A program made the position numbers and the translations under genes. A DNA stretch of 64,000 nucleotides, from contig NC_134013.1 in NCBI RefSeq assembly GCF_040712315.1, positions 82,962,001 to 83,026,000 of the forward strand, read 5' to 3'. How positions within the stretch are numbered: position 1 is the stretch's first letter; each line of letters starts with the position of its first letter. Source of the DNA: Castanea sativa. Lineage: Eukaryota; Streptophyta; Magnoliopsida; Fagales; Fagaceae. Below the pieces are notes generated by a model, which did not search any database, was not told the DNA's origin, and saw nothing but the letters and a program-made list of their open reading frames with translations. This document shows, piece after piece, positions 1 to 64,000 of the stretch.

Positions 1-2842
1 GAAAGTTTATTATAAGAATTAAAGCAAATATTGAACAGTGAACGGTAAATCTAGATAAGAGAGAGAACGTTAATTACAGGGAATCTTTAAGAGTCATTTG
101 AACAAAGACGATAATAGGGAAAGGTGCATGCATGGGAGCTTAAACCAAAATTATTCGTAAAATATTCTCAGTCTTGTATACAATTGTAGACTGAAAAAAA
201 TATTAAAAAATTCAAATAATGTCTCATTGTAACAATGAACAGTCATTGAAACATAACCTTTTCAAAAGTCCAAGGGGTAATTCAATTTTGATTTTACCAA
301 TGGAATTGAAATCCGAGTAAGTAACAGAGTTAGGCAATGACCCATTGACCCTTGACACACCTCCATGTCAAAAAGACTAGCATCTGCATTTCTAGTTTCT
401 TCATTTGAGAAAAGGAAATCATAAAGTACTTATATGTGAGAATTGACATTTGGGTATTTTTTATTTAGAAAATTTTAACATATAATGTCCACTCATTCTG
501 ATGATTTTTATTTATCATTAGACCAAAATACTAGTTAATACTAATTGAGCTAATTAGAATCTACCCTAATCACTTGGTTGTCAAATCTTTTTTTTTTATA
601 CTATTTTCTATTTTTTATACTTATAAAATAGCATTTAAAGTAGACTCTGCTTATATTTTTTAGATGATAAAGTGAACTTTCCTATTCCCCTACTATTTAA
701 CAACTTGCAAGAGTGCATCTCTAGCTCTTTTTTTCTTTTCTTTTCCCGCATGAATCTGTACCTCCTTTGTCACAATCTAAGCCAATTCTTTCACAATGCG
801 AATTAAGGCATTATTTCTAGTTAGTACAAAATCGTTTCTTTTCCCCCTATACCCTAAATTTGCTCATATTGGACAAAACGACTTTTTGTTTTTATGGATT
901 TCTCGGTTTATAATTTTATGACCAATAAAATGAAAAACAAATTGCAGTAGCAACTAGGAGGTGATCTTTTTCACGTGGGAATTTCGGGTTTCAACAAAAT
1001 AAAACGTGGAGAACAACCTAGCGAACACGCTGAAGTTAACGCTCTTATTATAAAGACAAAATAGTAAGTAATAATATTATAATATTTTGTGACGGCAGTA
1101 CGTAGCTGGCTGTGAACTTTAAAGTTTTAAACGCGACCGCGTCGTATTCTCTTTACACGCTGCGGGGTCCACCAAGCAACCACGGTGAATTATGTTCGGG
1201 CGGTAATGAACTGCCCTCCAACTCCAAATTAACCACTCAAATACCCTTAGCCGAAATTACTTTTATGCCATCCTTATCCATAGCCATGGTGGATAGAATA
1301 TTTCGTTCATAATAATAATAAAATAATATTTCACGTTTTAAATTGGTGAGATTGTTGCTGGTACTTGGAAATTTTCAGTGTCAAAATATATATCAAATTG
1401 GGTTGTTTCAAAAGAATTTTGTTAGGATTCTAAATGAAACTTTTTTCATTGAGCGAAATATAATTGTTTAAAATTGGCAAATTATATTTTCGTCGAAATT
1501 TTGCTACACACTCACTTAAGTGAAATTATCGCAAATAAAATGCTAGGCAACTTAACTTAATGATTATATATATATATATAAAAGAAACCCTTATTTCACA
1601 AATCGAGGGAAGGGAGGTTACGTACTGACCTATGATATCAATATTACTCTAAGAGCAAATACTCTTGGCTCTTGAACCTAAACAAATCTAAATTCATCTT
1701 CTTAGCATATACTTCTCTTGTGACATATTTTTAGAGTTTCTCTCTAAGTGTTTCTATCCAAACTCTTGATTCCTTGAAATAATAGAGTTCTATTCTAGTT
1801 AGTTCCCAGTTGCTACGAATTTTTGAGGAGTTCCATGGAATGCTAGAGGTTTTAGTTCATACAAGTGAAGTTCGCCTATGCAAAAAATCACCATAGAAGG
1901 ATTCTAAGGGTTTTGGGACTATTGTGGTAGGAAGATAAATGAGGGAGTTACGAGGATTAATAGAGTGTATGATTGCAAAGGTTTTGTGAATATACACTAT
2001 AGACTATTGTAATTGTTCTTTATAGTGGATTTTCTAAAAATATTGGATTTTTTGAGGTTTTTCCATTGAAGAGGCTCTTTATTAATTAGTTTTCCATTTC
2101 GTTATCAAATCTTTGTATGGCATTTTCTCTAGTTTATTATTATTTCTTTAGATTTGGTTTGATCTTCGTGATTAATATATCTATTATTCTGTAACAAAAA
2201 AAAAAATATCTATTATTCTTCACCGTAAAGGTTAACTAAGGTTAGTGGGTGATTCTATTGATTAGTAGTGTTGTAATACTGTTTTTGATAAGTTAGGTTC
2301 TATCATCTTATGCTTTAAATTTTATTCTATTCTAGTCCTATTATAATTTTATATTGTAAATGGAATTTCTTTCATTTGTAAATATTTATAGCTATAAGTT
2401 ATAACTACAAAATATGATTTTCTTCAATTGAATAATATATTTCTTAAAAATACAAGAGTACTTGAAATAATTGAATCTGAAAAACGGTGTCTTGAGAAAT
2501 TTGTTATTAGCGCTAAGCAAAATATAACATATAAAAAAGGGAGGTGAAATTTTGATGATTTAGATTCATGTTCAAAATTACAAATTTTAAAAGACACAAA
2601 TGGAGAAAAATACTTCAATTGACAAACTAATGGAGACATCTAGGTTTGAATCGTATATATTAATGCAATGGAATGAAAATCACAACTTACAAGTATTTTT
2701 TTATTATAAAAAAACTCAATGAAAACCTGGAAAAGAAATTAGGGATTTGGAGGGTAACATCTCATAAAATGAGTGTGCAAATGAAATTAGGGGCTATGTG
2801 TAGTACTTTTTTGATAATAAACAGAGACATAATTTAAATCTT

Positions 2843-2873
<31 letters not shown>

Positions 2874-3810
2874 AGTAAATTTAAGTCAAAACAGAGGATA
2901 CTATCGTACTCTTATATTTGTAATTAAAAATAAATAAAAATCAACACTACACTGATTACATGTTGGTGTACATCCAATCAAAGTTTTTAATTAAACCTGT
3001 TTCACGTGAATTGCATTGTCCAGCATTTCTCTTTCGATCATCATCAAAAAGCTTATAATAATGGTCACCTAAGGATTCATGCGTAATAAACATCCGTTTG
3101 ACATTTTCCTATCTTTTTTGCTTCTTAAGTAATACACAATAATTTGCACCAAAAATAAAATACACAATAATTTATATAAACGGGATAATACGACCAATAA
3201 AAAAGCTATTTGAAAAAGATTTGATTTTGACAATAAATATAAAAAATTTCATTTGCACTTTTATTCGTCTTTGTTTGTTTGTTATTTTATTTTATAGCAA
3301 AATCTTAAAAGACCCTTGTGATTTTGGTCAATTTAAAAAAATACTCCATGTATTCTTTATTTATTGTTTTTGACTTATGAGGTTTAACAAAAGTAAAATT
3401 GATCTTTGTTTTGGAGAAGATCATCTTTACACAGCATGTGTTTGTGAAATATTGATGTTGCTACCAATAGGGTTTTCATGAAGTAGATGAGTGTCATAGT
3501 TGTAGTCAAATAAAAGTTAAATTATTGACGTATATTGAGTGAGTTTAGTTAAGATTAATCTATGTGTACAAGAAATATGGAAGTGTAAACAACTGAATCT
3601 GTTGATAACGAACCTTCACTTAATCACTTGTTGAACTTGTGTGATATTTGATACTGTGATTAATTTGTAAATTTTGGAAAAGTCTGTAATGCAAGAAATG
3701 TCGTCATGTTAAGACAATGCATGGGTTGTGTAAATGTTGAAATAATGCATGAGCTATGTAAAAAGTTTAGACAATGCATGACTGTGTAAATCTTAATGCA
3801 ACACAAGATC
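1..3810. other. Intergenic, AT-rich, no gene seen
   Basis: No convincing coding region was found on either strand. Positions about 1088-1316 are richer in GC than the surroundings and open for 66 codons, but the peptide is low-complexity and matches nothing I recognise. About 1600-2190 reads like a decayed LTR fragment, without identifiable ends. A GA microsatellite lies at about 2846-2873. Confidence 0.5.
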
Positions 3811-5069
3811 AAGAGCATCAACACCAAATTGTATTATTACCAAATTATATAATTTAAATAGATATCAAAATAGTAATAGTCTTTCATTCTTTTTAAGTGC
3901 CAATGACATTGATAAAATATAATCTATTAATTTCAAAATGAATAAATTTAAATTTAAAAAGTCTTTAGTAAAGTTATCCTAAAATATTGGTAGTAAGAAG
4001 AGAGAAGAGATTACAATTCTCTAGAGTTCTTAGCGTAATTCCACCATAAAATTTCTAAAATCCTATTTATCTATTCTTAAATAAATAGATTAAATTAAGC
4101 CACATTGTTGATAACTTAATTAAATAATAACCAAAATGAGTATATTATTAACATTTGTTTAAATGTTAATAATGACATGTCAGATCCCAATCCACCTGTA
4201 CAACAAAATAAGAAAACTCCATGCCTACGTGAACATTCAAGTATTGCTTATGGCTTACATTAGGGCTGTCCACAGGTTGGGCTGGGTCGGTTTTTGACCC
4301 AGCCCGAACCCGACCCGCCGGCGTCGGTTGGACGACGGAGGGACCCGAAACCGACCGCCGGTGTCAATCGGTCGAGTCGGTTTCGGGTAGTTTTCGATCA
4401 GTTCGGTCGGTTCAGAGGATCGCCGGATTCTGCAAACGTCGCCGGAATCTTCAAAACACTCGCCAGAATTTGCAAAAACTCAGTTCATTTGCACCGAAAA
4501 TCGCCGAAATAAGCTTGGATCGCCTCGAATCTCGCCGGATCTCACCAAATATGGTCGAGATCTCACCGAAATCAACTTGGATCTGCTCGAATCTTGCCGG
4601 AAATCAACTTGGATCTTCTCGAATCTCGTCGGATTTCATGAACCTTGGTCGAGATCTAGCCGAAATAAGTTTGGATCTCCTCGAATCTTGCCGAATCTTA
4701 CCAAATATGGTCGGATTTGATTGTTTTGGTTGACGAAATCTGCGAAATGAGGCTGAGATCTCATCGGAAAGCTGGAGAATTCGCGGATCGTTCATGCTCT
4801 TCGGGCGGGTCGGGTTTCGCGGGTTTTGAAGGAGAAGACTTGAAACCGACCCGCCGGCGTCGGATTTTGGAGAACGGGACCCGCGTCCAACCACCGGAGC
4901 AGTCGGATCGGGTGGAAACGGGTCGGGTAGGGGCGGTTTGGGCGGGTTGGCCGGGTGGGTTGGACAGCCCTAGCTTACATACCTCATTTTCTAAAATTTG
5001 ATAACATCAAAATTTTGCTGGTGGTACAGAATTTTGACAAACTGAAAGAATTTTGCTGATGGTGCTCTT
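3811..5069. mobile_element. Old inverted-repeat element hosting a hAT MITE
   Basis: The ends form imperfect inverted repeats. The left end begins AAGAGCATCAACACCAAA, and the right end read in reverse complement begins AAGAGCACCATCAGCAAA. No coding capacity was found outside the nested element at 4261-4972. A clean target duplication was not seen, so the superfamily is uncertain. A similar terminal style (GCATCAACATTAG) occurs at 61765. Confidence 0.4.
4261..4972. mobile_element. Non-autonomous hAT element (MITE), 712 bp
   Basis: Perfect 12-bp terminal inverted repeats (TAGGGCTGTCCA at the left, TGGACAGCCCTA at the right) are flanked by an exact 8-bp target duplication, GCTTACAT, at 4253-4260 and 4973-4980. 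An 8-bp duplication is the hAT superfamily signature. The interior is GC-rich, with GGGTCGG-type runs near both ends. Its centre (about 4500-4715) is built of imperfect repeats around a GGATCTCCTCGAATCTTGCC-like core. There is no transposase, so it depends on an autonomous relative. The short ORFs inside are by-products of the GC-rich repeats. Confidence 0.85.
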
Positions 5070-6441
5070 AACAATAGAGATTTTTTTTTTTTTTTTTGAG
5101 AAGATTAATAATAGGGATTATGATTCTACAAGTTGGGATATGTAATGAATGAAGTCTTGGCAAATGAGAAATGACGTAACAAAATCGAATGTTTCATCCC
5201 TATTAATTGGAAACCAATTTCTCGATCCTTTCATGCTTTGTAATTAGAAAGGCAACTAAAATTCCGAAACATTGTATGTGGACGTGAAACCAGCATTAAT
5301 TTATACCATTTTTTGCTAATATGTCATGTGAAAGAGGATGCTTCAATTTTAAAAGTATTAGGTTCTGGTTCCTTGATAATTTTGGATTCCAATTCACAGT
5401 GGCCATGGTGTAGTATATCTTAGGATTACCTTCTAGAATATGCTTGTTCTTTAAGCAATTTGCTCCACCGATTAGCATATTGTGCCGAAACTGTAAGGAT
5501 TTTCTGACGTTTCATCGAATATGAACTTTGCCATGCGCCTATCGAATATATCAAGTTAAAGCGCACAGATGAGAATCTAAAATCTTCCAAAATTTGCCTG
5601 TTCCACGTTCACTTCTTTTCTTTTTTCCATGTATGTTTCAATCTTTAACGAGATATATGGCTTACGTGGGTTTGAGTGGCCAATCAAAGGAAAAGAATTA
5701 TTGGAATTTTGGCAAAATTCCATACCCCCTTCAGATTTAGTTTCACATGTGGTACCTTTCAACAGGGACAGAGTCACACTCACATTCCCCCCACAAGAAT
5801 ATTGATTCTCCAACATGCATGGGTGGCGTTACTAATACTTCAGGGGATTCAGCTTGATTTGACATAAAAAAAATATTATATGTATAAAATATTATTTTAT
5901 TAATTTAATTTATCTTTGAAAATATTTTTTGCATACGTTGTATTAAGTCTTATACATTCTAACAAAGATCAATACAGCATAAAACTAAACAACACAAATC
6001 AAACCATCCCAAAACCAACAAATAACATAAATTACAGATATCTCTTATATGTATTTATTTTCTTTATCTGACTATTGGTACTTTTGACTTTAAATAGTGA
6101 GTGCTTGTGAGTTGTAAGTGTATCTCTTTTTATTATAAATTTATATATTAATTATTTTGTGTGAGTGTGTGTCAATACTGATTGTGTGAATTATTTATTT
6201 ATTTATTTATTTATTTTTGTTATAATGTTATTTGTGTGAATGTTTGTGCGTAAAAATATAAATATAATATAACTTTGTATAATTTAATAATTAGAAAATA
6301 TAGAGAGTTTGCTACATATATGTGTATTGTTATTATGTTATAATAACATTTTGTTATAAATTTAGTGATTAAAAAAATAGTAAAGATAGTGATTCTTCAA
6401 ACATTTGATTGGTTAAATAGATACATAGTGTATTGTGTATT

Positions 6442-6472
<31 letters not shown>

Positions 6473-7250
6473 ATGGATGGATGAGTGTGGTTTTTTGGGT
6501 TAATAATTAATATAATGTACATGGATTGAGTTTTGTCATTCAGTTTAAAATATTTTTATAAAAACAATGACAAATTGATAATGAAAATTAGAAAAAAAAA
6601 ATACAAAATGTTTTACAAACTTAAAAAAATAAAATGTTTACACCTACCCACATTGGCAACAAATAATGAAAACTCATAATGATGTCAAAATATGAAAACT
6701 CGTAGTAAGGAGTAGTAAAATTTCAAGTATTTGTATGATTTTTTTGTTGTTAATAACTCGATATATTCAAGTTCTTTTTTTATTAAATTTTGTTTAATTT
6801 AAGTTTCTTAATGACTTCATTTATAAGAAATCCTGGAGTAGCCTTTATTGTCCAAGCTCTTTTTTTTTAATTTTATTTATTATAATTCTTACCATCAGTA
6901 GGGATGGGGATTTAAAATCTGCTTCTTCTAGTTAAGGAAACTAAACAATGTCACTAAACTATGACTCTTGACTTAATTGCTGAAGGATTTTTTTTTTAGA
7001 AAAAAATTATTGATGCTTTAGAGATTAATCCAATTGGATCTCAAGTGTGTCAAATTGTCAATATTATACTATACATTATATAATAAAAGTTTTATTCTAG
7101 AAATTATAGTTCCATCAAGTGTTTATCCTCTTTATGTGGCAATTACCTATCATGCTATCAGTCATAAAGATTTGAATAGATTACATAATTCCTCAATAAT
7201 GTAAGATGGCTTTCATTTCAATCATAAATTTTTAAAATTTTCAATTAAAA
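5070..7250. other. Intergenic, AT-rich, no gene seen
   Basis: No supported gene. The stretch holds a TTTA run near 6193-6215 and a GT microsatellite at about 6441-6466. The short ORFs at 5296-5867 lie in overlapping opposite frames and show no domain. Confidence 0.5.
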
Positions 7251-7255
7251 CAATG

Positions 7256-8060
7256 TGTAGGGGTATTGGGCCCAATAAGTATATGAAGGATGGCCCAACG
7301 AAGTATTTTGGGCTGGAAACCCAAATCCGAAGACATTAAAATGATCGTGGACTATTTAAGTATCCAAATACGTCCGAGGAGTAGATTTGTCCTCGGATTA
7401 CTAGGCCGAGGACATAGGAAGAGAAGTTTAGTATCCCTGGGTTATATTATAAAGAGTCCTACCATTATGGGGATACATGGTATACGTGGAGGACGATAGG
7501 AAGAACGGTGGAATGTCTAAAAATAAAGCTGCTACCACCGCCCATACATTAAAAGCTCTGTAAATTGATACGCTGGCTGTTTAGATGGAAGGATGGGACC
7601 TGAGCATAGAGCTTGGAACTTGGTCCCTAATCCCAGCGGGCTTTAGGGAAGAATGGATGAGACAAGTATCCAAAAATGAGGATTGCAACGAGAAAGTGGA
7701 AGGTGATGAAGGGAAAGAGAATGATATAAATAGAGGGGAAGACATACGAAGAAAGGAGGACTTTTGGGAGTAGAAGAGATAGAGTCAATAGTAAATGATA
7801 ATCAACACTTGTATCCAAACTTGAGAAATATTATAAACCATCCTCGGAAACAATCCGAGGACGATTTCTAAGTCTTACTCTTTGCAAACGATTCTTTATT
7901 TTGTTCCATTGGGCCCAAAGCCCGTTCTTTTTGTAATTGTCTAAACCATCCTTGAAATCTAAATTACAAACCCACCCTCTACAAATTCATTGTGAAGAAA
8001 GGCCTTTCAAGCCCATCTTTCTCCCAGTCGTGGTTTGGGAATTTGAATTGTGTCCTTACA
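7256..8060 (+). repeat. 5' LTR
   Basis: It is 805 bp and bounded by TG...CA. The differences from the 3' LTR fall near 7339, 7364, 7660 and 7722 (A/G, C/T, A/G, T/G). It contains a TATA box at 7725-7732 and two strong CCTCGG/CCGAGG hairpins. The U3/R/U5 limits cannot be placed exactly. Confidence 0.95.
7725..7732 (+). promoter_or_regulatory. LTR TATA box
   Basis: The sequence is TATAAATA, followed by AGGGGAAG, about two thirds of the way into the LTR. This is the expected place for the element's RNA polymerase II promoter. The same box occurs in the 3' LTR at 18832-18839. Confidence 0.7.
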
Positions 8061-8062
8061 AT

Positions 8063-8080
8063 TGGCGCCGTCTGTGGGAA
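8063..8080 (+). other. Primer-binding site
   Basis: TGGCGCCGTCTGTGGGAA begins two bases after the 5' LTR end. The first nine bases would pair with a tRNA ending ACGGCGCCA, as plant tRNA-Asp does; pairing beyond that is weak. The position and TGG start support minus-strand priming here. The exact tRNA is inferred. Confidence 0.75.
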
Positions 8081-8108
8081 TTTAGTCTTTAGGGAAGTTT
8101 AGGACATC

Positions 8109-10133
8109 ATGGTAGGATCAGAACCACAACGCAGCGCGGAGTCCGTGGGCTCCCAGCGTGAGGATCACTCCTTGCATCCTGATCATGGAGAGAACCGAGA
8201 AGGAAGTATACATACTACACACACCATCAGAAGTGCAAGTCATTCGCAAGGAGGAAGCAGAGTTCCTTACGAAAGAAATGCCAGGGCCATGCAGAAGGAG
8301 ATTGACGGCCTAAGGAGGAGATTGCGTCACGAGAGGAGAAGGAGAACTCCTCCGGTCTCTGACCCCTCTTCGGAGGGATCCGAGGATGAAAATTACAGGC
8401 GGAGATCCAGAACTCCCCCAGGTGAACATGTCTCTTCCGAGGAAGACAATCTGCATGGAGGGCGTGGCAGAGACTACCCCCCTAGGGGCTTAGGAAATGA
8501 CGCAATGGGAAGGGCGTTACACCAAATCTCCAGGTCACCCTTCGCGCGCAGATTGGAAGAAGGGAGGTTACCTCGGCGCTTCACACAACCGGCCTTCACT
8601 CTTTACAATGGTCGGACGGATCCTGTGGAGCGCGTAAGCCATTTCAGCCAGAGAATGGCAGTGCATTCCAGGAACGAAACTTTGTTATGCAAGATTTTTC
8701 CTTCTAGCCTAGGGCCCGTAGCCATGAGATGGTTTGACGGCTTAAGGGCAGACTCCATTGATTCTTTTAAAGAGCTTACTAGGGCATTTGGTTCTCGCTT
8801 CATCACGTGCAGTAGAGTTCCTCGTCCATTGGATTCTTTATTATCCATGGCCATGAGGGAAGGGGAAACCCTGAAAACATATTCGGACCGGTATTGGGAA
8901 ATGTTCAACGAAATTGACGGAGACTTTGACGATGTAGCAATAAGGACCTTCAAGGTCGGCCTACCAACGGAGCATGACTTGAGGAAATCCTTAACGAAGA
9001 AACCTGTCAGAAGCGTACGTCGACTGATGGATCGCATCGACGAGTATAAAAGGGTTGAGGAAGATCAGCTGCAGGGAAAGGGCAAGGCGAAGGTTATCCC
9101 ACAAGAAAGGAGGGATTTCAGGTCGGACCGATACAACAGCAATAGGCCTGCGCGGGATTTTTCCAGGCAAGCTGGTCACATACCCCCACAAGTGGTCAAC
9201 ACCGTCTTCAGGGAGCCGGTGCAGCAGCTGTTGGAGAGAATAAGGCATGAGCCTTTTTTCAAATGGCCAAATAAGATGGCGGGGGACCCTTTGAGACGCA
9301 ACCAAAATCTCCACTGCCATTATCACCGGGAGAGAGGTCATACCACCGAGGACTGTCGCACTTTGTGGAATCATCTGGAACAGCTGGTTAAAGAGGGAAA
9401 GCTGAAGCAGTTTCTGTACCAACCCAACGGGCGGGGAAACCAATCAGGAGTGGCAAACCATGACGGTCCTTCATCCAGACCACCTCTAGGTACTATCAAT
9501 GTCATTTTTGCAGCACCTGGTAGGACTGGCTCAGCTCCTTTCAGGGTAATGTCAGTTGCTCGAACATTGGCCGAGGAGTCACGGGATCAGCCAAAGAGGA
9601 TTAAGGCAAGTGTCCTGCCAGTCCTAAGTTTCTCTGAAGAGGACAAGGTGGGGACCATCCAGCCTCATGATGATGCCTTAGTGGTAACCCTCAGGATAGG
9701 GAACTATGATGTAAAGAGGGTAATGGTTGATCAAGGTAGTGGTGCAGATATCATGTACCCTGACCTATTTAGAGGCTTGAAGTTAAAAGTTGAAGATCTT
9801 ATGCCATATGACTCACCCTTGATAAGTTTCGAAGGGAGAGCTGTCGTTCCGAAGGGACAGATTAGACTGCCTGTGCAATCAGGTCCGGAGGTGGTAGACG
9901 TAGATTTCATCGTGGTCGATGCTTATTCTCCCTATACGGCTATTATGGCGAGACCTTGGCTGCATGCGTTAGGGGTTGTTTCCTTAACCTTGCATGTCAA
10001 AATCAAGTTTCATTCTGGAGACCAGGTGGTAGAGTTACTTGGGAGTCAGTCTGTGGCTCGACAGTGTGTCACAGCGGCAATTCTGCGTCGACCAGAACCA
10101 GATTCCCCGGCCTCGGCTAACGGTGAAGCATAG
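8109..10133 (+). CDS. gag-pro: Gag-protease polyprotein of the retrotransposon
   Basis: The frame is 674 codons starting at an ATG 48 bases after the LTR. The first 150 residues are basic and charged. Residues about 160-300 are the retrotransposon gag core, with the FTLYNGRTDP and MRWFDGL stretches. Residues 403-416 form a nucleic-acid-binding knuckle of unusual form, C-x2-H-x4-H-x4-C, where the usual second Cys is His. Residues about 530-650 are the aspartic protease, with DQG at 541-543 in place of the usual D-T/S-G, a variant I recall from related plant elements. The frame ends at TAG (10131-10133), and pol continues in the same frame. Gag would form the cytoplasmic particle and protease would cut the polyprotein. 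Confidence 0.9.
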   Translation: MVGSEPQRSAESVGSQREDHSLHPDHGENREGSIHTTHTIRSASHSQGGSRVPYERNARAMQKEIDGLRRRLRHERRRRTPPVSDPSSEGSEDENYRRRSRTPPGEHVSSEEDNLHGGRGRDYPPRGLGNDAMGRALHQISRSPFARRLEEGRLPRRFTQPAFTLYNGRTDPVERVSHFSQRMAVHSRNETLLCKIFPSSLGPVAMRWFDGLRADSIDSFKELTRAFGSRFITCSRVPRPLDSLLSMAMREGETLKTYSDRYWEMFNEIDGDFDDVAIRTFKVGLPTEHDLRKSLTKKPVRSVRRLMDRIDEYKRVEEDQLQGKGKAKVIPQERRDFRSDRYNSNRPARDFSRQAGHIPPQVVNTVFREPVQQLLERIRHEPFFKWPNKMAGDPLRRNQNLHCHYHRERGHTTEDCRTLWNHLEQLVKEGKLKQFLYQPNGRGNQSGVANHDGPSSRPPLGTINVIFAAPGRTGSAPFRVMSVARTLAEESRDQPKRIKASVLPVLSFSEEDKVGTIQPHDDALVVTLRIGNYDVKRVMVDQGSGADIMYPDLFRGLKLKVEDLMPYDSPLISFEGRAVVPKGQIRLPVQSGPEVVDVDFIVVDAYSPYTAIMARPWLHALGVVSLTLHVKIKFHSGDQVVELLGSQSVARQCVTAAILRRPEPDSPASANGEA

Positions 10134-10139
10134 CAATCA
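10131..10139 (+). promoter_or_regulatory. Possible leaky stop between gag-pro and pol
   Basis: The gag-pro stop is followed in frame by CAA TCA, giving TAG-CAA-TCA. This matches the UAG-CAR-YYA consensus known to promote ribosomal readthrough in plant RNA viruses. The pol frame continues without shift for over 2.3 kb. A simple CAG-to-TAG mutation in a single-ORF family would look the same, so the programmed role is inferred. Confidence 0.45.
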
Positions 10140-12479
10140 AAGTCTCTTCCCATAGCCGAGGTAGATGAAGCAGTATGTGAAGAATTGGAGAAAATTATCA
10201 TAGACAATGATCCTGAGAAGTTCTTCCAGGTTGGAGTTCAATTGCCGCAGGAAGAGAAGACAGAGCTGATTTTATTTTTAAAGAAAAATATGGATGTATT
10301 TGCTTGGAACGCGTATGAGGCCCCTGGGGTTGATCCGAACTTCATTTGTCATCATTTAAAGGTCAATCCAATTGCAGTGCCGAGGAGGCAACCACCTCGG
10401 AGGTCCTCAAAAGAACATTCCGAAGCCGTAAAAGAGGAGGTGCTCAAACTCAAAGAGGCAGGGGCTATCAAAGAAGTGTTTTATCCTGAATGGTTAGCCC
10501 ATACGGTGGTGGTGAAAAAGAAGAATGGGAAGTGGAGAGTTTGTGTAGACTTCACAGATTTAAACAAAGCTTGCCCAAAAGACTCATTCCCGATGCCTCG
10601 GATTGATCAATTGGTTGACGCTACTGTTGGACATCCTCGGATGAGTTTTCTTGATGCATTCCAAGGTTATCACCAGATACCTTTGGCCGTTGAGGACCAG
10701 GAGAAGACTGCATTCGTCACTCCTACGGGAAATTATCATTATAAGGTAATGCCTTTTGGTTTGAAAAACGCAGGGGCTACCTACCAAAGGATGATGACAA
10801 GGATGTTTGAGGCACAGCTAGGAAAAACTATTGAGGTATACGTGGACGACATGGTGGTAAAGAGTAAAGAAGTTTCTGCACATCTGGAAGATCTGAGCAA
10901 CACTTTTCAGAAGCTAAGAGAGTATAAATTGCGGCTCAATGCCTCTAAATACTCTTTCGGTGTGGGATCGGGCAAGTTTCTAGGATATATGGTGACTCAC
11001 CGGGGAATTGAAGTGAATCCTGCTCAGGTAAAGGCAATAAACAGCTTACACCCACCTCGGAATCCTAAAGAAGTGCAAAGGCTAACAGGTATGATTGCTG
11101 CTCTCAACCGATTTATATCTCGGTCCGCGGACAGATGCAGGCCTTTCTTTCAATTATTAAATAAATGGAAGGGTTTTGAATGGACCGAGGAGTGCGCAGT
11201 AGCTTTCCAACAGCTAAAAGAATATCTCTCGCGACCACCAGTTATGTCTCGACCAGAGGTTGATGAGATTCTGTTTGCATATATTGCGGTGGCTAACCAT
11301 GCTGTTAGTTTGGTTCTTATCCGAGATGACAATAACATCCAGAGACCGGTTTATTATGTAAGCAAATCTCTGCATGAGGCCGAGCTGAGTTATTTGCCAC
11401 TAGAAAAAGCTATCTTGGCAGTGGTACATGCTACACGAAGACTTCCCCATTACTTCCAGTCTCATACGGTTGTTGTTCTTACACAACTCCCTCTTAAATC
11501 AATTCTGCGAAGTGCAGATTATATGGGAAGAATTGCCAAATGGGGAACTGTCCTAGGAGCTTTCGATATCAAGTATATGCCTCGCACCTCTATAAAGGGA
11601 CAGGTCATCGCGGACCTTGTGGCGGAATTTGCTGAGCCTTCGTTAGAAGACTATCAAGAAGGCATGGGTAAAAAATCAGTAGGCATGATTTCGTGTGAAG
11701 GGCCTCCATTATGGAAAGTCCATGTTGATGGAGCAGCAAATCAGAGGGGATCGGGTATCGGACTAGTTTTAATATCCCCAGAGGGAATTACTTTTGAAAA
11801 ATCTTTGAGATTGGGATTCTCGGCCACCAACAACGAAGCAGAGTATGAAGCCGTCCTCGCAGGGATGAACATGGTTCATAAAATGGGAGGAAAGACGATG
11901 CAGATGTTCTCGGATTCACTATTGGTGGTAGGCCAAGTAGAAGGGAAGCTAGAAGCAAGGGATTCCAGAATGCGAGAATACCTAACCCAGGTCAGGTATA
12001 TGCAATCTAAATTTGAGTCTTTTCTACTATTGCATGTATCCAGATGTGGCAATACCCATGCCGACTCATTAGCCACGCTCGCGACGTCCTCGGCACAATG
12101 TCTACCACGAGTTATCCTCGTTGAAGATCTGTTAAAACCCACTGGGACGGATGGTAACTCCACTCAAATTCTTCAAATTAGGACAGGGCCTAGTTGGATG
12201 GATCAAATAGTAACATTTCTCAGAAATGACATCCTACCTGGAGAAAAAGCTGAAGCAGATAAGGTTCGTAGAAAAGCCACTCGTTTCTGGTTATCCGAGG
12301 ACCAAAAATTGTACAAACGTTCCTTTTCGGGACCATATTTGCTATGCATCCACCCCGAGGCAACGGAGCTACTTTTGGAAGAGTTACACGAAGGGATTTG
12401 CGGAAGTCACACAGGAGGAAGGTCTTTAGCTCACCGGGCCCTTACTCAGGGCTATTGGTGGCCAAATATGCAGAAATAA
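10134..12479 (+). CDS. pol: Pol: RT, degenerate RNase H, archaeal-type RNase H
   Basis: The frame is open from the codon after the gag-pro TAG to TAA at 12477-12479 and has no convincing start of its own. Counting from the TTG at 10185, the reverse transcriptase spans residues about 95-290, with the YVDD catalytic box at 219-222. A gypsy-type RNase H (about 350-480) has lost expected acidic residues (AYIAVA, LTQLP). A second RNase H (about 505-630) retains its acidic set in HVDGAAN, NEAEYEA, FSDSLL and HADSLA. The C-terminal end begins the integrase zinc region (HEGICGSH). It would reverse-transcribe the element RNA in the particle. The TAA cuts off integrase. Confidence 0.9.
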   Translation, partial: QSKSLPIAEVDEAVCEELEKIIIDNDPEKFFQVGVQLPQEEKTELILFLKKNMDVFAWNAYEAPGVDPNFICHHLKVNPIAVPRRQPPRRSSKEHSEAVKEEVLKLKEAGAIKEVFYPEWLAHTVVVKKKNGKWRVCVDFTDLNKACPKDSFPMPRIDQLVDATVGHPRMSFLDAFQGYHQIPLAVEDQEKTAFVTPTGNYHYKVMPFGLKNAGATYQRMMTRMFEAQLGKTIEVYVDDMVVKSKEVSAHLEDLSNTFQKLREYKLRLNASKYSFGVGSGKFLGYMVTHRGIEVNPAQVKAINSLHPPRNPKEVQRLTGMIAALNRFISRSADRCRPFFQLLNKWKGFEWTEECAVAFQQLKEYLSRPPVMSRPEVDEILFAYIAVANHAVSLVLIRDDNNIQRPVYYVSKSLHEAELSYLPLEKAILAVVHATRRLPHYFQSHTVVVLTQLPLKSILRSADYMGRIAKWGTVLGAFDIKYMPRTSIKGQVIADLVAEFAEPSLEDYQEGMGKKSVGMISCEGPPLWKVHVDGAANQRGSGIGLVLISPEGITFEKSLRLGFSATNNEAEYEAVLAGMNMVHKMGGKTMQMFSDSLLVVGQVEGKLEARDSRMREYLTQVRYMQSKFESFLLLHVSRCGNTHADSLATLATSSAQCLPRVILVEDLLKPTGTDGNSTQILQIRTGPSWMDQIVTFLRNDILPGEKAEADKVRRKATRFWLSEDQKLYKRSFSGPYLLCIHPEATELLLEELHEGICGSHTGGRSLAHRALTQGYWWPNMQK

Positions 12480-13433
12480 GCGCAAGATTATGCAAAGAAA
12501 TGTGACCAATGTCAAAGGTTCGCTCCAAATATACATCAACCAGGTGGAGTCCTGAATCCCCTATCTAGCCCATGGCCTTTTGCCCAATGGGGCTTGGACA
12601 TTGTTGGACCCTTCCCCAAAGCAACGGGAAACAGACGGTGGCTTCTCGTGGGAACAGATTACTTCACCAAATGGGTTGAAGCTGAGCCATTATCAAACAT
12701 CAGAGACACGAAAGCAAAAAAGTTTGTATGGAAGAATATCGTTACCAGGTTCGGCATCCCTCATACTCTCATTTCAGATAACGGTTTACAATTTGATAGC
12801 AAAGCCTTTCAGAAATACTGCTGTGATCTGGGCATTACGAATAGATATTCCACTCCGGCTTATCCCCAAGGAAATGGGCAAGCCAAGGCTGTCAACAAAG
12901 TAATAGTGAGTGGACTCAAAAAGAGGTTGGGTGACGCCAAGGGAAGGTGGGTGGAAGAACTGCCACATGTCTTGTGGACATATAGAACTACACCACGAAG
13001 ATCCACAGGTGAAACACCCTTCGCCATGACTTATGGAGCCGAGGCAGTAATCCCCTTAGAAACTGGGTTCCCAACCCTGAAGAAAAGCTCCTTTATTTCA
13101 GATAGCAATGATGATCTATTAATGAGAAACTTAGACTTAGTTGAGGAACGGCGAGAAAGCGCCATGGTTCAACTAGCTTATTATCAACATAAGCTCAAGC
13201 AGGGATATGATTCTCATGTGAAACTTAGACCTCTTGGACCAGGTGACTTAGTATTAAGGAAAGTTTTGGGCACGATGAAGAATCCTGCGTGGGGAAAATT
13301 GGGGCCCAACTGGGAAGGACCTTACCGTATTACTTCGGTCGCAGGAATAGGGGCCTACAATCTGGAAGATTTGGACGAAAACGTTGTACAACGTCCCTGG
13401 AATGTAAATAATCTACGAAGGTACTATTACTAA
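12480..13433 (+). pseudogene. Integrase part of pol, disabled
   Basis: This is the same frame as pol but lies after the in-frame TAA. It begins with the C-x2-C (CDQC) of the zinc-binding domain. The catalytic core has Asp at 12597-12599 and Asp at 12777-12779 (SDNG). The codon 36 residues later (12885-12887), where DD35E integrases carry Glu, is AAG for Lys. The C-terminal GPY/F region (GPNWEGPYRI) is intact, and there is no chromodomain before the stop at 13433. The nonsense codon and the lost catalytic Glu are two independent reasons this copy should not integrate itself. A partner element could still supply integrase. Confidence 0.88.
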
Positions 13434-13490
13434 ATAAAAGGCACTTCGGCCGTTCTTTGTTGTAAACTACATTATATTCGTTATCTTCAT

Positions 13491-14785
13491 TCGTCTAAGT
13501 ATCAAGCTGAAACTTGGTATGCCTGGATCCTCGGACCACATACCTCGTCTAAATTGATACTCTTTACTAAGTGTTAAATAGAACCTAAGTTACGTCTGGT
13601 CCTTGGATTATCTACTTTGGGAAAATTAACATTTTAAATTTATTCGTCTAAGTATCAGGCTGAAACTTGGTATGCCTGGATCCTCGGACCACATACCTCG
13701 TCTAAATTGATACTCTTTACTAAGTGTTAAACAGAACCTAAGTTACGTCTGGTCTTCGGATCATCTACTTTGGGGAAATTAACATTTTAAATTTATTCGT
13801 CTAAGTATCAAGCTGAAACTTAGTATGCCTGGATCCTCGGACCACATACCTCGTCTAAATTGATACTCTTTACTAAGTGTTAAACAGAACCTAAGTTACG
13901 TCTGGTTTTCGGATCATCTACTTTGGGGAAATTAACATTTTAAATTTATTCGTCTAAGTATCAAGCTGAAACTTGGTATGCCTGGATCCTCGGATCACAT
14001 ACCTCGTCTAAATTGATACTCTTTACTAAGTGTTAAACAGAACCTAAGTTACGTCTGGTCCTCGGATCATCTACTTTGGGAAAATTAACATTTTAAATTT
14101 ATTCGTCTAAGTATCAAGCTGAAACTTGGTATGCCTGGATCCTCGGACCACATACCTCGTCTAAATCGATACTCTTTATTAAGTGTTAAACAGAACCTAA
14201 GTTACGTCTGGTCTTCGGATCATCTACTTTGGGGAAATTAACATTTTAAATTTATTCGTCTAAGTATCAAGCTGAAACTTGGTATGCCTGGATCCTCGGA
14301 TCACATACCTCGTCTAAATTGATACTCTTTACTAAGTGTTAAACAGAACCTAAGTTACGTCTGGTCCTCGGATCATCTACTTTGGGAAAATTAACATTTT
14401 AAATTTATTCGTCTAAGTATCAAGCTGAAACTTGGTATGCCTGGATCCTCGGACCACATACCTCGTCTAAATTGATACTCTTTACTAAGTGTTAAACAGA
14501 ACCTAAGTTACGTCTGGTCTTCGGATCATCTACTTTGGGGAAATTAACATTTTAAATTTATTCGTCTAAGTATCAAGCTGAAACTTGGTATGCCTGGATC
14601 CTCGGACCACATACCTCGTCTAAATTGATACTCTTTACTAAGTGTTAAACAGAACCTAAGTTATGCCTGGATCCTCGGATCATCTACTTTGGGAAAATTA
14701 ACATTTCGAATTTATTTCTCTAAGTATCAAGCTGAAGCTTGGTATGCCTGGATCCTCGGATCATTCACTTGGGAAAAATTAATAC
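13491..14785 (+). repeat. 153-bp tandem array in the element's 3' region
   Basis: Eight complete units start at 13491, 13644, 13797, 13950, 14103, 14256, 14409 and 14562, all 153 bp apart, followed by a partial, diverged unit from about 14715. Each unit contains TCGTCTAAGTATCAAGCTG and two copies of a CCTCGGA-type motif. Adjacent units differ at only a few sites. Units 4-5 and 6-7 repeat as a 306-bp pair. Tandem arrays in this location are known from Tat-lineage elements and can seed satellite DNA. Confidence 0.95.
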
Positions 14786-15233
14786 TTCTTTTCTTTTTTG
14801 TCAAAAACATCAGATATTTGCATAAACCATATGCCTTATCTTTACATAGTTCAAACTAGAGATCCAAAATGAAGAGTCAAAAACTCAAAATGCATCACTT
14901 AATGCAGTTCCCGGCATAATTAAGCCTTCCTGGAGTATCAATTTCAATTCATGTTGTTGCTAATAACTTTGGTAAAAGACAAAAAGATGATATTTATGGA
15001 ATGATATGATCAACATAAAAAAAAAAAAAATATATATATATATATATATAAGAGTCATCTAAAAAACAAACATTCATTCTTATATTAAATTCCAAAATAG
15101 TACTTTTGCACCTATACTTAGGTATTACACTTAGAGACAAAATAAATTAAAGATAAAGAAAGGAAAGACAACAAGCAAGTCACTGTATCAGCTTAATCTT
15201 CAGAGGGCCTTTGGGGTCTTGAGGAGAAGGAAG
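14786..15233. other. Non-coding spacer inside the retrotransposon
   Basis: The stretch is AT-rich, with a poly-A run and a TA microsatellite near 15019-15051. No coding frame was found. It lies just downstream of the antisense gene's stop, so it would hold that transcript's 3' UTR and poly(A) site. Confidence 0.5.
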
Positions 15234-17802
15234 CTAAGCCAAGGACTCAACGGCAATTCCTTTGCCTTTTGGATCATCTATCAAGGTTATTGGGTTATCT
15301 TGATCACCCAACTCATCCTTTGAAGATTCCCGATGATCACTTGAAGGCTGTACGTCTACGAGTGCCTTTTCTTGTGCAGGGTCAAGTTGTTCAGGGGCAC
15401 CTTCAGGAAGAGTTGAGTCTTCAGCCAAATCACCCCCCTTATCCTCGGATGATCCCTGGGCAGCTTCTTGTGCAGCGTCAGGAATGGAAGAAGCACGGAT
15501 TGCAGGAGGATAGTAGACACTCTCTGCTTTCCAAAGAGTGGAAGAGGCATCAACCCCAGCTTGGGAAAGTGCCTCATTCCACACTTGGAGGCAGTAGTGC
15601 CTACATACCTCGGGAACCTGAGCCTTGAAGGTTTCAGTGACCTCCTTCACGCCTATATCATAACCGTCTTGTTCGGCTTGGTCCCTCGAGTTCTCGGCCT
15701 CTTCTTTTGCTTTCTCAGCCCTTTTCTTCTCCTCAATGGCTTCTTCTTTGCCCCTGTTGGCTTCCTCTTTGGCCTTCTCAGACTCGTTCAGATCTTTCTT
15801 AAGATCCTCTACGAGCCTTCGTGCTACTAAAAGGTTATCCTCAGCTTGGCGAAGCATTAGGCACTGATCCTCGGCCTGTTTAGTCGTCGTTTTCAGATCA
15901 GCCTCTAAACCTGCCTTAGCACTCTCAACCTTAGCCAATTTTGCTGTGACCTCCTGCAGCTTCTTCTTATGAAGGTCCGAGATCTTTTGAGCAGTTTCAC
16001 GCCTGGACTCCTCGGCCCTCAGAGACTTGTAGGAATTGATGGCGATCTCTTCTGCCCTGTGGGCAGATTGAACGGCCTACGAACAAAAACATATAAAACT
16101 TAGACATATAGATATATATAGGAAATAAAAATAAAAGTCAAGGTTTTAGAGAAAACTCACCATTGCAAGCTCCTTCTTCAAAGTCATGAAGACGGTGTGG
16201 TCCCTTTTCTTTCTCAGCTCAATCATATCCTCGGGGAGTAACAGTGCCTGCTCCAAAGCATCTGCGACGCATGCCGCTGTCCCTTCATCGGAATTTCTAA
16301 TGGACGCATCCACGGTAATGACCTCGTCGTCCATAGAAAGGTCAGGAAGCCATACAGGGGCACGTACGGCCGCCTGTTGGTCGGTTCTTCTTTCCGACCT
16401 AGTCTGTATGGTGCGGGCCTGCTTTGCACCCTTTTCCACCTCGGGCTCCTTGGAAACAGAACCCTTTCCTACCTCCACAATTTCCTTCCCTTTCGGCTGA
16501 TCCCTTTTTCTTTTGAGATCAGCTATGTTGGTGCGTTGAGTTTGGGAGGATGGAGGAGGAGGAGGAAGCCTAGCTTCAGGGCGTTTGTCAGCACCCTTTT
16601 CTTGAGTCCGTGGGCGCACCTCTTTGGGAGGTTCTTGGACTCTAGGGTCCTTATCAGCGCCCTCAAGGACATCTTTCAGGCTGGGCTTAATCTTTCGTTG
16701 AATGCCCATAACGTCAAGTTCTTCAGTAATAACCTTTGAGATTTGGGTAGAAGTGCCGAGGATGGAAGTTGAATCTTCAGGAGAGTAGAGTTGATTAAAA
16801 ACCTCAAACTCGTCCTCGGAATCTGGTACCTCAACTTCTTCTTCTTCTTCTTCCTTTACAGTAAGGTAGGAAGATGCAGCTTCACCCGAGGTTAAATTTG
16901 TGGAGAGAGGAACTGTGGGAATCCCAACTGGAACGAATGGTGGCGGTTGGATTGGTTGGGTGACCAAAGTACCTTGAGGAATGGTAGTCCCCCCCGGTAG
17001 CAAAAAACCCTCCACGGCAACGCTAATCCGAGGAAGACGAGGATCGCGGGCTTTAATCACGCACTTCGGCGCCTGAAAGGCTTTAGATATTGGAGTGTAG
17101 CCGAGGATCAGATGAGCCGCACGGAGTTGGCCGTCGGTGTGCACGAAGATCTCGGCTTGTAGGATCCTATCCAACCGCCCGAAATCCACAAGGTTAGGAT
17201 GACGATCCGCTGCGTGTGGATCTGCAAGTTATCCAAGTAAAAATGGGTAAGAGTAAGTAAAAAGACGAAAGATAATAGTATGTAAAAGAAACTTCACCTG
17301 GAGTCCCTTCCCTTGTCGGACAGGGGAGGCCGTCGTGCCAGTTTCCTGATATGATCAGGAAGTCATTTTTTAGGCCCTTATTTGATTCAGGCAGACATTG
17401 AATTAGCCTGACTTCTGGGTGTCTAGACTTTAGGTAATATTCATCTTTTTTGCTTAGGTGATGGAGGTTATAAACCCAGTTCACGTCGTGGTGAGTGAGC
17501 CCTAAGTTCATCTTCTCGTTTAAAGCATCTATGGAACCTAGGATCCTAAAGACATTTGGGGCACATTGGGTGGGAGCCAATCTAAAAGCCCTAAAATAAT
17601 CCCTAGTCACAGTTCCCATGGGGATTTTCATTCCCCCTTCGATGAACGCAATCATCGGGATTACAACTTCCCCCGTTTTTCTTTTTGTATAATACTCTTC
17701 CTCGTTACAGTACCTAATGGATACATCCGAGGGAATTTTGTACTTAACCTTAAACTGCTCTATTTTTTCGTTTGAATCCACCAGGGACGCAAATCTACCC
17801 AT
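15234..17802 (-). CDS. Antisense three-exon gene within the retrotransposon
   Basis: Proposed exons are 17802-17298, 17221-16161 and 16076-15234, with introns of 76 and 84 nt. Boundaries are canonical: CCAG|GTGAAG to TTGCAG|A, and AATG|GTGAGT to CGTAG|G. The joined frame is open for 802 codons from the ATG at 17802. Exon 1 contains FRLAPTQCAPNVFRILGS-type sequence, resembling the plant domain annotated as 'putative gypsy type transposon' (PF04195) from memory. Exon 2 is low-complexity, acidic then basic, with NLS-like KRKR. Exon 3 is a long Glu/Lys/Ala-rich coiled coil followed by a conserved-looking YCLQVWNEALSQAGV segment. Antisense extra ORFs are known in Tat elements, but their function is unknown. 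Confidence 0.75.
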
Positions 17803-18072
17803 TCTTTTTGAAAAAAGGGGGTGTGAAGAAGACTAGCTATGCCGAGGATGAAAGACACAGTGAAAAAGAGAAGATGGGAAAGAAAAGAAACAAAAGAAAC
17901 AAAAAGCTGATAAGGAGGGGAAGAGTATTGAAGAACTTACTTTTAAAAAAGAAGAAAGCACGGTCACCTCGGACAGGGTACTTGATAGACAGAGAGAGAG
18001 TACGGGGAGATGAAAAGTGTGGCAGGTACGTTATGTGGTTTCTGTAGTGTGAATAATTTTGAAGAAAATTAG

Positions 18073-18080
18073 TATTTATA
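18073..18080 (-). promoter_or_regulatory. TATA box candidate for the antisense gene
   Basis: On the minus strand this reads TATAAATA, about 270 nt before the antisense ATG at 17802. The placement suits an internal promoter with a leader of roughly 240 nt. Expression is inferred only. Confidence 0.45.
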
Positions 18081-18340
18081 TGTCAGAAGGTGCTTTCAAG
18101 CGGGGGAATTCCCGCCTCAACCCAGGAATCGCTCTCGACCATTGGATATGTGTCATATTAATAAAACGTGGGGGACATAGAAGCGCCAATAATTAATTCG
18201 GGGGCGTTTCGCATACCGAAGCATCGGGAACACGCGATGGGTGATTCAGAAGGTATTTCTGTCAACAATATTGCCGAGATTCTGCAGGGTAAATGGGTCT
18301 TTTTAAGTCGAGATTCTATTTTTTCTACCGAGGTGAAAAA

Positions 18341-18362
18341 ATAAAGAAACTCGAGGGGCTAT
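18341..18362 (+). other. Polypurine-tract region before the 3' LTR
   Basis: The bases just before the 3' LTR read AAACTCGAGGGGCTAT. The position is right for plus-strand priming, although the purine run is short and interrupted. Confidence 0.45.
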
Positions 18363-19167
18363 TGTAGGGGTATTGGGCCCAATAAGTATATGAAGGATGG
18401 CCCAACGAAGTATTTTGGGCTGGAAACCCAAATCCGAAGACATTAGAATGATCGTGGACTATTTAAGTATCTAAATACGTCCGAGGAGTAGATTTGTCCT
18501 CGGATTACTAGGCCGAGGACATAGGAAGAGAAGTTTAGTATCCCTGGGTTATATTATAAAGAGTCCTACCATTATGGGGATACATGGTATACGTGGAGGA
18601 CGATAGGAAGAACGGTGGAATGTCTAAAAATAAAGCTGCTACCACCGCCCATACATTAAAAGCTCTGTAAATTGATACGCTGGCTGTTTAGATGGAAGGA
18701 TGGGACCTGAGCATAGAGCTTGGAACTTGGTCCCTAATCCCAGCGGGCTTTAGGGAAGAATGGATGGGACAAGTATCCAAAAATGAGGATTGCAACGAGA
18801 AAGTGGAAGGTGATGAAGGGAAAGAGAAGGATATAAATAGAGGGGAAGACATACGAAGAAAGGAGGACTTTTGGGAGTAGAAGAGATAGAGTCAATAGTA
18901 AATGATAATCAACACTTGTATCCAAACTTGAGAAATATTATAAACCATCCTCGGAAACAATCCGAGGACGATTTCTAAGTCTTACTCTTTGCAAACGATT
19001 CTTTATTTTGTTCCATTGGGCCCAAAGCCCGTTCTTTTTGTAATTGTCTAAACCATCCTTGAAATCTAAATTACAAACCCACCCTCTACAAATTCATTGT
19101 GAAGAAAGGCCTTTCAAGCCCATCTTTCTCCCAGTCGTGGTTTGGGAATTTGAATTGTGTCCTTACA
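18363..19167 (+). repeat. 3' LTR
   Basis: It is 805 bp with the same ends as the 5' LTR and four substitutions against it. It is followed directly by the second CAATG target duplication. The TATA box and hairpins are conserved. Confidence 0.95.
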
Positions 19168-19531
19168 CAATGCATTAGTAAAAAATGAGATTTGAAACTA
19201 AAATTGATCAAGTTTATACGAAGTGCATTTGTAATGTAATATAAAATTAATTTTATTCTTACATTTTTACTATCTATTTATTATTAAATATAAATAATAT
19301 TATTGAAATATATATATATATATATATATATTAATTTACATATGATTCTTTTGAAACAATTATTCTCTTTACTTCAGTGGAATACTTCTTCGGCTTATAA
19401 AGTTAGAAAATTAATTAAAGAAGGAACAGCTTAAGCATTTTAAAATTGAGGTAGGCAAATCCAATGCTTAATCAGTGTTGCAATCCTCTTTACGCAAGTG
19501 TTAAGTTCATAGTCTATATGAAAAATCATCA

Positions 19532-20370
19532 TGTAGGGTCATTGGGCTCAGGAATATATGTGGGGTGGCCCAAGAGTATTCTTCGGGCTAGAAGCCCAGT
19601 CCGAGGACGTGGAATGATCCGAGGGTGTATGAATATCAACTCATAAGAAAATACTAGGTAAAGAAGAGATAATGTCTGAATAAATATGTCCGATGAAGAT
19701 TGTGTCCTCGGCGAGGTGAAGCCGAGGTAGGAGAAGGGTTGTATGATATCCACAGGCTATGTTCTAGAAATTCCTATAGGATAGGGAAGACATGGTACAC
19801 GTGGGGGATAAGAAGAAGGGCGATGGAATATCTAAGATAAAGTTGTTACCACCGCCCCCGCATTAAAGGCTCTGCAACTGATATTCTGGCCGCATTAATG
19901 GGGAAGTGAGAACATCAGGCTTGAAACTTGACCCCTATCTCCAAAGACTTCAGGGAAGGTGGATGGGACAAATATCTAAACCAGCGGTCTAATCATGAGG
20001 TGAAGGATGAGAAGGGGAAGAAGAAAAAGGGAGTATAAAAGGGAGAAGGGACCTTCGGTAAGAGGGGGGGATTTTTTGGAAGAGAAAAAGAAAAAGTACA
20101 CTGAAAACCTAACCATCTACAATTGTAATCTATTTTGAGGAACAGTAATATAAACTATCCTCGGATTGTGTCCGAGGAGAGGTTTTTCATTCATATTCAT
20201 ATAAACAACTCATTGTAAGTGTCATTGGGCCCAAAGCCCATCATTCTTTGTTATTTAAACATCATTAGAATCTAGATTTCAAACTCACTCTCTACAAATT
20301 TCATTGTAAAAAAGGCTTTCAGGCCCATTCCCTTCTGATTGTGGGTCTGGGCTTGAATTGTGTCCTTACA
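19532..20370 (+). mobile_element. Solo LTR of a related gypsy family
   Basis: It begins TGTAGGGTCATTGGGC and ends GTGTCCTTACA, like the LTRs at 7256 and 18363, but is clearly diverged along its 839 bp. No primer-binding site or internal region follows. It has a TATA box (TATAAAA, about 20034-20040) and the same two CCTCGG hairpins. Flanks share only ATCA (19528-19531 and 20371-20374), not a perfect 5-bp duplication. This suggests an older insertion reduced by LTR-LTR recombination. Confidence 0.8.
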
Positions 20371-20921
20371 ATCACATTCACGTTTTGATTCTCTCCAAAG
20401 CAAATAATATTTAAACAAGGTTTTTTATTTTTATTTTATTAAAGATGTTCCTTTGAACAAGCTTTCTTGTTTGATTAAAGATGTTTAAGTGGTGGACAAT
20501 TGCCAAGAAGTCAAACATATAAATTGGAAAGTATTAGTGCATTTTAATATTAATAAATATATGATTAAATTTCTTTTGTTAAATAATTATTTGGATTAAA
20601 CGGGACTAATAGTTGAAAAGAGTAAGAGTTTCAAACTTTCAATAATAGAAACTTAGTGGAGAGAGAAATGTGTTTTTATGGTGAAGTTTTGGGTTAAGTT
20701 ATGAATACAAAATTAGGTTAATTCATACACGATTTTTTCCTTAATTTAAATAAAAATGTATAAATTTTGTATTTTTTATCTAGCGTCTAATTCATTATTT
20801 ATTAAAGGTAATTGATTATCGATTAAAAGTGGGATAAAAATCAAATCAATTTTTATTTTATCAATACTATAGTAGGTTATAAAGTACTTGATTTACATTT
20901 TAAATTGGTTTAAAGTATATA

Positions 20922-21750
20922 TTAAAAAATACTTATTCATTTTTTTTTTTTTGCCACATGTATAAATTGTTAGTTCCCAATTCTCTTGTTCAGTAAAAAA
21001 AAAATTTTATCATTGAGTTAACTAAAAACACTTTTTTTTTTTCTTTTTATAAGAGAAGTTAGCTAAAAACGCCTATTGTATTATCACTAACTAAAAGGAA
21101 TAATGCTTTCTCTCATTTGTCAAAAAATCTTTGACAATAATGCCAAATTCGGTGTTATATATGGTTTTTTTTTTTTTGTTAAGAAAAAAATTATTTTTTT
21201 AAAAAAATTGTGCAAATGACAAATTAAGAAACCAAAACACAAAGAAACGAGCAGAACATTTTGACCATCTGCAAGGGCTGAGGCTCCAAAAGTGACATTG
21301 ATAGGCCCAATAAGTAGCCTAGTAAAAATTAAATTGGGCTGATACTTCTTGGACCTCAAGAGTTTAAAAACATATACGAGCTGGCTAATAGTGCTACTTT
21401 TGTTTTCACCGCATATAGATCAGCAGCAATGAAAGAGTCAGCAGTCAAGGCACTAGCGCAACACATCTTCATGATTACCAACTAATCAACTATACATTAG
21501 ATCTAGGAGTTCATGTATTGGGTTTTTTTTGTCAAATAAGGGACACATAACTCAGCCTCGCCTGCACTAAAAAAATATTAGTATCTTGATTAGATAGTAA
21601 AGCACAATGATAATAATAAAAAGAATGTCATATGTTCAAATTCTATTGTATATAATAATGCCCTCTAAAAAAAAATGTATTGTATACAGTAATAAAAATG
21701 GGTTCAAGTTATATTTTGTGTAATTTTACAAGAGTTACACATTTTTTTAA
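20922..21750. repeat. Diverged duplicated block, copy 1
   Basis: It shares long collinear stretches with 31962-32790. Both contain GCAAGGGCTGAGGCTCCA, AGGCCCAATAAGTAGCC and GACATATGTTCAAATTCTAT-like segments in the same order, with indels between. No ORF is conserved. It could be a transposon copy or an old segmental duplication. Confidence 0.7.
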
Positions 21751-22911
21751 ACTATTGAATTATATTTGATTTAACTGTTAAGACCATTTGTGAGTATGTC
21801 TAGTAATTACTAATTAGTGAAAAAGACATTAACTATCTATAGCCAAATTCTTCTCTCTCATTAATGACTTCCTTTGTACTATCTCGTTAAGCAAAGAAGA
21901 ACAAAGGATTGAACTGTACTTGCTTGCAATCATACCAGCAGTAAAGCAAGAAAGAAAATAAAAATAAAATTGATTAAGAGACTTAACTGTATTGTACTTG
22001 CTTGCGGCCAAAACATTACAAATTGATATCCTTCTTTAATTACACTGATATCCTTCTCTTATGCTTTTGAGTTTTGAAGTCATGTTCAATGTTAGTTTGG
22101 ATCTTTTTGTACATATTCATAGCACTTTCAAGAAAAACACATCGCGATTGAGTTGACAGGAACGGTTGTGATGATGATGAAGCAGGCTATCTTGCCTCCT
22201 CACATTCATTTTCATTTTCTTCTTCATAAACTATTTAGGAGCTTAATATTTGAAACCTGGAAACTACGACAGTGTGATGCGGTATAATCGCTAGTAATGT
22301 TTGAAATGGGTTCTATTGAGAGTTGAGACACTATCGAACAAGGGGAAAAAAAATATATCAAAAATAAAAAATTGCCTCTAGCTCTACAGTGGCATTTTTA
22401 TCCAAAATATGTTCCAACGCATCGGTAAGGTTTGGGATTTGGAAGTTTTAATTAGATATTGTTTTCTTGATCCAACCGCCCTAATATATATATAGTCCCT
22501 CGGACCAATACATGGGTGTCTTTTCTTGCTAGAAAGCACGGATGTGGATTCGGGTTCGAATGCGGTGTGGCGACATGGTAATTTTTGAAAAAGTAGAACA
22601 CGGATGCAGTGAGATACATTTATTAATTAATTATTAAATATATTTTATTTTTATTTACTATATATTATTAAGCATTTTTATTCATATAATGTTAAATATA
22701 TATCAATTCAAGAGGAATAATGGATAATAAAGTGAATATATAACTATTAAATGATAAATCTATATTTCAACCAATATATCAAAATCAACTACAATAATCA
22801 TAATAATATTAACAAATAATAAATATCTAGAATATATTAAGAGTGTTATGCACATTGAAGTGATTTGCTAAATAGGTTAAAAGTCAATAGAAATAATAAA
22901 ATTCTAAAACT
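21751..22911. other. Intergenic, no gene seen
   Basis: The stretch is AT-rich without supported coding sequence, promoters or inverted-repeat elements with identifiable ends. Confidence 0.45.
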
Positions 22912-22914
22912 TTA

Positions 22915-23935
22915 GGGGCAATTTGGATGTTAAAAAATGATCACTCAATAATCCCTAAATATTTCCAAAACCCAGTTTAGCATCTAAAACTCAGTTTTTC
23001 AACTTCAAAAACTCAAAAACGTGGGACCCAATGCCAGAAGACTTTTCTTTCTTTCTTTTTTTTCTTTTTTTCTTTTTCTTTTTCCCCTAACTCTCATCTC
23101 TCTCTGCCTCTCCTCTTTGTTTTTCCCTTCGTCTTTCTTTGCCTCTTACTCTCTTCTTTCTCCTCAATTTTCTCTTTCACTCTAGCACTATCTCTCTTGG
23201 TTTTCCCTTAGCTTTTACTTGGGTTCACTGATTATGGCTCAAATCTCCAAATAGAAGCAAGATCAGAGACATGCGAGACCGATTCCACCCCTCTCTCCGC
23301 CCCTCTCCTCTCTTTCATTTCTTACTTCTGGGTTTTGGTTGGGTTGGGAGAAGAAATTTTTAGATTTATTGTGTGGATGAACATGTTTGTGGGTTTGTGT
23401 TTGTGTGTTAGTGTGTATGATTGATATCATGTGTTTATGGGTTTGAGAAATCGGTACCCATGTGTTTCTTTTTTTATTTTATTATAAAGTTACCCATGCG
23501 TTTCTGTGAAGAAGAAAAGAAAGAAAAAGATAGAAGAAGAAGAAAAAAAAATGGTTGTTGGAGTGAGTCAATGAAGAAGAAAGAAAGAAGTAGAAGGGGA
23601 AAAAAAAAAGCCATTGAGTGAGTTTGTGAAGAAGAAAGGAGAGAAAAATAGAGGAGGAGAGAGCAAAAGGTCTGAAGTGGATTTGACTACTCTCTTGTGT
23701 TTCTCAGGAAATTACCAAAATGTCATCATAACTCAGTTTTCATAACTTAAAAACACTCAAAAGTTGTTTTCAGTTTTGCTAACTCATCACTCAAAAATCA
23801 AAGAATTGAGTGATGAAAACAAAACTTGAAAACACAGGCAAATAGACTTTCTCTCCATGGGACCCACCAGTTTTGAGTTATGGATGTTGAAAACAGAGTG
23901 ATGAGTGATGAAAACTTGCAAATCCAAACAACCCA
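22915..23935. mobile_element. PIF/Harbinger-like non-autonomous element
   Basis: The left end GGGGCAATTTGGATG and the right end in reverse complement, TGGGTTGTTTGGATT, are similar inverted repeats. They are flanked by TTA on both sides (22912-22914 and 23936-23938), as for PIF/Harbinger insertions. The subterminal parts carry ACTCAATTC/CATCACTC motifs in both orientations. The interior is pyrimidine-rich, then purine-rich, with no transposase. Confidence 0.6.
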
Positions 23936-23938
23936 TTA

Positions 23939-25198
23939 GCTTTCCTCTTTATTGTTAGTCACATGGGGCTCGAAAAAACTAAGAAAAAAAAATTAAAACA
24001 CAAAATAGAGAGGCGGACAACCCAAAACAAATAAATGATAGACCCACATATGACACAGTACACACAAAGATTAAAAAAGAAAAAAGAAAAAAAAGAAGAA
24101 GAAGAAGAGATAAAGGATGAGAAACCTAGAAGAAGAAGATGAAGAGGCAAGTGGGTGGGTTCCTTCACAAGACCAGAGACCAATTTGTATAAAATTAAGT
24201 TTAAAAAAAAAAAAAACAAACAAACAAACAAACTTCCCATGTCCTGGCATATTGGGTCGCATCAGGGAAAAAAATTCATTTGGAATGTGTGTGTAGCCGC
24301 GTCCAAGCCGCAAGCTGGGTCCCAACATGTCTAACACGGGTGCAATGACCAAAATGCTACACCCATGCTTCCCAACTTTTCCATCACCCCTCCTAAAATG
24401 AAAATGTGGATTACAAATCTTTGAATTTCAAGAAAAGTTAATACAGTAGTAAATATTTGTTCTTAAAAGTCTTAATTAAATTGTGAATTTGATTAGTCTT
24501 TTTTTCTTTTTTCTTTTTTTTGCTGAGAACATGCTTTCTTATCAAGATACTTTCATACAACATATCTTATTTGGTTACAAATACTAAATAGGTTTATATT
24601 TCTAATAGGTATATAAATTTTTGAGGATCACCAGGCACATAAATTAGAGACATGAATTAATAATTGCCTTTAAAACAATGTTCGCCTACACTTAAAAAGT
24701 TTATTATAAAGGCAATTATATTTATAAATAATGATTGAATATTGTATTTTTTTAATCTAAATTTACGATTTGAATTGTTTATTAATACCCAAAGTTATTT
24801 AAGCATATAAATTATATTGGTACTACTATTTTTAAATAGATTTTTCAACAAACAAGGTAATTATTATAAAAACACGATTTTTTTATAGGAATTATAAAAA
24901 CTCCATATTACATTAGTATAATGGTGTTTATCCAAATAGTGGGACGTGAGTTTTAGATTATATAGGAAACTAATTAATTTCATAAACATTGCTATAGAAA
25001 TCTTACAAACACATATCAAAACTTTAATACACAAATTAAAACAAAAACACAGATTAATTAAAATTTCCATAAAATATTATAGTACGTGAACAAACGTCAC
25101 ACATTTTCAAAAACAAAATAAAAACAAAGAGTCTTAATGTGGAGAACATAAAAGCCGCCCATGTTATTAAAAAACAAAGTATGATAAGAAACCCTTTA
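23939..25198. other. Intergenic, no gene seen
   Basis: Purine-rich tracts (24075-24120) and AT-rich DNA. Translations here give only low-complexity Phe/Leu/Ser-rich peptides. Confidence 0.45.
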
Positions 25199-25319
25199 AG
25201 GCTTAATTTTCCTCTTCCTCTTCATATGTGAAAATGACACTAATGACCATAGGAACAAGGTTTTCTTCTCCTGAACATCATCTGGAATCTCATGTAGCAC
25301 TCTCTCAATTCCATCAACC
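25197..25319 (-). pseudogene. Exon-like fragment, unknown protein
   Basis: On the minus strand, 40 codons are open from a splice-acceptor-like TTTTCAAG to a TAA. They include VDGIERVLHEIPDDVQEKK and a basic KRKRKIK tail. The composition looks like true coding sequence rather than AT-rich noise. No adjoining exons were found and I do not recognise the family. It may be a terminal exon remnant. Confidence 0.3.
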
Positions 25320-25404
25320 TTGAAAATGAAAACATTACGTAACTCAAGGCATTTTTTTAATTCTTAACGAAAAGTGAAGTTGAATATATATAATGCAAAC
25401 TATA

Positions 25405-25960
25405 CACTACAAGAATAATGTATATTGCAAAACGGGAAAAAAAAAAAAAGAAAGAAAAGAAGAAGAAGTTGCAGTAACGTTAGAGTCATTGTAATAGTTG
25501 ATACGGAGTGTTGCAATAAAATTTGAGGTAATAAATTTGTGCAACAGAAACTTATGTTGCAATAAACTCCAAATAATTTAACAACAACTTTGATGCAATG
25601 ATATCTTTATTATAATAGATAATTACTTCATTTTGTCATTGCAATAGATTATAAAATAATTGATACTAACTTATTGCAATGATATATTTGTTGCAGTTTC
25701 ATGTTTGTCGTTACAATAAATTGTAAAAGATAACTTCGTTGATATAAGCCATTAATTCAAAATTTTTGTTGCAATAGATAGCAAAAATAATGTATATCAA
25801 TTTATTATAACAATTTCTTCATTATAAGTTATTACAACAATTTTTCCTAAGCAATCGAAAATATAAGTTATTGCAACTTATTATTTTTTATGCAATAATT
25901 TAACACTTTTAGATTACTATTGCAACAATTTTAACTTGTAGATGCGATATTTTGTCTAAT
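25405..25960. mobile_element. CACTA-type terminus with subterminal repeats
   Basis: It starts with CACTACAAGAATA, the hallmark end of plant CACTA (En/Spm) elements. This is followed by about 500 bp in which TTGCAATA/TTGCAATGA motifs recur in both orientations, as in CACTA subterminal regions. The matching right end (TTCTTGTAGTG) was not found, so the element is truncated or disrupted. Confidence 0.5.
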
Positions 25961-26099
25961 ACTTGATGTAACAGACTTAGTTTTTCTGCTTTGTTTATGG
26001 CTTGATTATTGTGTTTTTCCAAATGTACATATTTGATAATCGTCTATTTCTTGTATGGAATATGTTCTCATTTATTGTTTGGATGTAATCTAGTTGTTG

Positions 26100-27032
26100 T
26101 GTGAGTTTTGTGAGGGTGTCAGTCCAAAATTCAAGAGGATTTGTAAAGAGGACCCTATTCAGAATCATGTGCATTTGGTTGAGAGGGTATGTTATATAAA
26201 TTAATTTTAAACAAAGTCGAACAATAGATGTGGTTTTAACGTGTGTGTGTGTGCCTATATATGTGTGTGTGATTCTTATTAAGTGATGTTATTAATTATT
26301 TATATATAGTGTTCCGACTGTGGAAAACGCACTGGTATGGTTACCATTTTGACACAGATAGGGGTGCTGCTGAAAAATGGCATTGAGACTGTTGTCATGG
26401 TTCTTGACATCAAGGGATGGTGCCTATTGCTAATCAGTTTGATACTGAATTTTCCTGAACATGTAAATCTCTCTTGATTCTTATAGAATATCAAGCTTAA
26501 CAAAGTTATTTAGTTCGCTTCATTGTCTGTTTTCAAGTTACTGGAACATCTTCAATTCCTTTCAAGAGTGAATCAGGACAGCCAAAAGATGCGGTGCAAC
26601 AGCATGATGGTGAGGATGGTGATGATGAGAATTTGAGCCAAGAGGAAATGCATGGATACCATCTTTCTTAGGGGTGTGTCGGTTGGTTTTCTAAGGGTTG
26701 GCCAACCGAAACCGAAATTTTCAGTTTGTGAAATTCTCAACCAAAACCAACCGAAGTAATTGGAATCAAATCGGTTTCGGTTGGATTTCGATTTTGGTAT
26801 GTTTCGGTGGGTTTTTTCGGTTTCCTTTTCATTTTTTTTTCTGATAAAACAAACAAAGAAAAAAAAATTAAACAAACCCAAAATATAAAAAAAGAGAGGA
26901 AATTGAAAAAATAAACAAACCCAGAATATAAACAACCAAGCACATGGGTTTTTTTCAAAACCCTAATTTTATTTGCACATAAAAATTGAAAAAACAACAT
27001 TAATTCAATATTAAACAAACCCAGAATACAGA

Positions 27033-27063
<31 letters not shown>

Positions 27064-27838
27064 TGGAGAAATTAAAGAGAGAGAGGGTCACCGTGGCTCG
27101 TAGATGTCGCTAGCGATGTCATCAAAGATTGGACTCCTCGCCGGGCCAACACATTTGAGAAGCTCTGTCTGTCTATGGGTTCACCAAGCTTTTTCTACTT
27201 CAACTTTATAGTGCAGAGAGAAGGGTTTTTGCACATTTGAGAAGCTCCTTGCCGGGCCAACACAAAGTTTGCACATTACAGAGCCACGGACTATGAGAAA
27301 GAGAGAGAGAGAGAGAGTCGGCGCAGAGAGGGGCATGGAAGATGGAAATCAGAGAGAAGAATAGAAAAGAATGAGGGTGAGGGAGAGGGCGTGAGGCGGC
27401 TGAAGTGAAATGTAGAGACTAGAGAGTAGGGGTTTTTTTTTTTTTTTTTTAATGTTTTAAGTTGGCATAAAACAATGTAGTTTTATGTTATTAGGAAAGA
27501 AAAAATAAAAATGTTTTTAGCAAGGTTCGAACTTGGACCAAGTATAGTCACACGTGTGTCTTACCACTAGACTAGCGGTACGTATCTTAATATTTTGTAT
27601 ATAGTTATATTTAATACATTTTGGTCGGTTTCGGTTTGGTTGGAACTTTTATTTTCTGAACCGAAACCGAAACCGAAACTGAAAATTTCGGTTTTCATTT
27701 CTGCAAACCGAAACCGAACTAAAATTTTGGACTCAGTTCAATCGGTTTCGGCCGATTTTTTTGGTTCATCGGTTTTTTGCACACCCCTAATCTTTCCACA
27801 CAAATATGGATGGGTAGGAGTCGCTGCATTTCTTGCAG
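26100..27838 (+). pseudogene. Exon-like remnants split by a hAT element
   Basis: Exon-like block 26100-26186 (29 codons, C-x2-C in CEFCEG) ends at AGG|GTATGT. A second starts after TATATATAG at 26310 in the same phase with CSDCGKRTGM, so the two blocks form a Cys-pair pattern suggesting a zinc-binding domain. A third block (about 26545-26668, acidic DGEDGDDENLSQEE) resumes after the inserted element at 27790-27838 and ends at GCAG|GTATGA. Removing the insertion and one target copy keeps this frame open. I do not recognise the protein. The insertion makes it a probable pseudogene, or a gene fragment carried by the neighbouring CACTA piece. Confidence 0.4.
26669..27789. mobile_element. Non-autonomous hAT element, 1121 bp
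   Basis: Perfect 10-bp inverted ends (TAGGGGTGTG / CACACCCCTA) are flanked by ATCTTTCT (26661-26668) and ATCTTTCC (27790-27797), an 8-bp duplication with one change. Subterminal CGGTTTCGGTTGG-type repeats occur at both ends in opposite orientation, a hAT trait. There is no transposase. Confidence 0.8.
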
Positions 27839-27949
27839 GTATGAGAATGTGTAATATGTCTACCTTTTTCAATCAATGTCCTTTCACTTGTTGTTCTACC
27901 ACTTGATTGGTATACTGCACTATTATTTTTCCTTTTATTCAAGTTTTTT

Positions 27950-28077
27950 GGGTGCGGCTTGTGTCCAGTGAAAGTTTTCACTGGACACGTTGGATTGCGG
28001 ACATGTGTCCACTCTTGGACACGTGTCCGAATCTTGCTGTGTCCAGTGAAAATTTTTACTAGACACAAGCTCTGCCC
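27950..28077. mobile_element. Foldback MITE, Mutator-like, 128 bp
   Basis: The ends GGGTGCGGCTTGTGTCCAGT and, in reverse complement, GGGCAGAGCTTGTGTCTAGT pair as inverted repeats. Flanks AAGTTTTTT (27941-27949) and AAGTTTATT (28078-28086) form a 9-bp duplication with one mismatch, the size typical of Mutator-like elements. The interior holds a 13+2+13 perfect hairpin at 27961-27988 and a 14-bp stem with one mismatch around a CTCT loop near 27998-28029. Confidence 0.75.
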
Positions 28078-28086
28078 AAGTTTATT

Positions 28087-29378
28087 TTAGTCTTTTACTA
28101 TGTAGTGGAATTACTGTTCTACTACTTGATTAGTTTACTGAAATATTATATGTTGAAGTCTATATTAGTCTTTGACAAAGAAGTGGTTGGGTTTTGCTGA
28201 ACGAGTGGATTTAAATATATCTCTCTCTTATTTATTTTCTTTACATTCTTTTATTCATTATATGTTCTAAAAATGTTTTACAGTATGCTTTTATCTTGCA
28301 ATCTAATTTCTACTTTTTTTAAAAAAATGTTGTGAGAGGAGAATATGGTAATTGAAGAGTTTTTATAAGAAAAAAAAAATTTCCAACCAAAAAACAAAAT
28401 TGTCTTTTTTAGGTGTGCTCAAAAGAGTGTCGTGTAAAAAAAAAACTGTTGTCTTGTGGATTTCTATATTTTGTTCCACTGTAATTAATTATTAAACTTT
28501 AGGGTTTTAATTCCCTCACATGTACCAAAAAAATCCCATGGTCTATAAAAATATGTTTTGTTCCACTTTTGAGTATTACACTTCGGGTTTTAATGTCTCA
28601 CACTATTTCACATTTACTTTTAGGTATTAAAATGTGACATTACCGCATCATTTAAGAATATATGTGTAAAATAGACTAATAGTGTGAAATAATGTTATTT
28701 ACCCTATTTTTTTTATGACGTTAGATTTTGAATTTCCTTACTTTTTATTATACTTTATGGCAACAAAAATGTTGGTCGAATGTAGTTTCTTTGCTCTTTT
28801 TTTAATAGATTTGAATTCAAGAAATTCTTGTTTTATAAAAACACATTCAATGTCTAGCTCATTACTGGATTTTCTTTCTTAGTCTGAGTTCATACCAAAT
28901 TAATTACCCAAAAAGAAAAAAGAAAAAAGAAAAAAAAAAAGTTTCTCCAGAACTAACACTATTATTTGAATTATTTCTGCTTGACATTTCATCAAACATT
29001 TGCCAATCCCAACTTGATATGAGGCCATTCTGATAGTAATGAATAATAATAGGTCTGCATCAAAGAATCTAAGGCTTGGATGTAACATACCAAGGAGATG
29101 TATCATGGACTCGGCCGAAAAAATACCATTCTTTGTAATAGATTGGGTACTAATGTGAGCCGGGTTAATTGGGACATATTTAATAACCTTGCAACCAAAC
29201 AACTCGGAGGCCGTGCAAATTACCTCATAAAAACTTTGCTGCCTCTCCAAAAGATTCTAAATCCCTTGCTTCTCTAAATATTACAAAAGATTCAAATTAC
29301 CTTAGCTAAACTCTTGGTGGGAGGTGGAATAGGAAGCATAGAGAAAAAAGGAGAGAAAAGTGGAAAGATGTGCTTTTA
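28087..29378. other. Intergenic, no gene seen
   Basis: AT-rich sequence. The only long frame (28900-29250, minus) starts in a poly-A run and shows no domain. Confidence 0.4.
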
Positions 29379-29548
29379 GTGGATGTTTGGTTGGAAGGAG
29401 GAGAGGAAAAAAATTTGGTGGGGTCCGGATGTTTTCTCCCCAGATCCACCAAAATTTTTTCTACCCACATTAAGGAAAAAACTGAAGAGAAAATGTTTGG
29501 ACAAAAAACACCCCTCTACGAATGTGCTGGGTTTTCTCTATTTTTCAT

Positions 29549-29549
<1 letters not shown>

Positions 29550-29603
<54 letters not shown>
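29550..29603. repeat. TA microsatellite
   Basis: About 27 TA units followed by a T run. A shorter homologous tract lies at about 30141-30160 in the duplicate copy. Confidence 0.9.
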
Positions 29604-29617
<14 letters not shown>

Positions 29618-29637
29618 ATGAACATTTTGGCTATTTC

Positions 29638-30886
29638 TAGGGATGACAATTTTTCTCCGCCTTGCTTAACCCATCCTTCCCCGCTTTGCCCCGCTCAGGT
29701 TTCCCCGCCCCGCAAATGTGGTGGGGCGGGGATGGGGCAAGATTTTAGCCCACACCACAGGGCGGGGTGGGGATGGGTTTAGACTTTTTAGACCCACCCC
29801 ACCCCGTCCCTCCCCTTCCCTGCCTTGCCCTGCGTTGCTAAGGGTTATAATTGTAAAATTTGCATATCTTAAAACCCTACTATTTAAACAAACATATCAA
29901 TATTAGCTAATTTTATTCTACCCAATGTGGTTTTTTGCCTTTATTTTGTTATGTGTTATACTATGAAATTTTTTTTTTTTTTTTAATGATTGTCTTGTTA
30001 AACACTTGGATATATTATTCAATTTTTTCTGAAAATTGATTTGATTTGATGGGATAAATTTAGTTGTAATTTCAAGTATATTTTTATTAATGAAATAAGT
30101 TATATTAAAAAAATGAAATAGGTTTCATGTTTTCATGGTTTATATATATATATATATATATTTTTTTTTCGCTTTGTTAGTTTTTTTATGAACATTTTGG
30201 CTATTTCTAGGGATGACAATTTTTCTCCGCCCTGCTTAACCCGTCCCTCCCCGCTTTGCCCCGCTCGGGTTTCCCCGCCCCGCAAATGTGGTAGGGCGGA
30301 GATGGGGCAAGATTTTAGCCCCACACCACGGGGCAGGGTGGGGATGGGTTTAGACTTTTTAGACCCACCCCACTCCACCCCGTCCCTCCCCTTCCCCGCC
30401 TTGCCCTGCGCTGCTAAGGGTTATAATTGTAAATTTTTTATATCTTAAAACCATACTATTTAAACAAACATATCAATATTAGCTAATTTTATTTTACCCA
30501 ATGTGGTTTTTTGCCTTTATTTTGTTATGTGTTATACTATGAGATTTTTTTTTTTTTAATGATTGTCTTGTTAAACACTTGGATATATTATTTAATTTTT
30601 TCTGAAAATTTATTTGATTTGATGGGATAAATTTAGTTGTAATTTCAAGTATATTTTTATTAATGAAATAGGTTTCATTAAAAAAAAAATTGTACTAGTT
30701 GTAGGGCAAATTAACAAAACATAGAGTTTTACAGCGTGGGGCGGGCTTCGCGGGGCCCTAAGGGGCGAGGATGGGGTGAGAAAGTTTTCCCTGTCACGCG
30801 GGGCAAGGCGGGGGCAAGACAAAACCATATGGGGCGGGGACGAAGACTACATCCTTCAGCCCCGTCCCACCCCATTGCCATCCCTA
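29638..30886. mobile_element. GC-rich hAT-like element with internal duplication
   Basis: The ends TAGGGATGACAAT and, in reverse complement, TAGGGATGGCAAT sit between GCTATTTC (29630-29637) and GCTGTTTC (30887-30894), an 8-bp duplication with one mismatch. About 29544-30128 is repeated in tandem as 30133-30690. The repeat includes the left flank, so the duplication post-dates the insertion. Runs of CCCCGCCCCGC give spurious proline-rich frames. Confidence 0.65.
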
Positions 30887-31243
30887 GCTGTTTCCTCTTT
30901 TTTTTTTTTTAATTCCTTCTTTAGTTTTTTGTCCTTTTCCTTTTTTCTTTTTTCTTTTTCTTTTTTAAAAAAACTTCCTTCTTTAGTTTTTGTTTCCTTT
31001 TCTATACCTTTCATTCGGTTGGTGTTTTTATTTTTATTTTTTTGGTTCATTCATTTTTTTTTCCTAACTTGTTACTTTTTTTTATTTATTAGGGTCATGA
31101 AAGTAAATTTATACAAACTATATTTTCTATCCCTCCACTTTTCTACTTTCAAACCAAACACCATGAGGGAAAACTAAAAACTTTTCTATCCTCTCCCCAT
31201 ATTTTATCCTCCTACTTTTCCACCCCTCCAACCAAACAGACCC

Positions 31244-31961
31244 TAAGCTCTGCATTACCAAATTCCCATGGCTGCCATCAAGGGTGGCCACAGCAATCCA
31301 CCACAAGCCACCAATACAGTGGTTTTTTTGGGTTAGTCACTTCTCGCTCAACTCCAACTCAAGGCCAAAACCCTGAGCTCCATCACCATCAAAGGCAACG
31401 AAGCACACTGGCAATGCCACCATAGGTGGCCGCCAGTTCTCCTCTTCTCTCCCTCTCTCTCTCTCTCTCTCTCTCACATTTGTTTGGGTTGATATTTGGT
31501 TTGATTTGTGCAGTGGGTGTGGTAGTTGCTGGGTTTTTGTTGATTTTTGGTTTGATTTGTGTTGTGGGTGTGGTAGTTTTCTGATGGTGGGTGAGGCAAT
31601 TGTTTTTTCATGGGTGATTTGGATTTAGATTGGTTTTTGGTTTTTTTTGGATTGAATTTAGTGGTGTTGGAAATTTTGGGTTAAGAGGGTTTTGGTCTTT
31701 AAAGGGACGCTGGAGACATTTCCGACAAGGGAGAGGATGTCTCTAGTTGTGTGGTGGAGCTTGGAGAAGTTGTGAGGGAAGGAGAGAAGTGTCGAAGGTT
31801 GAAGTGTGAGATTTGACGGTGGCTAGTTTGGGTCTTTTTTTAAATCTGACAAATGATGAAAAATGGACCTAATGCCATTTGGTGATTGTGTATAAATTGT
31901 CCACGTGTTGTGATGTAATTGGGAACCTAATATAAGATACTGTATCTAAATTTTGCTCATA
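31244..31961. other. Repeat-like spacer, no gene seen
   Basis: It contains GCCACC-rich sequence, a CT tract near 31450-31474 and two copies of a TTTGGTTTGATTTGTG motif about 60 bp apart (about 31495 and 31548). It resembles the interior of the element at 61763-62610 in style. No reliable ends were found. Confidence 0.4.
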
Positions 31962-32790
31962 CTAAAAAATATTTATCCATTATATTTTTGTTTGCTCACA
32001 TGGATAAATTGCTAGTTCTCATTTCTCTTGATCAATGAGAAAAAACTTTACCAGTTGAATTAACTAAAAACACCTATTGTATCATCACTAACCAAAAGAA
32101 ATAGTGATTTCTCTAATTTGTCGACGAATCTTTGACAATAATGCCAAATAATGTGTTATATATGATTTTTTTTTTTGTTAAAAATTAAAAATTAAAAATT
32201 GAGCAAATGACAAATTAAAAACCAAAACACAAACAAACGAGCAGAATTAACCATATGCAAGGGCTGAGGCTCCACAGTGACAATAATAGGCCCAATAAGT
32301 AGCCAAGTTATGAGCTGCAAAAGTTAAAATCAAATTGGGCCAATAATTCTTGGACCTCAAGAATTTAAAAAAATATATCACTTATTATAATTCATAGGCC
32401 CAACCTCGCATATTCAACAAAGTGCAGATCTGCATAGACCGTTTACAACAACATTCTTATTATTATATTTCTAACTGATGAGTCAAGGGCCAAGGCTACC
32501 CTTTTTTTTTTCTTTTTTTTTTTTTGAGAAGAGTCAAGGCTGAGCTGGCTAATAGCGCTACACAGCTTCGTGGTTACCAAATACACATTTAGGAGTTCAG
32601 GTAGTATTGGGTATTTTTTTCAAATAAGGGACACATAATTCAGTCACCTCTAAACTAAAAAAAAATATTATTATCTTGATTAGACAATAAAGAACAATAA
32701 TAACAAACAAATGACATATGTTCAAATTCTATTATATAATAATAATAAGGGTTGGGTTTAAGTTCCACATAGTGTAACTCTAAACAATAT
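31962..32790. repeat. Diverged duplicated block, copy 2
   Basis: Collinear with 20922-21750 in the same orientation. Relative to copy 1 it carries an extra segment around 32380-32530, including a T-rich tract. Confidence 0.7.
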
Positions 32791-33623
32791 TACACTATTT
32801 AATAATTTGTTATAAAATTCATATTTTGAAAATCTCATCGTTGAATTATATGTTCTATATATTCTTAACATTCACGTCAATTGGGTATTGTTTGCCATTT
32901 AATGTATTAATTTTGATGTCAAATAATCAATTCATAATTCTCGTGGTAAAATCCAGGATATGAACACCTCATTAAGATCACCAAATCATCGCTACTGTTA
33001 AATGTTTCTTTACATAAGCAAGGTTACAACCTAGCAAATACTTTATTGTGGTTGATGTTGGATCCACCCCTTAATCAGCATTTAGTAGTGCTATACTTTT
33101 TTATTTAAGCAGACGATATTTCAACAACAAAAAGTATTGTTTTCACACCCCCTTTCACGTGAAATGATATGTGTTGGTCTGATATATATATTTTTTTATT
33201 TCCTTTTTTTCTTAATAGAAAAATGTTTACTTAACAACAAAAGCTAGGCAATACAAAGAGCCTCTTTCGAAAATTACATCAAGTAGATAGGAGGCGAAGA
33301 TGAGGGATGCATGAAATCAGGATTAAGCTTGCTTTAAAATTAACATCCAATACTAAATTAGCCAATATCCATGGAATAGTGACATCTAGAGAGGTCAGAT
33401 ACTGAATATAGACTTTACAGTCACTCTCCTAGGGACAGCACAAGAGAAACGGGGATGTTGAAACAATACTTTTGGGAATTGAATTTCAGTTAAAATTAGA
33501 GGGTGTAATTTTTAATTTAAACTTTAAAAAAATTTCAATATTGCATTTGTAACATTTTTAAATATTTAAGTAAGGTATGTGGTGAATTTTCAAAAACAAT
33601 ACTACCTTTTAGCATTAAATAAT
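32791..33623. other. Intergenic, no gene seen
   Basis: AT-rich sequence with no supported coding region or element ends. Confidence 0.4.
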
Positions 33624-33966
33624 AGGGTAAAATACAAAACTGGCTCCGCTAAGTTTCTTCAAATTTCATTTTAGTCCTCTAACTTTCAAGTTTATTCGAT
33701 TAAGGCTTTTCCATCAACTTTTGTTATATGTTTTGGTTAATTTTTCAATTTTATAAATTTTTCTTCAAATTTTATAAATTAAAAAATTCAATTAATGATT
33801 AAAAAATATTTTCCAGATTTTTTTTTCAAAAACTTTTAACAAAAGTTAACGGAAAGGCCTTAATTAAATAAATCTGAAACTTAGAGAACTGAAATGAATG
33901 AAATCAAAGTTAAAGGACTGAAATTAAATTTAAAGAAAGTTAGAGGGTCAATTTTACATTTTAGCC
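33624..33966. mobile_element. Foldback MITE, 343 bp
   Basis: The left end AGGGTAAAATACAAAACTGG and the right end, in reverse complement GGCTAAAATGTAAAATTGAC, form long imperfect inverted repeats that extend well inward (TTTAGTCCTCTAACTTTC-type arms). TAAATAAT flanks both sides (33616-33623 and 33967-33974), an 8-bp duplication. The duplication is AT-rich and so carries less weight. Confidence 0.65.
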
Positions 33967-33974
33967 TAAATAAT

Positions 33975-35456
33975 ACTCAGGGTTAGAAATAACCTAGAAC
34001 TGGTGATAAGTTGTTTCTATTCAAATAATTCACTGTAACTATGTTAGAGACTTTTTGTTTGATGTTGTTGAGCTACGAAGGAGGATGATGGTCCATCTCC
34101 ATCTGTTTATATAGCTTCAATTGCTGCTGTTTCTCCATTTTCGTAAACAAATATAAATTTTCCCTGTATTTGCCTTTTCTCTCTCAGTTGTGTTTTATCT
34201 GTTTGTTGCTAAAATCATTGGTTATTTTGTTATTTATAGTTTTTATTCGTAAGTCAAAGCATAGTTTTTTTTTTTTTTGGAAAATGTAACTCAAAACATA
34301 GTTGGTTTGATCAGCCCATCAAGTTCTCACCAAATTTATTATATGCCTTGTATATACTATTTTCATCAATAAAAATTTGAAGTACTCTTTTCTCTTTTAT
34401 GAGTTTTTTAGTTATTTAGAAATTTATTATTATGTCCCTATTAGATAAAACAAAAGGTAACACATTATATTTTTATTAAAAATTTGTGTATAAACGAATA
34501 CTTCATTTAAAAAAAGGCACAAGAAGTTCAAAAACCAAAACTATTTTCTTTAGAAAAAGAGGATAAATTCTTAAACGTAGCTCGGTGATGAGCAAATAAG
34601 AATGGGCAAAAATTTGTTCAAAATAAAGGAATATTTTTATAAAAAATGCAAAGAATTTGTGTTCATTTTCTTATTTTTTCCACATTTTGGAGAGATGAAG
34701 TTTTGATGAGTCTAGCAAGAAAATAGGAAGGCCCTACCAATTTTCTCGTCTCTCCCTTCTGACGAAACATCCTTTGCAATCCATTTTTCTTCTTTCTTTT
34801 CACTTCCTTTTTTTATCTAAAAAATCATTCCAACGAAACATAGCATAAACCTCAAATAACAAGTGAAGGCATCAACCCGAATGTGAAGAACCTATTTCTT
34901 CCTTTCCAAAGAAGATACGAAAAAAGAAATCACGAGAAAAGTAACCACTTCTAAGAATTATAGGTAGCCTTATTCAAAAGTTAATATTAGACCCATTTAT
35001 TCATGAGCCTATCACTCACAAGTAGGATAGGCTCTTAAGCTTTAGGTTTCTTCAAAAGGACGTGGACAAATGTAAATGTGACACACAACACAATATAGTA
35101 TTAAAAGTAAAGTATCGGAAAAGATTTTATTCATACAACGTGGTCTCATCATGACAAAATCATCTCTTTATTCTTTTCTTTTCTTTTTTAACTAATCATC
35201 TTTTTCCTTCAACTTTTATTTTCTTTTTCTTTTTCTTTTTTTCCTTCCATTGGTCAGGAAAAACACATTAAATTTTACATTTTTACTACGAAGGTTGGTG
35301 GCCCAAAAAATTAAAGTAGTGGTTGGCATTGGTTATTGGTATAAATGTATAATAGCTTTTTGGTCCCCCTCACACAACAATTGTTTTATTTACCCCACCT
35401 TCTTACCATTTTTGGCTTATTCATTTCTTGATCTTTGCTCAATTTCCTAAAGAAGG

Positions 35457-35538
<82 letters not shown>

Positions 35539-36744
35539 CCTTTTTTTTTTGGCAACAAAGAAGGAAATTTGATTATAGTATTTCTAGGATGAACGAGAAT
35601 ATGAGATAGCCCACGAGACTCTATATAATTACGTGACCGAGGTGCATGGTGGCTCTGATTTATATATGGGTGGGTGGGCTGAGGTCTGTGAACTAGCTTC
35701 TATTTGCCTTTTCTTTTCTTATTATTATTATTTTTTTTTTGAGGAACAACTAACTTCTATATGCTGATCTATTATAAATTGGCCCAACTAGGCTAGGCAT
35801 TATTTGTGTGAGACCCAAACCCAGTTTTAACTAGCCATAAATTTAGTGTTACACATAATCAAACCATTTATATAAGGTAAAACTTAGCGACAATTTAGAT
35901 TAAAAAAAGAATAGTCATTTTTACTAGGAAAAGTTTATTCTTCCTAAACCTTATATTTTTAGTGTAGGCAAGATTCAAAATTTAAATGTCAAATCTCTTG
36001 CACAACTACGATTTAATTAGCTAGATCTCCACAACAGCCTTTGTCCTTACAGTAATTTATCCTAAAACCAAAAGAATTATGCAATCCAAAACAGGCTACA
36101 TAAAAAGCGACACACTAGTATAACATGACATGCATTTGAGCTGTCATCAACTTGGCTATTTTTGGACTGGGTGCCACTATCAGTCGGCCATTTGGGACAC
36201 TAGTTTTAAAAGTCTTCTTTCTCCATTTTGGTTACTAGCTAGCCAATGTACATGTTTCTTATATTGGTCATTTTTGTAATGAACATTCAGCATCACAAAC
36301 CTTATCCTAAGTTCATAACATATAGTATGACTTTTGTAGTGCATTGATTCACAGCCAATGCCTTGCCGTGGATGGACTTTGAGACACTGAATCAAGCCAA
36401 GCTTTGGGCCCATCCGTTGAAACTGGGCACAGGTTTCTTGGAGGAGACACTTGGTGATAATATGGTGGACTGTCAAATGTACCACTAGTAGTAGTACGGC
36501 ATGGTGTGTGGCACTCCTTGTAGTTTTGGCAAATATGGGGGTTAATTCATGTTTATTCAATCAAGGTTCTGAGATGCATAAATGTGGGTGGATAAAGTGA
36601 AAAATCTCAATCCTGACTTGCTTCTCTCATTAAAGGCTAGCTATGAAAACCTCACCTTCTTTGTGATTCTATTATCATGCTTCCCATTATATTTAAAAGC
36701 TTTTGATGTGGTTTTCTTTAAGAGAAATTCTTTAATTAACACAA

Positions 36745-36775
<31 letters not shown>

Positions 36776-36900
36776 ACTAAAAAAGAGAGAAATCTGATTT
36801 CTCATGTGAAAATATTAAATATGATATTTTTATTATAATTATTGGAGTATTAAACAAGCAAAATTTAATTTCATTCCCTTAACAAAAGCCCTTTGTCTGT
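33975..36900. other. Intergenic, no gene seen
   Basis: No supported gene. Landmarks are a GA tract (35460-35494) directly followed by a TA tract (35495-35537), and a run of about 21 C at 36745-36765. The 126-codon minus frame at 36180-36560 shows no domain or start context and is not called. Confidence 0.45.
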
Positions 36901-37059
36901 CTAACAATTTAAGGCATAGATTTGTTTTAGTTATCTCTCTTTCACTTCATGCTCAGTTGTTCACCAATTAATTAAACTTCTAAACATCAGAGTATCTGCA
37001 AAGTTTTAAGGCACAAGCTTCTTGCTTTTCAGTTTTCATCTAGCTAGGTAACACAACAG

Positions 37060-37089
37060 TAAGCTCGGGTTAATTTAGTAGCTAACTTA

Positions 37090-37120
<31 letters not shown>

Positions 37121-37499
37121 GCTTAGCAAAAGAGAAAAAAGCATCTCTCTCTTCCTCTATCAAGAGCACGAGTTTGTTCATACACAGTACTATCTTGTAG
37201 ATGAGTATTGTACACATTTATCTTTGAAAACTGCCAATGTTTCAGTCACACCAACAAAAGCAGAACTTTCATATTCTGAAGATCTGGGTCGAAAACGATT
37301 TGATATCTTTGCACCCTTTTTTCTTCTCTATACACTCAGACATTTCTAAATTCGTCTTCATAGCCTTTCCTTCTCCAGTGCTTCTTTTTGTTTAAATTTG
37401 GAACACAACAAAAGCTCCTTTGCTAGAGACACCGTGACACCCATCATTTTTGCGTGAGATATCTCGGACTTTCACATCCCTTTACATTCTTTATTGTTT

Positions 37500-37541
<42 letters not shown>

Positions 37542-37560
37542 TCTTAAGTTTGCGATATGG
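37060..37560 (+). promoter_or_regulatory. CT-rich leader-like region of a putative transcript
   Basis: Two long CT tracts (about 37093-37120 and 37503-37538) lie in pyrimidine-rich DNA, typical of long 5' leaders of plant genes. It precedes, by about 2.2 kb, an exon with canonical borders at 39725. The link between the two is inferred. Confidence 0.3.
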
Positions 37561-39724
37561 TAGTAAAATTCTTTTGGTGTGTGTTTTATTTTACAGATAA
37601 AAAGAGCTTTAATCAGGACCCTTGGCTTGATTCAATCTTTGTCTTGGGTGAGCTGCCCAACTTTCTCTTCAGGTTCTCTCACACTTTCTATCTACTCTCC
37701 TTTTTTTTTTTTACTGTAAAAATTCATTGCTCCTTCTTTGACTTTTACTCAGACATTTCTGTTCTCTGTTGGTTTTTTTTTTTTTCTATGGTAAAATGAT
37801 TCTCTGTTGTGGTGTGTTGTGTTTAGTCTCTATAACCTGTATTTTGAGCTCAAAAAAATCATGTTACATTGCATAATATTCACCTTACTCCCTCAGCCGT
37901 ACACGTGGCAAACAATCTTGATTAGTTATATGGTGCGGTGTAGCTGGCATATGTAGTCACACGTGTAAAAAATGAGCTCCGAACTTGTGGAGTCCACCAT
38001 TTACCTTTACACCTTTTATATATATATATATATTATTTCTGCTAAACACCTTTACATATATTAGTTTTTAAATCAGATTACTATACCTTTATATTTTTTG
38101 GAGTGAGATACACAATCTTTTTAATGAAAGTACAGCAATCATGTGCAGTGTCATTGTGCCAGTTTGCACATCACTTATTAGATTGACCACAATGCCCTTC
38201 ACTTATGTTGAATCAGCATAATATCTTTGAAGGACATTGTTGTCAACTTTCTTTTGATATTTATTATTTGTTAGCTTCACTTTTTCTTTTTTATAAATAC
38301 AATAATATTTCAATCTTTTGACATCACTACTCTTTATCATCAAATCAAAATCATTATTTATTGTTGCTGGTAAGAATTGAACCTCGAATCTTTTTAAAAA
38401 CTTTACCCACTCACTTTTGTAGGCAACTGTTTTTTTTTTTTTTTTTAACCATCTCTTGGACGAGGCACACTTGTTCATCCATGCAAGTAAAATGAAGAGA
38501 CCATTAAAGGGAAATTCACGTCACTTCTTCTAGGCCGAAGCCACTTTTCTGTTAAATTGGATACGTGAAATCCGGGGTGCTTTTACCATTGATTACCAAA
38601 TGACCTAAATACCCCCATTTGTTTCCAAAGTCCTTGTATGGGACCCACAATATTATAGTGCTGGCTAGTTATTATATTTGACTATGGTGTCGAACACATT
38701 TCTTGGACAAAGGGGCTATTTTTATTTTTTATTTCTAATATTAATTTTTGTATGGTTTTAATATTTATGCTGCTTCGCTTGGTCCTCACACCCCCTAGAA
38801 TCTACAAACGAATGTTGGGCCAAGAACCACTGTTAACGTAGGGTTTGGTGGCGGTCTCGATGTATTTAACATCGGCTACTGTGCCTGTTTGGTCAGGTAG
38901 AGTCAGGCCTCAGTATTTTAAACTGCTATTAAAATAATGACTTTTTTTGTTTTTTATATAAAATATTGGGTTTTTTATTTTTTGTTCTTCATTTTCTTGT
39001 TTTTGAAGTAAGAATTTGAAAAACAATTTCAACATAGAAAAAGTTTGTCCATGTTTTAATTTCATATTCTAGAGCAGGACCCCAAAACCAAATTGGAGAG
39101 AGAGAGAGAGAGATAGAGAGAGGGTGTAAGTGGGAATTTGAAAAGTTGATAAAGGGTAGGCAAGGAAACTAGAATTGGACAGTGATTGCTTGCGCAAATC
39201 TAGCTAAAGCTAATCTGGGCTTCTTGGACAAGCAAAGGGAAAGTGGGTTCGAGATATGAGGGTTAAGTGAAACCAAGCAAAGCCATTGCCAAACCGTACA
39301 TACACATTTACTTGGCCTCATTATGTTTAGACAGACAGTCCCAGCGTGGGACAGAAGACACGCCCACAAGGCAATCCTTCATGGCCTCAGCTTCTTACAA
39401 CACACACAACTATTTCTTCTACAAATTTTGCTTTCTTATGATAGGACAATAGAACCCATCACTCAAAAGGAGGTTCTGTTTCTCAAAGGAAAGCAGAAAC
39501 TAGAAGAAAAAAACGTACAACTCTATTCCCATCAATATGTTATATCCCATGTTCACTAGTCCTTTACGCTTTACAATTCATGTTCATTTTGAGTTTTTTT
39601 GACCAAATATGTGGCTACTCTCACTCACAATGTTCTATTTCAAGCTTCTTTTGAAAGATTTTGAAAAAAACCCAACTTTTTTATTTTTCTCATTTTGTAT
39701 GTGTGTGCGCATTTGTATTGCTAG
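37561..39724. other. Probable intron or spacer
   Basis: T-rich DNA with no supported coding sequence. If the transcript unit is real, this is mostly its first intron, ending at GTATTGCTAG (39724). Confidence 0.3.
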
Positions 39725-39764
39725 GCTTTGTGGTGAAGATCAGTGGCAACTGAAGCTGTGAAGA

Positions 39765-39923
39765 ATGGAGAAGGCTGTGGTTGTCACAACTTGGAGAATG
39801 CTTGTGAAGCAAATGGGTTTCTTTGGCTTATGTGAAGGTTGGGCTGATTCTGGAATAAACCCCATTTTCAAAGTCCAATCTTTGCAACTCGCTCTGCTCT
39901 TTCTCTTCTGCTTTGCCTTTTGA
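39765..39923 (+). CDS. Small ORF, 52 codons, unknown
   Basis: It starts at the first ATG of the putative exon (AAGAATGG, acceptable context). The peptide begins MEKAVVVTTWRMLVKQ, contains GFFGLCEGWADSGINP, and ends in a hydrophobic ALLFLFCFAF tail that could insert in a membrane. Composition is less AT-biased than nearby noise. I do not recognise it. It may be a real micropeptide or an incidental frame in a non-coding RNA. Confidence 0.3.
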   Translation: MEKAVVVTTWRMLVKQMGFFGLCEGWADSGINPIFKVQSLQLALLFLFCFAF

Positions 39924-39940
39924 TGATGGTGTTGGTGGTG

Positions 39941-39965
39941 GTGATATTGGCGGGACGGCTCAATC
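39941..39965 (+). promoter_or_regulatory. miR171-complementary site with central bulge
   Basis: The site reads GTGATATTGGC, then GGG, then ACGGCTCAATC. Against the canonical miR171b/c site it matches on both sides of the extra GGG. Against the miR171a site the left half GATATTGGCG and right half CGGCTCAATC match with GGA extra. The bulge falls at the slicing position, which would block cleavage. The miRNA sequences are from memory. Confidence 0.6.
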
Positions 39966-40210
39966 TCTTAATTTTATGATATAATTTTTATTTCTTTTTC
40001 TTTTTTCTTTTCATCATGATGTTGTCCATATTGAAAGTTTATGCAAATGTTCTTTCTAATGACACTAACTTGCCCTTTTGGTTTTGCATTTGTGCCTTAC
40101 TGCTTCTTGAAGAAAACCCCAAAATTCCTTCATGAAGCAAAGAAAGAAAAAGCAGCAGATGATAGATTTTATGCAGTAAATATGGGGCAGACAACTCTGT
40201 TTAGGAGTTG

Positions 40211-41300
40211 GTGAGTACTGAGTAAAGCTTTTAATTTTTTGGGGTCCATTAATCTGCAGAGCATTCAATGTTAAAGCACTGTTTTATCATCAATTACAAA
40301 ATTTTCTGTCAGTCTTTTGCTTCTTTCTCTTTACAATGTATTTTTTTGTTGTCTCTTGGAATTGATAGCTAGCATTAAATTCTACTAGGTACTTTCATTT
40401 TCATTATGTATCATACTGGTGAAGCAAAAAAGTTATCCTTGGGGATTTCCTTTCCAACTATAAGATGTTGAATTCTATTCATAATTTTGGTTTCATTTTG
40501 AACTGGTTTGTAATGTTCTTTTAGATCTATGATTTTGGGTATCGGGTGTATCTGAGGTGACAATGCAAGAACCGTAGGGTCCAGTTATTAACACTGAAAC
40601 TGCCGGTCTAGGTGTCCTAGAGTTTGCGGACTAACATAGAGAGAGGCATTTTGGATAGCATAGCAAAAAAGACTGAGCAAGAAAACAGAAGCAAAGACAA
40701 ACAAAGTTGAGGGTTTGAGTGATGGAAGGCCCTCATAGTCCATGGAAGTGTCCTATCAATTGTGTGCACAGCAATCTGGGTTCTCTCCTGCTTTTGGTTT
40801 TTGTATGCATGTGAAAACCTGGCATTTTGTTTATTTTAGCAGCTTATATACAGACTATTATTTTCAAAAGTTCTGATATATATCTTTTGTGGGTCCTGGA
40901 AATGATGGTATTTTCGAGGAAAGTGGAGTTTGGGTGAATACAAGGATAATTCTTAAGATTTGGCATTTGTGATTTGTGATGGAAATTCAATTACCATTTG
41001 GTGAAATTTTGTTTCCACCCTTTTTCTTCTCTGATATTTTGGCTCTAAAAAGTTGGACAATTTTTCTTTCAGCCAGAGCTCCAGTGTGTCTGGATTATGT
41101 TTTCGTTTTTTTTTTTTTTTGTTCCAAGGATTGTGGAGCTCGTTAGTCGTAATTAATATTTTGTATGCCATAGTCTATGCCTTTATTTTCGTGGATTCTG
41201 CACATTTTCGTTACAAAATGTATTTGAGATTTTTTTTTTTTCAATTAGATAAGTATATATAAATTTGCAATGTGACACCCTCACTGGAGTATCAGTCTGA
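40211..41300. other. Downstream of the putative transcript, no gene seen
   Basis: No supported coding sequence. It could be intron or 3' part of the transcript unit. Confidence 0.35.
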
Positions 41301-41306
41301 TATTTT

Positions 41307-41600
41307 TCTCCAATGTTTGTACGGTGAATGCCCACGTATGCCTACGTTTTGGAGTAACAAACTCTTGTCAAGAACCACCCTCACTCTACCGAGAAAATTT
41401 ATCATGTATCCGATATGTGTTCACCCTCTTACATGCTGTGAATCCTAAAGTATTTTACTCATGTATCAGATGTGTATTCATCTTTTCTTATGGGGTGAAT
41501 CTTATAGTATTTCATAATTTGCTCCAAAGATTTGTTGGAGAATGCCCACGTTTTTGGATAACAAACTCTTGTCAAGTACCATTCTCACTCTACTGAGAAT
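41307..41600. repeat. Diverged tandem duplication, about 212-bp period
   Basis: The block at 41307-41395 (GAATGCCCACGT ... AACAAACTCTTGTCAAG ... CTCACTCTACCGAGAA) recurs at about 41520-41599 with substitutions. Between them is a shorter internal repeat around CATGTATCCGATATGTGTTC and CATGTATCAGATGTGTATTC. Confidence 0.65.
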
Positions 41601-44600
41601 GGTAAAATCATTTTCAGATGACTAAGTTAAACACTCTTCAAGGTTGAAAATGCTTCATGTCCCTAAACACCATGAAATGTTTTTGAGTAATTTTTTAGAC
41701 CACAACTAATCACCAAAAAATAAGTAGTTTTCCTTGAAAATGTTTTTAATAAAAATAACTGAAGCAAAGCTAGGAGAAAAATGGAAGAATTCCAAAGAAT
41801 ATAAATTGGAAAATTCTGTGCAGTGTGTACATGGTTGTTGGGCATCACCTATGCAATGGATGAGAGGTTTAATACCTTTAAGTTGAAACGTGCGCTTTAA
41901 ATACTTTCTTGGTTGTATGTTTTAATAGATAACATATTAGATTGTAAAATAAACTAGTTATATAGCGGTAGAGAAGACATGATTCGTACCTCACCATTCT
42001 AGCCACTATTTTGGCCTCCTCAAAGTTCACTTCGAGTCTCTTTTAAGATTAAAAGTTTGGTAACCTAGTTTCCAATAATGATAAATATATGAGAATAGGA
42101 ATTAGTACTATAAAGAATGTAAGAAGTCGTAATAGAATAACATTTTTAAGAATAATTATTATTATTCATTTGTTTGATGATAATATGGTAAGATGATGGA
42201 ATATTTTAGTTAAAAATTTTAAAATACTCTATATAATTAGATTTACTTTTTTTTTTTTTGGATTCTCGCTTAGCTGTCTATTGCATAGAAATTTAAAAAT
42301 TATATAATTTATAGCAATGAGGCTATAAGTGATTGAAAAAAAAAAAAAACTATTAAATTGATTGAGCCATTGAAGAAAATATGTTAGAGATCATTTGGTA
42401 AGAAATAGTTATTACTTACTACTCATTTGTAAAGAATAACTATTCCCTATAAAGAAAACACAACTAAACAATATAATAGTTTTTCCAACACCAAATACGT
42501 GAACATAAATAAAGGCTCTCACAGGGTTGGGGTACACGGACAGCCAAGATCTCTAATTGCATTGTAAATTACTTATCTTGATATCTTGTTCCACCGGTTT
42601 TTTTCTTCTGATAAAGTCTTGTTCCGCCAGTTAATTTGTGTAACTTGACGGTTGACACTAATCCAATGTTAATCTACACAGAAATCCACTTCTTTAAATA
42701 GGGAAATTTTTTCCAAGTTTTTGTTTATATGGAAATATGGCATTGTTCAAGAATCATTTACATAGCAAAATTCCCAACTTTTGTCCCCTTGTTCTTGTGT
42801 ATTTCCTCTAATTTGCAAATTTTACATCTCTGTTTAATTCAGTCGTCTAGTCCATCTCAGAACTTAATGACAAGTTTTCACATGTCTTTTTGTGCTACTG
42901 TTGTCAGTAATTTTAGACCTTTCTTTTATGTTAATAAAAGCCATATTTTATTTTCAGTAAATAGACTAACCACCTCCAGAATGATAATATAAACCTAAAA
43001 CGGCAGATATTTGCTTGTCATGCACCAGTCAGAAACAGAAGCCAGTAAAGGTAAAACAAGGTAGCTTGTCTACTTCAAATGTAAATCTAGAAATTGCAAA
43101 ACTTCAGCTACTGATATAAAGTGAGGCTTATACCTAAAAAGAAAAAGGAAATACAGTAAGGCCAAACCAGGAGATAAAAACAAGGGAAAGAGATAAATCA
43201 ATAAATCAATAATTAAAAAAAAAAAAAATCCTAAGGAAACATCTAATATAAATGTCTTTATTTTGTTTGCAAGCTAATAGATGTGATCCTAAAGTGTCAG
43301 TCCTATTTTGCAATAAGAGAGTGAAAACCATGCCTGCTGTGTCCAAGTGTCTGCTTCAAAGTACTAATAAGCGAAAACAAAAATTACATCCACCACCATA
43401 CACTTGCCAGTCATGGATAAGTGAAATTAAATCTTCATTTTGAATATGCAAATTTGCAATCAACAATAATACTGGACAGAACCTCATGACAAGCAGAAGG
43501 ATAAAAAAAAGAGGAAAATTTCAGCATTTTCTTTCAAGAACAAAAAATCAAAAGCACTATTCCTATTACTCAGAAACAATAGGCAAACAAGTATAAAACA
43601 AAATGATACTACACAAACAATAAGAATCACGCTGAATTTAGCCACAAAGCTCAAAGTAAATTAATGTTAAGCAACTTAAGCTTGCAAGAGGTAATTGGCC
43701 TACTGCTTTACAGAAAATACACCATGCTAAAAAAAAAAAACAAAAGAATGAATTAATATTAAAATATAGTTATAGGATAAATTATAAAATAAAAAGAAGG
43801 ATGTAGAGTGTTTTGTAGAAAAAGAGAGTTTTTGAACCGGTAATTTAGTCAAGGATAGAAAACCAGATGTAAATACTCTTACAATTGATTGATTGTAAGA
43901 TTGATTAAATCAACTGTATCTTTCTCCAAGACAAGAGCCAGAAAGAACGCATGGCCACAAACACATGATATGGCTACCAGCTACCAAGACAACAATCATA
44001 ATCTGATGTATATTTCAATTCAGCTCCAAAAATTAACGATCTAATAAGTCCCATGCCGCATATAAAAGGAAACGTTCACTCAAATACATGCTTATACATC
44101 TGCCTTGTCACTTGAATCAGCTAGGACTTCATCTCCGTTAGGGAGAGATGTCTTACATATCATAGTTTGGTTCATGCTTTTTACAGTGTCCAACATCAAT
44201 AATCAATCACAGGAAAAATATTTTAGCACTCCTCAAGGAGCCTAAAATTACATTTAAGTTCCTCATATAAAATTAAAAACAATAAGATTCTGCACTAAGA
44301 TGCAATTGTCAAAGATTGGTGCAAACACTTGAAACATGTGGGAAAATTGGGGGGGGGGGGGGGGGTTTCAAATCTGGTGCCATGCAATAGTGAACTAATA
44401 ACTGAGATTGAAACTTCAAAAATCACTTTTAATCTCAACAGTTGAATCAGAAATTTTTTGATTTTTTCACCTTCCTAACTTACATCTCAAAAACACACGG
44501 TAATTACACCACACAATAATTGCATGAGATCTAAATCTGAGTTGGGGAATGCATGCCCAGTACCTATTCTATAGGGTAGAATTAACCTACCCTATATAAC

Positions 44601-46818
44601 TCTAGCAAATCAGACAAAGGATAAAAATATAAACTAAAAGGAAGGTCAGGCCCAGTTTCTTCAGAATCTCAAAAGGCATTAAACGTTAAAAATCCTAATT
44701 TCCAAATGAAAAAGACATTTCAATAATAATATGGAGGCCACCTAATAAATATAGTCTTATAAGCTATAAGTAGAAATGCAATAAAAAATTCAAGAAGTTA
44801 CATCGGAGCCTGAAATAAAGCATCCAAAATATACTTGAGAGGCAATTGTAAAGGCACAAACATTTGGGCCAGCAGACAGTTAATCAGTGGCAAACAGGCA
44901 ATGGAAAGGAGAACAGGAGGAATACATGTGATAGGAACAACTTAACCATAGGAAAATCTCTCAGCACAAAACACTGAGTTTCCTTGTAAGAGTACATGGT
45001 GTAACAAGGCTCTAAAATTTGACAGGTTACAATTTTATTGGTAGACTTATGTTGCATGTGCACATAAGGTTTTGTTGCATGAGCTGAAATCCATGTTTTT
45101 GATATCATTGTCGGAGTGATTGCACTCTTGGGAGTGTACACATTTGGCACTGACATCTTAGGTTGGGTATACTTGAGTCTTGCTTGCCCATTCTTTTAGG
45201 CTTGACATCTTAGGTTGGCTTGAGTTGAATTGTGAGTCAACTGAGTATCATCATAGGCACTGACTTCCTTAAAGAGTTGTTTTGCACAGAAACCTGAAGG
45301 CATTCTAAGAGTGATGGGGTTTAAGGGATAGACCGATTTTAGCAAATCAATTTGATTAAACAAATAGAAGTTGAACTTGGTGCAAAAGTTATGGATCTTC
45401 TCAAGTCTAATTCTTTTGTCAACAATGGTTGAATCTTTCAGTGTCCGGGAAGCTAATTGCTGCATCGATGTTTTAGCCAACTATGGTTGTAACCAATGTG
45501 TAGACTGTAGACTTTCTAGTACACACATTTCAGTGAAAAAAATTACAAGTTACATGAAGGACTAAAGTAGACCTGACCCTTATTACTCCCATTTTTGAGT
45601 GAAAATGCTTTATAAGAGGTAACAGAAAAACCAACTCAGTGATATTGATTTCAATGTTAATAGAAGTACTCATGGGAGTAATGCAGTGCATTTTTTCTGA
45701 GAAAAACCAACTCAGGAAAACCACCATTTGTACATTTCATATGAGAATTTGACTATATATTATAGGTGAGGAAGTCAAGCAGCTCACAAGACACTTCATC
45801 ACTAGGTAATCAAAATTGGAATCAATAGGGCAATGCAGTGCACGGATAGCAGAGTATAAAGAAACGTATCTCATAAGTTTCCCCACCACAAATTAGCAGT
45901 AACTTTCCATGTGTGAATATAACAGAGGATGGGAAACAGAACAATAAGTAGGAAAATGAAGAAGAGAAATGGGAAAATTTTTCTAGGACACAGAGTTAAA
46001 CAACTGTGAGCTGGTTGACTTAAAACTTAGAAGTAAAGCATTGCAAAAGAAGCAAATAGAGGGGAGAAGCTGGTTGGCTCAAGGAAGATCGCGATACTTT
46101 CAACTAATTAAAGTGAGTCATATTTAATGCAACATTTTTTAAACATACACCAATTTACCCAGATGTTTTGCATGGCACCAACAACTGCAGCCAACACCCC
46201 TACCATGTGCCATTAGTTCCAAAAATTGTATAAGAATCACATCTGCACACAATCTTAGACAACTCATGTAGGCATTCTTAAACAATCATTAACATACAAT
46301 GGCAACAAATCATGCATATCATCTTTTTCTTTTTGTATATTTTTTTTATAAATACAGCTTTTGCAGCCATACAGAACGAAACTCATGGCTTTACCTCCAC
46401 CCATCATTCATTGGTGGAGAAGATGAAATTAGGTCAAGAGACCAATTAGGTCACAAAATTTATTTAAATTCCAACTCCAACTATAATATTTAACAATTGA
46501 ACAATAGTGAAACCATAACTATAATCCACAAACTCAGTACAGTATCAATTTCACTAATACAAATAGCACTTTTTGCAAAGTTCACAACAATAGCTCTGCA
46601 GCTCACTCAGTTCTCATAGTAACAGAAACCCTCTAGAGCTGAATCTTAAGTAACAAAGCATCTTAATTAATTATCCCACATTATTGATACAAAATCGAAT
46701 ATCCATAATTTCCACATGTATAGTGTGTGTGTATATAATCTTAAGAAAGATAAATAACAATGACATAACAACAACAAATATTTAATACCGAAATCACATT
46801 CGGCTTAATCACCTGAAA
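41601..46818. other. Intergenic, no confident gene
   Basis: No supported gene. A run of about 17 G lies at 44349-44365. On the minus strand, 44175-44092 encodes a 27-residue frame ending SLPNGDEVLADSSDKADV then stop; its composition resembles a terminal exon but nothing adjoins it. Frames at 44884-45480 (minus) show no domain. The last few hundred bases before 46819 would include the 3' UTR of the fucose synthase gene. Confidence 0.4.
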
Positions 46819-48015
46819 TCATTGCTCCACATGCTGCAAGTACCACTTATAGGTATCAACAAGGCCATCCCTAAGCGAAATCTTAGGGGTCCAACCCAAT
46901 GCAGCTAGCTTCGAGCTATCCATGAGCTTCCTAGGAGTCCCATCAGGCTTGGACGTATCCCAAACAAGCTTCCCCTCAAACCCCACCACATCCTTCACCA
47001 GCTCAGCCAACTCCTTGATACTGACCTCCTTCCCACTCCCAACATTCATGTGCCCTAAGCCACTGTAGCTCTCCATCATGAACACCACCGCGTCAGCCAG
47101 GTCATCCACGTGAAGGAACTCCCTCAAGGGACTCCCAGTCCCCCATACCACCACCTCCTTCGCACCCTTCACCTTTGCCTCGTGAAATCTCCTCATCAAT
47201 GCAGGCAAGACATGGGAGTTCTCGGGGTGGAAATTGTCGTTGGGGCCATACAGATTGGTGGGCATACCCGAAATCGCATCCCAATTGTATTGAATACGAT
47301 AGGCTTGGCACATTTTGATGCCAGCAATCTTAGCCACGGCATACCACTCGTTGGTGGGCTCTAATGGGCCAGTTAAGAGCGCATCTTCAGGGATAGGTTG
47401 GGGTGCAAATTTGGGGTAAATGCAAGAGGAGCCGAGGAAAAGGAGCTTGGAGACGCCATGGCGGTAAGAGGAGTCAATGACGTTGGTTTGGATCTGGAGG
47501 TTAATGCTGATGAAGTCGGCCGGGTACGTGTTGTTGGCATGGATGCCACCAACTTTGGCAGCTGCTAGGATGACAAATCGAGGCTTCTCAGTGGCAAAGA
47601 AGGATTCAACATCATTTTGGCGGGTGAGGTCGAGTTCCAAATGGGTGCGAAGGACAAGGTTTGTGAAGCCCAGGTGGCGAAGCTTGTGGACTATGGCAGA
47701 GCCCACAAGCCCGCGGTGGCCTGCTACAAAGATCTTTGCCGATTTGTCAGAGAAAAAGGACAAGGCAGATCCTGCACAAAATTTTGAGGTTATTGTTTTA
47801 TAGACAAAGAAGTGGGGGAGGGAATTAGAGTTAGATTTTTTATGATTTGGGTTTGGGGGATAGGGAGTGTTTGGGTGGAGAGAAAATGTGAGGAAACAAA
47901 TTGTGAGTTTTTTATCTTAGTAAGTTGAAGTTTAGGTTTTTATGAGATATTATTCCAATTCTTCATTTCTTTTCTTATTTTACATTTTCTCAATTATCAA
48001 ATTCACAAACAAACC

Positions 48016-48091
<76 letters not shown>

Positions 48092-48110
48092 CATTGGAAG
48101 GGTCACCCAT
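46819..48110 (-). CDS. GER: GDP-L-fucose synthase (GER1/2 type)
   Basis: The enzyme epimerises and reduces GDP-4-keto-6-deoxymannose to GDP-L-fucose with NADPH in the cytosol, supplying fucose for cell-wall xyloglucan, pectin and glycoproteins. Exons are 48110-48092 (ATG, 19 nt) and 47771-46819, with an intron of 320 nt bordered AATG|GTACTC and GTGCAG|GA. The protein is 323 residues, the usual size. The Rossmann motif GHRGLVGSA is near the N-terminus, GSSCIYP holds the catalytic Ser, and EWYAVAK the Tyr-x3-Lys pair. [19 protein letters not shown] and [14 protein letters not shown] are family signatures. Exon 2 alone would start at TTG (47763), so the short first exon supplies the true start. 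Confidence 0.93.
47772..48091 (-). other. Intron 1 of GER with microsatellite at the donor
   Basis: The intron begins GTACTCTCTC and runs straight into about 20 CT units and then a TA tract (plus-strand coordinates about 48015-48088). The acceptor is TTTTGTGCAG. Tract length changes would alter the spacing just behind the splice donor. Confidence 0.75.
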
Positions 48111-49790
48111 GTTCACACGAAAGCTATGTCGCTGTCTTGTCTATGCTGGCCAATTAGAGAGACAAATATGATAGTTCTTCTGAGGAAAACTGTGCCTTAC
48201 CCAGTCTATGCTGAGTGAAAGAAAATACCCTGCAAAATAAGTAGAATAAAAGTAAATCAGCAACAAAAAATTACAAAAACCTCAAAGATAAATTATAGCA
48301 GGATAGTGGGAGCACAACAGTTCAAGTAAATACTACTTTACAAGCATTCTAAAACAGCAAACTTGATTTCAACATATCAACAACAACCCAACATTTTACA
48401 CTTGTACCCAAAATTGAAACAACAAAATCATCCTCATACCCCTAATAAACAACAAAACCCGCAGCTAAAAGCATCTTTCTTTTGCTTTCAACTAAGTACT
48501 TACTATTCGAGACACAAATAACCAATTCCTATCTTTAAAAAAATAAAATCAACTTAACCACAAACCTAAAACAAGATGATCTGCTCAAGTCACCGTGTCT
48601 CAATTATTTACCAACTAGTTTTGAATGAGAACCATTATCAATCTGTATCGATACTTCATATCTGTACATGCAATATACCCAAAGATAACAGACTCCAACA
48701 AATTAATGCAATTGCAGACTAACAATAAATAAAAATGATAAAAACTGAGCCAAAAACACATTACATTATTTTATTTAACTATCATTGAAGGAGCAAGTAG
48801 AGTGGTTTATGAAAGTACAGTTTTTTAGTGCAAGCTTTGATGCAAGTCCTTTACTGTGTCATATAAACAAGAACGGATTTTCCATTCAACACAATGCAAG
48901 TTAGTTGATATAGCCCGGAATTAGACAGCTTTATCATCATCAAAAGAATCCTTTAGTCAAATAAGATCCACTGGAGAGTTGGGTTTCTTTAACAAGTGGG
49001 AAAACCCAGATTTCAAATGATTCCACCAGTCAAACATGCACACACCAAACTGATGAAATTAGTTTGTAACAATTCTAAAAACTGTAACTCAAAAACCAAT
49101 AAATCATGCAGTAGAAACTAAAAAAAAAAACAAAAAAACAAAATCCTTATCTTCTAGGACCAAACTAAGATGATCCAGACAGCAATTGAAAAATTAAAGA
49201 CTTTATTTTTTTTGTGCCTATGAATGAAAACATTATTTGATAATTGAAGTCCAAGACAATTGAAGCAACAAACTCAGAAAACATAAACAAACATGCAATG
49301 TAAACGAATTGTCCACACAACAAAGAATCTCAGCTCTGGGGACGAAATGAAGCAGACCCAGATTAGCAATTAGCAAATGAATTCAATGTAGCTTAAAAAA
49401 TTGACAAATCATGAAATGGAAACCAACAAGAAAGAAAAAAAAAAAAAAAAAAAAGACCCAGATCGAAATTCAGCAAATGTACAACAAAGAACACTCCAAG
49501 ACCACTAAATAATAAAAAGAGAAGAAACCCATATGAAATAAACTAATGCAGGCTAGGAATCTTAGATCTCAGCTAAAATCCTTCATCAAATTAGCAAGAA
49601 AAAAAAAATGGAAATAGAAGAATGGTGCATACGAGAGAGAAGTGTGTTCTGCTGTGGGCTGTGATGCGGGCTTTGCGAAACCAGCAAGTCGGTGGGCAGG
49701 GTTCAAGAGACTGTGGAGACACCGCCGAGGAAAGGAGCGAGAGAGACGTTGAGAGAGGAGGGGGTTTCTGTGTCTCTGAATGAGAGAGAA
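48111..49790 (-). other. 5' leader of GER with a probable 1.4-kb intron
   Basis: CT-rich sequence at about 49780-49633 (minus) looks like a first non-coding exon ending TCTCTC|GTATGC. The matching acceptor TTATTTTGCAG lies at 48230, giving a 1403-nt leader intron, and leader exon 2 is 48229-48111. The intron interior is AT-rich with no ORF. Leader introns often raise expression of plant housekeeping genes. No clear TATA box was found upstream. Confidence 0.5.
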
Positions 49791-54769
<4,979 letters not shown>

Positions 54770-54930
54770 TACATTCACAACATTTTCACAAAAACTTATA
54801 AATAGTAGGTTGTTATTGATTCAAATTTGAATTCATAATTTAAATTATTTTTTTGTCAATTCATAACAACAAATAACAATTTACTACTTATGATTTGTCG
54901 AGAAAGTATTGCAAAAATATTGTGAATACA
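54770..54930. mobile_element. Short palindromic MITE, copy 1
   Basis: The ends TACATTCACAACATTTTCAC and, in reverse complement, TGTATTCACAATATTTTTGC are inverted repeats. The two halves are complementary around an AATTTGAATTC-like centre (TAAATAGTAGG / TTACTACTTATG). The same family occurs at 63434-63583. No coding capacity. Confidence 0.6.
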
Positions 54931-56365
54931 TCTATAAGAATCAACAATAAAGGTGATAAATACGGTAAAATAGCTTAAAATGTAGCATAACGATAAGAAT
55001 ACCGAAATTGGATTCAATGTACGGGTTGAGGCCCAAACTCGTGTAGTTTATTTTCATTTATAGCCATTAAAATAAAATAAAAAATAATATTTTCCTGATA
55101 TCACTCCTTTTTTTGTGGCTCAATATCTATCAAAGCAGCGGGTGTATAGTATTCATTCATTAAAATATTGCTTGCATTAGAAACAGTTTGGATTGGCTTT
55201 GCATAAACTATTTGATTTGGTATTGCAATTTCAACTTGTCCATTGCAGCAAGGAATAAGGTGCATCTCTCATAACTATTTGCTCATTTCTTCGATGCTTC
55301 CGAAAGAGAGAGTAGTTATGCACTACACGTTTAAATCTAGACCTTAGAAAACATTCAAAGCACCAAAGTACAAATCTCAATGAATTATTATTTCCAAACT
55401 TTAGAGAGATTTCGAAGAAGTCACGAGAAAGACCATTTGATGGTCGTTTCACATGGAAGATAGAGAGCTTTTCCAACTAAGCCTAAGGGAATCTAGCATG
55501 CAACCTTATCTTTTTTTTTTTTTTTTCTTTTTTTTGGGTGAATGCATGCAACCTTATCAAATACGCACACCATAGCATAGGTTCTTTTTAATGGGTCATT
55601 AGGATTAGCTTTAAAGTTTTTAGTTTTTTAATTAATTTATTTATGCATACTTTATTTCTTTAAAGTACATTTTCTTCTTTTACAAAATAGTAAATTTGTC
55701 CATTTTCAACAAATTAACAAAAAGCTAATGTAAACAATCATATGTTTAGACTAAAATTTCATCAACTAATCAAGACTACAATTGACCAAAGTTGAATAAA
55801 TATATAAAAACACACTAATATTTTTCAAACTTTGCCGTCCTAATATCAATAAATTTAGAGAACAAAGAGACCGATTTGACATCTAAATGCATTTTACCTA
55901 ATCAAATATGATGGAAGAGTTAAAGAGCGTAGATAAGAAGTGTGAATACGTTGGCGCCGTTGGGCATATTGTGCAAGAATTTCCATTATACTTCTTTCTT
56001 GGAAAATGACAATTGGGCAAGTCAAATTTGTATACCGATAGTGCAATTTTATTCCACACCAGACCAAAAGAAATATAAAAAACACAATAAACAATAAAGG
56101 CCAGAAATTCCAATGGAAAACAGTACCAAACAACTCCATTGCTACACAGCTACAATGACCATTGGTCAATGCTCTTTTATTCCAAGTAATAATAGACCCA
56201 AAGACTAGTAAAAAGATAACATAAAGACCATAGAAATTCTAATGAAAAAGACACACGACAGACCCAACAACTTGAATTACCAAAATGCCACTCAACAGAC
56301 TGACTGGCAGTGACTGACTGACAACTGACACTCTGATTGGCTTTGGCTGTGGCCCCAAAAAAGCT
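54931..56365. other. Intergenic and 3' flank of SAMDC, no gene seen
   Basis: No supported gene. The part nearest 56366 would hold the decarboxylase 3' UTR. The overlapping minus frames at 55894-56169 show no domain. Confidence 0.45.
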
Positions 56366-57529
56366 TCACAAAACGTAACGACACGTCACCAGCTCCTCTT
56401 CTTCCTCCACCACAAACTCCTTCCAGCAGTGCATGACAGCTTTCGCTTTTGCTTTGATAGGTGTGCGCTCCACTGTGCACTCCTCTGTAGCCTTAGCCTC
56501 AGCCTCAGCCTCAGCTTTATTCTCCGCATAAGTTATGTACACCAGGAAACACCCACCTGGCAATTCCTGCTTCACCACGTTCTCACACGTGTACCCCTCC
56601 ACGTCAGCAGAAACAAACTGGGAACCATTAGAGCACGTGACCGCCACAGAAAACTCGGCCGGGCCAAAACACTTGAGCACCCTCTTGACCAGAGGCTCGA
56701 ACCCAATAGCCTCGGGGTCGAACCCCATGGCCTCGTAGCTTGCGTAGCTGAACCCATCCTCTGGGGTCACGTGCACGGTAGAGTAGCTAGACCCTTCAAT
56801 TCCATTCATTGAGTACCCGCACGGGTCAAACTCGAAGTCACAAATCACGTGAGTTGGAATAATTTCATTAATCCCGGACTCTTTGGTCATTTCACATGCC
56901 CCATTGCTTCCCGATTTTTTGAAAAACACGGACGCGTTGTCGCGGTTCAACTTAGTCATGCACATCTCAAGGGTAATTTGGGTATTTTTATTGTTCTCAA
57001 TGTCTTTACTCGCCGCCGAGTAAATGTGCCAGTTACGGTTCGGAACGTTGGGATCGCCGATTACGTAAGCCTGTGCGTCCATGTGCCCAAAGTACTCGTT
57101 CAAAACAGCGACTTCCTCAGTGAAGTTACGGTGAGGGGCAGGCTGGTAATTTGGGAAAATGAAACTGCCACGAGAGTATTTAACCGAGGACACAGTGAGT
57201 GAGAGTGAGTCAGCGAGTTGGAGAATCGGTGGGATCGACAAGAGAAGTTTAGTGGTCCCGCAGGTTTTGAGGACTATTTTGAATGGGTAGACGAATAGGC
57301 TTGATTCTGACAGAACGTACGAGTCGAACTCGGAGTTTGAGAGGTTGGAAACGATGGTGCACTGAGCTGGCTCGAGAATGGAGTCGAGTTGGGCCCGAGT
57401 CAGGGCTCGGAGACCGAGTCCCTGTGGATCTATGAAAATGGATGGCTCGGAAAATGAGATTTCCAAGCGTTTTTCGAAGCCTTCGAACCCTATTGGTGAA
57501 GGTGGTGGAGGATCGTTGAAAATGCCCAT
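56366..57529 (-). CDS. SAMDC: S-adenosylmethionine decarboxylase proenzyme
   Basis: This is a 387-residue, intron-free main ORF. The enzyme makes decarboxylated SAM, the aminopropyl donor for spermidine and spermine. It is a pyruvoyl enzyme that cleaves itself between Glu75 and Ser76 in YVLSESSLFV, giving a small beta chain and large alpha chain. Cys90 (KTCGTT), NRNWHIY, FDPCGYSMNG and SSYSTVHVTPEDGFSYASYE are active-site or processing signatures; the last includes the PEST-like stretch linked to fast turnover. The start at 57529 has G at -3 and +4. The C-terminal tail carries an unusual Ala-Glu repeat (AEAEAEAKA) encoded by a GCCTCA-type hexamer repeat. Translation is probably controlled by the leader uORFs. 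Confidence 0.96.
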   Translation of the reverse strand: MGIFNDPPPPSPIGFEGFEKRLEISFSEPSIFIDPQGLGLRALTRAQLDSILEPAQCTIVSNLSNSEFDSYVLSESSLFVYPFKIVLKTCGTTKLLLSIPPILQLADSLSLTVSSVKYSRGSFIFPNYQPAPHRNFTEEVAVLNEYFGHMDAQAYVIGDPNVPNRNWHIYSAASKDIENNKNTQITLEMCMTKLNRDNASVFFKKSGSNGACEMTKESGINEIIPTHVICDFEFDPCGYSMNGIEGSSYSTVHVTPEDGFSYASYEAMGFDPEAIGFEPLVKRVLKCFGPAEFSVAVTCSNGSQFVSADVEGYTCENVVKQELPGGCFLVYITYAENKAEAEAEAKATEECTVERTPIKAKAKAVMHCWKEFVVEEEEELVTCRYVL

Positions 57530-57712
57530 TGCTTAAAAAAGAGAAATATTTTGTTTAATGCAAAAGAGTGTGTTTTTTTTTTTTTTTTGGTGGTTTTTTT
57601 TGTTTTCTGGGTTTTGTTTGGCCAAAGAGAATTCAGATTATTGTTCTAACGAAAACGAAAAAACGAAAGGGAAATCCTATTCTACCAAACAAGTCATCTC
57701 TTGTATCGAATA

Positions 57713-57973
57713 TCAGGATGGCTTCCTCACACACTGCAACAACAAAAACAAAAACAACAAAAGCGTCACAAAAACCGATTTTCATAACACAAAAATGAAA
57801 AAGGGCTCTTAGTGTTTTTTGAGTTTGATTCTTACGTTGGAGTAAGCAGCAGATCTGAACTTTTCGATGCCACCGTTGGGTCTAACGTCTTCAATGATGT
57901 AACCGAGAGGAACTTCGTATTGTTTAGAGCCACTACTACTGCTAGACTTCTTTTTACCACCTTTGGTCTCCAT
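57713..57973 (-). CDS. Conserved SAMDC small uORF, spliced, 52 residues
   Basis: Exons are 57973-57836 (46 codons) and 57733-57713, joined across a 102-nt intron with borders CCAAC|GTAAGA and GTTGCAG|TGT. The peptide starts METKGGKKKSSSSS, includes EDVRPNGGIEKFRSAAYSN, and after splicing ends CVRKPS, the conserved ending of this plant uORF family. Unspliced reading would replace that end with an unrelated tail. In plants this peptide stalls ribosomes when polyamines are high and lowers decarboxylase synthesis. Its stop is 183 nt before the main ATG. Confidence 0.9.
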
Positions 57974-57981
57974 TACAACAT
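57973..57981 (-). promoter_or_regulatory. Tiny uORF overlapping the small uORF
   Basis: It reads ATG TTG TAA. The last A of its stop is the first base of the small uORF's ATG (TAATGG). This one-base overlap is the known plant SAMDC arrangement, in which the tiny uORF relieves repression when polyamines are low. Confidence 0.88.
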
Positions 57982-57989
57982 TCACGCTT

Positions 57990-58320
57990 CTGAAATTCAA
58001 AACACCCATATTACTATTTCAATTCTAAAGAATGAATCTTGAATATCCAAAACAACCCCCATTAAATTTTCACACAAAAAAGATTATAACTTTAACAACA
58101 GAGAGAATAAATATTGAATATTCAAAGAAAAAAACCGTACATGCAGAGAGTGAAAAGACTTACTTTTCCTTTGAAATTAATCTGCGGATGGGAAAATCAG
58201 AGATAATTTGGTATGATGAAGAAAACCAAAATGAGATTAGAGATCCAAGGAAAACTGAAAGATGGGTAGTCTTTTGATTGATTTGAAGGTTACAAGGAGA
58301 GACAGTAGGCTTTGTGTTTT
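57990..58320 (-). other. SAMDC leader exon 1 and leader intron
   Basis: Leader exon 1 runs from a start near 58320 to 58164 (ending GGAAAA). The intron is 58163-57990 (GTAAGT ... GAATTTCAG, 174 nt), with the acceptor eight bases before the tiny uORF. The leader is CT-rich. Confidence 0.7.
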
Positions 58321-58349
58321 GTGAAGAAGAGAAGATAGCGGAAAGAGAG

Positions 58350-58357
58350 TATTTATA
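58350..58357 (-). promoter_or_regulatory. SAMDC TATA box
   Basis: On the minus strand it reads TATAAATA in the context CTCCTCTATAAATACTC, about 30 bases before a CT-rich start region. This is a classic core promoter layout. Confidence 0.75.
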
Positions 58358-60181
58358 GAGGAGCAAAAACGTTACCCTGGGCTTTTGGAGTGGGCTTAGT
58401 GAAAAAAAAATAGGATTGTTTAATATAAAAAGAGTGCTTGTAGTAAAACCAGAATAATCTTATCTCCCTCTTTTTTATTTTTTATTTTTTATGAGAGCAA
58501 ATTAGAAATCTTATCTTATTTTTAAAAATTAACTTTTAGAAAAATTACATCTAATACTTTATGGTAACAAATTAATTAAAATAGTTTTTAAAGTAACAAA
58601 TTAAACCACTGTTTTTTAAAAAGTAACAAATCAAACTTTAAGAATAAATTACTTTTTAACCAATTTGACTATAATCTTGTAACTTAATTAGTAAAAACTT
58701 CTTGATATTTCGCTAGTAATCAATTAAGAAAAACTCAACCAATTTAGTGGATTGAGATTGTCTTGGAAGTTTAGTATAGGCTAAAGTTTTAATTTGTTAC
58801 TTTTTGAAGTTTTGATTTAATTTGTTATTTGTTATGTCCTTGAATTTACTATTTATTATATCATGTTAATATGTGTCTTTAAAACAATTATTAATATATC
58901 ATCTAAAACAAAATTGACACATTTTTTTCATGAAAAATATTTATAAAAAAACCTATCAAAAAATAAATTATTTTATCATTTTCAAACAAAATACTTTTAA
59001 AATTAGTTTATAAACTAATATCATAGAGCATCAGTTATCTTTTTCCAATAAATAATTTTGGAAATATGACCAGATTCATGAATCCACCCACGTGAATAAA
59101 TTGCAAAAACCGTGAATAAATTGCACTAAACGTTAAGACTGATTTTTTTTTTTTTTTTATAGTTTTGTGTGGTAAAAACTCACAAATAACTTCGAAACTG
59201 GATCGGAGTATTTCTGTTTCTGAATACCAAAAGCCAACCTTTTGCTTTTCAACAAGTATTATATTCCTATAAATTAATAAATAACAAAATAAGTATTATA
59301 TTAGCTTTGAATTAATAGGATTCTCGAAAAAATTAAATTAAAAATGGGGGTGGGGGGGGGGACCAATTGTAGTAGAGCCTTGTCACACACGTTCAGAACA
59401 GATACTCCTAAAAGATGATAAACTTGTTTTAACCCTCTATGCAAAAAAAAAAAAAAAAAAATCTTAGGCAACACATGAGGATTGGCTTTTTTTTTTTTTT
59501 TTTTTTTTTAAAGAAAAGAAAAGAAAACTTTAGCCACAAATACTAATTAAACAAATATATCATTCGGTTACAAATACTAATTAAACATGTTCATATTTCT
59601 AACAGGCATGCGTATTGTTGGGGATTGTTGGGGATTGTTGGGCAAATAATGAAATAACAAAAGACATTGATTCTCAAAAAAAAAAAAAAAATTTAATGGC
59701 TTATTAGAGCCACAAATTAATTTTTGCCTTTAAGATAATATTGACCCCTACCTAAATAGTTTGTTAAAAGGGTCAGAGGAATATTCGGAGAATTTATGAG
59801 AATTTCTTCACAATGGTGTAAAATTTGAAAAAAAAAAATTTATTACATTCATGTATATGCATGAGACTAAAAGCTAATTATCTACTATTAATTTTAATAC
59901 TTATTACTTTATTAGTTATTATTATTCATTTTTATAAGGTCATATAAATATAATTCCTCAATTTTAAGCATGTAGTTTTCAATAACACATCATACAGCCT
60001 TGCAATCTTAAGTAATTTCACGGATAGTAAAATAGAAAAAGTAAAGGGATTAATGAAAAATAAACTCATTGATTTGAGCTAGTATTGCTAACCAGTTTTA
60101 AGTTAAAGTCTTTAATAGTTAAATAAGAGATTTAAGGTTCAATTCTCACTTACACAAAAAATCAATTAATATTTTGATTTA
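58358..60181. other. Upstream of SAMDC, then intergenic
   Basis: The first few hundred bases should include the SAMDC promoter. 58540-58860 has AGTAACAAATT/AATTTGTTACT phrases in opposite orientation, suggesting a decayed foldback MITE. The rest is AT-rich with A and T homopolymers. Confidence 0.4.
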
Positions 60182-60404
60182 GGGTCTGTTTGGATAGAAC
60201 TTATTGCTGAAAACTGAAAACACTGTAGAAAAATAATTTTTTAAGGTGTAAAAAGTACTATTCATGTCAAAAAGTACTGTTTATTGGCCTAAAATCACTG
60301 TCCATGGCCAATGAACAGTGACAAATGCGCTTGGGAAAAAAAAAAAAAGGGGGGGGGGGCCAGACGTGGATGTGGACACGCAAACGTGCTATCCAAACGT
60401 CCTC
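60182..60404. mobile_element. PIF/Harbinger-like MITE, 223 bp
   Basis: The ends GGGTCTGTTTGGATAG and, in reverse complement, GAGGACGTTTGGATAG are inverted repeats. TTA target duplications sit on both sides (60179-60181 and 60405-60407). No coding capacity. Confidence 0.75.
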
Positions 60405-60407
60405 TTA

Positions 60408-60503
60408 ATAATAAAACGCTATCATCGAAAGTGGACGCTATAGGATGAAACTCTCTAAAAAAAATAAAAAAGTTTCAAGCTTGAAGTTATGATGTAAGAT
60501 TGG

Positions 60504-60554
<51 letters not shown>

Positions 60555-61762
60555 TTCTTTCTTTTAGAGGAAGGGCATAAGAAATATAAGTTAAAATCCT
60601 TGAATTGGTAGTGTAACCTAGCTAGTTGAACTATATTAAAATTTATGTCTAAACCTGCTTTCACTTTAGGTCATAGCCTAATAGGGTACATGGATATACA
60701 AAAGAATATCCTCATTGTGTATTCCAGCCTTGATAGTTAGAACCTCCCCTCCCTAAAAAACAAATTACAAGGCCTAAATTCGGCAGGGGGGGACCGAATT
60801 ATTTGATTCAACCAGTTAATGATGAAGTTGTCTTACTTTTTTTTTGTTCCATTCATCCTTAATTTGAACCATCATTTTAGTTGAATTAGACTAGAACACA
60901 TTGAATTGGTTAGTTCACTAGCTAATAATTAAAACACCATATTAAATCAGTACATCGTGCAAAGGCGATTACTGATCGACCAAACCCAAATAGATTCATA
61001 CAAAACACTAATTAATGAATAAAAATAGGACACACCAATGGTATGCTATCGTCCTCTGAGTCCTATCTTTGCTTTTTTCCGCCAAAACATCTGCATATCT
61101 ATTGGCTTCACCATAGTCATGATGTTGAACTACTATATCTATACACTGCATGTTCATTGCTTCCTTGCAGTACTCCAGCACAAGTAGTGAAGACAATGTT
61201 ACGGACAAATTGCCCAAGGATGCGAGTGATGAACTGATGATATAACTAACGAGGAATGGAATTGAAATTTTTTGCTAGAGAGGCTAGATTTTGATGTCAA
61301 CATATGTATCCTGTATACACACACATGCATGTATATTGAGAAATGAGTAAACTAACAACACCGTAAGATTATTGAATTTCAATTTTTCTTTTGAACTTCT
61401 TAATTTTTTTTATATAGGTAAATTTTAACGTAATGACTTTTGATTAGATATTATTCTTTCATATATGATTGTATAAATCTTAATAGGAAACATACAAAGT
61501 TACGGATTTTTATAACTTAATCTTCGTTTACTAAAAACATGAATGAAAATTAAACATTTGTATTGTTTCTATAATATATTTATAACTATATTCTCATAAT
61601 GAAATAACTTTTGTTTCTTTAAATGTTCAAAACTCTTTAATATTTGAATTTTAAAAAATGTAACTTTTTTTCTTAGGAAGGAGCTCATAATTTTTTTGGG
61701 GGAGGCACAATTTTTTTTTAAAATGATTTGTTTGAGTAAAAATGCATTTTTCAAAATAATGA
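60408..61762. other. Intergenic, no gene seen
   Basis: It contains a TTA trinucleotide tract (about 60504-60554). No supported gene. Confidence 0.45.
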
Positions 61763-62610
61763 GAGCATCAACATTAGTTGTGCTAAAACAAATGTTATTT
61801 TGACACATCAAAAAACTATTCTATCTATTTTAACACATTGTTTTACAATACATCCTATATTACATCTTTTATTTTAAGATTACAACACATTAAAAGATCT
61901 TAAAATAATAACCCCTATAGTACCAAAAAAAAAAAAAACATATATACAAATACAAAAACAAACACCCAACAACTCAACCACCATCGTGGCCACCACTAGA
62001 CCACCACCAAAATCAACCCAAGCTGCAAATAAAAACCAACAAACCATAAGCTGCAACGCAATTCACCAAACCCACCAATTAAGACCTAGCAGCCATAGCG
62101 CAACCCAGCCCAAAACCACTATCACCCACCACTGAGTTAGGAATAAGTGAGAGAGGACGAAAGAGGAGAGAGATCAAAACCCACCACCAGATCGAAACCG
62201 ACAACTACCCCAAACCCACCACCACTTGTCAAAACCAACAAAAACCCAATAAAACCACCAACAATAAAAAACCCATAATTAGAAGAAGTATGCAAAGAGA
62301 AACAACCCAACGACGGCTGTCGAGGCATGGTGGCTATTGGCATAACAAAGGCTTCATCCTCAGCTGAGTATGTAGTGGAGAGAGGAGGGAGAGTGAGAGT
62401 GAATGATTAAGAGAGGAAGGGAGAGGAGAGGAGCGGCCAAATGGGATGAGAGAGAATTGAGAAGAGAAAGACTTTTTTTTTATTAAAGAGAAAGAGAAAG
62501 TCTAATAAAAAAATTGTCCAAATATTATAGCTCATGCCAAATTTATTTGATATTTGACACATTTAATGAAATAATTTTTTTTATGTTTACTGTACTAAAT
62601 GCTAATGCAC
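61763..62610. mobile_element. Probable non-autonomous inverted-repeat element
   Basis: The left end GAGCATCAACATTAGTTGTG and the right end in reverse complement, GTGCATTAGCATTTAGTACA, are imperfect inverted repeats. The interior is ACC-rich (62000-62250), then GA-rich. The minus frame at 62137-62343 is Gly/Phe/Val-rich low complexity. No clear target duplication. Confidence 0.4.
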
Positions 62611-63433
62611 AAAGTAGTAACCCAATTCCCTAACCATGACAAGCCTACGAGAAAAATACATTTGTAAAGTTATAGTTATTTGTTTATTTGATTATCATGA
62701 ACATATAAATATAATTGATCTATCCAATGGTAATCAGCCGACCACCTTTCGGTTCCATGAGTGAAGTTTTTTTTTAAGAAGAGATGGAACTTATCGACAA
62801 GTTAGGTTTGGTGTGAATTAGTCAATTAGGAAGATGCGAGTTCAAATATAGAATTCATATTGGACAGTCCTATGTTATGAGTGCACTTTTATGATTAAAC
62901 TTGACCATGGAAACATGGTTTGCCTTTCCTAAAATATAATGAGACAATGTAACTCTCGAGTCTCACCCCTATCACTCTATGATTTTTGTATATTATTTAT
63001 TATTTCAACCCTTAACTCGAGTTATTTTGACTCCAGTCACGTTTTGATCGAGATCTGTTTTTTCATATTCTTCTATTACTTTTGTCCGCTAGTGAAAGGG
63101 GCAATAAAACCCTACGTAGGACACTCAAGTTTTAAAATAACTCTCTCCAACTTTTTACCTTACTCTCTTAGAGTAATCTTCTTTGACCTAAAGCTGTCCT
63201 CTATATATCAAAAATTTAAAAGTTAGCTGGATGCAATGATCCTGGGGTCTGCTAGAAAAAAAAAAATTTAAAATAAAAAGCTTTATGCACTTAATCTAAG
63301 TACATTGGCCTTAATTGGTTGGCGCTTATAACAAATTAGCAATCAATATGCATTGTATGATACTGAAATAGAAGACATGGTGGTCAAGGATAAGTATGAT
63401 ATTCAAGGTGGTTACCTGAGTTTAAGAAGTATC
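62611..63433. other. Intergenic, no gene seen
   Basis: AT-rich. The 95-codon plus frame at 62939-63226 is hydrophobic noise without a recognisable domain. Confidence 0.4.
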
Positions 63434-63583
63434 ACATCTACAATATTTTCATAACAACTCATAAGTGGTAAGTAATTATTAGTTGTAATTTGAATTCACA
63501 ATTTAATTTATTTTTTTATCTACTCATAACAACTTACCACTTATGATTTATTGTAAAAGTGTTGCGAAAATGTTGTAAATACA
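63434..63583. mobile_element. Short palindromic MITE, copy 2
   Basis: Same family as 54770-54930: CTACAATATTTTCATAACAA at the left, and TTTACAACATTTTCGCAACA in reverse complement of the right. CATAAGTGGTAAGT and its complement mirror each other around an AATTTGAATTC centre. Confidence 0.65.
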
Positions 63584-64000
63584 ACATTTATCTTTATTAG
63601 ATTAATGAAAAAATATAATATATTGTTCATAAATTATTAACTGATCTATTTAATTTCTTGCAAGTGATAGGAGGTTTTGGGAGTGGAAGTCAAACTTCTC
63701 ACCGTATATCGGATATGTCATTAGATTTCAAATTCCTTGGCTTAATATTGACTTATCTAATATCATAAATCACACAAATATTATAACGTAAACCCATGCA
63801 CATATAGGCACATAATATAGGCATCTAAAATATATATATATAGGCATCTATAATATGGCCATTTTATGTAGGGTTTTTACATAGGGCTACGTACCTTTCT
63901 ATACAGGGTTTTTACAAAATATCACTTTGGACTATGAGTCTATGACATGAATATTAATTTGGATTGTAGATTTTTAATTTGAACAATTAACCCATTGAAT
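63584..64000. other. Intergenic, no gene seen
   Basis: AT-rich. No feature could be supported up to the window end. Confidence 0.4.

Follow-up and report, generated by a model that had tools for sequence, protein, structure and literature searches.

A candidate target-mimic site for miR171 with a three-base bulge in chestnut DNA

The window analysed here, a continuous stretch of 64 kb of Castanea sativa DNA, carries at positions 39941-39965 of its plus strand the sequence GTGATATTGGCGGGACGGCTCAATC, which can be read as GTGATATTGGC-GGG-ACGGCTCAATC. Judged from its sequence, this locus is a strong candidate for an endogenous target mimic (eTM) of miR171 and would be another case of a known class. 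The original prediction had described two miR171 half-sites split by GGG, and these are indeed found (Table 1). That the site is a single-site eTM of miR171 can be given about an even chance.

Pairing was evaluated by scoring bulge placements of 0-6 nt against four miR171/170 forms, including a sequence with U at position 12 (hereafter the U12 form). With miR171b/c (UUGAGCCGUGCCAAUAUCACG), positions 1-9 and 10-20 are paired, the bulge falls after position 9 and position 21 is the only mismatch. With miR171a (UGAUUGAGCCGCGCCAAUAUC), positions 2-21 are paired, GGA is bulged after position 11 and position 1 is the only mismatch. The U12 form also pairs through 2-21, with the bulge after position 12 or, alternatively, after position 11 at the cost of one G-U wobble. 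Outside the bulge, 20 of the 21 bases are thus paired for miR171a as well as for miR171b/c. For each of these three forms, the only mismatch is terminal and there is no wobble; with miR170, a wobble is added.

Three sequence rules have been given for eTMs in the relevant part of PMC5148581: pairing of positions 2-8, three unpaired bases between positions 9 and 12, and at most three mismatches. All three hold here. The seed (2-8) is perfectly paired for miR171a, miR171b/c, the U12 form and miR170, as had been announced; the 3-nt bulge lies within 9-12, with the U12 form placing it at the edge; and the terminal mismatch is the only one outside the bulge. Thus, the proposed mimic geometry stands, but the arguments that the earlier reading drew from a nearby ORF and from splice borders are weak (see below). 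The bulge had also been placed at the slicing position. It does adjoin the 10|11 bond, but its exact location depends on the isoform (9|10, 11|12 or 12|13) and is never 10|11. The three extra bases in the middle distinguish the site from the uninterrupted, cleavable miR171 site of the GRAS/HAM type.

The centre of the site, GGGA, has a further property. A shift of the bulge by one base, between GGA and GGG, lets the C-type strand (miR171a) and the U-type strand (miR171b/c) both pair without wobble. By our own count, 32 of the 256 possible centres would permit this by luck once the site matches one isoform type, and the sliding bulge is therefore only suggestive.

The predicted duplex energies are -32.0 kcal/mol for miR171a, -31.3 for the U12 form and -32.6 for miR171b/c, which is weaker than an IPS1-style design by 1.4, 0.6 and 0.3 kcal/mol, respectively, and amounts to 0.82-0.84 times the energy of a perfect duplex. 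For a further isoform, UUGAGCCGCGUCAAUAUCUCC, the value is -28.1 kcal/mol, only 0.72 of that of its own perfect duplex. In four local folds, the openness of the site (0.43-0.49) is about equal to that of its surroundings (0.40-0.46). Its seed half is somewhat more open, with a mean unpaired probability of 0.49-0.66.

Table 1. Features of the 64-kb window (positions counted from its first letter)
Feature	Position	Strand	Remarks
Ty3/gypsy-type element	8103-13433	+	long gag and pol-like frames: 676, 781 and 317 aa between stops
Three long frames	15234-17832	-	one with a sub-threshold Transposase_28 match (E 0.0015, 19.2 bits vs 26.2)
Frame	36180-36560	-	sub-threshold Cu2_monooxygen match (E 0.0035, 18 bits vs cut-off 30)
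Putative exon (original prediction)	39725-40210	+	weak borders
52-codon ORF	39765-39923	+	stops 17 nt before the site
18-codon ORF, MMVLVVVILAGRLNLLIL	39923-39979	+	spans the site; its ATG shares one base with the stop of the 52-codon ORF
5' half-site, GTGATATTGGC	39941-39951	+	pairs with the 3' part of miR171
GGG	39952-39954	+	bulged with U-type miR171 (miR171b/c, U12 form)
GGA bulge with miR171a	39953-39955	+	G 39952 is then paired; the register bulging the first G is equivalent
3' half-site, ACGGCTCAATC	39955-39965	+	pairs with the seed side of miR171
Intronless epimerase-family frame	46819-47916	-	PF01370, 218.5 bits
Intronless S-adenosylmethionine decarboxylase (SAMDC)	56366-57532	-	possibly a divergent paralogue

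The mechanism that we infer, from transcription to binding in the plant and an effect on the HAM genes, would be the following. A plus-strand RNA containing the site would bind Argonaute-loaded miR171 thanks to the full seed and to pairing on the 3' side. With three nucleotides bulged out next to the scissile bond, cutting would not occur, and miR171 would be held and perhaps degraded. The HAM/SCL6 GRAS mRNAs would then be released from repression. Owing to the sliding of the bulge by one base in GGGA, C-type and U-type isoforms would both be bound without wobble. It may be imagined, as a rather doubtful extension, that the site is a natural sponge for miR171 in Fagaceae, neutral as to isoform, and that all members of the miR171 family could be held by it; on an ordinary miR171a-type target, in contrast, U-type strands pair with a wobble. 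Several observations speak against the mimic reading. The splice borders are weak and the ORF is ordinary, the bulge lies off 10|11 in every form tested, some isoforms pair less well, the accessibility of the site resembles that of its surroundings, and there is one site only. Moreover, a weakly expressed RNA may fail to titrate a miRNA, a matter of stoichiometry taken up in PMC5599236 (part of the text).

The most serious rival, possible though on the unlikely side, is that the site is inert, having arisen by coincidence or persisting as a relic without selection, between genes or within an intron, and is never present in an abundant RNA. The local context agrees with this. The borders of the exon proposed earlier had been called canonical. 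When scored with approximate matrices, the acceptor before 39725 reaches the 95.2 percentile of the AGs of the window and the donor after 40210 the 96.5 percentile of the GTs. This acceptor is the lowest of the 25 listed for 36.5-42.5 kb, the donor is ninth among 22, and stronger splice-like sites occur within about 2 kb. The location of the site 17 nt past a short ORF was given correctly; this 52-codon ORF has no homologue found and no Pfam match. Its length is ordinary for the window, where ORFs of at least 52 aa occur at 0.73 per kb per strand (93 of 1640 first-ATG ORFs).

The rarity of the pattern argues in the other direction. Both strands of the window were scanned under the eTM rules with 31 conserved miRNA sequences (of which miR170, miR171a and miR171b/c are confirmed in print). 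All 16 placements that pass correspond to the site. The half-site pattern is present once in the window, and 100 shuffled sequences gave no instance. In 28 Mb simulated with a first-order Markov model of the window composition, seven sites pass, two with a score of 2.5 and five with 3.0; none scores 2 or less, as compared with 1.0 for the chestnut site. The two 10-mers of the site, separated by a gap of 0-10, match 11 times in 257 Gb of prokaryote contigs, once with a gap of 3, and once, with a gap of 10, in a viral collection. For a core of 10+10 bases with a gap of 3, a trinucleotide model gives an expectation of 1.5e-8 for the window and of 1.9e-4 for a genome of 0.8 Gb. After multiplication by about 50 for the families and by 4 for the positions of the bulge, factors chosen by the author, these values become about 3e-6 per 64-kb window and about 0.04 per genome. 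Hence, one such site could turn up by luck if windows were scanned in very large numbers. A chance origin is unlikely, but under that condition would not be absurd.

A second rival, improbable in our estimation, is that of a decayed or rearranged miR171-related copy, either a GRAS/HAM fragment with an in-frame GGA codon or a broken MIR171 read antisense; such a copy could itself still act as a mimic. The arms are compatible with a mutated HAM site. Once GGA is removed, 20 of 21 bases are those of a perfect miR171a target, so that the arms alone fit a mutated HAM site and a miRNA-fitted site equally. Removal of GGG leaves 20 of the 21 bases of the miR171b/c target, and lengthening the latter by two bases deduced from miR171a brings the match to 22 of 22. 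Furthermore, translation of the site in the 18-codon ORF gives ILAGRLN, one glycine more than the HAM peptide ILARLN. This frame may point back to a HAM origin, with agreement of the frame alone expected by chance in one case out of three. However, no Pfam family matches the 43-aa stop-free frame that runs through the site (39848-39976) at E up to 10, a search limited by the short query. GRAS coding sequence was not detected in the frame of the site by this Pfam search. A stop codon follows in that frame four codons past the site, and no homology was seen in the flanks.

As concerns a broken MIR171, the absence of a second hairpin arm nearby, already noted in the original prediction, is borne out by Rfam, by folding and by inverted-repeat searches. 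The whole window contains no Rfam family at gathering score, MIR171 included. At E up to 10, neither MIR171 nor any plant microRNA appears in 39.5-40.4 kb; the seven low matches obtained there (E 0.047 to 8.6) are far under gathering scores and are taken as chance. Folding is not unusual on the plus strand at 39800-40100 (z -0.73) or on the minus strand at 39850-40100 (z +1.37). None of the 10 inverted-repeat pairs of 39.0-41.2 kb includes the site, and the closest plus-strand GATTGAGC is at 42360, 2.4 kb away. A star strand matches at 17 of 21 positions. A hairpin with paired miRNA and star arms was found on neither strand, and a MIR171 precursor, or an antisense relic of one, finds no support.

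Finally, the site could act in cis: miR171, binding but not cutting, would repress the host RNA or the small ORFs, at the level of translation or of stability, with sequestration incidental. The 18-codon ORF, which contains the site and shares a base with the stop of its 52-codon neighbour, fits with this. However, neither a relative nor a domain was detected for the 52-aa peptide, and the frame of the site has no Pfam match. Nothing that would merit regulation in cis is thus apparent, and this mechanism is quite unlikely.

Returning to the mimic reading, the candidate can be compared with known decoys, as described in the parts of the sources that deal with them. IPS1 of Arabidopsis is a non-coding RNA with a single miR399 site and a cut-resistant 3-nt bulge (PMC3121747; PMC5599236). 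The chestnut site shares with it the single site and the 3-nt bulge. It differs in being directed at miR171, in having its bulge after position 9, 11 or 12 instead of exactly at 10/11, and in being known from DNA, whereas IPS1 is a phosphate-regulated transcript. MIKKI, derived from a rice retrotransposon, is a natural decoy of miR171, as the site may be. However, MIKKI resists cutting through mismatches at 11 and 14 and its site was made at a transposon splice junction, in contrast to a 3-nt bulge within continuous genomic sequence here (PMC5599236).

In Lilium pumilum, eTM171a/b are likewise called endogenous target mimics of miR171, and their over-expression lowered miR171 by about half and raised LpSCL6 (PMC9171120). 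They are cloned transcripts from a monocot, unlike the present case, and the word 'bulge' does not occur in the searched text of that paper. In poplar, the lncRNA MSTRG.13550.1 was reported as an eTM of a miR171i form, using transient co-expression. There, however, the read-out was CDL1, not HAM, and the site came from ordinary target scoring, the bulge being unmentioned in the passages concerned (PMC9135444).

The engineered miR171_3B decoy is likewise a miR171 site with a 3-nt insertion; unlike the chestnut site, it is synthetic, has its bulge at 10/11 and is expressed from 35S in a maize miR399-mimic backbone (PMC3121747). In Arabidopsis, the engineered 3-nt-insertion decoy depleted miR171 more than a mismatch decoy did, and leaves, roots and flowers were altered; among decoys directed at a different miRNA, miRMON1, those with bulges of 1-4 nt performed best (PMC3121747). 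This type of decoy thus works when expressed with its bulge at 10|11, from which that of the chestnut site is shifted.

Decoys of maize and cotton were, like this one, predicted from sequence among lncRNAs for strands of the miR171 family, but most of those listed in the parts of PMC4608266 and PMC6888562 concerned target the star (5p) strand, as opposed to 3p here. The maize duplexes amount to 0.65-0.72 of the perfect energy, compared with 0.82-0.84 for the three forms here.

Five sequence strings of the site were searched in the open-access literature and none was found. Titles and abstracts surveyed in the same literature contained no miR171 mimic of Fagaceae, which is weak evidence given this scope. 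A chestnut paper reports several lncRNAs and, in the portion consulted, mentions target mimicry in general only (PMC9786281). No bulged mimics were found in grape, according to the pertinent part of PMC6488645, and the corresponding portions of the longan (PMC6219066) and apple (PMC12946679) papers contain nothing bearing on a bulge-type miR171 mimic.

Elsewhere in the window, several other features were recognized. For the gag protein of the Ty3/gypsy-type element (8.1-10.1 kb), 223 protein matches were obtained at E up to 1e-50; of the 120 that were listed, those with names are from Quercus and Castanea. The proteins compared point to Fagaceae as the family of the window. The group of three long frames on the minus strand is probably another transposon. 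The Cu2_monooxygen match concerns an odd family for a plant and is probably due to chance. The epimerase-family frame may encode a GDP-L-fucose synthase. The best three relatives of the SAMDC show 95, 77 and 72% identity, and the first named one after them, from Morella rubra, is also at 72%; it may be a divergent paralogue, because its relatives do not exceed 77% apart from one cluster at 95%.

According to the part of a review that treats them, HAM/SCL6 genes are controlled by miR171, and through them shoot stem cells are kept and developmental programmes are set (PMC8910752). The tested natural mimics of miR171 met in the literature, as far as the portions of the sources consulted extend, are from rice, lily and poplar (PMC5599236; PMC9171120; PMC9135444). 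If the present candidate were genuine, a near-perfectly paired mimic of the bulge type would reveal, for long-lived trees, whether miR171 activity is set by such decoys. The sliding bulge, if it operates as imagined, would in turn show whether one decoy can hold a wider set of isoforms.
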